DNA of 64,000 nucleotides, taken from positions 248,001 through 312,000 of the forward strand of contig NZ_RHQM01000004.1 in NCBI RefSeq assembly GCF_003935375.1, read 5' to 3'. A program made the position numbers and the translations under genes. This document shows positions 1 through 64,000 of the stretch, one piece after another (position 1 is the stretch's first letter; every line of letters begins with the position of its first letter). The notes under the pieces were generated by a model. It was not told the origin of the DNA. It made no database searches and was given only the letters and a program-made list of their open reading frames with translations. The DNA is from Stutzerimonas xanthomarina. GTDB lineage: Bacteria; Pseudomonadota; Gammaproteobacteria; Pseudomonadales; Pseudomonadaceae.

Positions 1-1
1 G

Positions 2-898
2 CTGGCCAGCGGCGAGACGATCAAGAGTCGCCATGTGGTGCTGGCGCTGGGGCACAGCTCCCGCGATACCGTGCGCATGCTGCATCGCCAGGGCGTGTTC
101 ACCGAGGCCAAGCCGTTTGCCATCGGTTTCCGCATCGAACACCCGCAGGGCATGATCGACCAAGCCCGGCTGGGCAAGTACGCCGGCCATCCGGAGCTGG
201 GTGCTGCGGACTACAAGCTGGTGTACCACGCCAAGAACGGCCGTGCGGTCTACAGCTTCTGCATGTGCCCGGGCGGCACCGTGGTGGCCGCCACGTCCGA
301 GCCGGGCCGCGTGGTGACCAACGGCATGAGCCAGTACTCGCGCAACGAACGCAATGCCAATGCCGGCATCGTCGTAGGCATCAACCCTGAGCAGGATTTC
401 CCCGGCGACCCGCTGGCCGGCGTGGAGCTGCAGGAGCGCCTGGAATCGCGCGCTTATGAGCTGGGTGGCAGCGATTACTGCGCACCCGCGCAATTGGTCG
501 GCGACTTCATTCGCGGCGTGCCGTCTACCGCGTTCGGCGAGGTCGAGCCCTCCTACAAACCGGGCGTGCGCCTGGGCGATCTGGCGCCGTCGCTGCCCGA
601 GTATGCCATCGAGGCGATCCGCGAAGCGCTGCCGGCGTTCGGCAAGCAGATCCGCGGCTTCGATCGTGCTGATGCGGTGCTTACCGGCATCGAAACCCGC
701 ACCTCGTCCCCGGTGCGTATCACCCGCGACAACGAAACATTGCAGAGTCTCAACCTGCGTGGCCTGTATCCGGCCGGTGAAGGCGCCGGTTACGCCGGCG
801 GCATTCTTTCGGCAGGCGTGGATGGCATCAAGGTTGCCGAGGCGCTGGCCAAGTCGATGCTGGCTGAAGTGGAACACACCGAAGTGCAGAGCAACTGA
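2..898 (+). CDS. FAD-dependent dehydrogenase (COG2509-type), 5' truncated by window edge
   Basis: The reading frame is open from base 2, so the first Met at base 35 is internal and the N-terminal FAD-binding part lies upstream of the window. What is visible is the C-terminal part of a two-dinucleotide-fold flavoprotein. It ends with a region around residues GLYPAGEGAGYAGGI near 755-805, the conserved C-terminal FAD-contacting segment of the NAD(P)/FAD-dependent proteins annotated as COG2509. The substrate is not known for this family. It lies 11 bp upstream of the RNA methyltransferase gene on the same strand, so the two may be co-transcribed. Family-level assignment is fairly secure; function is not. 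Confidence 0.8.
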   Translation: MASGETIKSRHVVLALGHSSRDTVRMLHRQGVFTEAKPFAIGFRIEHPQGMIDQARLGKYAGHPELGAADYKLVYHAKNGRAVYSFCMCPGGTVVAATSEPGRVVTNGMSQYSRNERNANAGIVVGINPEQDFPGDPLAGVELQERLESRAYELGGSDYCAPAQLVGDFIRGVPSTAFGEVEPSYKPGVRLGDLAPSLPEYAIEAIREALPAFGKQIRGFDRADAVLTGIETRTSSPVRITRDNETLQSLNLRGLYPAGEGAGYAGGILSAGVDGIKVAEALAKSMLAEVEHTEVQSN

Positions 899-909
899 GC
901 GCCGCCCTG

Positions 910-1641
910 ATGAAATTCGACGACATCAAGAAGCTGCACCAGAAAAAGTACCGGACCGAGTTCGGGCATTTTCTGGTGGAGGGCGAGCATCTGGTGCTGG
1001 AGCTGCAGAAGGCGGGCTTGCATAACCCGCTGCTGCAACGCAGCGAGCTGTATGTGACCAGCACCTACGAGCACTGGCAAAGCCCGTTCAAGACCCACCT
1101 GATCAGCGATCGCCAGATGGCGCAGATCGCCGATACCAAAACCCCCCAAGGCATCGTTGCGCTGGTGCCGATGCCAGCGACAGGCGCGCCGGTTGCTGCG
1201 CCCCTCGCGGGCGAGCGCGCCATCTACCTGCATGAAATCCAGGACCCGGGCAACCTCGGCACCATCCTGCGCACCCTGGCCTGGTTCGGCAATTTTCGCT
1301 GCCTGCTCAGCCCAGGCAGCGTCGACCCATACAACCCCAAGGTCGTGCGTTCGAGCATGGGCGCTATCTTTCATGCGCCAATGGAGCTGGATGTTGGACT
1401 GGATTCGTTGCACACCCGCTTCGAACGCATCGCCTGCCTGGATATGAGCGGCGAGCCGGTACAATCGGCGAGTTTCCGCGCCTTCGATTGCTACCTGTTC
1501 GGCAACGAAGCCCGCGGCGTGCCACGCGAACAGCTGGCCTCACTCAAAGCCCAGCCATTCACGATTCCTGGCTGCGGCGCCATCGAATCGCTGAACCTGG
1601 CGGCGACGGTGAACATGTGCACCTATGAACTGAGCCGGTAG
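910..1641 (+). CDS. SpoU/TrmH-family RNA 2'-O-methyltransferase
   Basis: This is a 243-residue protein of the SPOUT class that transfers methyl groups from S-adenosylmethionine to ribose 2'-OH in tRNA or rRNA. The N-terminal substrate-binding module is recognisable (KKYRTEFGHFLVEGEH, about residues 11-28). The knotted catalytic domain follows, with motif 1 near residue 118 (DPGNLGTILR), motif 2 (LFGNEARGVP, about 196-205) and motif 3 (IPGCGAIESLNLAATVN, about 216-232). The usual SLNVSVA is here SLNLAAT, a mild variation. Length is typical of the stand-alone TrmH/RlmB-like enzymes. The RNA target cannot be told from sequence. It follows the FAD protein after 11 bp. Confidence 0.85.
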   Translation: MKFDDIKKLHQKKYRTEFGHFLVEGEHLVLELQKAGLHNPLLQRSELYVTSTYEHWQSPFKTHLISDRQMAQIADTKTPQGIVALVPMPATGAPVAAPLAGERAIYLHEIQDPGNLGTILRTLAWFGNFRCLLSPGSVDPYNPKVVRSSMGAIFHAPMELDVGLDSLHTRFERIACLDMSGEPVQSASFRAFDCYLFGNEARGVPREQLASLKAQPFTIPGCGAIESLNLAATVNMCTYELSR

Positions 1642-1822
1642 CGCCAGCTTATCCGGCCATTGCGCGCCAGTCGTTCGCCAGCCTTCCGGCAAGCACGCAG
1701 CGCAAAAAAGAATCCGCCCTTTGCGCGAGTTAACAGTTTTGCGCTTGTCGCGGTGCCGGTCGATGACAGCCCTACGAGCCCCACGCATCATGCTCGCTCG
1801 ACCTCGTGCCGCAGGCCCTCGC

Positions 1823-2599
1823 ATGCAACCTACCCTTTCTGATTCATTGCTGGACTACGCCGGGCAAAGCTCGCCAGGGCGCAGGCGCAGCCATAATGAA
1901 GATGCACTGCTCTGCGCGCCGGAGCTGGGGCTCTGGGCCATCGCCGACGGCATGGGTGGGCATCAATGCGGGGAGGTTGCAAGCAGCCTGGCACTGTCTG
2001 CGCTGCAGCAGGCGATCGAGGACGGCGATCCGCTGCAGACAGCGGTTCAGCACGCCAACCAGGCAGTACTTGACGCGGCTGTGGACGACGGCATGGGCAC
2101 CACGCTGGTCGCAGCACATTTCAAGGGTGCCGACTTCGAACTCACCTGGGTCGGCGACAGCCGCGCCTATCTGGTCACCGCCAACGGTATCGAGCAGCTT
2201 ACGCGGGACCATAGTTGGGTGCAGATGATGATCGACGCCGGGGAGCTGAAGCCGGCCGAGGCTCAAGGCCACGCCTGGCGCAACATCATCCTGCGCTGCC
2301 TGGGACGCGAGGCGCCGCTGGAAGTCGGTGTCCACAGCGGCACCCTCAAGCCCGGCGAGCTGCTGCTGCTATGCAGTGACGGCCTGACCAACGAGCTGAC
2401 CGACGCGCAGATCCATGCCAGCTGCACCTTTGCCGATACCCTCGAGAACCTGGTGGAACAGCTGATCGACCAGGCCAATGAACATGGCGGCCGCGACAAC
2501 ATCTCCTGCATCGTGATCGGCCGCACCGCCCCCCTCCCGGCGGCCGAGTCCCGCGGGCGGCGCTTCATCAACATGCTGTTAAAACCCCTCAAGTCGTAA
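1823..2599 (+). CDS. PP2C-family Ser/Thr protein phosphatase (Stp1/PppA-like)
   Basis: This 258-residue cytoplasmic metal-dependent phosphatase removes phosphate from Ser/Thr. PP2C motifs are in order: NEDALL (first metal Asp), IADGMGGH, GMGTTLVAA, WVGDSRAYL, LLLCSDGLTNEL and GGRDNISCIVI. The frame is open further upstream, but the Met at 1823 places the first motif at the usual distance from the N terminus. No strong ribosome-binding site decides the start. It lies 19 bp before a transmembrane Ser/Thr kinase gene, followed by an FHA gene. This is the kinase/phosphatase/phospho-reader trio seen in type VI secretion post-translational control, but no secretion genes are visible here. It is presumably the antagonist of the neighbouring kinase. 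Confidence 0.88.
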   Translation: MQPTLSDSLLDYAGQSSPGRRRSHNEDALLCAPELGLWAIADGMGGHQCGEVASSLALSALQQAIEDGDPLQTAVQHANQAVLDAAVDDGMGTTLVAAHFKGADFELTWVGDSRAYLVTANGIEQLTRDHSWVQMMIDAGELKPAEAQGHAWRNIILRCLGREAPLEVGVHSGTLKPGELLLLCSDGLTNELTDAQIHASCTFADTLENLVEQLIDQANEHGGRDNISCIVIGRTAPLPAAESRGRRFINMLLKPLKS

Positions 2600-2618
2600 G
2601 CAAGCGCGAGTTTCTACA

Positions 2619-4166
2619 ATGCATCGGATGCTGGAAATACCGGGCTATCGCCTGCACAAGCGGCTCGGAAAAGGCGGAATGGCCGAGGTCTATCTGGCCA
2701 CCCAGCTGTCGCTGGATCGCGAGGTGGCCGTCAAGGTGCTGCTGCGCACGGAAGATGCAGCGTTCACCGAGCGCTTCATCCAGGAAGGCCATATCGTCGC
2801 CTCGCTGCGCCACCCGGCCATTATCACCATCCACGACATCGGCCAGATCGCCGATGGCCGGCACTACCTGGCCATGGAATACCTCGGCGGCGGCGACCTG
2901 GCGCAACACCGCGGCATCGTCTTCTCGCCATCGCGCGCGCTGGACATCATCCGTCAGCTGGCCGGCGGCCTGGCGGTGGTGCACGACGGCGGGCTAGTCC
3001 ATAGAGACGTGAAGCCAGCCAATATCCTCTTCCGTGACGACGGCAGCGTGGTGCTCACCGACTTCGGCGTAGCCAAGGCCGTAGAGCTGGATAACGAGCT
3101 CACCCACTTCGGCATCGCCGTCGGCAGCCCTGCCTACAGCAGCCCGGAGCAGGCCCAGTGCCAGCCACTCGATGCCCGCAGCGACATCTACAGCCTCGGC
3201 GTGATACTCGCCGAGATGCTCACCGGGACCAACCCGTTTCGCGCCAGCAGCTATCCGCAAACCGTGCTCAACCACCTGCAGATGCCCTTGCCGCAACTGC
3301 CGCCAGCGCTCGCGCCCTACCAGCCACTGCTCGACCGCATGCTGGCCAAGCAGCCGGATGAGCGCTTCGGCAATTGCCGTGAGCTGCTGGCGGCCATCGA
3401 CACGCTCACCGAGCCGGACATGGACCAGACCCGCATCGCACCGGCGGCATTCATCGAGGCGCCGACCAGACGCCGCCGTCGCCGTCGTGGCATCGGCCGC
3501 TGGGCGGTGATCGGTGCGGCGCTGATCGTGACAGTCGCAGCATTGGCCGCCGGCGGCTACCAGTGGCTGCAATACAGCCGCATCAACGACTACCTCACGC
3601 GCGCCGAGGCACGCCTGGATGAGGGGCAACTGACTGCACCGGCGTTCGACAATGCCGACTATTACTACCGCCAGGCCCTGCGCCTGGATTCGGACAATGT
3701 CGAGGCCCTCGACGGCATACGCCGCGTGCTCGATGCGCGCATCGCCCAGGCACTGGAACTGGCGGCGCAACGGCTGGCAAACGATCAGTTGCTGCAACCC
3801 GCCGAAGACAGCGCGGTGCACTACTACCAGCAGGTGCTGGGCTGGTTGCCGGAAAACGAGGTGGCCCGCAACGGGCTGGTACAGGTCAGCGAGCGTTATG
3901 TCGAGCTAGCCGAAGCAGCCTACGGGCGCCGCGAGTTCGCCCTTGCGCTGGAGTACATCCAGCAGGGGCTGGAAGCCACCCCGGACTATGCGCCCCTGCT
4001 CGCGCTGCACGACGCGCATGCTCAGCGGGTTGCCAAGGCCCGGGCGCCGCGCCCGGTGAAACGCACAACGGCCAGCACCTCACGCGCCGCGCCGACCAAC
4101 ACGCAGACCTCGCAAGCGCCGGCCAACCCGGTCAAGCGCCTGTGGAACCGGATATTCAACCAATAA
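2619..4166 (+). CDS. Transmembrane Ser/Thr protein kinase (Hanks type) with periplasmic repeat region
   Basis: A 515-residue eukaryotic-like kinase. Residues about 10-262 form the kinase domain: glycine loop LGKGGMAEVYLA (16-27), catalytic Lys39 in VAVKV, HRD at 128-130 (LVHRDVKPAN), DFG at 148-150 and the SPEQ activation-segment end near 175. An Arg run (284-290) precedes a single membrane helix at about 294-317. The remaining ~195 residues should be outside the inner membrane; they are helical and TPR-like (YYYRQALRLDSDNVEAL, YYQQVLGWLPENEVA), then Ala/Pro/Thr-rich. All catalytic residues are present. The gene sits 19 bp after the PP2C phosphatase and 57 bp before the FHA gene. It resembles Stk1/PpkA kinases but has a TPR-like tail instead of the vWA domain of PpkA. 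Confidence 0.9.
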   Translation: MHRMLEIPGYRLHKRLGKGGMAEVYLATQLSLDREVAVKVLLRTEDAAFTERFIQEGHIVASLRHPAIITIHDIGQIADGRHYLAMEYLGGGDLAQHRGIVFSPSRALDIIRQLAGGLAVVHDGGLVHRDVKPANILFRDDGSVVLTDFGVAKAVELDNELTHFGIAVGSPAYSSPEQAQCQPLDARSDIYSLGVILAEMLTGTNPFRASSYPQTVLNHLQMPLPQLPPALAPYQPLLDRMLAKQPDERFGNCRELLAAIDTLTEPDMDQTRIAPAAFIEAPTRRRRRRRGIGRWAVIGAALIVTVAALAAGGYQWLQYSRINDYLTRAEARLDEGQLTAPAFDNADYYYRQALRLDSDNVEALDGIRRVLDARIAQALELAAQRLANDQLLQPAEDSAVHYYQQVLGWLPENEVARNGLVQVSERYVELAEAAYGRREFALALEYIQQGLEATPDYAPLLALHDAHAQRVAKARAPRPVKRTTASTSRAAPTNTQTSQAPANPVKRLWNRIFNQ

Positions 4167-4223
4167 TTCGCCGAGCGCCGTTCGGCTCAGACCGTCGCCC
4201 ACTCCGCTAAAAGGTACCGCGCC

Positions 4224-5081
4224 ATGCTCAGGATCCACTTCGCTGACAATCGCCAAAGTCCGGTCTGGCTTGCCGATGAACGCTTCACCCTCGGTTCGGA
4301 CCGCAGCAACAAGCTGGTGGCCAACGACGCCGGAGTCGCGCCATTTCACGCCGAACTGCTGCTGGAAAACCGCTTCTATTACCTCACCGACCTCGGCACG
4401 CCTGGCGGCACCTACGTCAATGACGAGAAGGTCGGCGAGCGCTACCAGATTCGTTCCGGCGACCGCCTGCGCCTGGGCGCGCTGGAACTGCAGATCGTCG
4501 ATCCGGCCAAGGCCGGCACCAAGGTGGCGAGCGCCCCGCGCTGGCTGTTGCAGGTGGTCAAGGGCGAGAACCAGGGCCACAAGTACCACATCACTGGCTC
4601 GATGACCTTCGGCCGCTCGGTCAAATGCGAGCTCTGCTTCAGCGATGCGGAACTGTCCCGCCGCCACGCCGAGTTCTACCTCAAGGGCGATGTGCTGGAA
4701 GTGAAGGACCTGGCCTCAGCCAACGGCCTGCTGGTGAACCGCGAGAAGGTCACGACCGCTGTGCTGCAGCCGGACGACCAGATCCAGCTGGGCAATACCA
4801 CACTGCTGGTGATCGGGCCTAAGGTCAGCACCCCGGAAGTCGTCGACGAAGACGCTACCGTATTCGTCCGCGCCACCGACCTGCCCGCCACGGTCGCCCC
4901 CCAGCCGAAACCTTCCCGCCCCCGTCCTGCCACGCCAAACCCGCTGCATGTCGCCACGCCTCAAGCGACCGCTGCTACAGCCGCCACGGAAAGTCCACGA
5001 AAAGCCTGGCGTGTCACCGCGCTGCTTGGCGTGCTGGCCCTGGCCATCGTCGCGGGCCTCATCGGACAGCGGATGATGTAG
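4224..5081 (+). CDS. Tandem FHA-domain membrane protein
   Basis: A 285-residue protein with two forkhead-associated domains. The second (about 105-200) has the phosphothreonine-binding set: Gly130-Arg131, SRRH at 145-148, and Asn167-Gly168. The first (about 8-93) is degenerate: GSDRSNK replaces the GR start and FHAEL replaces SRxH, so it probably does not bind phosphopeptide. A Pro/Ala/Thr-rich linker (about 205-260) leads to a C-terminal membrane helix (about 264-283) ending at Arg-Met-Met, so the protein is tail-anchored with FHA domains in the cytoplasm. It is likely the phospho-reader for the upstream kinase. It differs from type VI Fha1 proteins, which have one FHA domain. Confidence 0.85.
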   Translation: MLRIHFADNRQSPVWLADERFTLGSDRSNKLVANDAGVAPFHAELLLENRFYYLTDLGTPGGTYVNDEKVGERYQIRSGDRLRLGALELQIVDPAKAGTKVASAPRWLLQVVKGENQGHKYHITGSMTFGRSVKCELCFSDAELSRRHAEFYLKGDVLEVKDLASANGLLVNREKVTTAVLQPDDQIQLGNTTLLVIGPKVSTPEVVDEDATVFVRATDLPATVAPQPKPSRPRPATPNPLHVATPQATAATAATESPRKAWRVTALLGVLALAIVAGLIGQRMM

Positions 5082-5141
5082 CGGTAGCGGCCGCTTCGTT
5101 GGAGTGCAGGACAATTGCTGCGCGGCCGCAGACCGGGACGG

Positions 5142-6155
5142 TCAGTGTTGTGAATATTCAGCCGAGTCGCCGTAAACGTCGCGCCAGCTCCAGCCATCCG
5201 ACTGGAGCATGGTGCCCAGCGGCTGACGGCGCTCATCCAGCTCCCCGACGGCGGCGCGGCTTTCATCCAGCGGTATCGACGCAGCCTCAAGCGGTGCCAG
5301 GTCGACAATTCCAAGCTCGACGTTCGCGCGAGCGCGGCCAAGGTAGCTCGAACGCTGCAGCTCGATATGCCGTACCAGCGCCGCAGCCAGCATCTGCTGC
5401 TTGAGACGCTCCTGCGGAACCGCGCGGGAGACGCCATCCAGTAGCCGCAGAACCTCATCGAGCGTGGCGATCGCCGGAATCACGTTCTTGCCCGCATCGC
5501 TGTTGTGAAAGCACTGGATCACGGGGTACGCGTGGTGATTCAAGGTGTGCTGGACCAGCAGCTGGCGCAAGTCCGAGGCATGGTCGTAGAAGGCGGAAAA
5601 GTCCGAGCCGTTCCAGCTGTTGACGATGATCTCCTGCGGAGTCCTGCCCATACTGCTGACCAGCAGGCTGAGCTGGTTCTGCAGGCTCACCGCCGACAGC
5701 ACAGGCACGATGTAGGTAATGGCCGCGGTAATGAATGTCAGCCCGCAGAATGCCGCCGCACTGGTCAGCACGCGCCAGCCGTCGGCGGATGCGGCGTAGT
5801 CCCCAACGCCCAGCGTCGAGAGCGTGAAACCGGCGTAGTAGAAGGTTTCCCACAGGTCGGCCGGCATCCTGGTGGTGCCGTCGACGACGGACCCTGGATG
5901 GGAGGCGAGTACCAGAAACAGACTCACCCAGAGGCCGGCGATCCAGCTCATCAGTACCGAGAGCACGACGAACTGGCCGGCATACTCCAGCCATTTGGAG
6001 CGCCCGCGCCGACGCGCCATATTGAAGAAGCACGCCCATACCACGCGCGTGACACCGTTGGTGAGCATCCCGCCACCGCGGGTCGAAAGTGTGGTCTTGA
6101 TGATGTCTGCTGCGGTAAAGAGAAACAGCAGGATGCCGAGGATCAGTAGCGCCAT
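5142..6155 (-). CDS. Two-TM potassium-channel-like membrane protein
   Basis: A protein of about 337 residues from the ATG at 6155. A longer GTG start at 6221 is possible but has no better ribosome-binding site. It has an N-terminal hydrophobic helix, a second helix (about 56-83), a pore-loop-like segment with STLGVGDY, and a following helix (CGLTFITAAITYIVPVLSAV). The selectivity-filter-like GVGDY resembles the GYGD/GVGD filter of K+ channels (Ion_trans_2), but selectivity is inferred only. About 150 cytoplasmic residues follow with no domain I recognise. It converges with the FHA gene and is not obviously part of another operon. Confidence 0.65.
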   Translation of the reverse strand: MALLILGILLFLFTAADIIKTTLSTRGGGMLTNGVTRVVWACFFNMARRRGRSKWLEYAGQFVVLSVLMSWIAGLWVSLFLVLASHPGSVVDGTTRMPADLWETFYYAGFTLSTLGVGDYAASADGWRVLTSAAAFCGLTFITAAITYIVPVLSAVSLQNQLSLLVSSMGRTPQEIIVNSWNGSDFSAFYDHASDLRQLLVQHTLNHHAYPVIQCFHNSDAGKNVIPAIATLDEVLRLLDGVSRAVPQERLKQQMLAAALVRHIELQRSSYLGRARANVELGIVDLAPLEAASIPLDESRAAVGELDERRQPLGTMLQSDGWSWRDVYGDSAEYSQH

Positions 6156-6276
6156 GGGTCGATGCTTCGCTCCGTTAATCGGTTCTCCGATTAGGAAAAG
6201 AGCGACGCGCCACAAGTTCACCCAACGTAGCGCCTACCCTGCCGCGCCTGAGGCAATCGCCCTGCGTTAATCGTGT

Positions 6277-7179
6277 CTAAGCTGCCCGAGCCCTGCTACG
6301 ACGCAACGCCACCATTCCCTCCACGACCAGCAGCCCGATCGCGGCCCAGATCGTTGCGTAGGTCAGCCACTGGTCCGGCGCGATGCTCTCGCCGAGCAAC
6401 AGCGCCACGACCACCAGCAGTACCGGTTCGACATAGCTGAGCAGGCCGAACAGGGTCAGGCTGAGGTATTTGCTGGCGTTGATCATCAGCCCCAACGCCA
6501 GTGCGCTTAGCGCGCCCAGGCCGGCGATCAGCAAGCACAGGCGGGGACTGTCGACGAGCAGGCTCAAGGTGTCACCGCTGCCCAGGGCGAACGCCGCGGC
6601 AACCGGCAGGCTGATGACCAGATCCAGCCACAGGCCACCCAGGTTGGCTGTGCCGCTCCAGCGCCGCAGGACGAAGTAGCCTGGGTAGCCAAGCGCGACG
6701 GCCAGCACCGGCCAGGACAGCGACGACGCCAGCAGCAACTGGTTGCCGACCCCTACAGCCGCCAGCAGACAGGCCAGACGTTGCAGCCGGCTGATCGCCT
6801 CGCCGAAGACCAGCCGCCCGGTAAGCACCAGCGTCAGCGGCAGCAGAAAGTAGCCAAGCGAGACGTCCAGGCCGTGGCCGTTGATCGGCGCCCACATGAA
6901 CAGCCAGAGTTGCAGACCGACCAGCGCCGAGGACAGCGGCAGCGCGAGCCACAGTCGCGCCTCTGCCGGTACGCGCACCAGGATCTCGCGGACCTCGCCC
7001 CAGCGACCGATGGCTAGCAGTAGCAACGCCAGGCAGGGTGCGGTGAGCAGAATGCGCCAGCCGTAGATCTGTTGACCGCTCAACGGCTCGAGCAACGAGG
7101 TGTAGTAGTACAGCGTTGCGAAGAGCGTCGATGCGGCGAGCGAGCCAGCGACGCCCGCCAGTCTGTTGCGAGTTTCCAT
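6277..7179 (-). CDS. rarD: RarD-like EamA/DMT-family transporter
   Basis: A 300-residue inner-membrane protein with about ten hydrophobic helices in two EamA repeats. RarD-type signatures are visible: YGWRILLTAPCL near residue 40, VSLGYFLLPLTLVLTGRLVF in the middle, and LFGLLSYVEPVLL near the end. The ATG at 7179 is chosen because AGGA lies six bases upstream; the frame is open further. It begins 38 bp downstream of the hrpA stop on the same strand and may be read from the hrpA transcript. RarD proteins are linked by name to chloramphenicol sensitivity, but the real substrate is unknown. Confidence 0.75.
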   Translation of the reverse strand: METRNRLAGVAGSLAASTLFATLYYYTSLLEPLSGQQIYGWRILLTAPCLALLLLAIGRWGEVREILVRVPAEARLWLALPLSSALVGLQLWLFMWAPINGHGLDVSLGYFLLPLTLVLTGRLVFGEAISRLQRLACLLAAVGVGNQLLLASSLSWPVLAVALGYPGYFVLRRWSGTANLGGLWLDLVISLPVAAAFALGSGDTLSLLVDSPRLCLLIAGLGALSALALGLMINASKYLSLTLFGLLSYVEPVLLVVVALLLGESIAPDQWLTYATIWAAIGLLVVEGMVALRRSRARAA

Positions 7180-7217
7180 GGGCTTCCTGCGAGTGACGAT
7201 TCGTGCCAGCCCCGACC

Positions 7218-10200
7218 TCAGGGCTCGACCTGGCTCCACTGCTTGTTCAGACGCTTGTCCGATACCGCCATTCTGGTGCCGAGCTGCTGCGCCCAGAGCG
7301 AGACGCGATATTCCTCGAGCATCCAGCGATACAGTGCCAGCTCGGCATCGCGCTTGCCTTCCTGCAGGTGCTTCTTCAGGCGCACCTGATACTGTTCCCA
7401 GTAGCCGGCCAGCTCGCCGGACCAGACGCGATCACGCTGCAGCTGCGAGCCGATCTTCTCGAAGCGTTGCTCAATGGCCTTGAGGTAGCGGGGATACTCC
7501 TTCAGCCACTCGGCAGGTGTTTCGCGAGCAAAGCCCGGATAGACCAGATTGCCCAGCTGCGCCTTGATATCGTTCAGCGCCACCGCCTGGGCCAGATCGA
7601 TCTTGCCCTTGAAGCGCTTCTGCAGGCCGTGCCAGTGCTTGAGGATTTCCAGTGTCAGACGTGCGAGGCGCTCGGCATGCGCAGTCCAGTCGCCGCGCTT
7701 GCGCTCGGCGAGTGACGCCAGCGCGGCGCCATCACGCGGCAGCTGGGCTTCGCCGTCGAGGATGCAGCTGTCGAGGCTGGCCAGCAGGATGTCCTCGACC
7801 AGCCCATCGATCTTGCCCATGTCGCGGTAGAGCAGGCCCAGCTCGGTAAGGCCCGGCAGCTTGTTGCGCAGGTACTTGGCCGGCTCCGCCAGCTGTTGCA
7901 GCAACAGGCGCTGCAGCGCGCGGCGGTGTTGCCACTCGGCCTCGGCCTGGGTCGGGAAACGTCCTTCCTTGACCACTCCTGCCTCTTCCACCAGCGCCGG
8001 GTAGACGGTCATCGACAGCCCGGCCATCTTCGCCTGGGCCTTTTCTGCGACCTGGGCAAAACCCTTGGCTTCGACCGGCTTCTGTTCGGCCTTCTGCTGC
8101 GGCGGCGCCAGGGCGGCCTGGCTGGCCTCGGCGAAGCGTGCGGTCAGCTCGGCCAGGTCGCGGCCTTCACCAAGAAACTTGCCGCGGGCGTCGACCACCT
8201 CGATGTTCATCTTCAGGTGGCTCTCCAGCCCGGCTGCCGCTTCGGCCCACGCATCATCCGATACGCGCGCGCCGGTCATGCGCAGCAGCTCGCGGCCCAG
8301 CGCCTCGGGCAGCGAGCCTTCGCCAAAAGCGATCTTGGCCAGCGCAGCGCCAACGAAATCCGGCACCGGCACGAAGTTCTTGCGCAGCGCCTTGGGCAGG
8401 TTGCGCACCAGGGCCACCGCCTTGGTTTCCAGCAAGCCGGGCACCAGCCAGTCGAGCCGCTCGCTGCGCAATTGCGGCAGCAGCGGCGCCGGTACGCGCA
8501 AGGTCACTCCGTCGCGCGGGTGGTTGGGCTCGAAATGGTATTCCAGCGGCAACTGCAGCTCGCCAATGCGCAGGTAATCCGGGTACTGCGCGGCGGTGAC
8601 TTCGCTAGCCTCCCGCGCGAGCACGTCTTCCTCGCGCATGATCAGTAGCTGCGGGTTCTTCGCGCTTTCGCGCTTGTACCAGTTCTCGAAACTGGCGGTC
8701 TGGTAGATGTCCGCCGGCAGGCGCGCAGCGTAGTAATCGAACAGGGTTTCCTCGTCGGCGAGGATGTCGCGGCGCCGCGCCTTGGCTTCCAGCTCGTCGA
8801 GACGCTCGAGCAGCTCGCGATTGGCGCTGAGTGCACGGGCGCGGCTGTGCATCTCGCCGCGCACCAGCCCTTCGCGGATGAACAGCTCTCGCGCTGCTGG
8901 CGGATCAATGGGGCCGTAATGCACCGGTCGGCGGCCAACGACGATCATGCCGTAGAGCGTCACCTGCTCGTAGGCCACCACCTGTCCGCGCTTCTTCTCC
9001 CAGTGCGGCTCGAAGTGGTTCTTCTTGATCAGATGCCCGGCCAGTGGCTCGATCCAGTCGGGCTCGATCTTGGCGACCATGCGCGCGAACAGCTTGGTGG
9101 TTTCCACCAGCTCGGCGGCCATCAGCCAGTTGGGCTTCTTGCGCCCGATGCTGCTTCCGGGATGCACCCAGAAGCGCCGCTGGCGCGCGCCGAGGAAGTC
9201 GCCCTCCTCGGTCTTGTTGCCGACCTGGCTGAGCAGGCCAGCGAGGATCGCCTTGTGCACCGCCGCGTAGCTCTTGGCCTTCTGCGCCGCCTCGCTGGCT
9301 TCGGCCTGCTGGCGGAGGATGACGTTGACCTTGGTGTCGGTGGTCGGTGTTGGTTGCGGGTTGGCCCGGGCCGGACGCGAGGAAGAGGCTTCACCGTCTT
9401 CGACCCTACGTGCCTTATCGGCGTGCGGTGGTTGGCCGGAGCCATCCACCGACCTGCCCACACCGAGTTTGAGTTCACGGGCGATGAGCGTCAGCTGGCG
9501 ATGGGCGTCGCGCCACTCGCGCAGGCGCAGATAGTTCAGGAAGTTCTTCCGGCACCAGGTACGCAATGGGTTGGAGCCCAACTCCTGGCGTTTTTCCTCG
9601 AACCCGCGCCAGATATTGATCAGCGCGGCGAAGTCCGAATCCGGGTCCTTCCACTGCGCATGGGCCTGATCGGCCGCCTGCTGGCGGTCGGCCGGACGTT
9701 CGCGCACATCCTGCACCGACAGTGCGCTGGCAACGATCAGCACTTCGGCCAGGCTGCCCTGCTGTGCGGCTTCGAGAAGCATGCGACCAAGCCGCGGGTC
9801 GATCGGCAGGCGCGCCAGCTGGCGGCCCAGCGGGGTCAGCTGATTCTCGCGGTTGACCGCCGAAAGTTCCTGCAACAGGTTGAAGCCATCGCTGATGGCC
9901 TTGCCATCCGGCGGCTCGATAAAGGGGAAATCCTGGATGTCGCCCAAGCGCAGATGAAGCATCTGCAGGATCACCGCGGCGAGGTTGGTGCGCAGGATCT
10001 CCGGATCGGTGAATTCCGGCCGGCCGAGGAAGTCTTCCTCGCTGTAAAGCCGAATGCAGATACCCGGTTCGACCCGTCCGCAGCGCCCCTTGCGCTGGTT
10101 GGCGCTGGCCTGTGACACCGCCTCGATCGGCAGCCGCTGAACCTTGGCTCGGTAGCTGTAGCGGCTGATGCGCGCGGTGCCGGAATCGATTACGTAGCGG

Positions 10201-11300
10201 ATACCGGGCACGGTCAGCGACGTCTCGGCGACGTTGGTGGCCAGCACGATCTTGCGCCCCGGTCGCGGCTGGAAAATCTTCTGCTGCTCGGCCGGCGTCA
10301 GCCGCGCATACAACGGCAGCACCTCGGTGAACTTCAGATTGGCCTTGCGCAGCACCTCGGCGGCGTCGCGAATCTCGCGCTCGCCTGGCAGGAACACCAG
10401 CACGTCGCCGGGGCGCTTGCCCACGCTCTGCTCGTGGGCCGTAATTTCGTCCAGCGCGGCGAGGATGCCCTGGTCGACGGTCAGATCATCCTCGAGCCGG
10501 TTGCCATCCTCGTCGATCTCGGCCGCCAGTGGCCGATACCAGGTTTCCACCGGGTAGGTACGCCCGGATACCTCGACGATGGGCGCACCGTCGAAATGCT
10601 CGGAAAAGCGCTCCAGGTCGATGGTCGCCGAAGTGATGATCACCTTCAGGTCCGGCCGGCGTGGCAGCAGCGTCTTGAGGAAGCCCAGCAGGAAGTCGAT
10701 GTTCAGCGAACGCTCGTGGGCCTCGTCGACGATGATCGTGTCGTACTTTTCCAGGAAGCGATCGTGCTGCGTCTCGGCCAGCAGGATGCCGTCGGTCATC
10801 AGCTTGATCAGCGAGCTGTCCTTGCTCTGATCCTCGAAACGCACCTGATAACCCACCAGTTCACCGAGTGGCGTGCCGATTTCCTCTGCCACCCGCGTGG
10901 CGACGCTCCGCGCTGCGAGCCGGCGCGGCTGGGTATGGCCGATCAGCCCGTGCACGCCACGGCCGATCTCCAGGCAGATTTTCGGTAGCTGGGTGGTCTT
11001 GCCCGAGCCCGTCTCACCGGCGATTACCAGCACCTGGTGTTTTTCCAGCGCGGCCTTGATCTCGTCGCGCTTGGCGGCGATTGGCAGGCTATCGTCGTAG
11101 CGAATGCGCGGCACACTCTGCCGACGCGCCTCAACCTTGGCCACCGAAGCCTGGAAGCGCTCCAGCCACTGGGCCAATTTGGCCTCGTCCGGCTGCTTTC
11201 TCAGCTCGTGCAGCTGCCGGCGCAGGCGGTGGCGATCAGCGAACAGGGCCTGGTCGAGATTCTTCAGCAGGGTATCGATAGCGGGCGTTGCGTCGGTCAT
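7218..11300 (-). CDS. hrpA: ATP-dependent RNA helicase HrpA (DEAH box) with an atypical internal insertion
   Basis: A 1360-residue DEAH/RHA helicase. Helicase motifs: Walker A GETGSGKTTQLPK, VDEAHERS (DEAH), ITSATID, then HA2, OB and the long C-terminal domain typical of HrpA. HrpA acts on RNA, including rescue of stalled ribosomes in E. coli. The start at 11300 (MTDATPAIDTLLKN) is chosen because the upstream in-frame extension is Arg/Ser-rich and looks non-coding. Between the conserved LREWRDAHRQLTLIARELKL and YAAVHKAILAGLLSQVGNK segments there is an extra stretch of roughly 65 residues, rich in Ser, Ala, Pro and charged residues, encoded by about 9270-9475. It is absent from E. coli HrpA as I remember it and overlaps a palindromic repeat-like sequence. 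Confidence 0.95.
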   Translation of the reverse strand: MTDATPAIDTLLKNLDQALFADRHRLRRQLHELRKQPDEAKLAQWLERFQASVAKVEARRQSVPRIRYDDSLPIAAKRDEIKAALEKHQVLVIAGETGSGKTTQLPKICLEIGRGVHGLIGHTQPRRLAARSVATRVAEEIGTPLGELVGYQVRFEDQSKDSSLIKLMTDGILLAETQHDRFLEKYDTIIVDEAHERSLNIDFLLGFLKTLLPRRPDLKVIITSATIDLERFSEHFDGAPIVEVSGRTYPVETWYRPLAAEIDEDGNRLEDDLTVDQGILAALDEITAHEQSVGKRPGDVLVFLPGEREIRDAAEVLRKANLKFTEVLPLYARLTPAEQQKIFQPRPGRKIVLATNVAETSLTVPGIRYVIDSGTARISRYSYRAKVQRLPIEAVSQASANQRKGRCGRVEPGICIRLYSEEDFLGRPEFTDPEILRTNLAAVILQMLHLRLGDIQDFPFIEPPDGKAISDGFNLLQELSAVNRENQLTPLGRQLARLPIDPRLGRMLLEAAQQGSLAEVLIVASALSVQDVRERPADRQQAADQAHAQWKDPDSDFAALINIWRGFEEKRQELGSNPLRTWCRKNFLNYLRLREWRDAHRQLTLIARELKLGVGRSVDGSGQPPHADKARRVEDGEASSSRPARANPQPTPTTDTKVNVILRQQAEASEAAQKAKSYAAVHKAILAGLLSQVGNKTEEGDFLGARQRRFWVHPGSSIGRKKPNWLMAAELVETTKLFARMVAKIEPDWIEPLAGHLIKKNHFEPHWEKKRGQVVAYEQVTLYGMIVVGRRPVHYGPIDPPAARELFIREGLVRGEMHSRARALSANRELLERLDELEAKARRRDILADEETLFDYYAARLPADIYQTASFENWYKRESAKNPQLLIMREEDVLAREASEVTAAQYPDYLRIGELQLPLEYHFEPNHPRDGVTLRVPAPLLPQLRSERLDWLVPGLLETKAVALVRNLPKALRKNFVPVPDFVGAALAKIAFGEGSLPEALGRELLRMTGARVSDDAWAEAAAGLESHLKMNIEVVDARGKFLGEGRDLAELTARFAEASQAALAPPQQKAEQKPVEAKGFAQVAEKAQAKMAGLSMTVYPALVEEAGVVKEGRFPTQAEAEWQHRRALQRLLLQQLAEPAKYLRNKLPGLTELGLLYRDMGKIDGLVEDILLASLDSCILDGEAQLPRDGAALASLAERKRGDWTAHAERLARLTLEILKHWHGLQKRFKGKIDLAQAVALNDIKAQLGNLVYPGFARETPAEWLKEYPRYLKAIEQRFEKIGSQLQRDRVWSGELAGYWEQYQVRLKKHLQEGKRDAELALYRWMLEEYRVSLWAQQLGTRMAVSDKRLNKQWSQVEP
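9340..9470. repeat. REP-like palindromic sequence inside hrpA (candidate)
   Basis: Within the hrpA insertion the plus strand reads an inverted repeat: GAAGA at 9382-9386, ten-base loop GGCTTCACCG, TCTTC at 9397-9401, followed by GACCCTACG. On the minus strand this is CGTAGGGTCGAAGACGGTGAAGCC..., which resembles intergenic repeats of Stutzerimonas that begin CGTAGGGTGGA and carry a GGCGAAGCC loop. That resemblance is from memory. The reading frame stays open through the segment. Boundaries are approximate. Confidence 0.4.
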
Positions 11301-11415
11301 GGACAGCCGTGGGGCAATTCGAGAAGGGCGCGATTGTCGCAGATTTGCCCGGCCGGCCGAAGGGAAAGGGTTTGTGCAGGGACCGCGCCGGCATGCCGGC
11401 GCGGTATTCAGCCGA

Positions 11416-13020
11416 TCAACGGATCCAGTGACCCCAGCGCGACTTCTCCTGCACCTGCTGGATGCGCATGCTGCCGATGCTCTGCTCCGCCGCCGCGGCG
11501 ATCTCGTCATCGATCATCCGGGTCGACAGCGACAGCCAGCTGGTGGCGAAGGCCAGCGCATCACCGTGCAACTCCAGCGCCTCGGTGGAGATGTTGCCCA
11601 GGTTGTCGCATTCGTTGTGATAGCACGGATCGAACGGCTGGCCGGCTGCGCCGCCGTAGCGCTGCGCCTGCTCCTCGGTCTTGATGTCCTCGGCACCGGT
11701 GAACAGACCGCCGAAGGCGATGCCGTCCTCGAAGAACTGTGCGTAGTCGGAGCGGAAATCGATCTCGGTGCCTTCAGACGGCGCATTGCGCAGCTGGAAG
11801 TAGGTGCGCAGCAGGCGTTCGATGGCAGCCGAGCCGGGTGGCCCCTGCAGGCCGAAGTCGGAACCATCGCCGTCATAGATGAAGTTGGCATAGTTCGGCG
11901 AACCGATCATGTCGACGTTCAGATAGGCCTTGATGCGCTGTTTCTCCTCGTCCGGTAGCTGCGTGACGTAGTAGGTCGAGCCCACCAGCCCCGACTCCTC
12001 CGCGCCCCACCAGGCAAAGCGCACCTTGTTTTCAGGCCGCGCCTTGCTCATCAGCAGCGCCATTTCCAGCAGCGCGGCGCTGCCCGAGCCGTTGTCGTTG
12101 ATGCCCGCCCCTTCGAACACCGAGTCCAGGTGCGCGCCGACCATGACCACGTTGCCCGGATCGCCGCGGCGCGTTTCGGCCAGCAGGTTGTAGGTCTCGG
12201 TCTGCTCGCGCACCACGTCGACGTTCATGCTCAGTTGCAGTCCCGCGGTCTGCGACCAGGCCACGCCGTTATCGTAGGTCGAGAACATCACCGGGATGCC
12301 GCCGCTGTAGTCCTCGCCCAGGGTTGCGACCAGCAGCCCCTTGCGGTCCTCGGTGTCCCCCTGGTTGAAGATGATGGCGCCAGCCGCACCGGCCGCCGCG
12401 GCATTGCTCGCCTTCTGCCCGAACGGACAGGTGCCGCGCTGCATCAAGGCAATGGCACCGGCCGGGAAGCCGGCGAAGTCCTCGGGCTCACAGCCGCTGG
12501 TGGAGGTGTTGCCAGCGCCGAGAGCCAGGTCGACCGGCACCACCGGTGCGGTGACATTGCCCGGATCGGTCTGATCGGCGTAGGTGAAATCCTCCTCCCA
12601 GACGTACTGGGCCGGCTGCGGCGCCACGGCGCTCAGCGTGCCGGGGCTGACCGGATAGAACGCAAGGAACGGGAAGGCCTGCACTTCGACACGATAACCG
12701 GCGCGCTGCAGGCGGCTGCGCACGTAGTCGATCGACGCCTGATAACCGGACTGACCGGACGCACGATTGCCGTCGTTCATCGTGGCGATGTCCTGCAACG
12801 CCTCCAGGTGCTTCATGACGTTGCTCGCCTGCATGCAGCGCGGCAAACCGACCGGAGTGCCGACCAGCAAGGGCGAACGGCACAACGCCGCGTTGGGCTT
12901 GTCCGGCGTCCAGAAGTCGTTGAATTGCGGGGTGTCTACCTGCGGCGCCGCAAACGCGACACTGCCGGTAAGTAATGCGAGAGAAGCAACTACCCGAACA
13001 GCATTGTTTTTTTTGTGCAT
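11416..13020 (-). CDS. Secreted leucyl aminopeptidase PaAP (peptidase family M28, PA domain)
   Basis: A 534-residue preproprotein closely resembling P. aeruginosa aminopeptidase PaAP (PA2939). A signal peptide (about residues 1-25, ending ...GSVAFA) precedes the propeptide/N-terminal region. A protease-associated domain follows (about 150-260: FPAGAIALMQRGTCPFGQKA), then the M28 catalytic domain with zinc ligands in HLDSVFEG, INDNGSGS, AEESG (catalytic Glu), NVDMIGSP and CYHNECD. It removes N-terminal residues from peptides outside the cell. The ATG at 13020 has AAGGA about 11 bases upstream. It ends 115 bp before hrpA starts and is probably a separate transcription unit. In P. aeruginosa this protein is exported by type II secretion. 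Confidence 0.92.
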   Translation of the reverse strand: MHKKNNAVRVVASLALLTGSVAFAAPQVDTPQFNDFWTPDKPNAALCRSPLLVGTPVGLPRCMQASNVMKHLEALQDIATMNDGNRASGQSGYQASIDYVRSRLQRAGYRVEVQAFPFLAFYPVSPGTLSAVAPQPAQYVWEEDFTYADQTDPGNVTAPVVPVDLALGAGNTSTSGCEPEDFAGFPAGAIALMQRGTCPFGQKASNAAAAGAAGAIIFNQGDTEDRKGLLVATLGEDYSGGIPVMFSTYDNGVAWSQTAGLQLSMNVDVVREQTETYNLLAETRRGDPGNVVMVGAHLDSVFEGAGINDNGSGSAALLEMALLMSKARPENKVRFAWWGAEESGLVGSTYYVTQLPDEEKQRIKAYLNVDMIGSPNYANFIYDGDGSDFGLQGPPGSAAIERLLRTYFQLRNAPSEGTEIDFRSDYAQFFEDGIAFGGLFTGAEDIKTEEQAQRYGGAAGQPFDPCYHNECDNLGNISTEALELHGDALAFATSWLSLSTRMIDDEIAAAAEQSIGSMRIQQVQEKSRWGHWIR

Positions 13021-13218
13021 GGGTAACTCATCCTTGCAACGGATTGATGGGCAGGCCGCCTGTGGCTTGCGCCATCGTCCCCTACTGCTTTCAGCGGACG
13101 CGGCCATAGGGAGCTAGACCGAACGGCTGCCGTCTCGGTTCTGAGACAGCCGCCCGCCGGTAGCGCCGTTGATCGGGTTGCAGGGAACTTCATCGAGGCG
13201 CTTCAGTGGCACCTGACA

Positions 13219-13244
13219 GAACGGTGCTGCGAACAGCGCCGTTC
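13219..13244 (-). terminator. Hairpin downstream of the first chemoreceptor gene
   Basis: An 11-bp stem (one G-T pair) closed by a CGAA tetraloop: 13219-13229 pairs with 13234-13244. It lies 45 bp after the stop of the chemoreceptor gene read on the minus strand and 199 bp before the aminopeptidase start. No T-run follows on either strand, so it may stabilise the 3' end rather than act as an intrinsic terminator. Confidence 0.35.
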
Positions 13245-13288
13245 AGCAACGGCGACAGGCGTTGCACCTGCCGCCGGAGAACGTCGAA

Positions 13289-14974
13289 TCAGATTCGGAA
13301 CTGACCGACCAGTTGCTGCAGTTGCACGGTCAGTCCATTCAGCTCGCGGGAGGTCTGGGCTCCCTGAGCGGCGTCGCTGGCCACACCGTCCACCGCATCG
13401 GCAATGTGGTGCACGCTGCGGTTGATCTCCTCGGCCACGGCGGTCTGCTCTTCGGCGGCGGCGGCGATCTGCGCGTTCATCGAGTTGATGGTGCCGATCA
13501 GTGCGGAGATGGCATCCAATGACTCACCGGCCTGGTTGGCCTGGTCACGGGTGCTCTCGCCTTTCTCGCCAGCGCGCAACATGGTGGCGACGGTGTTGGA
13601 AGTGGCGCTCTGCAGACGGTCGATCATGCCCTGGATTTCACCGGTGCTCTGCTGGGTACGGCTGGCAAGGGCACGTACTTCGTCGGCGACCACGGCGAAA
13701 CCGCGACCTGCCTCACCGGCACGGGCTGCCTCGATGGCCGCATTGAGCGCCAGCAGGTTGGTCTGCTCGGCGATGGCGCGGATCACGTCAAGCACACCAA
13801 CGATGCCTTTCACGTCCTGCTGCAGCCCTTCCAGCGACTCACCGCTACCACGCAGCTCGCCCACCAGTTCGTGAATGTGGCGGATGCTCTGATCGACTAC
13901 CTGCTTGGCCGCAACACCCTGCTGATCGGTCTGCTGCGCCGCTTCGGCGGCACGCTGGGCGCTCATCGCGACCTCGTGGGCCGCGGCCGACATCTCGTTG
14001 ATCGCCGTGGCGACCTGATCGGTCTCGCTGCGCTGGTCGGCCATGGCCTGTTCCGAGCGCTGCGCCTGGCTGGCCACCGCACCGACCAGCCCGCTCAACT
14101 GCGTGGTGGTGCCGGCGACCTGCTGTACCAGCGAATGGATCTTCTCGACGAAGCGGTTGAACGACATAGCCAGCTCACCCAGTTCATCCTGGCTGGTGAT
14201 CGGTAGTCGCTGGGTCAGGTCGCCGTCGCCCTGGGCCATGTCATCCAGATTGCGCTTGATCAGCAGCAGCGGACTGAGCAGGGCATTGCTCATGAAGACG
14301 GCTAGCAGCGCCATCAACGCCAGCAGCGCGAACGCCGAAACCAGCATGATGGCTACCAGCCCGTCGATGCGCTCCTGAAACTCTGCCCGCGCGGCCTGCA
14401 CGTCGCGCTCGACGCCATCCAGGTTCAACGATGTGCCGAAGACCATGTTCCATTTGGGCAGGAATTCGGCATAGCCGACCTTGGGCACCAGCACACTGCT
14501 GTCACCCAGCACGAAGCTGTAGTCGACGTAGTGGCTGCCGTTCTGGCCGGCGCGCACCAGCTCGCGAATGGCGTAGACACCGTTCGGGTCACGGTAGTCG
14601 TAGAAGCTCTGGCCGATCTTGTCCTTGGTGTTGCCCTGCAAGATGCGCACGGCCTGGGAGTCATAGCCCCAGAAATAGCCGTCCTTGCCATAGGACATCC
14701 GCTCGAGAATGGCCACCGCCTGATCGCGCGCCTGCATGTCGCCTTCGGCGGAGCGCTCGTGGATCGGCCCGATGGCATTGCGCGCAAGCTCGACGTAATG
14801 CTTGAGCTCGGCACGCCGATCCTGAATGAGGCTCTTGCGGGTGTGCTCTTCCTGCTGTTCGGCCAGTGCGCGCAATTCATAGACGGCGATGCCGCTGAGG
14901 AGGATGGAGAGCAGTAGAATCGGGCCCAGCGTGAGCAACAGCAGCTTCATTCGTAAACGAAGATTGGAGAGCAT
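13289..14974 (-). CDS. Methyl-accepting chemotaxis protein (single-Cache sensor), copy 1
   Basis: A 561-residue inner-membrane chemoreceptor. An N-terminal helix (about 10-32) is followed by a periplasmic sCache-type domain ([31 protein letters not shown]), a second membrane helix (about 190-212), a HAMP domain and the cytoplasmic signalling domain. The hairpin tip [19 protein letters not shown] binds CheA/CheW. There is no C-terminal CheR/CheB pentapeptide; it ends in GQFRI. The ATG at 14974 has AAGGGA about nine bases upstream; the longer frame start lacks one. It is a tandem paralogue of the next gene, of identical length, with a nearly identical signalling domain and a more divergent sensor. 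Ligand unknown; sCache_2 domains often bind small carboxylates. Confidence 0.92.
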
Positions 14975-14990
14975 TCTGATCGATCCCTTT

Positions 14991-15059
14991 AGGTACTTGT
15001 AGCAAGAGAAATTGCGACAAAAAACAGGCGCCACTTAAGCACCAATTGCGCAAGTACCT
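14991..15059. repeat. Widely spaced inverted repeat upstream of chemoreceptor copy 1
   Basis: The nine-base arms AGGTACTTG (14991-14999) and CAAGTACCT (15051-15059) are exact reverse complements separated by 51 bases, within 90 bp of the chemoreceptor start at 14974. The spacer holds two ATTGCG copies. This could be an operator or a 5' leader structure; nothing further supports either. Confidence 0.35.
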
Positions 15060-15105
15060 TCGGGTTGTCGACCTGGCAGGAGCTTTCTTTACCCCATGAA
15101 CGACT

Positions 15106-15126
15106 AAACCCTGCCTGGCAGGGTTT
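15106..15126 (-). terminator. Stem-loop after chemoreceptor copy 2
   Basis: A near-perfect palindrome, AAACCCTGCC-T-GGCAGGGTTT, lies 31 bp after the stop of the second chemoreceptor gene (minus strand). Only three Ts end the stem, so termination is plausible but not certain. It suggests the two chemoreceptor genes are separate transcripts. Confidence 0.45.
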
Positions 15127-15157
15127 CGCGATGGCCCGTTCTAGAGCGGCTTTTCGA

Positions 15158-16843
15158 TCAGATGCGGAACTGTCCCACCAGCCGCTGGAGCTGTTCCGCC
15201 AGACCATTGAGTTCACGTGCGGTTTGCGCGCCCTGGGCGGCATCGCTGGCCACACCGTCCACCGCGTCGGCGATATGGTGCACGCTGCGGTTGATCTCCT
15301 CGGCCACGGCGGTCTGCTCTTCGGCGGCGGCGGCGATCTGCGCGTTCATCGAATTGATGGTGCCGATCAGTGCGGAGATGGCATCCAGCGACTCCCCGGC
15401 CTGATTGGCGTGATCACGGGTACTCTCGCCTTTCTCACCGGCGCGCTGCATGGTGCTGACGGTGTTCGAAGTTGCGTTCTGCAGGCGATCGATCATGCCC
15501 TGAATCTCGCCGGTGCTCTGCTGCGTGCGGCTGGCCAGCGCCCTTACCTCGTCAGCCACCACCGCGAATCCACGCCCCGCCTCGCCGGCACGGGCTGCCT
15601 CGATGGCGGCATTGAGCGCCAGCAGATTGGTCTGCTCGGCAATGGCACGAATCACGTCGAGCACGCCGACGATGCCTTTCACGTCCTGTTGCAGCCCCTC
15701 CAGCGACTCGCCGCTGCCGCGCAGCTCGCCCACCAGTTCATGAATCTGGTGAATGCTCTGGTCTACGACCTGCTTGGCCGCAAGGCCCTGCTGATCGGTT
15801 TCGCGCGCGGCCTCGGCGGCACGCTGGGCGCTCATCGCCACTTCGTGGGCAGCGGCCGACATCTCGTTGATTGCCGTGGCCACCTGGTCGGTTTCGCTGC
15901 GCTGATCGGCCATGGCGTGCTCCGAACGCTGCGCCTGGCTGGCGACTTCACCCACCAGGCCGGTCAGCTGCGCGGTGGTTCCGGCGACCTGTTGCACCAG
16001 CACGTGGATCTTCTCGACGAAGCGGTTGAACGATGCCGACAACTCACCCAGCTCGTCACGGCTGGTAACCGGCAGGCGATGAGTCAGGTCGCCATCGCCC
16101 TCGGCCATGTCGTCGAGGTTCTGCTTGATCTGCAGCAGCGGCCGCAGAATGGCATTACTCATCAGCACCGCGAGCACGGCAACGAGGATGAGCAGCAGCA
16201 GCGCGGACCCAAGCATGATCAGCGTGAGACTGTCGATGCGCGCCTGGAAGGCTGCCCGAGCCTCACCGACATCGCGCTCGACGTCATCCAGGTTCAGCGA
16301 AGTGCCGAATACCAGGTTCCATTTCGGCAGGTACTCGGCATAGCCGACCTTGGGCACCAGTGCATTGCTGCCCGGCACGGCGAAACTGTAGTCGACGTAG
16401 TGGCTACCGTTCTGACCCGCCTTGACCAGTTCACGAATCGCATACACGCCATTCGGGTCCTTGAAGTCGGCAAAGTTCTCACCGATACGCTCGCGGGTCG
16501 CGCCCTGGAACACGCGAACGGACTGCCCGTCGTAACCCCAGAAGTAGCCCTCGCGGCCGTAGGTCAGCCCTTCCAGCAGCGCCACTGCCTGATCGCGGGC
16601 CTGCAGGTCGCCTTCGGCGGAGCGCTCATAGATCGGCGCAATCGCATTGCGGGCGAGCTGCACGTAACTTTCGAGTTCGGCGCGGCGGTCGCGGATGAGA
16701 CTGGCGCGGGTCTGCGTTTCCTGCTGGTCAGCCAGATCCTGCAGCTCGATCACTGCAACGCCGCTGAGCAGGACAGCGAGCAGCAGAATCGGGCCAAGGG
16801 CAAGCAAGAGCAGTTTCACTCGCAATCGTAGTGATGACAGCAT
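15158..16843 (-). CDS. Methyl-accepting chemotaxis protein (single-Cache sensor), copy 2
   Basis: A 561-residue chemoreceptor with the same layout as its downstream paralogue: N-terminal membrane helix, periplasmic sCache-type domain ([22 protein letters not shown]), second membrane helix, HAMP domain and signalling hairpin with [19 protein letters not shown]. The ATG at 16843 is chosen for its GGGGGA box seven bases upstream. Around the signalling tip the two genes are almost identical in DNA (see findings), whereas the sensor domains differ at many residues. This suggests duplication with change of ligand specificity, with gene conversion keeping the output domain the same. No CheR/CheB tether is present at the C terminus. 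Confidence 0.92.
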
Positions 16844-16973
16844 CTGGAAATCCCCCATGAAAAACACGGTTAAGTAGTGCCATTGTGCCACCGACTACAT
16901 AACGAGGAGAACGCTACCAAGCGCTAATTCAAGCTGTGCGCCGCGCTGCCGATGAACGCTGTTCGCAAAAACG

Positions 16974-17001
16974 AAAAAACCCCGCCGAGGCGGGGTTTTT
17001 T
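16974..17001. terminator. Bidirectional rho-independent terminator
   Basis: A stem CCCCGCC/GGCGGGG (16980-16986 and 16989-16995) is flanked by A6 and T6. It works on both strands by symmetry; on the minus strand it lies upstream of chemoreceptor copy 2 and 3' of fadD1's neighbourhood. Note that fadD1 stops at 17019, so it ends that transcript. Confidence 0.85.
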
Positions 17002-17018
17002 CGTCAAGGTACGAGTAC

Positions 17019-18710
17019 CTACTTCTTGTGGCCCAGCTTGCGCAACTCTTCATCACGCAACTCACGGCGCAGGATCTTGCCGACGTTGGTGGTCGGCAGA
17101 CTGTCGCGGAACTCCACTGACTTCGGGCGCTTGTAGCCGGTCAGGTTATCGTGCATGTGCTGCATGACCTGTTCCTTGGTCAGGCTCTCCCCCGGCTTGA
17201 CCACCACAAACAGCTTGATCGCCTCACCGGACTTCTCGTCCGGCACGCCAATGGCGGCGCACTGCAGCACCCCTGGCAGACCGGCAAGCACGTCTTCCAG
17301 CTCGTTGGGATAGACGTTGAAACCGGAGACCAGAATCATGTCCTTCTTGCGGTCGACGATGCGGATGTAACCGTCTTCCTGAACGACACCGATATCGCCC
17401 GACTTGAACCAACCTTCGGCGTCGATCACTTCGGCAGTGGCCTCGGGGCGCTGCCAGTAACCCTTCATCACCTGCGGGCCCTTGATGCACAGCTCGCCGA
17501 TCTCGCCTTGCGCCAGATCCTGGCCATCGTCATTGATGACCTTGAACTGCGTCGAAGGAACCGGAATGCCGATGGTGCCGATCTGGATGTGCTCGATCGG
17601 ATTGACCGAGGCCACCGGGCTGGTTTCGGTCAGGCCGTAGCCTTCGCAGATGGGGCAACCCGTCACCTGTTTCCAGCGCTCGGCCGTCGCCAGCTGCAGC
17701 GCCATGCCGCCCGACAGGGTGACCTTGAGCGCGGAGAAATCCAGCTTGCGGAAGTCTTCGCTGTTGCACAGCGCCACGAACAGCGTGTTGAGGCCGACGA
17801 AGCCGCTGAAGCGATACTTCGACAGGTCCTTGATCATCGCCGGCAGGTCGCGCGGATTGGAGATCAGGATGTTGTGGTTGCCGCTGAGCATCATCGCCAT
17901 GCAGTGAAAGGTGAAGGCGTAGATGTGGTAGAGCGGCAGAGGGGCGATCAGCACCTCGCTGCCGTCATTGAGGTTCGACCCCATCAGCGCCTTGCACTGC
18001 AGCATGTTGGCCACAATGTTGCGGTGGGTCAGCATCGCGCCCTTGGCGACGCCCGTGGTACCGCCGGTGTACTGCAGCACGGCGACTTCATCGCTGCTCG
18101 GCGATACGTCCCGCACTGCCTTGCCACGGCCCAGGGCCAGCGCGTCGTTGAGCTTGACCGCCTTCGGCAGGCTGTAGGCCGGGACCATCTTCTTCACATG
18201 CTTGACCACCGCGTTCACCAGCATGCGCTTGAGCGGCGGCAGCATGTCGGCGACTTCGGTGATGACCACGTGCTTGATGCCGGTCTTGGGCAGCACTTCC
18301 TCGGCCAGATGCGCCATGTTGGCGAGGCAGACCAGCGCCTTGGCGCCGGCGTCGTTGAACTGGTGTTCCATTTCCCGCGCGGTATACAGCGGGTTGGTGT
18401 TGACCACGATGAGGCCGGCGCGCATGGCCCCGAACACCACGATGGGGTACTGGATCAGGTTGGGCAGCTGCACGGCGATACGGTCGCCGGGCTGAAGATC
18501 GGTGTTCTGCTGCAGATAGGCGGCGAAATCGCCGGACAGCTTGTACAGCTCACCATAGGTCAGGGTCTTGCCGAGATTGCTGAAGGCCGGCTTGTCGGCG
18601 AAACGCTCGCAAGACTGCTTGAGCACAGCCTGGATGTTCTGATACTCGTCGGGATTGATCTCGCTGGAGACACCAACAGGATACTTATCCTTCCAGAAGT
18701 TATCGGTCAT
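17019..18710 (-). CDS. fadD1: Long-chain fatty-acid--CoA ligase FadD1
   Basis: A 563-residue AMP-forming acyl-CoA synthetase that activates long-chain fatty acids with ATP and CoA at the inner membrane. Motifs: AMP-binding YTGGTTGVAKGAMLTH (about residues 213-228), GYGLTETSP, the WFKSGDIGVVQEDGYIRIVDRKKD hinge region (quoted in parts: KSGDIG, VDRKKDMI), and the C-terminal Lys in NVGKILRREL. Opening residues NFWKDKYPVG and overall length match Pseudomonas FadD1 (PA3299). The start at 18710 has TAGGAG eight bases upstream. It is downstream of fadD2 on the same strand, but a 224-bp gap with a hairpin separates them, so it probably has its own promoter. Confidence 0.93.
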   Translation of the reverse strand: MTDNFWKDKYPVGVSSEINPDEYQNIQAVLKQSCERFADKPAFSNLGKTLTYGELYKLSGDFAAYLQQNTDLQPGDRIAVQLPNLIQYPIVVFGAMRAGLIVVNTNPLYTAREMEHQFNDAGAKALVCLANMAHLAEEVLPKTGIKHVVITEVADMLPPLKRMLVNAVVKHVKKMVPAYSLPKAVKLNDALALGRGKAVRDVSPSSDEVAVLQYTGGTTGVAKGAMLTHRNIVANMLQCKALMGSNLNDGSEVLIAPLPLYHIYAFTFHCMAMMLSGNHNILISNPRDLPAMIKDLSKYRFSGFVGLNTLFVALCNSEDFRKLDFSALKVTLSGGMALQLATAERWKQVTGCPICEGYGLTETSPVASVNPIEHIQIGTIGIPVPSTQFKVINDDGQDLAQGEIGELCIKGPQVMKGYWQRPEATAEVIDAEGWFKSGDIGVVQEDGYIRIVDRKKDMILVSGFNVYPNELEDVLAGLPGVLQCAAIGVPDEKSGEAIKLFVVVKPGESLTKEQVMQHMHDNLTGYKRPKSVEFRDSLPTTNVGKILRRELRDEELRKLGHKK

Positions 18711-18868
18711 GAACCCCACTCCTAAGCAACAGCTTTATTACTGCGCGATGGCAGCTGTTTTGTTGTGATTTGTTAACTTTTGTACCACTAATCGGGCTAA
18801 AAGCGTGCCCGAGGTTAGCAGCTTTGCCCAGGAGCGAACAGAGTCCGGAACGCGTTGATTCGACATAA

Positions 18869-18896
18869 AGTGACCGGAACATATGTCCCGGTCACT
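18869..18896 (-). terminator. Stem-loop between fadD2 and fadD1
   Basis: Nine-base arms AGTGACCGG (18869-18877) and CCGGTCACT (18888-18896) with a ten-base loop containing ACATATGT lie 38 bp past the fadD2 stop. On the minus strand the stem ends in CACTTTATG, a short T tract. It is probably the fadD2 terminator, separating the two ligase transcripts. Confidence 0.45.
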
Positions 18897-18934
18897 CAAT
18901 TTGAGCCGCCCTCTGCGGGCTGCGCCTGTCGTTA

Positions 18935-20623
18935 TCAGGCGCTTTCACGCAACTCGCGGCGCAGGATCTTGCCCACCGGCGTCATCGGTAATGCATCGCG
19001 GAAAACGTAGTGCCGCGGCATCTTGTAGCCGGTGAAATTCTCCCGGCAATAAGCCTGCAGTTCTTGCTGGGTGAGGGTCGGATCGCTGGGCACGACGAAC
19101 AGCTTGACCGCCTCGCCGGATTTCTCGTCCGCGACACCGATAGCGGCGCAGGCGGCGACCTTCGGGTGGGCCATCACCACGTCCTCGATCTCGTTGGGGT
19201 AGACGTTGAAACCGGAGACGATGATCAGGTCCTTCTTGCGGTCGACGATGCTGACGAACCCGTCCTCGTCGATCACCGCGATGTCGCCGGTCTTCAGCCA
19301 GCCCTCCTCGTCCAGCACCTCAGCCGTAGCTTCGGGACGCTGCCAGTAGCCCTTCATCACTTGCGGCCCCTTGACGCACAGCTCACCGCGCTCGCCGAGC
19401 GGCAAGGCGTTGCCTTCGTCGTCGATTACCTTGACCGTGGTACCGGGCACCGGTAGCCCCACCGTGCCGAGGCGCGAATGTTCGCCATGAGGATTGGCGC
19501 AGACGACCGGCGAGGTTTCGGTCAGGCCGTAGCCTTCGACAACGGTGCAGCCGGTCATGCTCTTCCAGCGTTCGGCGACTGCCGAAACCAGGGCAGTGCC
19601 GCCCGAATTGGTGCCTTTGAGCCGGGAGAAGTCGATCTTCTTGAACTGCGGGTGAGCCATCAGCGCGACGAACAGCGTGTTGAGCCCGAGGAACGCGGAG
19701 AACTGCCAGCGTTGCAGTTCCTTGACGAAGCCGTTGATGTCCCGCGGGTTGGTAATCAGCACGTTGTGGTTGCCGGTCACCGTCATGCACATGCAGTTAA
19801 CCGTGAAGGCGTAGATGTGATACAGCGGCAGCGGCGCGATCATCACTTCCTGACCTTCACGGATGACCGGGTGGCCCTGATCGTCCAGCTGCTGCATGTT
19901 GGCCCGCACCTGCTGCATGTTCGCCACCAGGTTGCCGTGGGTCAGCATCGCGCCCTTGGCCACACCTGTCGTACCGCCGGTGTACTGCAGCACGGCGACG
20001 TGGTCTAGTTCCAGCGGCGCGGGCTTGTGGCTGTGGCGTGCGCCGTCGCGCAGCACGTCCTTGAAGGAAACGGCTTGCGGCAGGCTGTAATCCGGCACCA
20101 TTTTCTTCAGGTGCTTGACCGCCGCGTTGACCAGCGCGCCCTTGAGCGGCGGCAACATGTCGCCGATGCGCACTTCGATCAGGTGCTCGATGGCGGTATC
20201 GGGCAGCACCTCCTGCACGTGGTGGCCGAAGGTATTGAGATACACCAGCGCCCGCGCGCCGGAATCCTGGAACTGGTGGCGCATCTCCCGCGCGGTGTAC
20301 AGCGGGTTGGTATTGACCACGATGAGGCCGGCACGCAGCGCACCGAACACCGCGATGGGATACTGCAGCAGGTTGGGCATCTGAATGGCGATGCGGTCGC
20401 CGGGTTGCAGATCGGTGTGGTGCTGCAGCCAGGCGGCGAAAGCGGCGGAGTGGCGCTCCAGATCGGAGTAGCTGAGGGTGACACCCATATTGCTGAATGC
20501 GGGGCGGTCCGCGTGGGTCTTGCAGGCTCGCTCGAACACTTCGACGACCGAGCGGTAAGCACCTAGATCGATGTCGTTGGGCACGCCAGCAGGGCGTTTG
20601 TCATTCCAGAATTCAGGCTGCAT
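18935..20623 (-). CDS. fadD2: Long-chain fatty-acid--CoA ligase FadD2
   Basis: A 562-residue acyl-CoA synthetase paralogous to FadD1. Motifs: YTGGTTGVAKGAMLTHGN, GYGLTETSP, LKTGDIAVIDEDG, VDRKKDLIIVSGFNVYPNE and the C-terminal PVGKILRREL. The ATG at 20623 has AGAGG about nine bases upstream. Its opening (EFWNDKRPAGV) and position beside fadD1 match P. aeruginosa fadD2 (PA3300), a paralogue thought to differ in chain-length or growth-phase use. It is transcribed away from phaJ1, with a 278-bp intergenic region between them. Confidence 0.92.
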   Translation of the reverse strand: MQPEFWNDKRPAGVPNDIDLGAYRSVVEVFERACKTHADRPAFSNMGVTLSYSDLERHSAAFAAWLQHHTDLQPGDRIAIQMPNLLQYPIAVFGALRAGLIVVNTNPLYTAREMRHQFQDSGARALVYLNTFGHHVQEVLPDTAIEHLIEVRIGDMLPPLKGALVNAAVKHLKKMVPDYSLPQAVSFKDVLRDGARHSHKPAPLELDHVAVLQYTGGTTGVAKGAMLTHGNLVANMQQVRANMQQLDDQGHPVIREGQEVMIAPLPLYHIYAFTVNCMCMTVTGNHNVLITNPRDINGFVKELQRWQFSAFLGLNTLFVALMAHPQFKKIDFSRLKGTNSGGTALVSAVAERWKSMTGCTVVEGYGLTETSPVVCANPHGEHSRLGTVGLPVPGTTVKVIDDEGNALPLGERGELCVKGPQVMKGYWQRPEATAEVLDEEGWLKTGDIAVIDEDGFVSIVDRKKDLIIVSGFNVYPNEIEDVVMAHPKVAACAAIGVADEKSGEAVKLFVVPSDPTLTQQELQAYCRENFTGYKMPRHYVFRDALPMTPVGKILRRELRESA

Positions 20624-20901
20624 TGTTATTGGCCTCTTTACCTGAGAGTGTCTGGCCCGCGCACAGCGGGCTCTGGCGAACTTATCAGGTCAGCGTCGCG
20701 ACGCAACAGTCCAAGCCGCACAAATCACTGCCGTGAATCTTTCGTCACGCTGCCGGGACGGCCTGCACTCGGGACAATCGTGCTGCATGCCTCTAGAATG
20801 CAGCCCCAGCGCGCAAGTACCGGGCTGTGCCGGTTGCGCGAAACCTGATTCGATCAGGCGCAGCAGTTGACGCGCCCCGCCCCAGCATCTGAGGACTGTC
20901 C

Positions 20902-21372
20902 ATGAGCACCATCAGCAACACGCCCTACGCCGAACTGGAAGTCGGCCAGCAGGCGAGCTTCGAAAAACACGTAGAGGAAAAGGACATCCAGCTGTTCGCG
21001 GCCATGTCCGGCGACCGCAACCCGGTTCACCTGGATGCCGAGTTCGCGGCCGGTACGCTGTTCAAGGAACGCATCGCCCATGGCATGTTCAGTGGCGCGC
21101 TGATCAGCGCCGCCGTGGCTTGCACCATGCCGGGCCCGGGCACCATCTATCTCGGCCAGACCATGAAATTCACCCGCCCGGTGAAGATCGGTGACACCCT
21201 GACCGTGCGCCTGGAAATCCTCGAGAAGCTGCCGAAGAACCGCGTGCGCATCGCCACCCGCGTGTTCAATCAGAACGATGAGCAGGTGGTCGATGGCGAG
21301 GCGGAAGTGCTCGCGCCACGCAAGCAGGAGACCGTAGAACTGAAGGAGTTGCCGCCGATCACCATCGGTTGA
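20902..21372 (+). CDS. phaJ1: (R)-specific enoyl-CoA hydratase PhaJ1 (MaoC family)
   Basis: A 156-residue hot-dog-fold hydratase. It turns trans-2-enoyl-CoA from beta-oxidation into (R)-3-hydroxyacyl-CoA, the monomer for polyhydroxyalkanoate synthases. The catalytic Asp/His motif is present as SGDRNPVHLD and KERIAHGM (about residues 36-65). The C terminus ELKELPPITIG and the length match PhaJ1 of P. aeruginosa (PA3302) closely as remembered. The ATG has GAGGA seven bases upstream. It is divergent from fadD2. In P. aeruginosa a lipase-like gene lies between fadD2 and phaJ1, and here it is missing. Confidence 0.9.
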   Translation: MSTISNTPYAELEVGQQASFEKHVEEKDIQLFAAMSGDRNPVHLDAEFAAGTLFKERIAHGMFSGALISAAVACTMPGPGTIYLGQTMKFTRPVKIGDTLTVRLEILEKLPKNRVRIATRVFNQNDEQVVDGEAEVLAPRKQETVELKELPPITIG

Positions 21373-21417
21373 GCATCCCTACATTCATCGCCTCGCCGTT
21401 CATGGACGGGGCAAACC

Positions 21418-21440
21418 GAGGGCGCCTGTTTGGCGCCCTC
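21418..21440 (+). terminator. Stem-loop after phaJ1
   Basis: GAGGGCGCC and GGCGCCCTC form a nine-base-pair stem with loop TGTTT, 45 bp after the phaJ1 stop. The following AGCATTTCC is a poor T tract, so this is a weak terminator candidate. Confidence 0.4.
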
Positions 21441-21607
21441 AGCATTTCCAGCAATCCCTCCGCCTGCCCGGCACGGGCGACAAGCAGAACGCCATTACGG
21501 CCTTGGCCTACGCCCCGAGCAGTTCCCCAACGGAGGATGCGTATCGGATACCCCGCGCCGACCATCCAGCGAGCAGTACAAGAAGAACAACAACGGGACC
21601 CTCACCC

Positions 21608-24600
21608 ATGCTCACTCGCTCGATCGCTTATCGGCGCCTGGCGGCGCTCGCCCTTGCCGGCTTCTCGCTGGCCATGCAATCCGCTTCGGCTACCCCGCTC
21701 GACCCTGGCCCCGACGAGGCCCTGCTCTACTATCAGCGCGCCGATGGTGACTACAACGGTTGGGGTCCGCACCTGTGGAACACCCCCGACTGCAGCGGAA
21801 GTGCGACCGAAACCAGCTGGGCGCAACCGCTCGCGGCGGTGGATACCGACCCGCGGTACGGCGCCTTGTACCGCATTCCACTGAGCGCCAATGCCAGCTG
21901 CCTGAATCTGATCATGCACAAGGGCGACGAAAAGGACCTGGGCGGTGGCGACCTGACCTGGCGCTTCGATGAACTGGGCCGTCGTGTCTTCGCGGTCAGC
22001 GGCAACCCACAGCTGTCCAGCACGCCGCTGAGTGGCAGTGCCGTGGCGATCAAGGGCGCGCGGGCGCACTGGCTTGATCCGTTCACGCTCGCACTGGTGG
22101 GCGGTGCGCCGGGCGCCAGCCGCTTGGAACTGCGCTATGACCGCGACGCCAGCATCCGCATCGACAGCGAGGCGCGTACCGTCAGCGGCGGGCGGGCCCT
22201 GGCGATGCAGCCGTCCAGCCTGCGCAATGGCCTCAGGCGCCAACACCCGCATCTGGTCGATGCCCCCGCTTACCGAATCACGACAGGTGTGAAAGACATT
22301 CGCCGCGCCGTGATGAGCCAGCTGGTGGTAATCGCCTACGACGCGGACGACCGGGTCATCGACGCCACCGAAGTGCAGACCGCCGGCATCCTCGACATGC
22401 TGTTCGCCTACAACGGCGAGCTGGGCGCGACGCTCAATGCCAGAGGTGTGTCCTTCAAGCTCTGGGCACCGACCGCACAGCGGGTTCGCCTGCACGTATT
22501 CGATGCCGCCAAACGGATGCTGCCCGGTTATCCGAAGTCTATGCGGGAGCGGCTCGGCGTCTGGAGTCTGGAAGGCCCGCGCTCACTAGATCGCCAGTAC
22601 TACCAGTACGAAGTCACCGCCTACCGACCAAGCAGCGGCAGGATCGAGACGACGCTCGTCAGCGATCCCTACGCCCTGAGCCTGTCGCGCAACAGCCAGT
22701 ACGCCCAGGTCGTCGACCTGAACGCCGGCGACCTCAAACCAGCCGGCTGGGATGCCGTGCGTCCGCCACACCCGGAGCGCCCCGAAGCGAGCGTGATCTA
22801 CGAAACCCATCTGCGCGACTTCAGCGCCAGCGACACCAGCCTGCCGGCCGCGCTGCGCGGTACCTACGCAGCGTTTACCCACCAGAACAGCAACGGCATG
22901 CGGCACCTGCGCGACCTGCAGAAGGCCGGGCTCACCCACGTGCAGCTGCTGCCGGTGTTCGACATCGCGACCATCAACGAAGACCCCGCTCGGCGGATCA
23001 ACCTGGACGACCCCTTCGCCAAGCTCTGCGACCTGTCGGATGCGGCCCGGGAGCGCTGGGCGCAGTACTGTGGCGCAGCGAGCATCCGTCAGGTGTTAGA
23101 GGGCTTCGACCCGGCCAGCGGTCAGGCGCAATCGCTGTACAACGACCTGCGTGGGCTGGATGACTTCAACTGGGGCTACGACCCCTTCCACTTCACCGCG
23201 CCCGAGGGCAGCTACGCCAGCGATGCCGAAGGCGTGCAGCGCATCATCGAGTTCCGCCAGATGGTGCAGGCCTTGGCCGGCAATGGCCTCGCCACGGTGA
23301 TGGACGTGGTCTACAACCACACCAATGCTTCCGGCCTGGCCGACAAGTCCGTCCTGGACAAGGTCGTACCCGGCTACTACCACCGCCGCAACCCGACGAC
23401 CGGCGCGGTGGAAACCTCGACCTGCTGCGAGAACACCGCCAGCGAGCATCGCATGATGGCCAAGCTGATGATCGACTCGCTGAAGGTCTGGGCACGCGAC
23501 TACAAGATCGCCGGCTTTCGCTTCGATCTGATGGGTCACCATATGCGCGAGCAGATCGTCGATGCGTATCGCGCCGTTCGCCGCATCGATCGCGACACCT
23601 ATTTCTACGGCGAAGGCTGGGAGTTCGGCGAGGTCGCCGGCAACGCACGCGGTATCAACGCCAATCAACTGAACATGGCCGGCACCGGCGTCGGTACCTT
23701 CAATGATCGGCAACGTGATGCAGTCCGTGGCGGCAGCCCCTTCGACGGCGGCGACAGCATTCGCCGCAACCAGGGCTTCGCCAACGGGCTCTATCTGCGA
23801 CCCAACGAGCTGAGCGGCGCCGGGGCTCAGGAAAAAGCGCAACTGCTGCACGCCACCGATTTGATCCGCGTCGGCATTGCCGGCGGGCTACGCGACTTCC
23901 AATTCGTGACCTCCGACGGCAGCACGCGCAAAGGCAGCGAGATCGACTACAACGGCCAGCCCGCCGGCTATACGCTGGACCCGCAGGAAACCGTCAATTA
24001 CGTCTCCAAGCACGACAACCAGACGCTGTGGGACAACAACCAGTACAAGTTGGCCAGCAGCCTGTCGGTTGCCGACAGGGTGCGCCTGCACATGGTGGCG
24101 CTGTCGGTGCCGCTGTTCAGCCAGGGCGTGCCGTTCATCCATCTCGGCTCGGATATCCTGCGATCGAAGTCCATGCAGCGCGACAGCTACGATTCGGGAG
24201 ACTGGTTCAATGCGGTGGACTTCAGCTATCAGGACAACAACTGGAACAAGGGCCTGCCGCGCGCGGACAAGGACGGCGACAACTGGCCGCTGATTCGCAG
24301 GATCATTGTCGACCCGCAGGCCAAACCGGGCACCACCGACATCGTCGCGGCGAAACGACGTTTCCTCGAGCTGCTGAAAATCCGTAGCGACAGCGCACTG
24401 TTCCAGCTCGACAGCGCCCGCGAGGTGCAACGGCGCCTACAGTTTCACAACACTGGCCCCGAACAGCAGCCCGGCGTGATCGCCTTCAGTCTGGCCGATG
24501 GTCCGCGTGACGGCCGCGATCTGGACCGCCGCTACAGCTCGCTGATGGTGGTGATCAATGCCTCGGACAGGCCGGTTCGCCTGCCGGGCGCGGACGGCTA

Positions 24601-24727
24601 CGAGTTGCACCCGGTGCTGAAGGGTTCGGTCGACCCGATCAGCCGCCAGGCCAAGGTCACTAGTGGGGAGTTCGAGGTACCGGCGTTCACGACGATCGTG
24701 TTCGCCCAACCTCAGGCACGTCGGTAA
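21608..24727 (+). CDS. pulA: Secreted pullulanase-type debranching enzyme (GH13)
   Basis: A 1039-residue glycoside hydrolase cutting alpha-1,6 branches in pullulan, starch or glycogen. A signal peptide (about 1-28, ...QSASA) is followed by a pullulanase-associated PUD domain (about 36-135: [18 protein letters not shown]), a CBM48/E-set domain (about 270-370), the GH13 barrel (about 385-880) and a C-terminal beta domain. Catalytic residues: nucleophile Asp640 ([10 protein letters not shown]), acid/base Glu669 (YGEGWEF) and Asp803 (SKHDNQ); [10 protein letters not shown] is conserved region I. The ATG at 21608 gives the proper signal peptide; upstream in-frame codons do not look coding. No lipobox, so it is probably free in the periplasm or exported. 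It supports growth on starch together with maltodextrin enzymes not in this window. Confidence 0.93.
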
Positions 24728-24736
24728 ATCGCGCGC

Positions 24737-24763
24737 AAAAAAAAAGGCGACCATAGGTCGCCT
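24737..24763 (-). terminator. Rho-independent terminator of ccoM
   Basis: Stem AGGCGACC/GGTCGCCT (24745-24752, 24756-24763) with loop ATA is followed on the minus strand by T8-T9 (A run at 24737-24745). It lies 38 bp after the ccoM stop and just past the converging pulA gene. The plus strand has no T run, so it acts mainly on ccoM. Confidence 0.88.
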
Positions 24764-24801
24764 AAATGCCTTGCGTGCTCTTTGAATCTGCCGGGAATCG
24801 C

Positions 24802-24909
24802 TTACTTCTTGTGCGCATCCCGCCAGATGAAATATCCGAAGCCTCCGAGGAAGGCGACCATCAGGCCGACCGTGACCACCCCTGCGAGCACCACATCATC
24901 GACAAACAT
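24802..24909 (-). CDS. ccoM: CcoM, single-helix subunit of cbb3-type cytochrome c oxidase
   Basis: A 35-residue protein, too short for most gene callers: MFVDDVVLAGVV at the start, one membrane helix (about residues 6-28) and the end WRDAHKK. It agrees closely with my memory of CcoM, the small subunit found in the P. stutzeri cbb3-1 oxidase structure and needed for assembly and stability. The ATG has GGAGG nine bases upstream. A good terminator follows, and two ANR/FNR-type boxes lie upstream with a -10-like element correctly spaced, so the gene looks like a monocistronic oxygen-regulated unit. ccoM is normally unlinked to ccoNOQP, as here. Confidence 0.85.
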   Translation of the reverse strand: MFVDDVVLAGVVTVGLMVAFLGGFGYFIWRDAHKK

Positions 24910-24951
24910 GAGACCTACCTCCGAAACCTGATTCGCTATTCGATGGGTTCA

Positions 24952-24992
24952 AGTTAAACCCGCTCCCCCCTAAAAAAATTGACCCGGGTCAA
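24952..24992 (-). promoter_or_regulatory. ANR/FNR box and -10 element upstream of ccoM
   Basis: TTGACCCGGGTCAA at 24979-24992 is a perfect palindrome matching the ANR/FNR consensus TTGAT-N4-ATCAA with the common C/G variants. On the minus strand 20 bases separate it from TTTAACT (24952-24958), which suits a -10 hexamer for a class II ANR promoter centred near -41.5. It lies 70 bp upstream of the ccoM start codon. Confidence 0.75.
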
Positions 24993-25028
24993 TGGCCACA
25001 AAGCAGCGCGCACAGCCGTGACCAACGA

Positions 25029-25042
25029 CTGATCCAGGTCAA
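25029..25042 (-). promoter_or_regulatory. Second ANR/FNR-like box upstream of ccoM
   Basis: CTGATCCAGGTCAA on the plus strand (TTGACCTGGATCAG on the minus strand) keeps the TTGA half and one mismatch in the other half. It is centred 50 bp upstream of the first box, about five helical turns, so it could bind a second regulator dimer on the same DNA face. Confidence 0.5.
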
Positions 25043-25150
25043 GAAAACAGGGGTGTTTGAGGCGAAAAACGGCAGGGCAGCAGCAGAAGTGTGGTGAGAG
25101 CCGAGCGGCTAATAGCGAATCGATCTGTGCAATGTTGAAGGGGGGCGCGA

Positions 25151-25312
25151 TTAACGCTTCTTCGGAGAGCGTTTGCCCTTCTTCTTCGCCTTGCCCAGCG
25201 GCAGGACCTGCTCGAAGGTCTTGCGCATCTCCTCGAGGCGCTTGTCGTTGAGGTCGTGAATGCGCTTTGCGCGCTCTGCACTGAAGTCGATCAACTTATC
25301 GTCGCTGCTCAT
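25151..25312 (-). CDS. Small basic conserved protein of unknown function
   Basis: A 53-residue protein (MSSDDKLIDFSAERAKRIHD...) with an acidic N terminus, a helical middle and a Lys/Arg-rich tail (KAKKKGKRSPKKR). The ATG at 25312 overlaps the last codons of the AlkB gene by four bases, the usual sign of translational coupling. The basic tail suggests nucleic-acid or ribosome contact, but I recognise no domain. I believe similar short proteins occur beside alkB in other pseudomonads, though this cannot be checked here. Confidence 0.65.
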   Translation of the reverse strand: MSSDDKLIDFSAERAKRIHDLNDKRLEEMRKTFEQVLPLGKAKKKGKRSPKKR

Positions 25313-25926
25313 TTGCTCGGCCTCGTCTCGATCAGGCGGAAGGTCAGGTTGAGGCGCGGCTGCAGCACCTTGCTGGTCCGCGCGATCTGGTGTTGCCAAT
25401 GATGCTGCGTCGTGCCCCTCATGACCAGCAGCGAGCCATGTGCGAGGACGAGCGAGTGTTGAATCCGCCCACTGCCCTTGCGCCGCAGATCGAAGCGCCG
25501 CTCAGCGCCCAAGCTCAGCGAAGCGACAGTGGGGCAATCGCCCAGCTCGGGCTCATCGTCACTGTGCCAGCCCATGGCGTCGCGTCCGTCGCGATACAGG
25601 TTCAGCAACACACCGTTGAAGCGCTGACCGGTCTCGTGCTGCAGACGCTCACGGATGTCGCGCAACAGCGGTGTCCAGGCCAGCGGATCATGTCGCAGGC
25701 CGGAATAGCGATACCCGGCGTCCGCGTCGCCGTACCAGGCGACCATGCGTGGTACTGCAACCTGGCGGCCATAGATTCGGATTTCGGGTTGCGACCAGGG
25801 CGTGGCGCTGACGAGCTTCTCCAGCCAGGCATCGGCGGTTTCGCTGTCGACCCACCCCGGGTAGTAGTCCAGTGCGGCGTCCGGTAACTCGATCGATGAA
25901 GCGTGGCTCGGGTCGTTCGTGAACAC
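25309..25926 (-). CDS. alkB: AlkB-like Fe(II)/2-oxoglutarate dioxygenase
   Basis: A 205-residue dioxygenase of the AlkB class, which oxidatively removes alkyl groups from DNA or RNA bases. Motifs: NLYRDGRDAMGWHSDDE (iron-binding HxD), distal His in TTQHHWQH and the 2-oxoglutarate-binding Arg pair in RLNLTFR. The GTG start at 25926 (VFTNDPSHAS) is chosen because GAGG lies six bases upstream and the upstream gene stops at 25928-25930; the long frame to 26112 only shadows that gene. Closest in type to the shorter ALKBH2/3-like bacterial proteins. In P. aeruginosa an alkB gene (PA3306) lies in the matching place near rapA. Confidence 0.85.
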   Translation of the reverse strand: MFTNDPSHASSIELPDAALDYYPGWVDSETADAWLEKLVSATPWSQPEIRIYGRQVAVPRMVAWYGDADAGYRYSGLRHDPLAWTPLLRDIRERLQHETGQRFNGVLLNLYRDGRDAMGWHSDDEPELGDCPTVASLSLGAERRFDLRRKGSGRIQHSLVLAHGSLLVMRGTTQHHWQHQIARTSKVLQPRLNLTFRLIETRPSK

Positions 25927-25927
25927 C

Positions 25928-26224
25928 TCAGACCTCGACGTCAACCCAGAGTCCCTGGCGCGGCAGCTCTTCGAGCTCGGCCTGGTCCTGTTCATCAGTC
26001 TCGCCGGTCGCCAGTTCCTCCGGGGTATAACCCCGGCGCTGACGCCGCCGCTGCTCATCGCGCAGCATCTCGGCGCTCTCCTGCGGATGACGTCGGTCGA
26101 GGGTAACCGCACTTTCGTCCGAGCTCGGCTGCACGGGTGCCACCGGTGCGATCTCCGGGCGCGGCTTGACCACGTCCTGCTGGGCGTTGACCGGGAATAC
26201 GCCTGATGGGATGGGTGGCAGCAT
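25928..26224 (-). CDS. Conserved hypothetical protein (98 residues)
   Basis: A Pro-, Glu- and Arg-rich protein without signal peptide or membrane helix. The second half has a charged helix (AEMLRDEQRRRQRRGYTPEE) followed by an acidic segment and the end LWVDVEV. The ATG at 26224 has GAGGGG about nine bases upstream. It is one base before the alkB start and is co-transcribed with it. I do not recognise a family. In P. aeruginosa a small hypothetical (PA3307) occupies this place between alkB and rapA. Confidence 0.65.
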   Translation of the reverse strand: MLPPIPSGVFPVNAQQDVVKPRPEIAPVAPVQPSSDESAVTLDRRHPQESAEMLRDEQRRRQRRGYTPEELATGETDEQDQAELEELPRQGLWVDVEV

Positions 26225-26375
26225 GCTGGTTACCCCTCTTTACCGATGAATCGGCGCGGCACCGGCCAACTTTAACAGGACCGCTACACTTCATGCGTCA
26301 CGCAGTCGCCATCGGCCGTCGCCCTGATGGCGACGTTCCGTTACCATAGCCGGCTTTTTCACAGCGGGAGGCAGC

Positions 26376-29225
26376 ATGGCGCAGCAGTATCTACCGGGGC
26401 AACGCTGGATCAGCGACAGCGAGGCAGAACTCGGCCTCGGAACCATCCTGACCCAGGATGGACGGATGCTCACCGTGCTCTATCCGGCGACCGGCGAAAC
26501 GCGCCAGTACGCGACACGCAGCGCCCCACTGACGCGGGTGCGCTTCGTGCCCGGTGACGAGATCACCCATTTCGAAGGCTGGAAGATGACCGTGCGCGAG
26601 GTCGACGACGTCGACGGCCTACTGGTCTACCACGGCCTGACCGCACAGAACGAAGCCCGCACCCTGCCGGAAACCCAGCTGTCGAACTTCATTCAGTTCC
26701 GCCTGGCCAGCGACCGCCTCTTCGCCGGGCAGATCGACCCGCTCGCCTGGTTCAGCCTGCGCTACCACACCCTGCAGCACCAGAGCGCCCAGCTGCAGTC
26801 CTCGCTATGGGGCCTCGGTGGCGTGCGTGCGCAGCCCATCGCGCACCAGCTGCACATCGCCAAGGAAGTCGCTGACCGCATCGCCCCCCGCGTACTGCTG
26901 GCCGACGAAGTGGGCCTGGGCAAGACCATCGAAGCCGGCCTGATCATCCATCGCCAACTGCTCTCAGGCCGCGCCAGCCGGGTGCTGATCCTGGTTCCGG
27001 AAAACCTCCAGCACCAGTGGCTGGTGGAGATGCGCCGCCGCTTCAACCTGGAAGTCGCCCTGTTCGATGCCGAGCGCTTCATCGAGAGCGATGCCAGCAA
27101 CCCGTTCGAAGACACCCAGCTGGCACTGGTATCGCTGGAATGGCTGAAGGAAGACGAGCGTGCCCAAGACGCTGCCTTCGCCGCAGGCTGGGACGTGCTG
27201 GTAGTGGACGAAGCGCACCACCTGGTCTGGCACCCGGAAGGTGCCAGCGCCGAATACAAACTGGTCGAACAGCTGGCCGAAGTGATCCCCGGCGTGCTGC
27301 TGCTGACTGCAACTCCGGAACAGCTCGGTCTGGACAGCCACTTCGCCCGTCTGCGTCTGCTCGATCCGAATCGTTTCCATGACCTCGATGCCTTCCGCGC
27401 CGAAAGCTCCAGCTACCAGCCGGTGGCCGAAGCCGTGCAGGAGCTGCTCGACGAGGGCCGGCTCTCGCAGCAGGCACACCAGACTATCCACGATTTCCTC
27501 GGCGCCGAGGGCGAAGCCCTGCTGGCCGCCGCCACCGATGGCGACATCGAGGCCAGCAGCCGGCTGATCCGCGAGCTGCTCGACCGTCACGGCACCGGCC
27601 GTCTGCTGTTCCGCAACACCCGTGCCGCCGTGCAGGGTTTCCCGGAGCGCCAGCTGCATCCCTATCCGCTGCCCTGCCCGGACGAATACCTCGAACTGCC
27701 GCTGGGCGAGCATGCCGAGCTGTATCCGGAGGTCGCCTTCCAGAGCCAGCAGGACGACGGCGAGGCGAGCAACCGCTGGTGGCAGTTCGATCCGCGCGTG
27801 GAATGGCTGATCGACACGCTGAAGATGCTGAAGAAGTACAAGGTGCTGGTCATCTGCGCCCATGCCGAGACCGCCCTGGATCTGGAAGACGCGCTGCGCG
27901 TGCGCTCCGGCATTCCGGCCACGGTGTTCCACGAGGGTATGAGCATCCTCGAGCGCGACCGCGCCGCGGCCTACTTCGCCGACGAGGAGTTCGGCGCGCA
28001 GGTGCTGATCTGCTCGGAAATCGGCAGTGAAGGCCGCAACTTCCAGTTCAGCCACCATCTGGTGCTGTTCGATCTGCCGGCGCACCCTGACCTTCTCGAG
28101 CAGCGCATCGGCCGTCTCGACCGCATCGGCCAGCAGCACACCATCCAGCTGCACGTGCCGTATCTGGAAACCAGTCCGCAGGAACGCCTGTTCAAGTGGT
28201 ATCACCAGGCACTGAACGCCTTCCTCAACACCTGCCCGACCGGCAACGCCCTGCAGCACCGCTTCGGACAGCGTATGCTGGGGCAGCTGGAAGAAGGTGA
28301 CGACGACACCTATCAGCTGCTGATCGACGAGGCCCGCGCCGAGCGCGAGCGTCTGGAAGCCGAACTGCACAGCGGTCGCGACCGTCTGCTGGAACTCAAT
28401 TCCGGCGGCGGCGAACAAGGCAAGGCGCTGGTCGAAGCCATCGAGGAGCAGGACGACCAGTTCGCCCTGCCGATCTATATGGAGCAGCTGTTCGACGCGT
28501 TCGGTATCGACAGCGAAGACCACTCGGAAAACGCCCTGGTACTGCGCCCCAGCGAGAAAATGCTGGATGCCAGCTTCCCGCTGGGCGATGACGAAGCCGT
28601 GACCATCACCTACGACCGTGAACAGGCCCTGGCCCGCGAAGACATGCAGTTCCTCACCTGGGAACACCCCATGGTGCAGGGCGGCATGGACCTGGTGCTG
28701 TCCGGCTCCATGGGCAACACCGCGGTCGCGCTGATCAAGAACAAGGCGCTCAAGCCGGGCACCGTACTGCTCGAGTTGCTGTTCGTCAGTGAGGTGGTGG
28801 CGCCGCGTGCACTGCAGCTGAGCCGCTTCCTGCCGCCGCTGGCGCTGCGCTGCCTGCTCGACGGCAACGGCAACGACCTGGCCTCGAAGGTGGCCTTCGA
28901 TACGCTCAACGATCAGCTGGAAAGCGTGCCGCGGGCCAGCGCCAACAAGTTCGTTCAGGCCCAGCGCGACGTGCTGGCCACCCAGATCGCCGCCGCCGAA
29001 GCCAAGATCGCGCCCCGCCACAGCGAGCGCGTTGCCGAGGCACAACGCAAGCTCAAGGCCGGCCTGGAGGAGGAGCTGGCGCGACTGGTAGCCCTACAGG
29101 CAGTCAACCCGAGCGTGCGCGACAGCGAGATCGAAGCCCTGCGTCAGCAGCGCGAAGACGGCCTGGCAGTACTGGAAAAGGCGGCCTTGCGACTGGAGGC
29201 AATACGGGTGCTGGTCGCCGGCTGA
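26376..29225 (+). CDS. rapA: RNA polymerase-associated ATPase RapA (HepA)
   Basis: A 949-residue Swi2/Snf2 ATPase that binds RNA polymerase and helps recycle it after termination. The N-terminal Tudor/KOW-like part ([16 protein letters not shown]...) is followed by the two RecA-like lobes: Walker [17 protein letters not shown] (about 176-191), DEAH at VVDEAHHL, then helicase C motifs ([26 protein letters not shown]) and the RapA C-terminal domain. Length is close to the E. coli protein (968). It is divergent from the alkB operon; the intergenic segment 26225-26375 must hold both promoters, though I see no clear hexamers. Confidence 0.95.
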
Positions 29226-29298
29226 GCCGGCAGCGCTTTGCCCGTGTGTCCTGAAGGCGGTGTCCAACCCATCCGTTCAGGTCAACGCGCCAGCGGTT

Positions 29299-29365
29299 GG
29301 ACCACCTCGTTCCCGACCTGAACGAGGTGGTCCGCGCTTCCCCGAGAACGGCCTCGTCGAGGCGT
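29299..29365. repeat. REP-like pair of palindromes between rapA and the CHAD gene
   Basis: A perfect 14-bp stem (29299-29312 with 29320-29333, seven-base loop CCGACCT) is followed by GCCTCG-T-CGAGGC near 29351-29363 and GTGCTCCTAT. On the minus strand the latter reads ATAGGAGCACGCCTCGACGAGGCC, resembling the GTAGGAGC... REP elements common in Pseudomonas intergenic regions. There is no T run, so it is not a simple terminator for the two converging genes. Confidence 0.6.
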
Positions 29366-29372
29366 GCTCCTA

Positions 29373-30281
29373 TTATTCCGACTCCTTACGCGCGATACGC
29401 CAGTACGCCCCGACCCGCTCCGCCAGCGCCTTTGGCGGTTCGGCATACAAGCGGCGGCCCAGGCGCAGCGCGCGCTGTTGCAACTGCGCCCGCCGCTGTT
29501 CGATACAGCGCTGCACCGCTTCACGGGTATCCGGTGTACCGAACAGCTCGGGCTCGCCCTGCATCAGCTCAGTCATCACCGCCAGGTCATGGTCGTCACC
29601 CAGCGCGTCGGCGACCTGCTTAAGCTGTTCCGCGCGAGTTTCCAGCGCATCCGGCCAGCACGGAGACAGCAGCTGGCAGTGATACCAGTGGTCCTTCACC
29701 CGCTTGCGCCATTCGTGAAGCAACTCATCCGAGTCCGCCTTTTGCGCACGTGCGAGATCCCGCACACCGTCGGCATAGGTTCGCCGAAAGCCCGCGGCGA
29801 GCAAGCCGAAGCCTTTGCCCGGCAATTTCCAGTGCTGCACGTCGCGAGTCAGTGCGCGCAGGTCACCCAGCACCTGCGTCACTTCCACGTCGAAGCCGGT
29901 ATGCACCTCACCATCCGGCGCGGCGCGCTGCTGCAAGCGCAGACGGATCTGGCGGAACGCATCGCTGACGAACAGTGGCTGATCGGTGCGCGCCAGGGCG
30001 TCCCAGCTTTCCAGCATGGCGGCGGCATCGCGTGACTCGGCCAGGCGTCGTCCGGCATCGCGCAGCCGACGATTGTCGACGCTGAAACGCGCACCGAGCG
30101 GTTCACGCACCAGCCGCAGCAGCGCGCGCAATTCCTTGAAGCGCTTGCGCGCCTGGTGCACGCCCTCGGCCCGCTCGGACGGCTCGACACAGAGCGCCTG
30201 GATCGCCTTGTTGATGCGCCCCAGCGCGGCCTTGCGCACCTCTTTGGCAGCGTTGCGCGCCGGGCGTATTCGATAGGCCAT
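29373..30281 (-). CDS. CHAD-domain protein
   Basis: A 302-residue, Arg-rich helical protein. The CHAD domain is marked by VHQARKRFKELRALLRL (about 41-57) and DEPxx-like repeats of conserved basic residues such as HEWRKRVKDHWYHCQLL (about 189-205) and GDDHDLAVM. CHAD domains bind inorganic polyphosphate through these basic residues. The CYTH/ygiF partner domain is absent, so this is a stand-alone CHAD. It converges with rapA across a repeat region. A link to polyphosphate granules is inference from family knowledge. Confidence 0.85.
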   Translation of the reverse strand: MAYRIRPARNAAKEVRKAALGRINKAIQALCVEPSERAEGVHQARKRFKELRALLRLVREPLGARFSVDNRRLRDAGRRLAESRDAAAMLESWDALARTDQPLFVSDAFRQIRLRLQQRAAPDGEVHTGFDVEVTQVLGDLRALTRDVQHWKLPGKGFGLLAAGFRRTYADGVRDLARAQKADSDELLHEWRKRVKDHWYHCQLLSPCWPDALETRAEQLKQVADALGDDHDLAVMTELMQGEPELFGTPDTREAVQRCIEQRRAQLQQRALRLGRRLYAEPPKALAERVGAYWRIARKESE

Positions 30282-30397
30282 TTGCGTTATCCCTCAATGA
30301 CACGCTCCGCTGGAGCATCCGTATTGAGACCCGCACGCCACGCCGGGTGTTATCCCGGCAGTGTGAAGATTTGTGTCAGCAACGCCGGGATTTCATT

Positions 30398-31663
30398 TCA
30401 ACCGTAGCGCTTGCGCGCCTCGATGGCCAATCCGCTGCCGATGCTGCCGAAGCGATTACCTTCCACATGCCGTGCACGGGGCAGCAGCCCGGCAACGCTG
30501 TCGCGCAGTGCCGGAATGGCGCTCGAGCCACCGGTGAAGAACACCGTATCGACCTCTTCATGGCGCACGCCGGCATCCGCCAGCAGCTGATTGATGCTGC
30601 CACCGATACGGTCAAGCAGTGCGGCAATGGCGCCTTCGAAGCCCTGGCGGGTCAGCTCGACCTGCAGTTGCGGCTCGATACGCTGGAAGTCGATGGCGAA
30701 CTGCTCCGCCTCGGTCAGCTCGATCTTGCCCTGCTCCACCTGCATCGCCAGCCAGTGTCCGGCGCGCTGCTCGATCAGGCGGAACAGCCGGTCGATACCG
30801 GTGGGGTCGACGATGTCGTAGCGCATGCTCTGCAACGCCCGTAGCGAGGCCGGCGCGTAGACCGCATTGATGGTGTGCCAAGTGGCCAGGTTGAGGTGGG
30901 TGCTGGTCGGCATCGGTGCGTCGCTCTTCATCCGGCTGCCATAGCCGAACAGCGGCATCACCCCGCTCAGGCTGAGCTGCTTGTCGAAGTCGGTACCGCC
31001 GATATGCACACCGCCGGTGGCGAGAATATCAGCCTGTCGATCATCGACGTCCCGACGCTCGGGCGACAGCCGCACCAGCGAGAAGTCGGAGGTACCACCG
31101 CCGATATCGACAATCAGCACGCGCTCTTCGCGTTCGATACGCGACTCGTAATCGAAGGCCGCAGCGATCGGCTCGTACTGGAAGGACACGTCCTTGAAGC
31201 CGATCTTGCGGGCGGCAGCGGCGAGGGTGTCCGATGCCTCGCGGTCGGCCTGCGGGTCGTCATCGACGAAAAACACCGGCCGCCCCAGCACGACTTCCTC
31301 GAATGGCCGGCCGGCAGCCGTTTCGGCGCGCTGCTTGAGGGTGCCGAGGAACAGGCCGAGGATTTCCTTGAACGGCATGGCGCTGCCGAGCACGGTGGTT
31401 TCGCTTTTCAGCAGCTTGGAGCCGAGCAGGCTCTTGAGCGAACGCATCAAGCGACCTTCATAGCCCTCCAGATATTCGCTCAGCGCCTGCCGACCGTAGA
31501 CCGGCCGGCGCTCTTCGAGATTGAAGAACACCACCGACGGCAAGGTCGGTTGCTCGCCCTCGAGCGCGATCAGCGGGTCCACGTCCGGGCGCCACCAACC
31601 AACCGTGGAGTTGGAAGTACCGAAGTCGATGCCGCAGGCGCGGGCGGATGAGGCGTTGAGCAT
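30398..31663 (-). CDS. Hsp70-family protein, YegD-like
   Basis: A 421-residue protein with the Hsp70/actin ATPase fold: phosphate-1 motif CGIDFGTSNSTVGWW (about 9-23), phosphate-2 VLIVDIGGGTSDFSLV, adenosine motif TVFFTGGSSAIPAL. It lacks the roughly 200-residue substrate-binding domain and lid of DnaK, as in E. coli YegD. The role is unknown; it is called a chaperone by homology only. The ATG at 31663 is preferred over the GTG at 31675. It follows an intergenic gap of 156 bp after the MFS gene's terminator and does not belong to that operon. Confidence 0.85.
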   Translation of the reverse strand: MLNASSARACGIDFGTSNSTVGWWRPDVDPLIALEGEQPTLPSVVFFNLEERRPVYGRQALSEYLEGYEGRLMRSLKSLLGSKLLKSETTVLGSAMPFKEILGLFLGTLKQRAETAAGRPFEEVVLGRPVFFVDDDPQADREASDTLAAAARKIGFKDVSFQYEPIAAAFDYESRIEREERVLIVDIGGGTSDFSLVRLSPERRDVDDRQADILATGGVHIGGTDFDKQLSLSGVMPLFGYGSRMKSDAPMPTSTHLNLATWHTINAVYAPASLRALQSMRYDIVDPTGIDRLFRLIEQRAGHWLAMQVEQGKIELTEAEQFAIDFQRIEPQLQVELTRQGFEGAIAALLDRIGGSINQLLADAGVRHEEVDTVFFTGGSSAIPALRDSVAGLLPRARHVEGNRFGSIGSGLAIEARKRYG

Positions 31664-31765
31664 GGCGTGTTCCACGGGACTGAAAAAACGGCCGCGCAGT
31701 GTAAAGGAGGCGGCCCGCCGATGCAGGCCTATCGTCGGTTAGCCCCTCGATGGCTTTCTCCAGAC

Positions 31766-31797
31766 AAAAAAATGCCCGGCCATCGCTGGTCCGGGCA
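31766..31797 (-). terminator. Rho-independent terminator of the MFS gene
   Basis: TGCCCGG (31773-31779) and CCGGGCA (31791-31797) form the stem with an 11-base loop. On the minus strand it is followed by T7 (A run 31766-31772), 22 bp after the MFS transporter stop. It ends the glxR-hyi-MFS transcript. Confidence 0.85.
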
Positions 31798-31819
31798 CAA
31801 ACCCCATAACGCAAACGTA

Positions 31820-33166
31820 TCAGGCAGGCACCGCCTCCGCGCCGGGCGCATCGGCCGTCATCCCGGCAGTCATGCGCTTGGCATCGGCGCAGAAGGTCCG
31901 CGATGCCTGGAACAGGAACAGCATGGTCAGCAGCAGCGACGCCGGTATCAGATACATCGCCCCGTGCAGACCCTCGGCACGGAAGGCCTCGGCCATCTCG
32001 CTGGCGCCCGCTGCCAGCATCGCCCCTTCGGCGAAGTGGTCCGAGAGCAGCCCCACCACTACTGTCCCCATGCCGCCGCCCAGCAGGTACAGGCCAGCGA
32101 AGAACAGCGCCATGGCCGTGGCCCGCAGGCGCGGTTCGACCACGTCCTGAATTGCCGTGTAGACGCAGGTATAGAAGTTGTAGGAGAACAGCCAGCCAAT
32201 GCTGAACACCGCGACGAACATGCCAACCTCGATGCGGCCGGCCAGCAGCGCATAGCCGGTTGCGATGGTCGCGATCAACATGCTCACAGCGGCGAAGATC
32301 AGGCGACCACGGGCGTAGCGCTGGTGGATACGGTCAGCGACCCAGCCGCCCAGGGTCAACCCGAACAGGCCGGTCAAGCCGACGATCACGCCGGTGGCGA
32401 CCGACGCCTGTACCAACGAGACACCGTGATAACGCATCAGCAACGGCACCATGAAGGCGTTGCAGGCATAGGTGGCGAAGTTGAATGCCAGGCCGGCCAG
32501 CACCAGCCACCAGAAGGTGCGAATCGACAACACCTTGCGGATCGGCTGCTGCACCGGCTCCTGGGAAACCTTGACGGTCTCGGCGGCGCCGCGCTTGGGC
32601 TCCTTGATCAGAAAGATGAACAGCGCCAGCACCAGGCCGGGCACCGCGGCGATGAAGAAGGGCGCACGCCAGCTGCCGAACGCTTCGACCATGGAACCGA
32701 TGGTGAAGAACGCCAGCAACAGGCCCAACGGCAGGCCGAGCATGAAGATGCCCATGGCCCGGGAGCGCTTGTGCGCCGGAAACAGGTCGCCGATCAGCGA
32801 GTTGGCGGCGGGCGCGTAACTGGCCTCGCCGATGCCGATGCCCATGCGCACCAGCAGGAAGCTCCAGAAGTTCCAGGCCAGGCCGTTAATCGCGGTCAGG
32901 CCGCTCCACGCGGTGAGCCCCCAGCCCATGATCTTGCGCCGCGAACCGAGGTCTGCCATGCGCCCCAGGGGCAGCCCGGCAATGGCGTAGACGATGGTGA
33001 AGGCGGTGCCGATCAGGCCGAGCTGGAAATCGTTGAGGCTCCACTCCAGGCGGATCGGCTCGGCGATGATCGCCGGTATGGTGCGATCGAAGAAGTTGAA
33101 CAGGTTCGCCAGAAAGAGCAGAAACAGCACGCGCCAGGCGTTGGATGCTTGGGTGGAAGGCTGCAT
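31820..33166 (-). CDS. Major facilitator superfamily transporter
   Basis: A 448-residue inner-membrane protein with 12 predicted helices. Signature LPLGRMADLGSRRKIMGWG between helices 2 and 3 is the MFS loop 2-3 motif; FLANLFNFFDRTIPA in helix 1 is typical of the spinster-like/anion-cation symporter families. The ATG at 33166 is chosen over a longer frame. It lies 120 bp after hyi on the same strand and ends at a strong terminator, so it is probably part of that glyoxylate/hydroxypyruvate operon and may import a related C2-C4 acid. The substrate is inference from position only. Confidence 0.8.
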   Translation of the reverse strand: MQPSTQASNAWRVLFLLFLANLFNFFDRTIPAIIAEPIRLEWSLNDFQLGLIGTAFTIVYAIAGLPLGRMADLGSRRKIMGWGLTAWSGLTAINGLAWNFWSFLLVRMGIGIGEASYAPAANSLIGDLFPAHKRSRAMGIFMLGLPLGLLLAFFTIGSMVEAFGSWRAPFFIAAVPGLVLALFIFLIKEPKRGAAETVKVSQEPVQQPIRKVLSIRTFWWLVLAGLAFNFATYACNAFMVPLLMRYHGVSLVQASVATGVIVGLTGLFGLTLGGWVADRIHQRYARGRLIFAAVSMLIATIATGYALLAGRIEVGMFVAVFSIGWLFSYNFYTCVYTAIQDVVEPRLRATAMALFFAGLYLLGGGMGTVVVGLLSDHFAEGAMLAAGASEMAEAFRAEGLHGAMYLIPASLLLTMLFLFQASRTFCADAKRMTAGMTADAPGAEAVPA

Positions 33167-33223
33167 GACGTCGGTCTCGATTGTTCTTATATTCCGGCCA
33201 CAGACCAGCCGGGACTCGACCAT

Positions 33224-33235
33224 GACTCTAGAGTC
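33224..33235. promoter_or_regulatory. Perfect 12-base palindrome between hyi and the MFS gene
   Basis: GACTCTAGAGTC lies 57 bp upstream of the MFS start codon. Such symmetric sites can be operators for GntR- or IclR-type repressors; no known consensus is matched with certainty. Confidence 0.3.
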
Positions 33236-33286
33236 TGTGCCTGATCCTGTCTCCGAACATCACCTTCGCTTATGCCCCGCGATGGC

Positions 33287-34069
33287 TCAGCGCCCGCGCC
33301 ACTCGGCCAGCCAGCCCAGGCCGGCTTCGGTGCCCTGCTCCCCCGGTTTGTATTCGGCGCTCAGCCAGCCCTGGTAGCCGCTGGCCTGCAAGGCCTGCAG
33401 CGCTGCGCCGAAGTCCAGCTCACCACTACCAGGCGCGCCGCGGCCCGGGCAGTCGGCGAACTGCACATGACCGATGCGCTCGCCCAGCCGGGTAATGCAG
33501 CTGGGCAGGTCCAGCTCCTGGCGTGCCATATGGTAGAAATCCAGTTGCGCCAGGCAGTTGGGGTGATCGACGCGCTGCAGCAGAGCCTCCAGATCCGCCG
33601 CGCTGTTGATCAGAAAGCCTGGCATGTCGAGCGGGTTGATCGCCTCGCAGAGCACACGGATGCCGAGCATGTCGAAGGCGTCGGCGGTCTTCCACAGGTT
33701 GTGCTCAAGCGTCTCCAGCGCCAGCTCGCGGTCGACGCCCTCGGCGAGGCGGCCCGGCAGCACGTTGACACTGGCCGGTCGAACCATCAGCGCATAGGTC
33801 AGCGCCTCCTGCAGAGCCGCGTCGAACGCCTCCTGCCGGTCCGGCACCGCCGCCAGGCCTGGTCCGCCCTGCAGCAGATCGCCGGCGGGCAGATTGATCA
33901 GCACCAGCGGCATGCCGGCGCGCTCGAGTTGCTCTTTCAGGCGAATGGCCGGCACTTCGTACGGAAACTGGATCTCCACGCCATCGAAACCGGCGGTGCG
34001 GGCGGCGAGGATGCGTTCGGCAAGCGGCAGCTCGGTGAACAGCAGCGATAGATTGGCGGCGATCTTCAT
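33287..34069 (-). CDS. hyi: Hydroxypyruvate isomerase
   Basis: A 260-residue TIM-barrel isomerase (AP-endonuclease-2-like fold) interconverting hydroxypyruvate and tartronate semialdehyde. Recognised from MKIAANLSLLFTELPL, AARTAGFDGVEIQFPYE, NLPAGDL, LCEAINPLDMPGFLI and HVQFADCPGRGAPGSGELDF, all typical of Hyi. GGGAGGG lies about six bases before the ATG. The start overlaps the glxR stop by four bases (ATGA), so the two are translationally coupled. Together they form part of the glyoxylate-to-glycerate route, but glyoxylate carboligase (gcl) is not in the window. Confidence 0.9.
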   Translation of the reverse strand: MKIAANLSLLFTELPLAERILAARTAGFDGVEIQFPYEVPAIRLKEQLERAGMPLVLINLPAGDLLQGGPGLAAVPDRQEAFDAALQEALTYALMVRPASVNVLPGRLAEGVDRELALETLEHNLWKTADAFDMLGIRVLCEAINPLDMPGFLINSAADLEALLQRVDHPNCLAQLDFYHMARQELDLPSCITRLGERIGHVQFADCPGRGAPGSGELDFGAALQALQASGYQGWLSAEYKPGEQGTEAGLGWLAEWRGR

Positions 34070-34953
34070 TGGTCGCCCTCCCGGTACATCTGCACCAGCG
34101 TGGCGGGGTCGCGCTCCAGATTGCCCTGGCTGCCGTGCAGGCGCATCAGCTGCGCGGCCAGGCCGCTCAAGGGCGTCGCAGAACCCTGCTCACGGGACAG
34201 TTTCACCGCAGTGTCCAAGTCCTTGAGCAGGGTGCGCACGTGCCATTTCACCGGCTCGAACTCGCTCGCTGCCATCTGCGGGGCAAGAATCTGCAGCGGC
34301 CTGGAATCGGCGAAGCCGCCGGCCAGCGCCGGTGCCAGCAGGCTGGCGTCGACTCCGGCACGTTCGGCCAAGGCCACGGCCTCGGCGATCACCAGCGCAT
34401 TGCAGGCGACGATCATCTGATTGCAGACCTTCGTCACCTGGCCGGCGCCGACCCCACCCATATGGGTAAGGCGCTGGCCCAGGTTCATCAGCACCGGTCG
34501 TACCCGCTCGACATCCTCGGCGCGTCCGCCGGCCATTATCACCAGGCTGCCGGCTTCCGCGCCCGGCGTTCCACCGGAGACCGGGGCATCGACCCAGCGC
34601 ATGCCACTGCGAAATTCCAGCTCGGCGGCCATGTCGCGGGTTGCCGTCGGCTCCAGGCTCGAGTGATCGACCAGCAGCTTGCCGGCCTTGCCACCTTCGG
34701 CGATGCCGCCCTTGCCGAAAAGCACCTCGCGCACAGCGGCGGTGTCGGCCAGACACAACAGCACAATGTCGGCCTCGGCACAGAGCTCGGCGGGCGTCGC
34801 CACCGCCCTGGCCCCCAGCTCTACCAGCGGCTGGCACTTCTCGGGCGAGCGATTCCACACCGCCAGGCGATACCCCGCCGCCAGCAGGCGTCGACACATC
34901 GGCAGGCCCATCAGGCCGATACCGGCAAAAGCGAGGGTTGGCAGGTCGGACAT
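34066..34953 (-). CDS. glxR: 2-hydroxy-3-oxopropionate (tartronate semialdehyde) reductase
   Basis: A 295-residue beta-hydroxyacid dehydrogenase reducing tartronate semialdehyde to D-glycerate with NAD(P)H. The Rossmann motif FAGIGLMGLPMCRRL opens the protein; the substrate motif DAPVSGGTPGAEAGSL and the catalytic Lys in GQVTKVCNQ are present. The ATG at 34953 has AAGGAG eight bases upstream. It is first in the operon with hyi. Related 3-hydroxyisobutyrate or 6-phosphogluconate dehydrogenase activities are possible, but the hyi partner favours this call. Confidence 0.88.
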   Translation of the reverse strand: MSDLPTLAFAGIGLMGLPMCRRLLAAGYRLAVWNRSPEKCQPLVELGARAVATPAELCAEADIVLLCLADTAAVREVLFGKGGIAEGGKAGKLLVDHSSLEPTATRDMAAELEFRSGMRWVDAPVSGGTPGAEAGSLVIMAGGRAEDVERVRPVLMNLGQRLTHMGGVGAGQVTKVCNQMIVACNALVIAEAVALAERAGVDASLLAPALAGGFADSRPLQILAPQMAASEFEPVKWHVRTLLKDLDTAVKLSREQGSATPLSGLAAQLMRLHGSQGNLERDPATLVQMYREGDQ

Positions 34954-35233
34954 GAGGCGGCTCCTTGACGAACGAGGTCGTGATTCTAGCGCCGCACCGC
35001 CAGGAACGGCCAAACGATGTACCTCCCTCGCCCCTCAACTGCTCAATGCTCCCTTACTGCTGCCACAATGCCACTGTGACCGATCCAGCAAATTGCCCGA
35101 CCAACCGGAACGATCCGCCGTCGAGCGCCTCTGAAGGAGGCCCCGGGGCATCGCCTCGCGCAGACCCATCCGCTCAACGCACGCCTGCCCTTGGCAACGC
35201 GCGTGCATCAGAAGACATCGCAGGAAACAAGCA

Positions 35234-36046
35234 ATGGATTTAATTCAGATCATCGTCCTGGCCATCGTGCAGGGACTAACCGAGTTCTTGCCGGTATCGA
35301 GCTCGGCTCATCTGATCCTCTTCCCGCACCTGGTGGGTTGGGACGACCAGGGACTGGCATTCGACGTGGCGGTGCACCTCGGCACCCTGGCCGCAGTGGT
35401 CTGGTACTTCCGCCTGGAAGTCTTCGGCATGACGCGCGACTGGTTCGCATCGCTAGCCCGCCGCGAGCGTGTCGGTGACAGCCGGCTGGCCTGGGCGGTG
35501 ATCCTTGGAACGGTTCCGGTCGGCATCGCCGGGCTGCTGTTCAAGGACTTCATCGAAGTCCAGCTGCGCTCGCCGCTGGTGATTGCCTGGGCGACCATCG
35601 GCTTCGGTCTGCTGCTGTGGTGGTCGGACGTGGTCAGCCGGCGAATCCCGCAACCGCGCGACGAGCACAGCCTGAACTGGAAGGACATCTTGTTGATCGG
35701 TTGCGCCCAGGCGCTAGCGCTGATTCCCGGCACCTCGCGCTCGGGCGTGACGATGACCGCCGGGCTGTTGCTGGGCCTGTCGCGCTCCGGCGCAGCACGC
35801 TTTTCCTTTCTGCTGTCGATCCCGGTGATCGTGCTTGCCAGCGGGCTGAGCACACTCGACCTGGTGGAAGGCGGGGTAGCGGTTGACTGGACGGCGATGG
35901 GGCTGGGTGTGGTGCTGTCGGCGGTGAGTGCCTACCTGTGCATCCACATCTTCCTGAAGTTACTGGAGCGCGTCGGCATGCTGCCGTTCGTGATCTACCG
36001 CTTGATCCTCGGTGTGGTGCTGCTGGTACTGTTCGCCGGCGCCTGA
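35234..36046 (+). CDS. uppP: Undecaprenyl-diphosphate phosphatase (UppP/BacA)
   Basis: A 270-residue membrane phosphatase recycling undecaprenyl diphosphate to the monophosphate carrier for peptidoglycan and other envelope polymers; excess gives bacitracin resistance. Motifs: GLTEFLPVSSSAHLIL (about 13-28, with catalytic Glu) and the second P-loop-like GTSRSGVTMTAGLLLG. About eight membrane helices. It is preceded by 220 bp of non-coding DNA that should carry its promoter. The 85 bp after it contain GC-rich palindromes (two GCCGCGGC copies) that may help end transcription. Confidence 0.95.
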   Translation: MDLIQIIVLAIVQGLTEFLPVSSSAHLILFPHLVGWDDQGLAFDVAVHLGTLAAVVWYFRLEVFGMTRDWFASLARRERVGDSRLAWAVILGTVPVGIAGLLFKDFIEVQLRSPLVIAWATIGFGLLLWWSDVVSRRIPQPRDEHSLNWKDILLIGCAQALALIPGTSRSGVTMTAGLLLGLSRSGAARFSFLLSIPVIVLASGLSTLDLVEGGVAVDWTAMGLGVVLSAVSAYLCIHIFLKLLERVGMLPFVIYRLILGVVLLVLFAGA

Positions 36047-36131
36047 GCGCACCTGCTGATACGTTGAACGCCTTGCCGCGGCTTGCGATCCCTCGCGCTG
36101 CCGCGGCGCTGGCCGGAGCGAGGTCGCCCAA

Positions 36132-36329
36132 TCAGCCCTGAGGCAGGTCGATCAGCAGTGGGCCGAGCAGGACAGCTGCGATACGCGCCTCGGTAAACAT
36201 CTTCTCGGTCAAAGGCACGCTGCGTATTTCCGCGCTGCCAACAGGTTGCGCCTGAATTCGCGCTACCTCTCTGAACGAGTGACCATCTGCCCAGACCATG
36301 GTGGACTGACGCTTCTTATCGCACTTCAC
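36132..36329 (-). CDS. Small hypothetical protein (65 residues)
   Basis: A possible short gene starting at GTG 36329, with AAGGAAG about six bases upstream, the best ribosome-binding site in the frame. The product starts VKCDKKRQSTMVWADGH and ends with a hydrophobic stretch (IAAVLLGPLLIDLP). I recognise no domain. It converges with uppP and is divergent from the ABC importer at 36555. Coding status rests only on the start context and the absence of a better reading. Confidence 0.45.
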   Translation of the reverse strand: MKCDKKRQSTMVWADGHSFREVARIQAQPVGSAEIRSVPLTEKMFTEARIAAVLLGPLLIDLPQG

Positions 36330-36485
36330 ATTCGCTTCCTTTGCCTGCGGGGGTGGCACATTGCACATATTCGGCCACTACAGATCACTTAGGTTTGGGG
36401 CCTGAAAAAAGTTCGGCGTGTTACACGATATTTCTGCAATGGAAATGTGCCAGAAGCGCTCCAAGCGTCCCTGTGCAGCTTTCCC

Positions 36486-36516
36486 TTGGCGCCACACGCC
36501 TGCCACGCTCTATAAT
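36486..36516 (+). promoter_or_regulatory. Sigma70-type promoter of the ABC importer operon
   Basis: TATAAT at 36511-36516 is a perfect -10 hexamer; TTGGCG at 36486-36491 is a fair -35 with a long 19-base spacer. The substrate-binding protein start codon is 39 bases downstream. Confidence 0.6.
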
Positions 36517-36554
36517 CCGCGCGCTTTTTCCGCTATTGAACCGGAGAACCCTCA

Positions 36555-37406
36555 ATGCTGAAGCGCTCCCTGGCAGCCGTCGCCGGCCTTGCCCTGTCCC
36601 TGTCTATTGCTACTACCCACGCCGCTGAAACCCTGCGGGTTTCCGCTATCCCCGACGAAGCCCCGACCGAGTTGATTCGCAAGTTCAAGCCGCTGGGCGA
36701 ATACCTGGAACAGCAGCTGGGCATGCCGGTGAAGTTCACCCCGGTATCGGACTATGCGGCCGTGGTCGAATCCCTAGCTTCCGACCGCCTCGATCTCGCC
36801 TGGCTGGGCGGTTTCACCTTCGTCCAGACGCGCCTGAAGACCGGCGATGCGATCCCTCTGGTGCAGCGCGAGCAAGACGAGCAGTTCACCAGCAAGTTCA
36901 TCACCGCCGATCCCGAGGTGAAGTCACTGGCCGACCTCAAGGGCAAGACCTTCGCCTTCGGCTCCGTGTCGTCGACCTCGGGTAGCCTGATGCCGCGCTA
37001 CTTCATGCTCAAGGACGGCATCCAGCCGGAGCAGTTCTTCAAGCGCATCGCCTACTCCGGCGCCCACGATGCAACCGCCGCCTGGGTCGAGGCCGGCAAG
37101 GCCGACGCCGGGGTGCTCAACGCCTCGGTGTGGGACAAGCTGGTCGCGGCCGGCAAGGTCGACACCGACAAGGTCCGCGTGATCTCCACTACTCCGCCCT
37201 ACTACGACTACAACTGGACGGTGCGTGGCAATCTCGACCCGGCTCTGGTCGATAAGATCAAGGCAGCGTTCCTCGCCCTCGACCCGGCAAACCCGGAGCA
37301 CAAGGCGATTCTCGATCTGCAGGCCGCCAGTCGCTTTATCGAGACCATGCCGGAGAACTACGCAGGCATCGAAGAAGCTGCGCGCGCCGCCGGCCTGCTC
37401 AAGTGA
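36555..37406 (+). CDS. Putative selenate ABC transporter, periplasmic binding protein (PhnD-like)
   Basis: A 283-residue periplasmic binding protein. Signal peptide (about 1-23, ...ATTHA) then mature AETLRVSAIPDEAPTEL, which is the characteristic start of the family NCBI names putative selenate ABC transporter binding protein (TIGR04553), a PhnD relative. GSVSSTSGSLMPRYF and PYYDYNWTVRG are further signatures. The selenate assignment is itself a prediction from genomic context in other bacteria; phosphonate or another oxyanion remains possible. GGAG lies eight bases before the ATG. First gene of a four-gene operon. Confidence 0.85.
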   Translation: MLKRSLAAVAGLALSLSIATTHAAETLRVSAIPDEAPTELIRKFKPLGEYLEQQLGMPVKFTPVSDYAAVVESLASDRLDLAWLGGFTFVQTRLKTGDAIPLVQREQDEQFTSKFITADPEVKSLADLKGKTFAFGSVSSTSGSLMPRYFMLKDGIQPEQFFKRIAYSGAHDATAAWVEAGKADAGVLNASVWDKLVAAGKVDTDKVRVISTTPPYYDYNWTVRGNLDPALVDKIKAAFLALDPANPEHKAILDLQAASRFIETMPENYAGIEEAARAAGLLK

Positions 37407-37425
37407 TGCCGCGTAAGCGCCAGCC

Positions 37426-38274
37426 ATGAGCACATTGCAAACACCGCCGGCGCCAGGCCTCGCTGCACAACCGGCGCTGAAGCTGGCCGGCGTGGGCCAC
37501 ACCCACGCCGGCGGCCAGATCGCACTGCGGCGGCTCGACCTGCAGGTCGCGCAGGGTGAACGGGTCGCCATCATTGGCCCGTCCGGGGCCGGCAAGACCA
37601 CGCTGCTGCGTCTGCTAGCCACGTCGCTCAAGCCAGATCAGGGCGATCTCGAGCTGCTCGGCAAGCGCCCCTGGACGCTCTCGGCGGGAGCTCGCCAACG
37701 CCTGCGCAGCCAGATCGGCCTGATCCACCAGGCGCCGTCGCTACCACCGCGACAGCGGGTGGTGACGGCGGTACTGGCGGGGCGTCTCGGCAACTGGTCG
37801 CTACCCAAAAGCCTGCTCAGCCTGCTTTATCCCCTGGACCGCCAGGGCGCTGCCGAGGCGCTCGGGCGGCTCGACCTTGCCGACAAGCTGTACATGCGCT
37901 GCGATCAGCTATCCGGCGGCCAGCTGCAGCGGGTCGGAATCGCCCGCATGCTTTACCAGGCGCCGGAGCTGATCCTCGCCGACGAACCCGTCTCAGCCAT
38001 GGACCCGGTGCTCGCCAGTCACACGCTGGGAGTGCTCAACCGCGAGGCGCAACGTCGCAACGCCACGCTGCTGGCGAGCCTGCACGCGGTGGAGCTGGCA
38101 CTGGAACACTTTCCGCGAATCGTCGGCGTGCGTGACGGCCGCATCCTGTTCGACAAGCCTGCCGGCGAAATCGGCCCCAACGAGCTGGCGGCGCTGTATG
38201 CCAATGAGCAGCTTCAGCATGCCCCGTCGCCACCTGCAGCAGCGACCCCGCCACTGAACATTCCGCGATGCTGA
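37426..38274 (+). CDS. ABC transporter ATP-binding protein (PhnC-like, putative selenate)
   Basis: A 282-residue ABC ATPase: Walker A IIGPSGAGKTTLLRLL, Q-loop at SQIGLIHQAPSLP, signature LSGGQLQRVGIARML, Walker B LILADEPVSAMDP and switch His in ASLHAVELAL. It powers the two permeases that follow and is most like PhnC. The first ~25 residues (Pro/Ala-rich) are an extension. Its gene starts 19 bp after the binding protein and overlaps the next permease gene by seven bases. Confidence 0.88.
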   Translation: MSTLQTPPAPGLAAQPALKLAGVGHTHAGGQIALRRLDLQVAQGERVAIIGPSGAGKTTLLRLLATSLKPDQGDLELLGKRPWTLSAGARQRLRSQIGLIHQAPSLPPRQRVVTAVLAGRLGNWSLPKSLLSLLYPLDRQGAAEALGRLDLADKLYMRCDQLSGGQLQRVGIARMLYQAPELILADEPVSAMDPVLASHTLGVLNREAQRRNATLLASLHAVELALEHFPRIVGVRDGRILFDKPAGEIGPNELAALYANEQLQHAPSPPAAATPPLNIPRC

Positions 38275-39101
38275 ACCCCGCAACTGTCCGACACGATCCT
38301 GCCGCCGCGCCACGCCTGATGTTGACCCTGCTGGCCGTGGCGCTGCTGTGGCCAGGGGTAAGGCTGAGCGAGCTGGACCTGGGTGTGCTGTTCGACGGCA
38401 GCAATGCCGACACCATGGGCACGTTTCTCTCGGCGTTCTGGCCACCGGAGCACAGCGGCGAATTCCTTGGCCTGCTCTGGCAGGCGACACTGGAAACCCT
38501 GGCGATCGCCACTGCCGGCATGACCCTGGCCCTGGCTGTCGCCATCCCCTGCGCCCTGCTTGCCACCCGCGCCCTGTCGCTCTCGGCGCTCAGCGGTGGT
38601 GGTCGCCCGGCCTGGTGGGCGCAAGCGTTGCGCTGGCCGGTACGCGGCCTGCTGATCGTGCTGCGCAGCATCCCGGAGATCGTCTGGGCGCTGTTGTTCG
38701 TCCGCGCCGTAGGCCTGGGGCCGACCGCCGGCGTGCTGGCCGTCGCCATCACCTACGCCGGCATGCTCGGCAAGGTTTACGCGGAGATCTTCGAGTCGGT
38801 CGACCCGCTACCCGCCCGTGCACTGCTCGGTGCCGGCGCCTCGCGGCTGCAGGCCTTTCTCTACGGCGTGCTGCCGCAGGCCACGGGCGAGATGCTGTCG
38901 TACAGCGTCTACCGCTGGGAATGTGCGATCCGCGCCTCGGTGGTGATGGGTTTCGTCGGCGCCGGTGGACTCGGCCAGCAGATGGACCTGTCGATGCGCA
39001 TGTTCGCCGGCGGTGAGGTCGCCGCCATGTTGCTGACGTTCCTCGCGCTGGTGCTGCTGGCCGACCTGCTCAGCCGTCTGCTGCGCTGGAGATTCGCATG
39101 A
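38268..39101 (+). CDS. ABC transporter permease 1 (PhnE-like, putative selenate)
   Basis: A 277-residue inner-membrane permease with about six helices. The EAA-loop region lies near SVDPLPARALLGAGASRLQ, coupling to the ATPase. VYRWECAIRASVVMGFVGAGGLGQQ is typical of PhnE-type permeases. It overlaps the ATPase gene by seven bases and the second permease gene by four. Confidence 0.85.
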   Translation: MLNPATVRHDPAAAPRLMLTLLAVALLWPGVRLSELDLGVLFDGSNADTMGTFLSAFWPPEHSGEFLGLLWQATLETLAIATAGMTLALAVAIPCALLATRALSLSALSGGGRPAWWAQALRWPVRGLLIVLRSIPEIVWALLFVRAVGLGPTAGVLAVAITYAGMLGKVYAEIFESVDPLPARALLGAGASRLQAFLYGVLPQATGEMLSYSVYRWECAIRASVVMGFVGAGGLGQQMDLSMRMFAGGEVAAMLLTFLALVLLADLLSRLLRWRFA

Positions 39102-39865
39102 GTCTGCTGTCGCGCCTGCTGATTCCGGCCGGGTTGGTCGCGGCCGTGGTGGCCGCCTTTGCCTTCCTGCAGCTGGAAAGCGCCGCGCTGCTCAGCCGAG
39201 ACGGCCTTGCGCAGATGGCCGCCTACGCTTCGGGATTCATGGCGCCGGACCTGTCGCCCGCGCATCTGCAGGCGATCGCTCGCGGCACGCTGGAAACCCT
39301 GGCGATGTCGGCCATCGGCACATTGCTCGCTGCCCTGTTCGGCTTGTTGCTGGCACTCCCCGCGGCTGGCCGTTTCGGTCTGCTGGCGCAGGCTGCATCA
39401 CGCCTGCTGCTCAATGCGCTACGGGCGATTCCGGAGTTGGTTTGGGCCGCGCTGATGGTGCTGGCAGCGGGGCTCGGGCCGAACGCCGGCACCCTGGCGC
39501 TGGCGCTGCACACTGCTGGCGTGCTGGGGCGCCTGTTCGCCGAAGCGCTGGAAAATACCCCGCCCCAGCCCGCCGACGCCCTTCGCCTGGCCGGTAGCGG
39601 ACGCATCGCGGCATTCTGCTACGGCACGCTGCCCTCGCTCTGGCCGCAACTGGTGGCCTACACGCTGTACCGCTGGGAAAACAATATTCGCATGGCCAGC
39701 GTGCTCGGCTTCGTTGGCGCCGGCGGCCTGGGCCAGATGCTCTACATGAGCCTCAGCCTCTTCCAGGAAGCCCAAGCCTCGACGGTAATCCTGGCCATGC
39801 TGGCGATGGTACTGGCGGTCGACAGCCTGAGTGCCTGGGCCAGGCAGCGCTGGGTGCGAGGCTAA
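39098..39865 (+). CDS. ABC transporter permease 2 (PhnE-like, putative selenate)
   Basis: A 255-residue permease paralogous to the preceding one: LYRWENNIRMASVLGFVGAGGLGQ and EALENTPPQPADALRLAGSGR (its EAA loop) match the same positions. The two probably form a heterodimeric channel, unlike transporters with one PhnE. ATGA overlap with the first permease gene shows translational coupling. It is the last gene of the operon; no clear terminator is visible before 39950. Confidence 0.85.
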   Translation: MSLLSRLLIPAGLVAAVVAAFAFLQLESAALLSRDGLAQMAAYASGFMAPDLSPAHLQAIARGTLETLAMSAIGTLLAALFGLLLALPAAGRFGLLAQAASRLLLNALRAIPELVWAALMVLAAGLGPNAGTLALALHTAGVLGRLFAEALENTPPQPADALRLAGSGRIAAFCYGTLPSLWPQLVAYTLYRWENNIRMASVLGFVGAGGLGQMLYMSLSLFQEAQASTVILAMLAMVLAVDSLSAWARQRWVRG

Positions 39866-39949
39866 TCGCCGCGGCCGACTCCGTTGACTTTTGTGAACTG
39901 ATTCACCGAACATCAGTGATGTCGTTTTGAGATCATCAAGGATGATGAA

Positions 39950-41308
39950 GTGCCGGCCCTACCGCGCCAGTTGTCTACGCTACGAACCGTACTGGCATTG
40001 CTGGCAATCCTGCTGGATCCCTTCGGCCTGACTACGGCCACCGATGGCGCATCGTCCCGCCTGCTCAATCAGCTGCAAGCCAACGCCTATGGCGATGCCG
40101 GCGCCAGACAGCAGATCGCAGTTGTGATCATCGATGACGCTTTTCTGCGCCAGCGCGAAAGCCATTGGCCACTGCCCTACAGCGAACAGAGCAAACTGTT
40201 CCGCCAGCTACTGGCCTATCGACCCGCCGCGGTCATGGTTGACCTGATGTACAGCTACGACCACTCCCGCGGACGCAACAGCGACAGTAGTCGACTCCTG
40301 TCCAACGTGTTCGAACGCTATCGAGCTGCCGGCGTGCCGCTGTATCTCGCCAACTCCGGCAGCACTGAATCCAATGCCTTGCCGATCTTTACCGAAGTTA
40401 GCGAGCCGGCACTGGTGAGCTGGAGCGGTTATGAAGATCAGTACCCGCTGGCAGCCGAGACCGCATACGGCTGGATGGACAGCGCAGCCTTCGCCTTATA
40501 CAGAAGCTACTGCACGCGCCATGCCTGCCAGCCGCTACCAGCAACGGCACAGCTCGCCGGAGAGCAACCGCCGATCGCTCTGCAGTGGGGCGGTGACCCG
40601 GCGCGTGAGCAGCGTCTGGTCAGCGACGTCAGCCAGTGCGCTTCATCATCTGGACTCTGGAGCCGGATTTTCAGCCAGCTCGCCCAGTCGGTCTTCTGGC
40701 GTCTCAGTGCTCCTACCGAAACACGCTGCCCGTTTCACCTGACAATCACCGCGAGTGCCCTGGCTACGACCGTACCGGAGGAGCGCGCCTTGTTACGTGA
40801 GCTGCTTGGCGATCGCCTGGTAATGGTCGGCGCCTCCATCAGTTCCGCCGAAGATCTCACCAGCTCGCCGGTTCACGGCAAGTTGCCGGGCGTCTACGCC
40901 CACGCCATGGCGCTGGATAACTTGATCGAATATGGCCAGGACTACATCGCCGCACCACCGCAACTGTTCAACACCGAAATCGATGTCCTGGACCTGCTCG
41001 AGTTCATCTTCGCTTTGGTCATTCTCTGGTTTCACTCGGCCCGCGCAGGCCTTTTGCCTGGGCATCGCCTGGCGTTCGCGATCGGCGCAACGCTCTGTCT
41101 GCTGCTAATCAGCGTGCTGCTTTATCAGTTGCGCGTCACTCCAGTGAACATCCTCGGCTTGTTGCTGCTGATTGGCGTGTTACTGCCAGAAGAACCGGAA
41201 TCCCCCTCCCTCCCCTCGACCAGCACACGAAAGGAGTCATCATGCGCAAACCCCTCACACTGCTCTGCGCCCTGTTGCTCAGCAGTACCAGCTACGCGTC
41301 CGGATTGA
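39950..41308 (+). CDS. CHASE2-domain membrane protein without a cytoplasmic output domain
   Basis: A 452-residue protein starting at GTG (AAGGAT about nine bases upstream). It has an N-terminal helix (about 12-29), a large extracytoplasmic CHASE2-type domain (about 55-340: VVIIDDAFLRQRE, PAAVMVDLMYSYD, VMVGASISSAEDLTSSP, LPGVYAHAMALDNLI) and three closely spaced C-terminal helices (about 350-418). CHASE2 proteins normally end in a cyclase, kinase or GGDEF domain; here only about 35 Ser/Thr/Pro/Cys-rich residues follow. The end overlaps the next gene by 67 bases, which may mark a shift from an older, longer form. Ligand unknown. Confidence 0.75.
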   Translation: MPALPRQLSTLRTVLALLAILLDPFGLTTATDGASSRLLNQLQANAYGDAGARQQIAVVIIDDAFLRQRESHWPLPYSEQSKLFRQLLAYRPAAVMVDLMYSYDHSRGRNSDSSRLLSNVFERYRAAGVPLYLANSGSTESNALPIFTEVSEPALVSWSGYEDQYPLAAETAYGWMDSAAFALYRSYCTRHACQPLPATAQLAGEQPPIALQWGGDPAREQRLVSDVSQCASSSGLWSRIFSQLAQSVFWRLSAPTETRCPFHLTITASALATTVPEERALLRELLGDRLVMVGASISSAEDLTSSPVHGKLPGVYAHAMALDNLIEYGQDYIAAPPQLFNTEIDVLDLLEFIFALVILWFHSARAGLLPGHRLAFAIGATLCLLLISVLLYQLRVTPVNILGLLLLIGVLLPEEPESPSLPSTSTRKESSCANPSHCSAPCCSAVPATRPD

Positions 41309-41607
41309 CCGTAGAGCAATACACCAACGATCCGATCGCCCTGCTTGATGCAAAGGGTCGTTTGCTGAAGAAGATTGCACGCTCCGAGTTACCCGCCACA
41401 CCGCTGGCCGCACAGCAGTGGAATGACGATCTCGAACTGGTGCAGGTCGAGGTAGCCGGACAGCTGGTCTGGCTGGATGGTGTCGATGTCCGCCTGAGTC
41501 AAGGCAAGACCGTTCCCATGCCGTGCGCAGCACTGCCCAAGGCCCGCGCAGATAGCGCGACCAATCTCTCCACCATTGGTTACGGGGCTGGCTGTGCGAA
41601 GAACTGA
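41242..41607 (+). CDS. Small secreted protein of unknown function
   Basis: A 121-residue protein with a clear signal peptide (MRKPLTLLCALLLSSTSYA, cleavage about residue 19). The mature part is about 100 residues with two Cys (CAAL and GAGCAKN at the end) that could pair in the periplasm. VEVAGQLVWLDGVDVRL resembles an SH3-like strand pair, but this is only an impression. The ribosome-binding site AAAGGAG lies nine bases upstream. It sits between, and overlaps, the CHASE2 and M48 genes, so all three are likely one translationally coupled operon. Confidence 0.75.
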   Translation: MRKPLTLLCALLLSSTSYASGLTVEQYTNDPIALLDAKGRLLKKIARSELPATPLAAQQWNDDLELVQVEVAGQLVWLDGVDVRLSQGKTVPMPCAALPKARADSATNLSTIGYGAGCAKN

Positions 41608-43177
41608 CCTACTGCGTAAGCGTGCCGCATTGGCGGCGGCTTTACTGCTGACTTGTCTGGGCGGGTGCAGCACGCTCAAAGGAGCACCTGACGCGCTGAT
41701 CAATCTTGCAGGACAAAGCACGCAAAGCGGGTTTCAGGGCAAGTACCTGGAGCAGGAAGAGGTTCGCAGTTACTTCCGCCTCGATCCGCAGCACAACCAC
41801 AACCTGCGGCTGAGCTATGACGGCCGTAGCCTGCCAGCCAATGAAATCCGCCAACAGAACGTGGTGTTGATCCCTGCACTGCAGAACTATCTGCAAGGCA
41901 TCGTCGAACGTCTCGCCAAGGGTTGGCCTGGCGAGCAGCCGCAATTGCGGGTAACGGTCACCGACAGTTATTCGTTCGGGCCATCAGCCGACCCGTACGG
42001 CAATCTCTACGTGCCGCTCGGCATGCTGGAAAGCGTAGAAAGCGAGGACGAAATCGCGGCGATGCTGGCCCATGAAATGAGCCATGTGCTGCTGCGCCAC
42101 CATGATCGCCGCCAAGCCTTCAACGAGCAGCGGGAACTGCTGACCAACATTGCCACCACTGCGGTAATCGCGACGATGGTCGCCGACTCTCGCCTGGATC
42201 GCGGAGCTTCGAAATGGAAGGTGGTCAGCAAAAATCCGCAAGCCACACAGAAGGCCGTCGGTGAGACGGTGCTCTACACCTCACTCGCCAACACTTTTTC
42301 AGACAACGTATGGAACACCGCCTGGGGTCGTGCTCAGGAAGACCAGGCAGATCTGCTGGGTACCGATCTACTGATCAAAGCGCGTTACGCGCCGCGCGGT
42401 GCCAGCCACAGCCTGCAGCGGCTTAGCGATTTCCAGGGAAAGCAGGAACCCCTCCTGGCCGGTTTTATCCAGGCGCGACGGGGCGCGATGCAGAATTCGC
42501 TGCAGCGCCTCGACCTGAACGGCTTTACCCAGGAGATCAACACGGTCGTCAGTCAGGGCCTGATGACGACCGTCAGCGCAGTCGGCCAGCACCTCACCCG
42601 CTCACACATGTCAGCCCAGCGTCGCGATGACGACCTTCGCCAATATCTGCAGCGCGAGTACGATGCCGAGCGTTATCACCGGGTGAATAAACGGAACTGG
42701 CTTACAGTCCGCAACACCCCAAGCGTGAAAGCCTCACTGGACGCTTACAAGAACGCCTACGGAGCCAACGAGGCCCTGGCTCAGAAGAATCTGAAGGATG
42801 CCCGAACCTTGGCCGAGCGAGCCCTGAAGTCTCCGGTGGCTAACCAGCCAGGCATTCGTCGTAGCCTCTTCAACGTCCACATGGCAACTGGTGACAAACG
42901 TCGTGCACTGGCGCAGCTCAACGCAATCAAGGACTGGTCGCTAGCGGGACCGGAAGTCTACGAACAACTGGTTCACTATCATCTGAACAATGGCGATGCA
43001 GTTGCGGCCCTTGCGACCATTGAACGGGCTGAACGCCACCTGGGTTCACAGGAACAGTTCATTGTCGAAAAGATGCTCGCTCATAAGCTCAAGAAAGATG
43101 AGAGCGAACTGCGCATGCTCGGCGAAAAATGCAAGCAGATGCCAAATCGAAAGGATGTCTGCAAGAAGATCGGCTGA
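41594..43177 (+). CDS. M48-family metalloprotease lipoprotein with TPR-like C terminus
   Basis: A 527-residue lipoprotein from GTG 41594 (GGGG about nine bases upstream). Signal with lipobox CLGGC (about residues 21-25) leads to a periplasmic protein anchored by lipid; residue +2 is Ser, which favours the outer membrane. The M48 zinc site is HEMSH with the third ligand Glu in EDQADLLGTDLL. The last ~200 residues are helical and repeat-like. It resembles BepA/LoiP-type envelope quality-control proteases but has a longer insertion and no close name. Start overlaps the small secreted protein gene by 14 bases. Confidence 0.85.
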   Translation: MRRTDLLRKRAALAAALLLTCLGGCSTLKGAPDALINLAGQSTQSGFQGKYLEQEEVRSYFRLDPQHNHNLRLSYDGRSLPANEIRQQNVVLIPALQNYLQGIVERLAKGWPGEQPQLRVTVTDSYSFGPSADPYGNLYVPLGMLESVESEDEIAAMLAHEMSHVLLRHHDRRQAFNEQRELLTNIATTAVIATMVADSRLDRGASKWKVVSKNPQATQKAVGETVLYTSLANTFSDNVWNTAWGRAQEDQADLLGTDLLIKARYAPRGASHSLQRLSDFQGKQEPLLAGFIQARRGAMQNSLQRLDLNGFTQEINTVVSQGLMTTVSAVGQHLTRSHMSAQRRDDDLRQYLQREYDAERYHRVNKRNWLTVRNTPSVKASLDAYKNAYGANEALAQKNLKDARTLAERALKSPVANQPGIRRSLFNVHMATGDKRRALAQLNAIKDWSLAGPEVYEQLVHYHLNNGDAVAALATIERAERHLGSQEQFIVEKMLAHKLKKDESELRMLGEKCKQMPNRKDVCKKIG

Positions 43178-43237
43178 CCTTTGAGAGGGCGACGCTGGTT
43201 GCGCAGTCGATTACCCGGCTGCGCGCCTCGCCCCGTT

Positions 43238-43555
43238 TCAGTGCAATGCAGGTTTGCCGACGCGCTCCTGCACCAGCACCCAGGGTGCGACCACGACGGC
43301 CCAGAGGTCGGGGTCGCGTTCCAGCCAGTCCTGCGCCTGCTCGGGCTGCATCTTCGACAGCTGTCCGCCGTGGAGCCACGCCGCAACCTTGGTCTGATCG
43401 TCCTCGGCGACGGCCAGCGCCACCTCGACCAGATCAGCATCGCCAGCCACCTGCAGCAGCGCTCCGCGAGCGAAGAACGGCTGCAGTTCTTCCCAGGTAA
43501 TCGCTGCGGTTTCGCCCAACAGCTTGGCATAAAGAGTGCTTGCGTCGTCGGCCAT
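43238..43555 (-). CDS. DUF2288 protein
   Basis: A 105-residue soluble protein recognised as DUF2288 by LYAKLLGETAAITWEELQ, FFARGALLQVAGDADLVEVA and VAAWLHGGQLSKM. Function is unknown for the family. The ATG at 43555 is chosen because the upstream frame (to 43636) is not conserved in type. It converges with the M48 gene and is divergent from braC, whose promoter must lie in 43556-43754. Confidence 0.85.
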   Translation of the reverse strand: MADDASTLYAKLLGETAAITWEELQPFFARGALLQVAGDADLVEVALAVAEDDQTKVAAWLHGGQLSKMQPEQAQDWLERDPDLWAVVVAPWVLVQERVGKPALH

Positions 43556-43754
43556 GGGACTCACCAGATACGAAAAGGGCGCAATGATACCCGCGCCCCG
43601 ATTCCCATCAAACGGTTGAATCTGCCGGCTGTGCAAACGGAGGAGACACTTCTACACTGTGCCGGTACAGTTGCCGGAGCGTTTCGGGATGTTCGCCTCT
43701 TAACGGCACTCCGGCCCGCAGGATTCAAACAATAACGATGCAAGTGGAGCACTT

Positions 43755-44873
43755 ATGAAGACCAACCAGCGTCTTTCGAAAATTTTTCTGGCAATGGCAC
43801 TGACCGGCGCAGCCAGCTACACCCTGGCCGCCGACACGATCCGCATCGGATTGGCAGGGCCGGTAACCGGGCCGGTGGCGCAGTACGGGGACATGCAGTT
43901 CATCGGGGCCGAAATGGCCATCGAGCAGATCAACAAGGCCGGCGGGGTGAACGGTCAGCAACTGGAAGGCGTGCGCTACGACGACGCCTGCGATCCGAAG
44001 CAGGCCGTGGCGGTGGCCAACAAGATCGTCAATGACGAAGTGCAGTTCGTTGTCGGCCACCTCTGCTCCAGCTCCACTCAACCGGCGTCCGACATCTATG
44101 AGGACGAAGGCATCCTGATGATCACCGCGGCTTCCACCAGCCCGGACATCACCTCCCGCGGTTACGAGCTGATCTTCCGCACCATCGGCCTCGACAGCCT
44201 GCAGGGCCCGACCGCCGGCAACTTCATTGCCGACCACGTCAAGCCGAAGAACGTCGCCGTCATCCATGACAAGCAGCAGTACGGTGAAGGCATTGCCACT
44301 GCCGTCAAGCAGACCCTGGAAAGCAAGAACATCAAGGTCGGCCTGTTCGAAGGCATCAACGCCGGCGACAAGGACTTCTCCTCGCTGATCGCCAAGCTCA
44401 AGCGTGAAGGCGTGGACTTCGTCTATTACGGCGGCTACCACCCGGAACTGGGTCTGCTGCTGCGTCAGTCCAAGGAAAAAGGCCTGAACGTGCGCTTCAT
44501 GGGGCCTGAAGGCGTCGGCAACTCGGAAATCTCCGCCATCGCTGGCCCGGCTTCCGAAGGCATGTACGTGACGCTGCCGAAGTCGTTCGATCAGGACCCG
44601 CGCAACAAGGAACTGGTAGACGGCTTCAAGGCCAAGAAGCAGGACCCGAGCGGCCCGTTCGTATTCCCCGCCTACGCCGCCGTGCAGGTCATTGCCGAAG
44701 GTATCGAGAAAGCCGGCAGCACCGACACCGCCAAGGTGGCCGAGGCGCTGCGCAGCAATACCTTCGACACTCCGACCGGCATGCTCTCCTTCGACGAGAA
44801 GGGCGACCTGAAGGACTTCAACTTCGTCGTCTACGAATGGCACCAGGACGGCACCAAGACCGAAGCCAAGTAA
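43755..44873 (+). CDS. braC: Branched-chain amino-acid ABC transporter, periplasmic binding protein
   Basis: A 372-residue type I periplasmic binding protein for leucine, isoleucine, valine and often alanine. Signal peptide (about 1-26, ...SYTLAA), mature start DTIRIGLAGPVTGPVAQYG. FVVGHLCSSSTQPASDIYEDEG contains the substrate-contacting Ser/Thr and the disulphide Cys (with VRYDDACDP), all as in BraC/LivJ. It is separated from braD by 257 bp with a good hairpin terminator, which would let BraC be made in excess over the membrane parts. Confidence 0.95.
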   Translation: MKTNQRLSKIFLAMALTGAASYTLAADTIRIGLAGPVTGPVAQYGDMQFIGAEMAIEQINKAGGVNGQQLEGVRYDDACDPKQAVAVANKIVNDEVQFVVGHLCSSSTQPASDIYEDEGILMITAASTSPDITSRGYELIFRTIGLDSLQGPTAGNFIADHVKPKNVAVIHDKQQYGEGIATAVKQTLESKNIKVGLFEGINAGDKDFSSLIAKLKREGVDFVYYGGYHPELGLLLRQSKEKGLNVRFMGPEGVGNSEISAIAGPASEGMYVTLPKSFDQDPRNKELVDGFKAKKQDPSGPFVFPAYAAVQVIAEGIEKAGSTDTAKVAEALRSNTFDTPTGMLSFDEKGDLKDFNFVVYEWHQDGTKTEAK

Positions 44874-44890
44874 ATTCCATCAGCCTGACG

Positions 44891-44920
44891 AAGCCCACAC
44901 TTGCTTGTGGGCTTTGTTTT
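44891..44920 (+). terminator. Rho-independent terminator/attenuator between braC and braD
   Basis: AAGCCCACA (44891-44899) pairs with TGTGGGCTT (44906-44914), six-base loop, followed by TTTGTTTT. It is 18 bp after the braC stop. Partial read-through would give lower expression of braDEFG; no separate promoter for braD is obvious in 44921-45130. Confidence 0.82.
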
Positions 44921-45130
44921 AAGCAGGCGGCCCAGCCAAAAGCACCCGGGTTGCCCTGCCGTACCTGTAATTCAACGAGCGGCCTGAACAGCAGGCCCAC
45001 CTCGAACCGATGCCGTGCGTGATCCGCAGGGCACCGTACCGCAGTGGCGCCGCGCCAGGGTGTGCGGTGCGTTCGACGTGGGCAGCGCAGCAGACCGAAA
45101 CGCAATTGCAGGGACTTCGGGAGAGCAGTG

Positions 45131-46050
<920 letters not shown>

Positions 46051-46054
<4 letters not shown>

Positions 46055-47307
46055 CCGGCAATCTCCGTACAGCCTTCTTCAGCGCCCTGCTGGTCATCGC
46101 CGTTGCGGTGCCGGTATTCGGCCTGAAGCTCACCACCGTCGGCATCCGCGTCGAAGTGCACGGCGCTGAAGCCGGTACGTTCTGGATCATCGCCGCCTGC
46201 GCGGTAGCCATGTTCGTCTGGCAACAGTTCCGTACTCACCTGGCCGCCGGCTGGGCCGCCAGCCCAAGCCTGCCGAGCGTACCCGCAGGCGCGGGTAGCT
46301 TCCTTACCCTGCCCTCGACCCAACGCTGGATCATCATCGCTCTGATCCTCGTCGCGCTGGCGTGGCCGTTCTATGGATCACGCGGCGCGGTGGACATCGC
46401 CACGCTGATCCTGATCTACGTGATGCTCGGCCTCGGGCTGAACATCGTCGTCGGTCTGGCCGGCCTGCTCGACCTGGGTTACGTCGGTTTCTACGCCGTC
46501 GGTGCCTACACCTACGCGCTGCTCTCGCACTATTACGGGGTCGGGTTCTGGACTGCACTGCCCATCGCCGGCGCGATGGCGGCGCTGTTCGGCTTCCTGC
46601 TGGGCTTCCCGGTGTTGCGCCTGCGCGGTGACTATCTGGCCATCGTGACTCTCGGCTTCGGCGAGATCATCCGCATCCTGCTGCGCAACATGACCGACCT
46701 CACCGGCGGCCCGAACGGCATCAGCGGCATCGACAAACCGACCCTGTTCGGCCTGTCCTTCGACCGCCGCGCAGCCGAGGGCATGCAGACGTTCCACGAG
46801 TATTTCGGCGTGGCCTATAACTCGGTGAACAAAGTGATCTTCCTCTACCTGATCGCCCTGCTACTGGTGCTGTTGACGTTGTTCGTGATCAACCGCCTGC
46901 TGCGCATGCCGATCGGCCGCGCCTGGGAAGCCTTGCGCGAAGACGAGATCGCCTGCCGCGCGCTGGGCATGAACCCCACCGTGATCAAGCTCTCGGCATT
47001 CACCCTAGGTGCAACCTTTGCCGGTTTCGCCGGCAGTTTCTTCGCCGCACGCCAGGGCCTGGTGTCGCCGGAGTCGTTCACCTTCATCGAGTCGGCGATC
47101 ATTCTCGCCATCGTCGTGCTGGGTGGCATGGGCTCGCAGCTCGGCGTAATCCTAGCCGCCATCGTGATGATCCTGCTACCTGAGCTGATGCGCGAATTCA
47201 GCGAATACCGCATGTTGATGTTCGGCGCCCTGATGGTGCTGATGATGATCTGGCGTCCGCAAGGCCTGCTGCCGATGCAACGCCCACACCTGGAGCTGAA
47301 GCAATGA
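46051..47307 (+). CDS. braE: Branched-chain amino-acid ABC transporter permease (LivM/BraE)
   Basis: A 418-residue permease. The first ~100 residues (two extra helices plus linker) are the extension seen in Pseudomonas BraE; the core then shows [39 protein letters not shown] and [20 protein letters not shown] (EAA loop). It pairs with BraD to form the channel. ATGA overlap on both sides with braD and braF. Confidence 0.93.
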
Positions 47308-48071
47308 GCCGCCCGATTCTAGAAGTACGCGGCCTGATGATGCGTTTTGGCGGCCTGCTGGCGGTCAACGAGGTGGGGCTGACGGTACATGACAAACAGG
47401 TGGTTTCGATGATCGGCCCCAACGGCGCCGGCAAGACCACGGTGTTCAACTGCCTGACCGGCTTCTATCAGCCGACCGCGGGGGAAATCATCCTCGACGG
47501 CACGCCGATCCATGGCCTGCCTGGCCACAAGATCGCTCGTCAGGGCGTGGTGCGCACGTTCCAAAACGTCCGCCTGTTCAAGGACATGACGGCGGTGGAA
47601 AACCTGTTGGTGGCCCAGCACCGTCACCTGAACACCGGCTTCCTTTCCGGCTTGTTCAAGACGCCGGCGTTTCGCAAGAGCGAGCGCGAGGCGATGGACT
47701 TCGCTGCGCACTGGCTGGAACAGGTCAATCTGACCGATGTCGCCAATCGACCGGCGGGCACCCTCGCCTACGGCCAGCAGCGCCGTCTGGAAATCGCCCG
47801 CTGCATGATGACGCGTCCACGCATCCTCATGCTCGACGAACCGGCGGCCGGCCTGAACCCCAGAGAAACCGAGGACCTCAAGGCCCTGATCGCCATGCTA
47901 CGCGACAAACACGGGGTCACCGTGCTGCTGATCGAGCACGACATGAAGCTGGTCATGAGCATTTCCGACCACATCTACGTGATCAATCAGGGCACCCCGC
48001 TGGCCAATGGTTCACCCGAGCAAGTCCGTAACAATCCGGACGTGATCAAAGCCTATCTGGGGGAGGCGTAA
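47304..48071 (+). CDS. braF: Branched-chain amino-acid ABC transporter ATPase (LivG/BraF)
   Basis: A 255-residue ABC ATPase: Walker [33 protein letters not shown] as the signature region, Walker [13 protein letters not shown] and His switch IEHDMKLVM. Overlaps braE by four bases and is two bases before braG. Confidence 0.93.
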
Positions 48072-48073
48072 GC

Positions 48074-48775
48074 ATGCTGACTTTCGAAAACGTCTCGACC
48101 TTCTACGGCAAGATCCAGGCCCTGCACGACATCAACGTGCAGGTCGAACAGGGCGAGATCGTCACCCTGATCGGCGCCAACGGTGCCGGCAAGTCGACCC
48201 TGCTGATGACCCTATGCGGCTCGCCGCAGGCGGCCAGTGGCAGCATCCGCTTCCAGGGCGAGGAGCTGGTCGGCCAGCAGACCTGCGACATCATGCGCAA
48301 GGCCATCGCCGTGGTACCCGAAGGCCGGCGGATCTTCGCCCGCCTGACGGTTGAGGAAAACCTCTCCATGGGCGGCTTCTTCACCGGCAAGACGGACTTT
48401 CAGGAGCAACTGGACAAGGTGCTCGGCCTGTTTCCGCGGCTCAAGGAGCGCTACCAGCAACGCGGTGGCACCATGTCCGGCGGTGAACAGCAGATGCTCG
48501 CCATCGCCCGCGCGCTGATGAGCAAACCCAAGCTGCTGCTACTCGACGAGCCATCGCTGGGCTTGGCGCCGATCATCATCCAGCAGATTTTCGAGATCAT
48601 CGAACAGCTGCGTGAGGATGGCGTGACGGTGTTTCTGGTCGAGCAGAACGCCAACCAGGCGCTCAAGCTGGCCGACCGCGGTTACGTGCTGGAGAACGGG
48701 CATATCGTCATGCAGGGCAGCGGCGAGGACCTGCTGACCGATCCGAAAGTGCGCGACGCCTACCTGGGCGGCTGA
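48074..48775 (+). CDS. braG: Branched-chain amino-acid ABC transporter ATPase (LivF/BraG)
   Basis: A 233-residue ABC ATPase: Walker A LIGANGAGKSTLLMTLCG, signature MSGGEQQMLAIARALM, Walker B LLLLDEPSLGLAP and VEQNANQALKLADRGYVLE at the switch. It is the last gene of the bra operon, and a strong terminator lies 25 bp after its stop. Confidence 0.94.
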   Translation: MLTFENVSTFYGKIQALHDINVQVEQGEIVTLIGANGAGKSTLLMTLCGSPQAASGSIRFQGEELVGQQTCDIMRKAIAVVPEGRRIFARLTVEENLSMGGFFTGKTDFQEQLDKVLGLFPRLKERYQQRGGTMSGGEQQMLAIARALMSKPKLLLLDEPSLGLAPIIIQQIFEIIEQLREDGVTVFLVEQNANQALKLADRGYVLENGHIVMQGSGEDLLTDPKVRDAYLGG

Positions 48776-48800
48776 CATCGCCACCACGCTCAACGAAAAA

Positions 48801-48825
48801 GCCCTGCCAACCGGCAGGGCTTTTT
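48801..48825 (+). terminator. Rho-independent terminator of the bra operon
   Basis: GCCCTGCC/GGCAGGGC stem (48801-48808, 48813-48820), loop AACC, then T5. The five As before the stem make it symmetric, but only the plus-strand bra operon ends here. Confidence 0.88.
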
Positions 48826-48942
48826 CGTCTTATACGTGTTCATCGCGCAGCCGAACCCGGGCGCTGCGCGTGCAGTCGAAGAACCGCTATCCTTCTTCCA
48901 ACTCCCTTCGCCAACATAACGATCACCAAGGAGATCCCCCCG

Positions 48943-49749
48943 ATGCGCCACTGCCTGTTCGGCCTGCTCATGGTTGCCAGCGTCACTGCGAATGCCGAGA
49001 TTCAGACGCAGGAAATCACCTACACCGCTGCCGATGGCACCGAGATGATCGGCTACTACGCCTATGACGACGCCATCGAAGGCAAGCGTCCCGGCATCGT
49101 CGTGGTACACGAATGGTGGGGGCTGAACGACTACGCCAAGCAGCGCGCTCGCGACCTCGCCGAGCTGGGCTACAGCGCGTTGGCAATCGACATGTACGGC
49201 GAAGGCAAGAACACCGATCACCCGAACGACGCCATGAGCTTCATGCAGGCCGCGCTGAAGGACGCCGATGCTGCCAAGGGCCGCTTCAACGCCGGCCTTG
49301 ACCTGCTCAAGGAACAGGCCCAGACCGATACCGCCAAACTGGGCGCGGTGGGCTACTGCTTCGGCGGCAAGGTGGTTCTGGACATGGCGCGACAGGGTGT
49401 GCCGCTGGAAGGCGTGGTCAGCTTCCACGGCGCGTTGGCCACCGAAACCCGCGCCGCCCCCGGCAGCGTCAAGGCGCGTGTGCTGGTCGAGCATGGCAGC
49501 GAGGACAGCATGATCAGCACCGACGACATCGCCGCGCTGAACGTCGAGATGGTCAAGGCCGGTGCCGACTACCAGTTCGTCAGCCTGCCCGGCGCCAAGC
49601 ACGGCTTCACCAATCCGGGCGCCGACGCCCACCAGAAGAATGGCCTGGACGTCGCCTATCAGAAGGCCGCGGACGAACGCTCCTGGCGCGACATGCAACG
49701 CTTTTTCGAAGACACCTTTGGCACGTTGGCGACCGCCCGGGCGCAGTGA
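48943..49749 (+). CDS. Periplasmic dienelactone-hydrolase-family protein
   Basis: A 268-residue alpha/beta hydrolase with a signal peptide (about 1-19, ...VTANA). The nucleophile Cys is in GYCFGGKVVLD (about 139-149), Asp candidate in GSEDSMIS and His in GAKHGFTNPGA, matching the Cys-Asp-His triad of dienelactone hydrolases. The export signal separates it from the cytosolic catabolic enzyme; its true substrate is unknown. AAGGAG lies about nine bases before the ATG. No catabolic genes are nearby. Confidence 0.85.
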   Translation: MRHCLFGLLMVASVTANAEIQTQEITYTAADGTEMIGYYAYDDAIEGKRPGIVVVHEWWGLNDYAKQRARDLAELGYSALAIDMYGEGKNTDHPNDAMSFMQAALKDADAAKGRFNAGLDLLKEQAQTDTAKLGAVGYCFGGKVVLDMARQGVPLEGVVSFHGALATETRAAPGSVKARVLVEHGSEDSMISTDDIAALNVEMVKAGADYQFVSLPGAKHGFTNPGADAHQKNGLDVAYQKAADERSWRDMQRFFEDTFGTLATARAQ

Positions 49750-49845
49750 TCGGCTCGCTTCTCGACCGTGATTCGTCCCGGCGGCACGCCTGCCGCCGGG
49801 GCGCGTGCTAGCATTGCGCGCACAACTCACCGTCGATCACGAGTC

Positions 49846-50286
49846 ATGGCCGAACACGATTTCCGCTACACCCTGCTCAACCCCGCCCACACCCTCACCG
49901 AATGCCGTGCGCTGGCGCCGGGCCGCTATCAGGTAACCGGCAATGGCGGCTCGATTCGCAGCGGCGATGTACTGATCGTCACGCTCAAGGGCAGCCGCGA
50001 CCTTTCCCAGCGCCTGACAGTGGAGAAGGTCCGCCACCTGATCAACCCACCGGGGCAATGGATGGCCGTGGCCAGCGGGCCGGTATTCCGCGAACTGGAA
50101 ATCCTCAACTGGCAGGTCGCCTGCGACAGCTGCGGCAAACAGCTGGATTTCGAGTTCGCCGTGGACGCCAAGCTCGGCGAGGCCGCACGCAAGCCCGCCG
50201 CCCAGGCGCGCATCACCGAACTGGGCTGGTCCGGTCAGAGCGACCAGCACCGCTGCCCCAGCTGCCAGAAGGAGCAACAGGCATGA
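49846..50286 (+). CDS. Hypothetical protein with CxxC zinc-ribbon pairs
   Basis: A 146-residue cytoplasmic protein with two Cys pairs, CDSCGKQ (about 108-114) and CPSCQKE near the end, which probably bind one zinc. The N-terminal half is a beta-rich stretch (SIRSGDVLIVTLKGSRDL) I cannot assign to a family. It overlaps the META-domain lipoprotein gene by four bases (ATGA), so they are translationally coupled; no functional link is known. Confidence 0.7.
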   Translation: MAEHDFRYTLLNPAHTLTECRALAPGRYQVTGNGGSIRSGDVLIVTLKGSRDLSQRLTVEKVRHLINPPGQWMAVASGPVFRELEILNWQVACDSCGKQLDFEFAVDAKLGEAARKPAAQARITELGWSGQSDQHRCPSCQKEQQA

Positions 50287-50684
50287 CTTCACGAATCCTG
50301 CCACTCATCGCAGCCCTCGGACTCACAGGCTGTGCCACCGAGCAACTCGAACTGCAACGCGACGTCACCTACATCGCCGAATGGATCGGCGATGACGCCG
50401 TGATCGGCCGCACCCCCGTCTCGCTCACACTGAGCGACGGCCGCGCCTACGGCAACGCGGGCTGCAACCACTGGTTCGGCAGTTACGAGCGTGATGGCCA
50501 GCAGATCCGCTTCAGCAACCTGGGCAGCACACGCAAGATGTGTGCGGAGGAAATCATGGAGCAGGAGCACCACTTCCTCGATCTGCTCAATCGCGTCGAG
50601 CGCTGGGATGTCTCCAACATCGACCAACTGCGCCTTTGGCCCGCCCAGGGCACCCCGCTACGGCTCTGGCCGGAACAGGAATAA
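50283..50684 (+). CDS. META-domain lipoprotein (HslJ-like)
   Basis: A 133-residue lipoprotein. The short signal ends in lipobox LTGC (Cys17). The META domain is recognised from GRAYGNAGCNHWFGSYE and FSNLGSTRKMCAEEIMEQEHHFLDLLN, with the conserved GCN and MAC-like (MCAEE) positions. HslJ-type proteins are linked to novobiocin tolerance and heat in E. coli, but the mechanism is not established. Coupled to the upstream zinc-ribbon gene. An intergenic gap of 300 bp follows. Confidence 0.8.
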   Translation: MTSRILPLIAALGLTGCATEQLELQRDVTYIAEWIGDDAVIGRTPVSLTLSDGRAYGNAGCNHWFGSYERDGQQIRFSNLGSTRKMCAEEIMEQEHHFLDLLNRVERWDVSNIDQLRLWPAQGTPLRLWPEQE

Positions 50685-50695
50685 CGCGCCAAATA

Positions 50696-50719
50696 TGCGC
50701 ATGCAACAAGGCATGCGCA
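50696..50719. repeat. Perfect inverted repeat TGCGCATGC-N6-GCATGCGCA
   Basis: Nine-base arms at 50696-50704 and 50711-50719 with spacer AACAAG, 12 bp after the META lipoprotein stop. There is no T run after it. It may end that transcript, or be the upstream binding site for an activator of the sigma54-like promoter about 145 bp downstream. Confidence 0.4.
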
Positions 50720-50861
50720 CTGCTTTCACGCGAGATCACATCTGCCGACCCTTCCTTACGGCGCATCTGACACAGCGCCTGGGACCCGCCGCCCCGCGGA
50801 TTCCGGCGCTCAGCGCCTGTGAACAAGCCCGAGCAAAGCCGCCTGCCGACCTTCACGAAAT

Positions 50862-50876
50862 TGGCACATCCAGTGC
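50862..50876 (+). promoter_or_regulatory. Sigma54-type -24/-12 promoter
   Basis: TGGCACATCCAGTGCA has the invariant GG and GC with exactly ten bases between them and agrees with the consensus TGGCAC-N5-TTGCA except for G in place of the first T of the -12 element. Transcription would start near 50887 on the plus strand, where there is no protein gene in that direction. Confidence 0.6.
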
Positions 50877-50886
50877 ATAGACTGAA

Positions 50887-50979
50887 TCAACCAGTTTCGG
50901 GGACCCTGGTACAGGCAGGCCAGGGATTCCCCTCTTTTACACCCAGACGAAAAGGCCGCTCATATTGAGCGGCCTTTTT
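50887..50979 (+). ncRNA. Candidate sigma54-dependent small RNA, about 93 nt
   Basis: Between the sigma54-like promoter and a strong terminator there is no plus-strand ORF of note. The segment 50898-50933 can fold into a long hairpin: GGGGA pairs with TTCCCC and CCTGG with CCAGG, around a GC-rich loop (TACAGGCAGG). A single-stranded CTCTTTTACACCCAGACG linker then leads to the terminator stem. I do not recognise it as CrcZ, RsmY/Z, PrrF or PhrS. Ends are estimated from the promoter and terminator. Confidence 0.5.
50952..50979. terminator. Strong rho-independent terminator between the sRNA candidate and mshQ
   Basis: An 11-bp stem AAGGCCGCTCA/TGAGCGGCCTT (50952-50962, 50966-50976), loop TAT, then T run to 50979. 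The complementary A run gives a shorter T tract on the minus strand, so it may also end the msh transcript, whose last gene stops at 50985. Confidence 0.9.
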
Positions 50980-50984
50980 GCGTT

Positions 50985-53900
50985 CTAGCGATACACCTCG
51001 CGGCGGAAGATGACGGGTGGGTAGCCTGCATAGCCACCGAACGTAGCGATGGCGCTGGGGTTGGTCGGACCGGTACCGAGCCAATCGAAGTGGAGCCAAC
51101 TAGGCACATGTGGCTCGACCCGTATGCTGCCCGTATTGTCAGCGCCAGGCGCACTGAGAGTGATCAGACGTATGCCCTGCGAGGCTTCTCCTAAGGTTGC
51201 ACTCGTTTCTTCGATCGACAGGTTACCGCTCGGGTTATCGAGCGTGATGGTCTCGCTGACGACGGCACAGTCTTCATCTGCCGGGTCCGTATTGGTTACG
51301 AACGCGCTGCCGGTCCACTTCTCCAGCACAAGCGGAAGACGCAGGGGACTCAGTTCCGACCCCGTCGCCCCCTCCTGCCTGTAACGGCCCAAGATAATTT
51401 GCGAGCCGCTAATGGTGAATGCATGATCCTTCGCCGTATGGCTGGCACTGGCTTCGGCGACGAAGATCTTATCGTCGTCGATGAGCTGCGCCTTGCCAGT
51501 AAAGACCTCGATCTGCGCATCGAACAGTCTGTCGTCGTCATTCGGGACCGCCCCTCGCAGATACCGAAGTAGCAGTGAAGCAGGCATTTCCAGCGTTTTT
51601 GTGCCATCGCCGGCAGTCGTATCCGTTTCGCTGGGCGACCCCGCACCTCCGACGCTCAACCTGATGGCGACACAGTTGGCCTTGTTGTTTTCCAATCTGC
51701 AGTCCAGATCCGTAGGCGCACCCTCGCCAGGAATACGCTGGTCGAGCGAAGTACGCCCGACATTGGAAAAGAAGGTCGGCGACCAGGCTTTCGGAAATTT
51801 CCAGAACGCCCCACGGTCATAGTTGGTCGTGGTGACTCCGCTGCGATTCTTGCCAGTGATGGTGAGGCTCGGTAATTCGCTGAACTCCAGTTGCTGCGCC
51901 TGATAGGTATAGCCTGCGCTACAGGCCGGCCGGAGCGAGCCGGCCCCCGTCGCTTCGAGATAGGCAGGTGTGATCCGGCCGATATTCGCCGAAGTCCCGC
52001 CGCTCACCGCCTGCCCATCCAGATAACCACCGGGAAACGGCGTGGCGCTGATACGGAACACCCCCACCTCGGAAAACTTAACGCTCTGTACCACCTCCGA
52101 TGACAAGCTGTCGTAACCCTCGGTGATCGGCCTATGGTCGTAACGATTCTGGTCGCTGGCAGCCAGAGTCACCGTACCTCCGACCCCATCGGCCGGAGCC
52201 ACCAGCACAGAAGCCAAGGCGATGTTGTCGTGACGAAAGTTGGGCGTGGTGTTATTGCCTACGCAAAGGTCGGTATCCTCATCGCTCTGCCAGCCTACGG
52301 GCCTGAAGCGTACTGCGAAACCGTCACCTGCCGAGAAAAAAGCCTGGCAGCTAGAATCACCTTTTTCGCAGGCCCACTGTGTCGGTGAGTCCGTAGGCTC
52401 GACACATAGACCAACTGGCTTAACGACGAACTGATCCGAACCTCGCATGATCAATCCGTCGTCTCCCGTACCGGAACTACCTTTATATCTAGCGTTGAGC
52501 TCCAGTTTTCCGGCATCGTTATAGCGAAGCCTGACGATCGCCTGGGCGTCCTTATCAAACGACAGCTTTAGCGTCGTTGCAGATGTTTCGGTAGGCGCGA
52601 CAACGTTGCCGTTGAGTTCGAGCGAGCGGCCCGCGCTCGTCGAAGGATCGATATAGCCAGACCAGAATTGCACTTCACGCTCAACGTTCTGGAACGCCGG
52701 GACGCACCGCTGCGAAGCATCATCTTTTCGCACGGCCCGGATCGGGACATCATCGGAAAGCTTGTTGGACAGCTGGGGCGGCACGTCGAAGACGAAGCCT
52801 GAGTCGGCAAACGAAAGCGAGCAGTTCTTGCCGAGAGGTCCGGAGCCAATCTTGCACAGGGTTTCACTTAGCGGCTTGGTCGGCGGATTCGAGCCTGCTA
52901 TCCCCAACGTTGCACTCCCCTCGGTCGTTCTGCGGAGTGAAAAGCTACCCGTGCCACCGGAGAAGGTTTGCGTATCGCTGCTGATGGTTGATCCGCCGGA
53001 AGACAATACCGCCGTGGCCGTGACCGCCTCGGTATAAAGGGTACAGGCCGTATCCAGGCAGGCCCTTACCGATACCTGAATCGGCGAACATGTCAGTCCA
53101 ACAGAAGGCGCAATGATCTCGAAATGGTCAATCTGAGCACCGATCGGATTCATCCGATTGGCACAAACTTGCAGGTCATCCAGCTCGTGGATGTTCACGC
53201 TGCTGCCCGTCGAGCCGGTGAAGCTGAGCCAGAAATTGTCCGGTACCGCGCCCTGCGAGCTATTCGCCTGAACGTCATAATCCGCAATCAGCTTGACGTA
53301 GTTGCTACCCGTCCCGCCCGTATCACGCTCGACGGTCACCAGCGTTTTGCCGCCGGTACGCGAATCGATCGTAACGCGGTACAGATGCCCCGGGGTCGCC
53401 GTCGAGGTCGAGTTGGCATTGTCGATACCCGGCGACAGAGTGCCGGTGCCAGTCAAGTAACGATAGCCGCTGACACCGCTTCCCGAGCCACGAATAGCGA
53501 TAGCATCGCTACGGGAACCAATCCCGCCATCACGGCCTTCGGTTGCGTTGGAATAATTGCCGAACTCATCGAAACCGATACCCAGCCAGCCACCGGCGAA
53601 GCCGGAAATATCGGTCTTCTGCGCATAACCGAGAGAACCGCCATAGGCACCGGGCTGCGGCGTTACACGGGCATCGGAGACAATTAGCGCCATACCGTCG
53701 GCGCCGCGATTGCTGTTGTTGGAATAGCCGTAGTAGCGGAACGTGACGCTAATCAGGTTGTTTGCCGCCGGGAAGGTGCGCTGGACCGTCGCCCCAGTTG
53801 CCACGTTGGTGCTGTCATTGGTCAGGCGAAGCCGGCCGTTGACAATACGTGGCTCGCCGAAGTTACCGCTTCGGGTGGTAACAGCCCAATCGCCGCCGAG

Positions 53901-55151
53901 TGAACTGCGGTTGAAGTTATCGGGGGACGCAGTAAGACAGACCGGCTCGACGATGCCATCGCACAGCTTCTGCGGCGTGGTAGCGCTCGGCGTGCACACA
54001 CCGTACACATGGCTGTCCCCAGTACCTTTGATTGTCTGGTTATCCCAGTCTGCCGCCTTCACGTTACCGTAGACCAACGAGTCATTATTCAGCTCCACCC
54101 TGTTGGTCGTGGTCAGGTTCCCAGTGACCTCGCTGCGATTCAGTTCGATATTCGAGCTGCTGGCAGAGACGTTACCCGTGACGCTCATGCCATTGAGCGC
54201 CACCGTGCAACAATTGCTGCTGATGTTTCCAGCCACGAATCCGTCATTCAGCGTCACCGAGCCCGCGGTTGCAGTGACGTTGCCATTAAAATCTGTGCTG
54301 CTCGCATTGATCGTGCGGGCATTGGTTTGGCCGCCCACGCTACCACCGTCCAGCGTTACCACTCCACGGGCATCGAGCCCTCCCGCAATCACGGTTCCGG
54401 CACTAGTAATGACATCTTGCGCTGCATTGATACTCCCACCGACGCGACCGCCGTCGAGGCTGACCGTACCGTAATCGTTGCTCAGGTTTCCGCTGATCGT
54501 CGTGCCGTTGACTGTCGACACGCTACCACCGCCGATGAGGCTAGCTGCGAGGCTGCCGCCACTAAAATTAGATGTCCCACTTACTGTTACATTGCCGGCG
54601 AAGCTGCTGTTGATAGCGGTGAGACCATTGCTGATTCGTGTCACACCCATAACGGAGCTGTCGGTGAGTCGGGTGTTGCCGCTGGAGGTCAGCGTGCCGC
54701 TGATCGACGTACCGGCCAGGATAACCGCCCCGCTTTGAGTTTCCAGTGAGCCATTTACGACCGTACCGGCTAGCGACACCGGACCTGACTCGTTGCGAAC
54801 AGAACCATAGATTACGCTGGAGCCGATCGAAGTAATCGGGCTGTAGCTTGACTGCAAGTCGATCGAACGGCTTGTGCTGCCGACGGTATTGCCTGAAAGC
54901 GTGACGCCACGGTGGGCAACCACCGTAATGTCACCCAGTGGCCAGTTCGAGGACAGCTTGTCCCCCTGATCGAGAGTAACGCTACCAGAGCAGGTAAAAA
55001 CGGTACTCAAAAAATTCACGCTCCATGTGCCTGAGCACGGCGCATCGGTGTTCCACACATCGAACGTATAAGCTTTGCCGTGTGCCGCCCCGGCAAACAG
55101 CAGGCCGATCAACGACATGGCACGAAGTAACCACGAGAACATTCCTGTCAT
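50985..55151 (-). CDS. mshQ: MshQ-like giant MSHA pilus protein with solenoid and lectin-like domains
   Basis: A 1388-residue secreted protein and last gene of the MSHA cluster. Signal peptide (about 1-25) is followed by degenerate ~20-residue repeats (about 80-385: ISGNLSNDYGTVSLDGG, VAGNISSNCCTVALNG, VTGNLTTTNRVELNN) that look like a right-handed beta-solenoid. Residues about 408-665 resemble an L-type (legume-like) lectin: RGADGMALIVSD, GGWLGIGFDEFGNYS, FWLSFTGSTGSSVNIHELDD. The rest (about 680-1388) is the DUF6701 region typical of MshQ. It is probably an extracellular pilus-associated or tip adhesin. The ATG at 55151 with AAGGA upstream gives the signal peptide. Base composition looks more AT-rich than its neighbours. 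Confidence 0.85.
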   Translation of the reverse strand: MTGMFSWLLRAMSLIGLLFAGAAHGKAYTFDVWNTDAPCSGTWSVNFLSTVFTCSGSVTLDQGDKLSSNWPLGDITVVAHRGVTLSGNTVGSTSRSIDLQSSYSPITSIGSSVIYGSVRNESGPVSLAGTVVNGSLETQSGAVILAGTSISGTLTSSGNTRLTDSSVMGVTRISNGLTAINSSFAGNVTVSGTSNFSGGSLAASLIGGGSVSTVNGTTISGNLSNDYGTVSLDGGRVGGSINAAQDVITSAGTVIAGGLDARGVVTLDGGSVGGQTNARTINASSTDFNGNVTATAGSVTLNDGFVAGNISSNCCTVALNGMSVTGNVSASSSNIELNRSEVTGNLTTTNRVELNNDSLVYGNVKAADWDNQTIKGTGDSHVYGVCTPSATTPQKLCDGIVEPVCLTASPDNFNRSSLGGDWAVTTRSGNFGEPRIVNGRLRLTNDSTNVATGATVQRTFPAANNLISVTFRYYGYSNNSNRGADGMALIVSDARVTPQPGAYGGSLGYAQKTDISGFAGGWLGIGFDEFGNYSNATEGRDGGIGSRSDAIAIRGSGSGVSGYRYLTGTGTLSPGIDNANSTSTATPGHLYRVTIDSRTGGKTLVTVERDTGGTGSNYVKLIADYDVQANSSQGAVPDNFWLSFTGSTGSSVNIHELDDLQVCANRMNPIGAQIDHFEIIAPSVGLTCSPIQVSVRACLDTACTLYTEAVTATAVLSSGGSTISSDTQTFSGGTGSFSLRRTTEGSATLGIAGSNPPTKPLSETLCKIGSGPLGKNCSLSFADSGFVFDVPPQLSNKLSDDVPIRAVRKDDASQRCVPAFQNVEREVQFWSGYIDPSTSAGRSLELNGNVVAPTETSATTLKLSFDKDAQAIVRLRYNDAGKLELNARYKGSSGTGDDGLIMRGSDQFVVKPVGLCVEPTDSPTQWACEKGDSSCQAFFSAGDGFAVRFRPVGWQSDEDTDLCVGNNTTPNFRHDNIALASVLVAPADGVGGTVTLAASDQNRYDHRPITEGYDSLSSEVVQSVKFSEVGVFRISATPFPGGYLDGQAVSGGTSANIGRITPAYLEATGAGSLRPACSAGYTYQAQQLEFSELPSLTITGKNRSGVTTTNYDRGAFWKFPKAWSPTFFSNVGRTSLDQRIPGEGAPTDLDCRLENNKANCVAIRLSVGGAGSPSETDTTAGDGTKTLEMPASLLLRYLRGAVPNDDDRLFDAQIEVFTGKAQLIDDDKIFVAEASASHTAKDHAFTISGSQIILGRYRQEGATGSELSPLRLPLVLEKWTGSAFVTNTDPADEDCAVVSETITLDNPSGNLSIEETSATLGEASQGIRLITLSAPGADNTGSIRVEPHVPSWLHFDWLGTGPTNPSAIATFGGYAGYPPVIFRREVYR

Positions 55152-55203
55152 CGTTTTGAAGTCCTTGAGGGTATGAGGGCCTCTGCCCGCAAGTTGAAGC
55201 ACG

Positions 55204-55611
55204 TCACCGCTCCACCTTTGCCGTGAGCTGGCGAAACGCGTAATCCGGGCGCGCCGCAGCGGAGGGCGCGTTCTGCGCAACGGCAGTGATGGTGTAGAGC
55301 GTCAGATCCTTGCCGTTCTCACGGGAGGGATACAGCACATTGCGGCACAGCACGACGACGCCGGAAAACTCCGCAAGGGCTCCATCCAAGGCCAAGCTCG
55401 CATCGCTCACGCAAGAACCCTCATTTACGGCCTTGCGAATACCCCATTCGAGCCCGGCGCGAGCCGCCTGGTAGGCACGGGCTTGCTGAATCGCCAGGCT
55501 TATCGTCCCGTTAGTGCTGACCGAGAGCCTTGCCATGCCAACAACGGCCAGCGCGACGACGACCATCACGAACAAAGCCGCAACCAGCGAAAAGCCTTTT
55601 TCATGGCGCAT
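55204..55611 (-). CDS. mshP: MSHA minor pilin-like protein MshP
   Basis: A 135-residue PilX-like protein. Class III signal MRHEKG^FSLVAALFVMVVVALAV lacks the Glu at +5 (Ala instead), as usual for PilX/MshP-type subunits. An AYQAARAGLEWGI motif follows. It is processed by prepilin peptidase and is probably a pilus-initiating minor subunit. It overlaps mshO by 11 bases and is 52 bp before mshQ. Confidence 0.85.
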   Translation of the reverse strand: MRHEKGFSLVAALFVMVVVALAVVGMARLSVSTNGTISLAIQQARAYQAARAGLEWGIRKAVNEGSCVSDASLALDGALAEFSGVVVLCRNVLYPSRENGKDLTLYTITAVAQNAPSAAARPDYAFRQLTAKVER

Positions 55612-56476
55612 TGTCGACGTGCACCTGCTGCTGAAGGGTGATGGATTCGCCGTCTCGGGCCAGAGTCAGACTCAACGTAACAAGGCCAGGTCGCTGCGGA
55701 GTACCGGGCTGGTAGGCGAAGGAGCAGGCAGTCACATGGGAAGCGACCGGCACCGCGTCTGCCGGTGCGGTATTGGACGCCGACGCGGACAATGCCGTGG
55801 CGGTGTAGCGCAGCAGCTTTCCGCCAGAACTGGCCGGGTTGCAGCGATAGCCGATGACCTGGTCCGCCAGATAGAAGCGCCGCTGTGGCGAGGCATAGGC
55901 GAAGGCAAAATCGCTGCCGGGCAGGTTCAGCGTAACCTGGGTCTCGTTCGCCGAGGCGGCTGCGCTGAAGGTCGTACCGGTCGGTGTGATGACACCGGGA
56001 TTAGCGTAGGCCCAGACGTTGCCTCCCGCCGTCGGCACGCTGCCGCTAATCGCGCCGATATTGTTGATCACCAGCCAACGCGCGCCCGTAACCGACAAAG
56101 CCGGGGCCAGCACCTGGAAACCATCGCAACGACCACTGCTGGTCTCGCAACCATCAGGCTCGCTGGAAAAACGCAGACTCTCTCCGCCTGCCCGATTCGG
56201 CACATAGCGGCCCGCCTGGCGAATATTCAGCGTTTCAAGCGTGCGTGTATCGGGAGACTGGCGAATTGAGTTCGGTACCGCGAGACGAATATCGCGGGCC
56301 ATGCGGTTCAACGCGACCGCTGCCTGCCCGACCAGCTCGCTGCGACGGCTCTGATCGACGAACGCATCCAGAGGACGTTGCATGACACTGGTCACCATCA
56401 GCAGCACGATGCCGCTCAGGGCGATCACCATCACCAGTTCGACCAGTGTGAAGGCGCGTACGGATTTCATGGGCAT
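55601..56476 (-). CDS. mshO: MSHA minor pilin MshO
   Basis: A 291-residue large minor pilin (PilW-like). Leader MPMKSVRA^FTLVELVMVIALSGIVLL; the residue before the cleavage point is Ala instead of the nearly invariant Gly. Four Cys (CETSSGRC, GYRC, ACSF) may pair. Start may be the first Met (56476) or the third residue (56470). It overlaps mshD by ten bases and mshP by 11, so the minor pilin genes are coupled. Confidence 0.85.
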   Translation of the reverse strand: MPMKSVRAFTLVELVMVIALSGIVLLMVTSVMQRPLDAFVDQSRRSELVGQAAVALNRMARDIRLAVPNSIRQSPDTRTLETLNIRQAGRYVPNRAGGESLRFSSEPDGCETSSGRCDGFQVLAPALSVTGARWLVINNIGAISGSVPTAGGNVWAYANPGVITPTGTTFSAAASANETQVTLNLPGSDFAFAYASPQRRFYLADQVIGYRCNPASSGGKLLRYTATALSASASNTAPADAVPVASHVTACSFAYQPGTPQRPGLVTLSLTLARDGESITLQQQVHVDNAP

Positions 56477-56964
56477 CGATCCGCCCCGCTGTCATCCACT
56501 TCGCCGTAACAGGTGCGAAATCCCGAGAGCTGCAGACGCTGGCCTGCCGGGTCAGTCACCGTCACATCGATACGCCTGGCTGGTACTCCATTCCAGTCGG
56601 CCAGCGACGTGACAGAGACCTGGACGCCATAGCTGGACAGTGCGGTAACCGCAGCGCCAGTCGCATCCCGTACGCCTGAATCGTTCAAACCCGCATAGTC
56701 ACACACATCGTCAAACCGGGCTCTGGGCAAACCTGGCGTTACTGCGCAAGCTCCGGCATTCAGGGTGGTTGGATCTAGGTAGGGCTGGAACAGTATTTCT
56801 TCGAGATAACCCTCAGCGATCGCCAGGCTCTGCTGGCGCAGCATCGGGTCGGCAGAGCGCCCAGTGATGGCAGCCATGGCTGAATAAAGTGCAGCAGCGG
56901 CAATACCGATGATCATGATACTGATCACCAGCTCGACCAAAGTCATTCCGCGCTGCTGCTTCAT
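56467..56964 (-). CDS. mshD: MSHA minor pilin MshD
   Basis: A 165-residue prepilin (PilV-like): MKQQRG^MTLVELVISIMIIGIAAAALYSA, with Glu at +5. The mature part has three or four Cys (GACAV, DVCDY, TCYGE, RCP). It overlaps mshC by four bases (ATGA) and mshO by ten. Confidence 0.87.
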   Translation of the reverse strand: MKQQRGMTLVELVISIMIIGIAAAALYSAMAAITGRSADPMLRQQSLAIAEGYLEEILFQPYLDPTTLNAGACAVTPGLPRARFDDVCDYAGLNDSGVRDATGAAVTALSSYGVQVSVTSLADWNGVPARRIDVTVTDPAGQRLQLSGFRTCYGEVDDSGADRCP

Positions 56965-57458
56965 TGCACCAGCCCGGTTTCGGCGGTCACGCTGAAGGTG
57001 AACGCACCGATGGTGGCACTCGCCGCGCCGGAGGGACGCCCCAGCGAGTCGAACACCACGGGAAAATTGGTCGCCGACACCGACACGCCCGTGGGCACCT
57101 CGGTGTTGGCGAAGGGCGTCTGGCCATCCGCCCCCTGCACCTCTGCGCTGAACGCGCCCGAGGTGCAGTGCGCGGCGCGGCGCAGATGGTAGCCACCAGT
57201 CCCCAAACTGACCTCGGTCAGGCAGCCGCTGGCCAGGGCCAGCTTCTGTGCATAGCGCACAGCCGAGACCGTCTCTTCAAAGAAAAGGCGTTCGTCGAAC
57301 ACCTTTCGATCAAAGAAACGCGGCCCCACCACGGCGGCGAGGATGCCGATGATGACGAGCGTCATGATCAGCTCGACGACTGTGAAGCCACGACTGGCCC
57401 CATACGACGTACCTGCGCAGCCCCTGCCGGCGAGACGACTGCTAACCTCAAGGGGCAT
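56961..57458 (-). CDS. mshC: MSHA minor pilin MshC
   Basis: A 165-residue prepilin (GspH/FimT-like). The cleavage motif RG^FTVVELIMTLVIIGILAAV follows an unusually long leader of about 24 residues; no better Met start lies closer, and the ribosome-binding site is weak. The mature domain has two Cys (SGCLTE, AHCTS). It begins 13 bp after mshA stops. Confidence 0.83.
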   Translation of the reverse strand: MPLEVSSRLAGRGCAGTSYGASRGFTVVELIMTLVIIGILAAVVGPRFFDRKVFDERLFFEETVSAVRYAQKLALASGCLTEVSLGTGGYHLRRAAHCTSGAFSAEVQGADGQTPFANTEVPTGVSVSATNFPVVFDSLGRPSGAASATIGAFTFSVTAETGLVQ

Positions 57459-57471
57459 ATTCAGAAGCTCA

Positions 57472-57948
57472 TTACTGACAGTTGGCGCCAGTCACGGGAA
57501 GCGCACCGCCACTTACTGCAGAAAAGCTTGGCGCCCCGTTAGCAGCTGCTGCGGTGTACACGAAGCCACAGGTAGTTATGCTGGCAGGCGTTCCTTTCTG
57601 AACGACCGTCCCTGAGGTGATATTAAAATCATTTTCCAGTCCTGCAGCTGCAAGAATGCCTGCCGCATCGGCAGTGGGGTAACCATTAGCCACCGTGATC
57701 TGCTTGCCCTCCAACGTGATGTAATCAGCCGCCCCGCTGGTACCTGCCGTAACACCTTTAGCAAGCACCGCAGAGTGCACAATCGCGGATGCAGATTTAG
57801 CTGAGCCAAGCGCGCCGTTAATAGACGCCGCCCGAGCATCACTTCCAAAGTCCGCAAACTTCGGCAAAGCAAACGCCGCCAGAATCCCCAAAATCACAAT
57901 AACCATAATCAACTCGATCATAGTGAAACCGCTCTGTTGCTTCTTCAT
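57472..57948 (-). CDS. mshA: Major MSHA pilin MshA
   Basis: A 158-residue type IVa prepilin: MKKQQSG^FTMIELIMVIVILGILAAF, conserved Glu5 of the mature form. The C-terminal disulphide loop is bounded by Cys in ITTCGFVY and the final GANCQ. GGAGC lies seven bases before the ATG. MshA forms the mannose-sensitive haemagglutinin-type pilus fibre used for surface attachment. The gene body looks more AT-rich than the flanking msh genes. It is third from mshG and directly before mshC. Confidence 0.92.
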   Translation of the reverse strand: MKKQQSGFTMIELIMVIVILGILAAFALPKFADFGSDARAASINGALGSAKSASAIVHSAVLAKGVTAGTSGAADYITLEGKQITVANGYPTADAAGILAAAGLENDFNITSGTVVQKGTPASITTCGFVYTAAAANGAPSFSAVSGGALPVTGANCQ

Positions 57949-57971
57949 AGTTGTCGCTCCTTGTTTATGAA

Positions 57972-58496
57972 TCATTGAAAGTTGACGAAGACTTCGCCGG
58001 TATTGGCGTTGTATTCGATGACGTCGTCGCCGCCATCGAGGTTGTAGGTGAACAGGCAGCGGGTGCCGTTGGCCGTGGCGGTGAATGCCGGATTGGTGCC
58101 GGTCAGGCTCTGCGAGGAAGCCTGCAGCAGGTTGCTCCAGAGGTTGCGGCATTCATCGGCGGACATGCTGGTGCTGGCGAGCGGAGTGCCGCTGCGTTCG
58201 GTGCCTACGGGCCAGCCGCTGGCGTTCACATCCATCGCGCCGTTGCCGTAGCCCTGTACGTTGATCTGGCAGTTGCCAGCCAGGCAGGCATTGCTGCCGC
58301 CGCCGCGATTCAGTTCGTACTGGCCGCGCACCAGCGAGACGGCGGATGTAAGCGCACCACCAGCGCTGCGCACGCTGGCGCGGTGGGCGTCCTTGGCCGA
58401 GTCGATGAAGTGTGGCAAGGCGACCGCGGCCAGGATGCCGAGGATGGCGATGACCACGACCAGCTCGATCATGGTGAAACCCTTGTGTCGTTGCAT
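57972..58496 (-). CDS. mshB: MSHA pilin-like protein MshB
   Basis: A 174-residue prepilin, MQRHKG^FTMIELVVVIAILGILAAVALP, nearly identical to MshA through the N-terminal helix but with a different globular part (CLAGNCQINV, ADECRNLW, TRCLFTYNLDGG). GGAGG six bases upstream fixes the ATG at 58496. It is probably a minor subunit. It stands between mshG and mshA; no mshF gene is present between mshG and mshB. Confidence 0.87.
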   Translation of the reverse strand: MQRHKGFTMIELVVVIAILGILAAVALPHFIDSAKDAHRASVRSAGGALTSAVSLVRGQYELNRGGGSNACLAGNCQINVQGYGNGAMDVNASGWPVGTERSGTPLASTSMSADECRNLWSNLLQASSQSLTGTNPAFTATANGTRCLFTYNLDGGDDVIEYNANTGEVFVNFQ

Positions 58497-58540
58497 CGTG
58501 CCTCCGTGGCTCCTGTGAAATGTCGCGATTCGTATGCCCA

Positions 58541-59779
58541 TCAACCCCTCCCCTGCGCCGCGCTACCCAGTTCCCACATCGGCAGAAACACGCCGAGCGC
58601 GAGAATCAGCACCATCACGCCCATGGCCACGATAAGGATTGGCTCGATGGCATCAGCCAGCTGTTTAAGGTCGTAGTCCACCTCCTGCTCGTAGAAGTCG
58701 GCGACTTCGATGAACAGGTCGTCCAGCGCGCCGGTTTCTTCGCCGACGGCCATCATCTGCAGTACCAATGGGGTGAACAGGCCGGAGTTATGCGCCGAAC
58801 GGGTCAGCGCTTCGCCGCGTTCGACGCTTTCGCGAATGCCGAGAATCGCCTGGCCGATATGCTGGTTGCCGACGCTGGCGCTGTTGATCGAGAGGGTCTG
58901 CAGCAGCGGCACGCCGGCGCGATACATCATCGCGAAGGTGCGGGTGAAGCGCGCCAGGGCGATACGTTCGAAGATGCCGCCGACGATGGGCAGGCGCAGC
59001 TTGATGCGGTCCCAGCGCAGTCGACCGGCGTCGGTTTCGATCCACTTGAAGAAGGCGTAGAGCCCGCCAACGATGCCCAGCAGCAACAGCCACCAATAGT
59101 CACGCATGAAGTTGGAGGTGCCGATCAGTACGCGCGTGGCCCACGGCAGTTGCGCGTGAAACTGGGCGAAGACCTTGGCGAACGCCGGGATCACCAAGAG
59201 ATTGATGACACCCAGCGCCACCCCCATGGCCACCAGCACAAAGATCGGATAACGCGTGGCCTGCTTGATGCGCTTGCGGGTCTCGCGCTCCAGCTCGAGA
59301 TAGGCAGACAGCTGCTTGAACGCCTGGTCGAGCTGGCCGGTGTTCTCACCGACGCTGACCATGCTGACAAACAGATTGTTGAACACCTTGGGATGCGCGT
59401 TCAGTGCGACCGCCATGGACTGGCCGCTTTCGAGGCTGGCGCGCACGTCCTGCAGGATGCCGCGGAAATACAGGTTGCGATTGGATTCGGCCAGACCGCC
59501 GATGGCGCGAATGATCGGCACGCCGGCCTTGTTCAGGCTGTACATCTGGCGGCTGAAGATGATCAGTTCGTCCAGATCGACACGTTTGCGCCGCAGCTTC
59601 TCGCGCAGCACGGCAAACACGTCGACGCTATCGGCCTGGGCACGCTCCGCATCGATGGTCAGCGGGGTGATCTGGCGCGACACCAGCTCGCTTGCCACGG
59701 CGTCAGCGCTGGCGCCATCGAGCGCGCCGCTGACCCGTGCGCCGCGCATATCGCGGCCGGTATAGCGGAAGCTAGGCAT
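58541..59779 (-). CDS. mshG: MSHA inner-membrane platform protein MshG (PilC/GspF family)
   Basis: A 412-residue membrane protein with two T2SSF domains, each a helical bundle followed by a membrane helix (FSRQMYSLNKAGVPIIRAI in the first, FTRTFAMMYRAGVPLLQTL in the second). The C terminus ends with a third helix (IVAMGVMVLILALGVFLPM). It connects the ATPase MshE to the growing pilus. Start is 81 bp after the mshE stop. Confidence 0.93.
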   Translation of the reverse strand: MPSFRYTGRDMRGARVSGALDGASADAVASELVSRQITPLTIDAERAQADSVDVFAVLREKLRRKRVDLDELIIFSRQMYSLNKAGVPIIRAIGGLAESNRNLYFRGILQDVRASLESGQSMAVALNAHPKVFNNLFVSMVSVGENTGQLDQAFKQLSAYLELERETRKRIKQATRYPIFVLVAMGVALGVINLLVIPAFAKVFAQFHAQLPWATRVLIGTSNFMRDYWWLLLLGIVGGLYAFFKWIETDAGRLRWDRIKLRLPIVGGIFERIALARFTRTFAMMYRAGVPLLQTLSINSASVGNQHIGQAILGIRESVERGEALTRSAHNSGLFTPLVLQMMAVGEETGALDDLFIEVADFYEQEVDYDLKQLADAIEPILIVAMGVMVLILALGVFLPMWELGSAAQGRG

Positions 59780-59860
59780 CGGCAGGCACCCCGCGAAATG
59801 ACCGGACGAAGCCCGTGGCGCTGGCGCCTACGGCCGCGACAAGCTGGAGATTACCGGCGA

Positions 59861-61585
59861 TCACGCGATCACCTCGTCGTCCGCCAGGGTGGCGCAGACC
59901 TTCAGCACCTCTTCGATACTGGTGACGCCGGCGATGGCGTAATCCAGCGCGCACGCCGCCAGTGGTCGATAGTGCGCCTGCTGGCGCGCGGCCTCGGCGA
60001 AGCCCTGCGGATCGCCCCGACGCAATGCGGCGATCATCGGTTCGTCCAGCTCCAGCAGCTCGTACACGCCGACACGGCCGGCATAGCCACTGTTGTGGCA
60101 TTGATGACAACCAGTGCCGCGCTTGAAGCGGTGGTCGCGCAGCGAGCCGCCGTGCAGCGCTTCCAGCCAGGCCAGTTGCCGAGGATCGGGCTGATCGTCC
60201 TCCATGCAGTTCTCGCACACGCGGCGTATCAGACGCTGGGCCAGCACCGCATTCAGCGCGGTGGCGACGAGGAAGGGCTCGACGCCCATGTCGATCAGGC
60301 GCATGGCCGAGGTCAGGGCATCGTTGGTGTGCAGCGTCGAGAGTACGAGGTGGCCGGTCAGTGCGGCGCGCAGGCCGATTTCGGCGGTTTCCTGATCACG
60401 GATCTCACCAACCAGGACGATGTCCGGGTCCTGACGCAAGGCGGCGCGCAGCACGCGGGCGAAGGTCAACTCGATCTTGGCGTTGACCTGCACCTGGTTG
60501 ACCCGCGGCAGGCGGTACTCCACCGGGTCCTCGACCGTGATGATCTTCTTCTCCGGGCTGTTCAGCTCGGAAAGCCCGGCGTAGAGCGTGGTGGTCTTGC
60601 CCGAGCCAGTAGGGCCGGTGACCAGCACCATGCCGTGCGGACGCTGCAACAGGCGCCGGAAGCGCTCGAGCATCGCCGGCGGCATGCCGGTGCCTTCGAG
60701 CTTGAACATCGCGCCGCTCTGGTCGAGCAGACGCATGACCACCGACTCGCCGAACTGCACAGGCATGGTGGAAACCCGCACATCGAGGTTGCGGTTCTTC
60801 ACGCGGATGTTGAAACGGCCGTCCTGCGGCAGGCGTTTTTCCGAGATATCCAGGCCGGACATGATCTTCAGGCGCATGACCAGCGCCGAAGCGACGCGGT
60901 GCTCCTTCATCACCTGTTCGTTGAGCACGCCGTCGATACGCTGGCGAATCCGCACCACGCCTTCGTCCGGTTCGATGTGAATGTCCGAGGCCTTCATCTG
61001 CACGGCGTCCTCGAACAGCGTCTGCAGCAGGCGCACCACCGGCGCATCGCTGTTGCTTTCGCCGAGGCGCGAGAGGTCAAAATCACTTTCCTGCAGCTCA
61101 CCTTCCAGCTCGCCGGCCAGCGAGGCGATCTCACTGGTACGGCGGTAAAGCTGGTCCAGCGCGCCGAGCAGCTCGCTTTCACGCACCACCGCCGGGTGGA
61201 CGCGCTTGCCCAGCAGGCGCTCGATCTCGTCCTGGGCGAAGATGTCCAGCGGGTCGGTCATGCCCACCAGCAAACCATCGCCCTGGCGGGACAGCACGAT
61301 GACCCGGAAGCGCCGGGCGACCGCCTCGGGCAGGCTCTGGGTCAGCTGGTTGTCGAACTTGTAGTGCTTGAGTTCGACGAAGGGAATCTGCAGCTGCTCG
61401 GACAGCGCACGCAGCAGGCGGCCTTCGTCGATGAAGCCGAGGTCGAGTACCGTACGCCCGAGCTTGGAGCCGGTGCGCTTTTGGTCCTGCAGCGCCTGCT
61501 GCAGCTGCGCCTCGCTGATCAGGCCGGCTTGGACCAGCAGATCGCCGAGACGAATCTTGCGCTGGCGCATGTCTTGCGCGGTCAT
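59861..61585 (-). CDS. mshE: MSHA pilus extension ATPase MshE
   Basis: A 574-residue secretion ATPase that powers pilus extension. The N-terminal MshEN domain carries two 24-residue c-di-GMP-binding motifs: residues 12-35 (RLGDLLVQAGLIS...) and 41-64 (KLGRTVLDLGFID...), each with the R/KLG, the central G and the end Q. The ATPase core has Walker A GPTGSGKTTTLYAGL, VEDPVEYR, Walker B VLVGEIRDQETAE and a zinc-binding tetracysteine (CENC...CHQC). All are intact, so the pilus is predicted to be c-di-GMP dependent. It overlaps mshN by four bases. Confidence 0.95.
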   Translation of the reverse strand: MTAQDMRQRKIRLGDLLVQAGLISEAQLQQALQDQKRTGSKLGRTVLDLGFIDEGRLLRALSEQLQIPFVELKHYKFDNQLTQSLPEAVARRFRVIVLSRQGDGLLVGMTDPLDIFAQDEIERLLGKRVHPAVVRESELLGALDQLYRRTSEIASLAGELEGELQESDFDLSRLGESNSDAPVVRLLQTLFEDAVQMKASDIHIEPDEGVVRIRQRIDGVLNEQVMKEHRVASALVMRLKIMSGLDISEKRLPQDGRFNIRVKNRNLDVRVSTMPVQFGESVVMRLLDQSGAMFKLEGTGMPPAMLERFRRLLQRPHGMVLVTGPTGSGKTTTLYAGLSELNSPEKKIITVEDPVEYRLPRVNQVQVNAKIELTFARVLRAALRQDPDIVLVGEIRDQETAEIGLRAALTGHLVLSTLHTNDALTSAMRLIDMGVEPFLVATALNAVLAQRLIRRVCENCMEDDQPDPRQLAWLEALHGGSLRDHRFKRGTGCHQCHNSGYAGRVGVYELLELDEPMIAALRRGDPQGFAEAARQQAHYRPLAACALDYAIAGVTSIEEVLKVCATLADDEVIA

Positions 61586-62946
61586 CGGGCACCTCCGAGT
61601 ACGCCGGCACGTTCGGCGGCGAAGCGCCGCGAGTTGTCATCGAGCCCCTGCCCTTGCGCGGCCAGACGGTAGTGGCGCGCCGCCCGGGCGGGTTGATCAA
61701 TCTGTTCCAGCGCGATGGCCAAGCCCAGCTGCCAGGCCGCCTGCTGCGGCTGAAGAGCCACCAGCTGGCGATAAACCGCAGCGCTGCCGGCCCAGTCGCC
61801 GACCTGCTGCTGCAGAGCTGCCAGCAACGCGTGATAGCCGGGATCGCTGGCCAGTGACGGCGCGTTCTGCACCAGGGTGGCGAGCGCCGTCTGTTTGTCG
61901 CCGCTCTGCAGCTGGCCACGGGCGAGCAGCATACGTAGCTCGGCATCGAACGGCCGCCTCTGCAGCTGGGCCGGCAGCCACTCGAGCAATGGCTCGATCT
62001 GTCCAGCAGCCAGGTAAGCACGAGCCAACCAGCGGGCCGCCTCGACGTTGTCCGGCTGTGCGGCATGGAGCTCCTGCAGCAGCTCGATGGCACGGGGGAA
62101 GTTCTGCTGTTGCAGCGCATCTCGCGCCTGGGCCAGCGGGTCCGGTCGATGACTGCCGATCTGCACGGTGGCCGTGGTGGCAACCTGGGGTCTGGCAACC
62201 GGCGCCGAGGCCGGCTCGGCGACCGGCTGCACATCCGGCGCGATAACCGGCGCGGTTTGCGCGTCTGGCGCCGTGCGGGTCACCCAGTCCGGCAGGCCCG
62301 CTTCGTCCAACGCCGGCTCGGCGAAAGGCAGGTCCAGGTCCTCAGGAACGGCCACTGGTGCGCCATCCATGTGGACTTCCAGCCAGAGCTGCGCATGGCC
62401 AGCGGCCGGCTCAAGACGATCACGCACGTCGAGGCGATCGGTCATGCCGAGCAGCAGCACCTGCACCTGGTCGCCCTGCTGTTCCACTCGCCAGGACAGG
62501 CTTAGGCCATTGCTCTCCACGCGGCCGTTTCGCGGGCCACCGGCGAGCGTCACATCCGGCAAACGCAGACTGATCGCGCCGCCTTCGTCGGTGCGCTGAT
62601 AGCTGATCGAGCGATCCAGCAGCAACTGCAGCACGAAACGGCCACCGTCTTGCTGCGGCAAGACGTCGAGGAGCTGAGTTGCAGGCACCGCAGCCACCAC
62701 CGGAGCGGCGGCAGGTGACTCCTGCACAGCCGGGGCTTGCGCGAAACGTTCGAACAGCACCACCGATACCGCGACGACCAACGCCCCGATAGCCAGCGGC
62801 AACAACCAGCGGCGCAGCCGTGCCGATCGCTGACGCCGCGTTGCGGCTGCTTCATCGACAGCCTGCATGTCGAGGAATGGGCTCTGCCCGCCGGATGCCG
62901 CGCCGCGCGCTTCGAGATCGCGCAGCATGTCGTTGACCAGGCTCAT
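61582..62946 (-). CDS. mshN: MSHA biogenesis protein MshN (TPR)
   Basis: A 454-residue inner-membrane protein. A cytoplasmic N terminus (MSLVNDMLRDLEARG) is followed by one membrane helix (about 47-66), an AMIN-like beta domain (about 105-215), and TPR repeats (about 270-450: ALQQQNFPRAIELLQELHAAQ, LLARGQLQSGDKQTALATL). It probably links the inner-membrane machinery to the secretin in the periplasm. The ATG at 62946 overlaps mshM by four bases. Confidence 0.9.
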   Translation of the reverse strand: MSLVNDMLRDLEARGAASGGQSPFLDMQAVDEAAATRRQRSARLRRWLLPLAIGALVVAVSVVLFERFAQAPAVQESPAAAPVVAAVPATQLLDVLPQQDGGRFVLQLLLDRSISYQRTDEGGAISLRLPDVTLAGGPRNGRVESNGLSLSWRVEQQGDQVQVLLLGMTDRLDVRDRLEPAAGHAQLWLEVHMDGAPVAVPEDLDLPFAEPALDEAGLPDWVTRTAPDAQTAPVIAPDVQPVAEPASAPVARPQVATTATVQIGSHRPDPLAQARDALQQQNFPRAIELLQELHAAQPDNVEAARWLARAYLAAGQIEPLLEWLPAQLQRRPFDAELRMLLARGQLQSGDKQTALATLVQNAPSLASDPGYHALLAALQQQVGDWAGSAAVYRQLVALQPQQAAWQLGLAIALEQIDQPARAARHYRLAAQGQGLDDNSRRFAAERAGVLGGAR

Positions 62947-63872
62947 GGCCGCACCTCGGCCAGCTGCGACAGCCATGGCAATGCACCCAGCAGCAGGCTC
63001 AGGGTTGCCGCACCCGCCAGCAATGCCCAACGCAACGGAAGGGCTGCACGCAGGAACGGGCGGGCACCCTCGGTATCGGCCAGGGCACGGCGTACATGGC
63101 GGCTGCCGACCCGTCGCTGGCCTTCGCCAAACGCCGCCATCAGGCACTTGTTGGCCAGGATGTTGAGCAACCGCGGGATGCCACCGCTACCCTTGACCAG
63201 CAGGCGAATCGCGGCCGGCTTGAACAGCGGTTCACCTTGATAACCGGCAACCGCCAGGCGTTCATGCAGGTAGCGCCTGGCATCGCTGACATCCAGCGGG
63301 AGCAGGCGATAGGAGAATGTGATGCGCTGGCGCAATTGCCGGAAATTTTCGCTGGCCAGCGTAGCGTCCAGTTCAGGCTGGCCGAACAGCACCACCTGCA
63401 GCAGTTTGCGCTGCTCGGTTTCCAGATTGGTCAGCAGTCGCAGGGCCTCCAGCGTGGCCGGTGGCAGCGCCTGCGCCTCATCGATTAACAGCACGGTGCT
63501 CTTGCCCTGGCCGGCCAGCTCGATCAGCCGGCGATGCAGTGCCGCCAGCAGCCCGTGATTGTCCAGTTGCTCGACCCGCGGCACATGCAGCTCATGGGCC
63601 AGCGCCTGGCGCAGCGCCATGGGTCCGAGCGCTGGGTTCGGCAACCAGGCGAGCTGGTAGTGTTCGGCATCCAGTTGCTTGAGCAGCGCGCGGCAGAGCA
63701 GGGTCTTGCCGGTGCCCACCTCGCCGGTCACCTTGATGAAGCCCTCGCCTTCGGCCAGAGCCACGCGCAGCAGGTTCAGGCACGCCTGGTAAGGCGGCAG
63801 GCGAACCATGAAGCCGGTATTCGGCGTCAATGCGAATGGCTTTTCCTGCAGGCCGAAGAATGCTTCGTACAT
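62943..63872 (-). CDS. mshM: MSHA biogenesis AAA ATPase MshM (ExeA/GspA-like)
   Basis: A 309-residue AAA ATPase: MYEAFFGLQEKPFALTPN start, Walker A TGEVGTGKTLLCRALL (about 47-62), Walker B VLLIDEAQALPP, sensor region FRQLRQRITFSYRLLPLD, and a C-terminal membrane helix (about 277-300). ExeA-type ATPases assist multimer assembly of secretins; this one probably assembles MshL. It lies eight bases after the mshL stop. Confidence 0.92.
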   Translation of the reverse strand: MYEAFFGLQEKPFALTPNTGFMVRLPPYQACLNLLRVALAEGEGFIKVTGEVGTGKTLLCRALLKQLDAEHYQLAWLPNPALGPMALRQALAHELHVPRVEQLDNHGLLAALHRRLIELAGQGKSTVLLIDEAQALPPATLEALRLLTNLETEQRKLLQVVLFGQPELDATLASENFRQLRQRITFSYRLLPLDVSDARRYLHERLAVAGYQGEPLFKPAAIRLLVKGSGGIPRLLNILANKCLMAAFGEGQRRVGSRHVRRALADTEGARPFLRAALPLRWALLAGAATLSLLLGALPWLSQLAEVRP

Positions 63873-63880
63873 ACCGATGC

Positions 63881-64000
63881 TTACCTGACCTGCCGGAACG
63901 AATCGGCGCTGCGGCGCAGCTCGTCGAGCCAGACCTGATCGTCGATCACCTGCGGGCGCACCAGGATGACCAGCTCGGTCTGCTCGAGCGATTTGCGTTG
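63881..64000 (-). CDS. mshL: MSHA secretin MshL, C-terminal 39 residues (cut by the window edge)
   Basis: The reading frame is open from base 64000 to a TAA at 63881-63883. The fragment QRKSLEQTELVILVRPQVI is the end of the secretin beta-barrel domain (conserved E-L-V-I-L-V-R-P), which forms the outer-membrane pore for the pilus. The rest of the protein lies beyond the window. Position before mshM agrees with the known msh order. Confidence 0.88.
   Translation of the reverse strand, partial: QRKSLEQTELVILVRPQVIDDQVWLDELRRSADSFRQVR

Follow-up and report, generated by a model that had tools for sequence, protein, structure and literature searches.

A probable single-hairpin nrsZ gene with a sigma-54 promoter element beside the MSHA cluster of Stutzerimonas

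Introduction

Which RNA, if any, is encoded in the short gap between a META-domain gene and the end of the MSHA pilus cluster in Stutzerimonas xanthomarina? The window analyzed here is a contiguous stretch of 64,000 nucleotides, in which an earlier note, made from the letters, had marked a candidate sigma-54-controlled small RNA (sRNA) gene consisting of a -24/-12 promoter element, a hairpin, and a terminator, and had regarded the product as a separate RNA that its author could not equate with a named one.

The sRNA NrsZ of Pseudomonas aeruginosa is a natural point of comparison. According to reviews, NrsZ requires NtrB/C and RpoN, acts on the rhlA 5'UTR by post-transcriptional activation, and is functional in its first 60 nt, called SLI (PMC8395346, PMC9308961), with ACAGGCAG being named as a conserved NrsZ motif (PMC9308961). 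It is among the sRNAs seen in a P. aeruginosa Hfq CLIP study (PMC6890931) and is also treated elsewhere (PMC6606865, PMC13390351, PMC9731577).

Architecture and conservation of the element

The features of the locus are collected in Table 1, where the transcript start is placed about 12 nt past the GC of the -12 element. The promoter, hairpin, and terminator were located within 1 to 2 nt of the positions first noted, and the start-type codons in 50887-50982 on the strand of the element, where the earlier note had seen no open reading frame, are just two TTG, both inside the terminator. The predicted RNA 50885-50982 (98 nt) has a folding energy of -47.2 kcal/mol (z = -6.7), with 0/200 shuffles reaching a value as low. 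Taken by itself, the -24/-12 pattern does not exceed the chance level in the 64-kb window, with 3 matches against 1.19 expected and at least 3 in 12/100 shuffles, and a simple terminator scanner run on the window does not list the terminator of the element. It is the conservation among related sequences that raises the whole element above chance.

Table 1. Features of the putative nrsZ locus and its two neighbors (positions in the window)
Feature	Positions	Strand	Remarks
Upstream META-domain gene, lipoprotein-like by eye	50283..50684	+	Pfam META 6e-24; stop abuts putative enhancer
Predicted NtrC-like site 1, CGCGCCAAATATGCGCA	50685..50701	+	11/14 positions of the consensus; directly after META stop
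Predicted NtrC-like site 2 (weak), CGCACTGCTTTCACGCG	50716..50732	+	8/14 positions; 31 bp downstream of site 1
Sigma-54 (-24/-12) promoter, sequence element, TGGCACATCCAGTGCA	50862..50877	+	GG (50863-50864)-N10-GC (50875-50876)
Predicted transcript, NrsZ-like sRNA, about 93-96 nt	50887..50982	+	RF02695 match from 50888; fold z -6.7
Hairpin, NrsZ stem-loop 1 module, GGGGACCCUGGU-ACAGGCAG-GCCAGGG-AU-UCCCC	50899..50932	+	
Exposed loop, NrsZ motif, ACAGGCAG	50911..50918	+	
U-rich single-stranded patch 3' of hairpin, CUCUUUUA	50932..50939	+	Conserved in genus alignment
Intrinsic terminator, AAAAGGCCGCUCA-UAU-UGAGCGGCCUUUUU	50950..50979	+	Nearly symmetrical stem
Downstream convergent MshQ-like gene, MSHA cluster end	50985..55202	-	DUF6701 9.5e-127; ORF extendable to 55280

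Searching with a hairpin covariance model, for which 45 distinct sequences from the genus were used, gives matches in 53/56 Stutzerimonas genomes, one in each except for two in G011. The genomes G009, G025, and G038 yield no hairpin match with this model, even with more candidates scored. Relatives that keep the neighboring genes have thus mostly kept the element too, the exceptions being G025 and G038, where META is kept and the whole element is cleanly missing, and G009 with its missing match. A DNA search with 50600-50985 finds matches in 55/56 genus genomes, some of them over the upstream gene part only.

The comparison across Stutzerimonas shows the promoter, the hairpin, the U-rich patch, and usually the terminator to recur, and the upstream spacer not to. 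The promoter motif TGGCA-N7-TGCA is invariant in 53/53 Stutzerimonas elements, and its distance from the -12 element to the hairpin varies by only 3 nt. Among these elements, mean pairwise identity falls from 0.92 in the hairpin core (30 nt) to 0.77 in the promoter and to 0.30 in the 50-nt upstream spacer (unaligned). A terminator-like structure is present in 41 of the 51 genus elements with enough sequence, a count that leaves out two elements at contig ends, and 10/51 have no recognizable one by the rule used. The loop ACAGGCAG is kept in 44/45 distinct genus sequences, with one base being different in L066. These sequences support a free-standing, conserved sigma-54-type sRNA gene of about 93 to 96 nt beside MSHA, as the earlier note had proposed.

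Beyond the genus, the single-module model matches in 233/298 family genomes, with 1 to 5 matches per genome, whereas in a sample of 145 genomes from the order 5 match, all five from the family. By eye, TGGCA-N7-TGC is present in 20/21 family loci listed, L167 being the one without it. Of 40 distinct modules from other genera, a set chosen for similarity to the loop ACAGGCAG, 37 have it unchanged; the first base is C in two of the others and T in one.

Relationship to NrsZ

A search with Rfam covariance models had been suggested for the element and, run permissively, it returned NrsZ (RF02695) over stem-loop 1 with 48.7 bits and an E value of 2.9e-11. RF02695 has a gathering score of 76.9 bits, so that default RNA annotation misses the gene. 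The 64-kb window searched at gathering thresholds gave PhrS alone and no NrsZ match, PhrS being present as a full-length sRNA gene at 24736-24944 on the minus strand (Rfam RF01673, 153.4 bits, E 1.5e-37). At an E value of 1 or below, RF02695 matches in 51/56 genus genomes, with 0/56 over the cut-off, and in 0/14 control genomes. Across the family, RF02695 matches in 224/298 genomes at E <= 0.01 and reaches the cut-off in 108.

The gene order connects the single hairpin to NrsZ as well. G168, a genome that we label P. aeruginosa-like, carries three modules behind ntrC, followed by a PA5126-like gene, trmL, and secB (locus L188), and single-module copies are found in other genera in the order ntrC–nrsZ–PA5126-like–trmL (for example, L159, L171, L173, and L178). 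One-module and multi-module RNAs share the ntrC–trmL locus and are therefore positional orthologues. The host has its ntrC on another contig (C22), where the next genes are the PA5126-like one and trmL, without an intervening nrsZ, indicating that nrsZ moved to the META site. The META context is common to a second genus, g11 (L161 and L165).

The view that the RNA equals no named one is therefore not borne out, the element being homologous to NrsZ stem-loop 1 and, by way of the single-hairpin copies at ntrC, a positional orthologue of NrsZ. We consider it highly probable from these comparisons that the element is the Stutzerimonas nrsZ, a homologue consisting of stem-loop 1 only, which moved from behind ntrC to behind META. 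The homology, the promoter element, the hairpin, the loop conservation, the terminator, and the relocation can all be read from the sequences.

The element resembles P. aeruginosa NrsZ in the sequence and fold of stem-loop 1, in the loop ACAGGCAG, in the U-rich patch 3' of the hairpin, and in the sigma-54 promoter type before the first hairpin, here a sequence element. It differs in having one module, where NrsZ has three and the host has neither module 2 nor module 3, in its predicted length of about 95 nt compared to a processed transcript of about 226 nt, in the strong terminator of its own, and in its place after META, whereas the NrsZ gene lies between ntrC and a PA5126-type gene. We did not file the element as a formal member of RF02695, because its score lies below the gathering score, it has one module rather than three, and it lies away from ntrC; this lowers the label, not the homology to NrsZ.

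In the titles and abstract openings of the openly accessible literature, main texts only, we found no account of NrsZ in Stutzerimonas. An overexpression study of eight sRNAs in S. perfectomarina does not name NrsZ among them (PMC13086519).

Stem covariation, targets, and mode of action

In the proposed mechanism, nitrogen limitation would lead to NtrC~P on two sites about 130 to 177 bp upstream of the -24 element, where the bound NtrC~P would activate sigma-54 RNA polymerase and transcription would start at about 50887. The resulting RNA of about 95 nt would be ended by its own terminator at 50979, its hairpin would expose ACAGGCAG, and the loop would base-pair with the mRNAs of its targets, as NrsZ is reported to do on rhlA. 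The CUCUUUUA patch, a candidate RNase E and/or Hfq site, would serve processing and turnover or Hfq contact. Transcription, NtrC control, the role of Hfq or RNase E, and pairing are the parts of this model that we infer.

The RNAalifold structure of the 45 distinct genus sequences has 10 pairs, 3 of them with changes on both sides. The family alignment, A2, comprises 11 genus modules and 36 of the 40 distinct ones from other genera; the invariance of the loop in it is partly by choice, since the four modules left out include all three with a differing loop. In this alignment of 47 modules (46 distinct), pairing holds in 92.8% of the cells compared to 92.0% in shuffles (reached by 43/500), a double change occurs in 4/12 pairs (reached by 3/500 shuffles), and further pair types number 12, compared to 10.6 in shuffles (reached by 5/500). 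Doubly changed cells are not enriched over shuffles, with 7 in total (reached by 274/500), and 5 pairs are invariant. Sliding the partners by one column brings pairing down to 73% or 67%. Two stem pairs are unpaired in 19/46 and 17/46 rows of the family alignment, which is ungapped, so that the outer part of the stem is broken in modules that are one base shorter. With these mixed shuffle results, the support from covariation is modest, and so is the extent of compensatory stem change.

To look for candidate targets, both strands were searched for sequences complementary to the loop with its flanks (GCCTGCCTGTACC), allowing at most one mismatch and using the reversed pattern as a control. The search yielded 14 sites in G000, one of which is nrsZ, against 8 control sites, and 15 sites in G029, again including nrsZ, against 13, showing no clear target enrichment in these two Stutzerimonas genomes. 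The P. aeruginosa-like genome G168 has 44 sites, three of them being the modules, against 12 control sites, and base composition may account for this excess. A start codon and a Shine-Dalgarno-like stretch were found near the site in 4 of the 30 sites examined, out of 73 in total (L195, L206, L199, and L212). The sites L195 (G000) and L206 (G029) belong to the same gene, with an ATG 25 nt past the site start and a 119-codon open reading frame that looks alkyltransferase-like by eye. As a target, this gene is a weak lead that may be due to chance. When 48 crude gene starts from the window were scanned for duplex formation, the MSHA genes were not prominent, the best of them, 61582-62946, ranking ninth.

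The missing conserved antisense target in the loop-complement search of the host would fit an RNA that acts as a protein-binding decoy, as CrcZ or RsmY do, with stem-loop modules titrating an RNA-binding protein instead of base-pairing. Stem and loop together are near-invariant, and the near-identical modules, repeated up to five times in relatives, resemble tandem binding sites. Titration by a single module would be poor, however, the inner-stem letters vary with pairing kept, and the action of NrsZ on the rhlA 5'UTR is described in reviews (PMC8395346, PMC9308961), so that we regard a decoy function as unlikely, if arguable, and prefer base-pairing through the exposed loop.

Putative control by NtrC

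The consensus of NtrC sites is TGCRCCA-N3-TGGYGCA, and the host region between META and the promoter contains two sites resembling it (Table 1), with an alternative register of 29 bp for site 2 (50714) scoring equally. The better single site of the host region (11/14) is weak by itself, being reached by 10/100 shuffles. Many genomes of the genus have similar sites just past the META stop, and their best site starts 99 to 246 bp from the promoter. The best tandem scores in 49 upstream regions have a mean of 19.3 compared to 16.9 in shuffles, the largest of the 200 shuffle-round means being 17.4; the regions are related and so do not represent independent tests, and in several of them the shuffles often score as well. 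Outside the genus the scan with the consensus is hardly above shuffles (mean of 10.0 against 9.1), likewise upstream of the P. aeruginosa-like gene, so that we do not count it as support.

Both NtrC-like sites are overlapped by a perfect inverted repeat, TGCGCATGC-AACAAG-GCATGCGCA (50696-50719), which could belong to the enhancer or weakly terminate META transcription.

NtrC sites have also been given as TGC-N11-GCA (PMC6606865), and a strict scan for this pattern finds none in the host, whereas 24/48 genus upstream regions contain it. The absence of this pattern in the host and in the other 24/48 regions, together with the degeneracy of the NtrC-like sites, leaves room for a sigma-54 sRNA of the NrsZ family that is driven by a different enhancer-binding protein and reports carbon or another state. 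The sigma-54 promoter demands some activator, whichever it may be, and CbrB, for example, serves CrcZ-type RNAs (PMC9308961). Tandem sites of the type [CT]GCGCCA...GCGCA, spaced by about 31 bp, recur nevertheless, and control by NtrB/C has a precedent in the family (PMC8395346, PMC9308961), making an activator other than NtrC quite improbable. Control of the Stutzerimonas nrsZ by NtrC, with its precedent in NrsZ, is plausible.

Comparison with other small RNAs

CrcZ and CrcY come from the same bacterial family and are sigma-54-dependent sRNAs, and CrcZ has an Rfam entry. The element is like them in being a sigma-54-type sRNA gene of this family; neither is found among the 12 Rfam hits of the host element up to an E value of 10. 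CrcZ and CrcY are listed among the nitrogen-responsive ncRNAs of Pseudomonas stutzeri A1501 (PMC6606865).

Two further RNAs of A1501, NfiR and NfiS, are closer in that they come from the same genus and are nitrogen linked and NtrC dependent (PMC6606865). NfiR is 54 nt long and is encoded between PST2408 and the (assimilatory) nitrite-reductase gene (PMC6606865), differing in both length and locus from the element with its neighbors META and MshQ. NfiS has a length of 254 nt and published katB-pairing sequences (PMC6755748), which are absent by eye from 50887-50982.

NfiS, NfiR, and ncRNA31 are lost in an A1501 ntrC mutant (PMC6606865), which would agree with the element being an already named Stutzerimonas ncRNA of the NfiR, NfiS, or CrcZ/CrcY type. 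The length and locus of NfiR, the length and sequences of NfiS, and the missing CrcZ match all disagree with that identity, which we hold to be very unlikely. Among the A1501 RNAs, ncRNA31 could be the one encoded here.

Genomic neighborhood and the MSHA cluster

META is matched in 52/55 fetched genus loci. The gene on the other side of the element, which we take to be mshQ from its position, converges on the nearly symmetrical terminator, which may therefore also serve mshQ. Its protein product has a bactofilin-like stretch (Pfam Bactofilin, 1.7e-7) besides DUF6701. That the element is a decayed remnant without transcription of its own, kept merely as a bidirectional mshQ terminator, is hardly credible despite this symmetry and convergence, since the promoter and hairpin are conserved where MSHA is absent from the locus and conservation peaks in the hairpin, not in the terminator.

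With MshO as the marker for MSHA, 67/298 family genomes possess the cluster, and among the matches listed a placed nrsZ is found in 60 of these 67, the other seven either lacking nrsZ or having none among those matches. The distance between nrsZ and MSHA is below 10 kb in 48 of the 60 genomes with both placed, again among the matches listed (in the host, window 50899-55611). The other 12 include 3 at 10 to 15 kb, 2 far apart on the same contig, and 7 on different contigs, some of these being draft breaks. The 5' neighbor of an MSHA-linked nrsZ is META in Stutzerimonas, ntrC in L174 and L177, and an MFS-type gene, by eye, in L184. In G288, one of the 48, the PA5126-like gene and trmL separate nrsZ from MSHA.

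In Stutzerimonas, MSHA genes are found beside nrsZ or META in 29/55 fetched loci, and dinB follows beyond nrsZ in 21 loci without MSHA matches. The distance from gltX to nrsZ is 4.3 kb in the MSHA-less G006 and 20.9 to 22.5 kb in six MSHA genomes that have gltX and nrsZ on one contig (G003, G023, G029, G031, G048, and G049), so that the MSHA cluster looks like a presence/absence block of about 17 kb between nrsZ and dinB(-gltX). The locus L067 compared to G029 is an example of such a block between nrsZ and dinB.

The MSHA genes can diverge strongly from strain to strain despite near-identical flanks, for example in L065, where orf172 is 99% and MshQ 35% identical. Two copies of nrsZ are present in G011. 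The copy linked to META is intact. The other lies beside MSHA at L116 (G011:C49), about 300 to 550 nt from the contig end, and about 155 bp interrupt its hairpin.

From this arrangement, nrsZ would seem either to move along with MSHA or to mark a site that MSHA uses. It would go further to regard nrsZ and MSHA as a conserved linked pair that relocates together in the Pseudomonadaceae, behind ntrC, META, or an MFS-type gene, and whose linkage is functional, in that nitrogen starvation, via NrsZ or via transcription converging on mshQ, would adjust MSHA attachment; this is a speculative and rather improbable reading. Our search of the openly accessible literature, main texts only, found no paper on the MSHA pilus gene cluster in Pseudomonas stutzeri.

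Conclusions

The assignment gives a nitrogen-type sRNA gene to nearly the whole genus Stutzerimonas, including model denitrifiers and diazotrophs, a gene that default RNA annotation misses because the Rfam model expects three modules. The functional SLI unit of NrsZ, judging from these loci, occurs alone in nature, and this natural version of the minimal unit makes one module testable without truncation. The comparison sets the conserved parts, namely the promoter element, the loop, and the hairpin, apart from the variable ones, namely the copy number and the address in the genome, and it brings to light a recurrent, testable linkage of nrsZ and MSHA.
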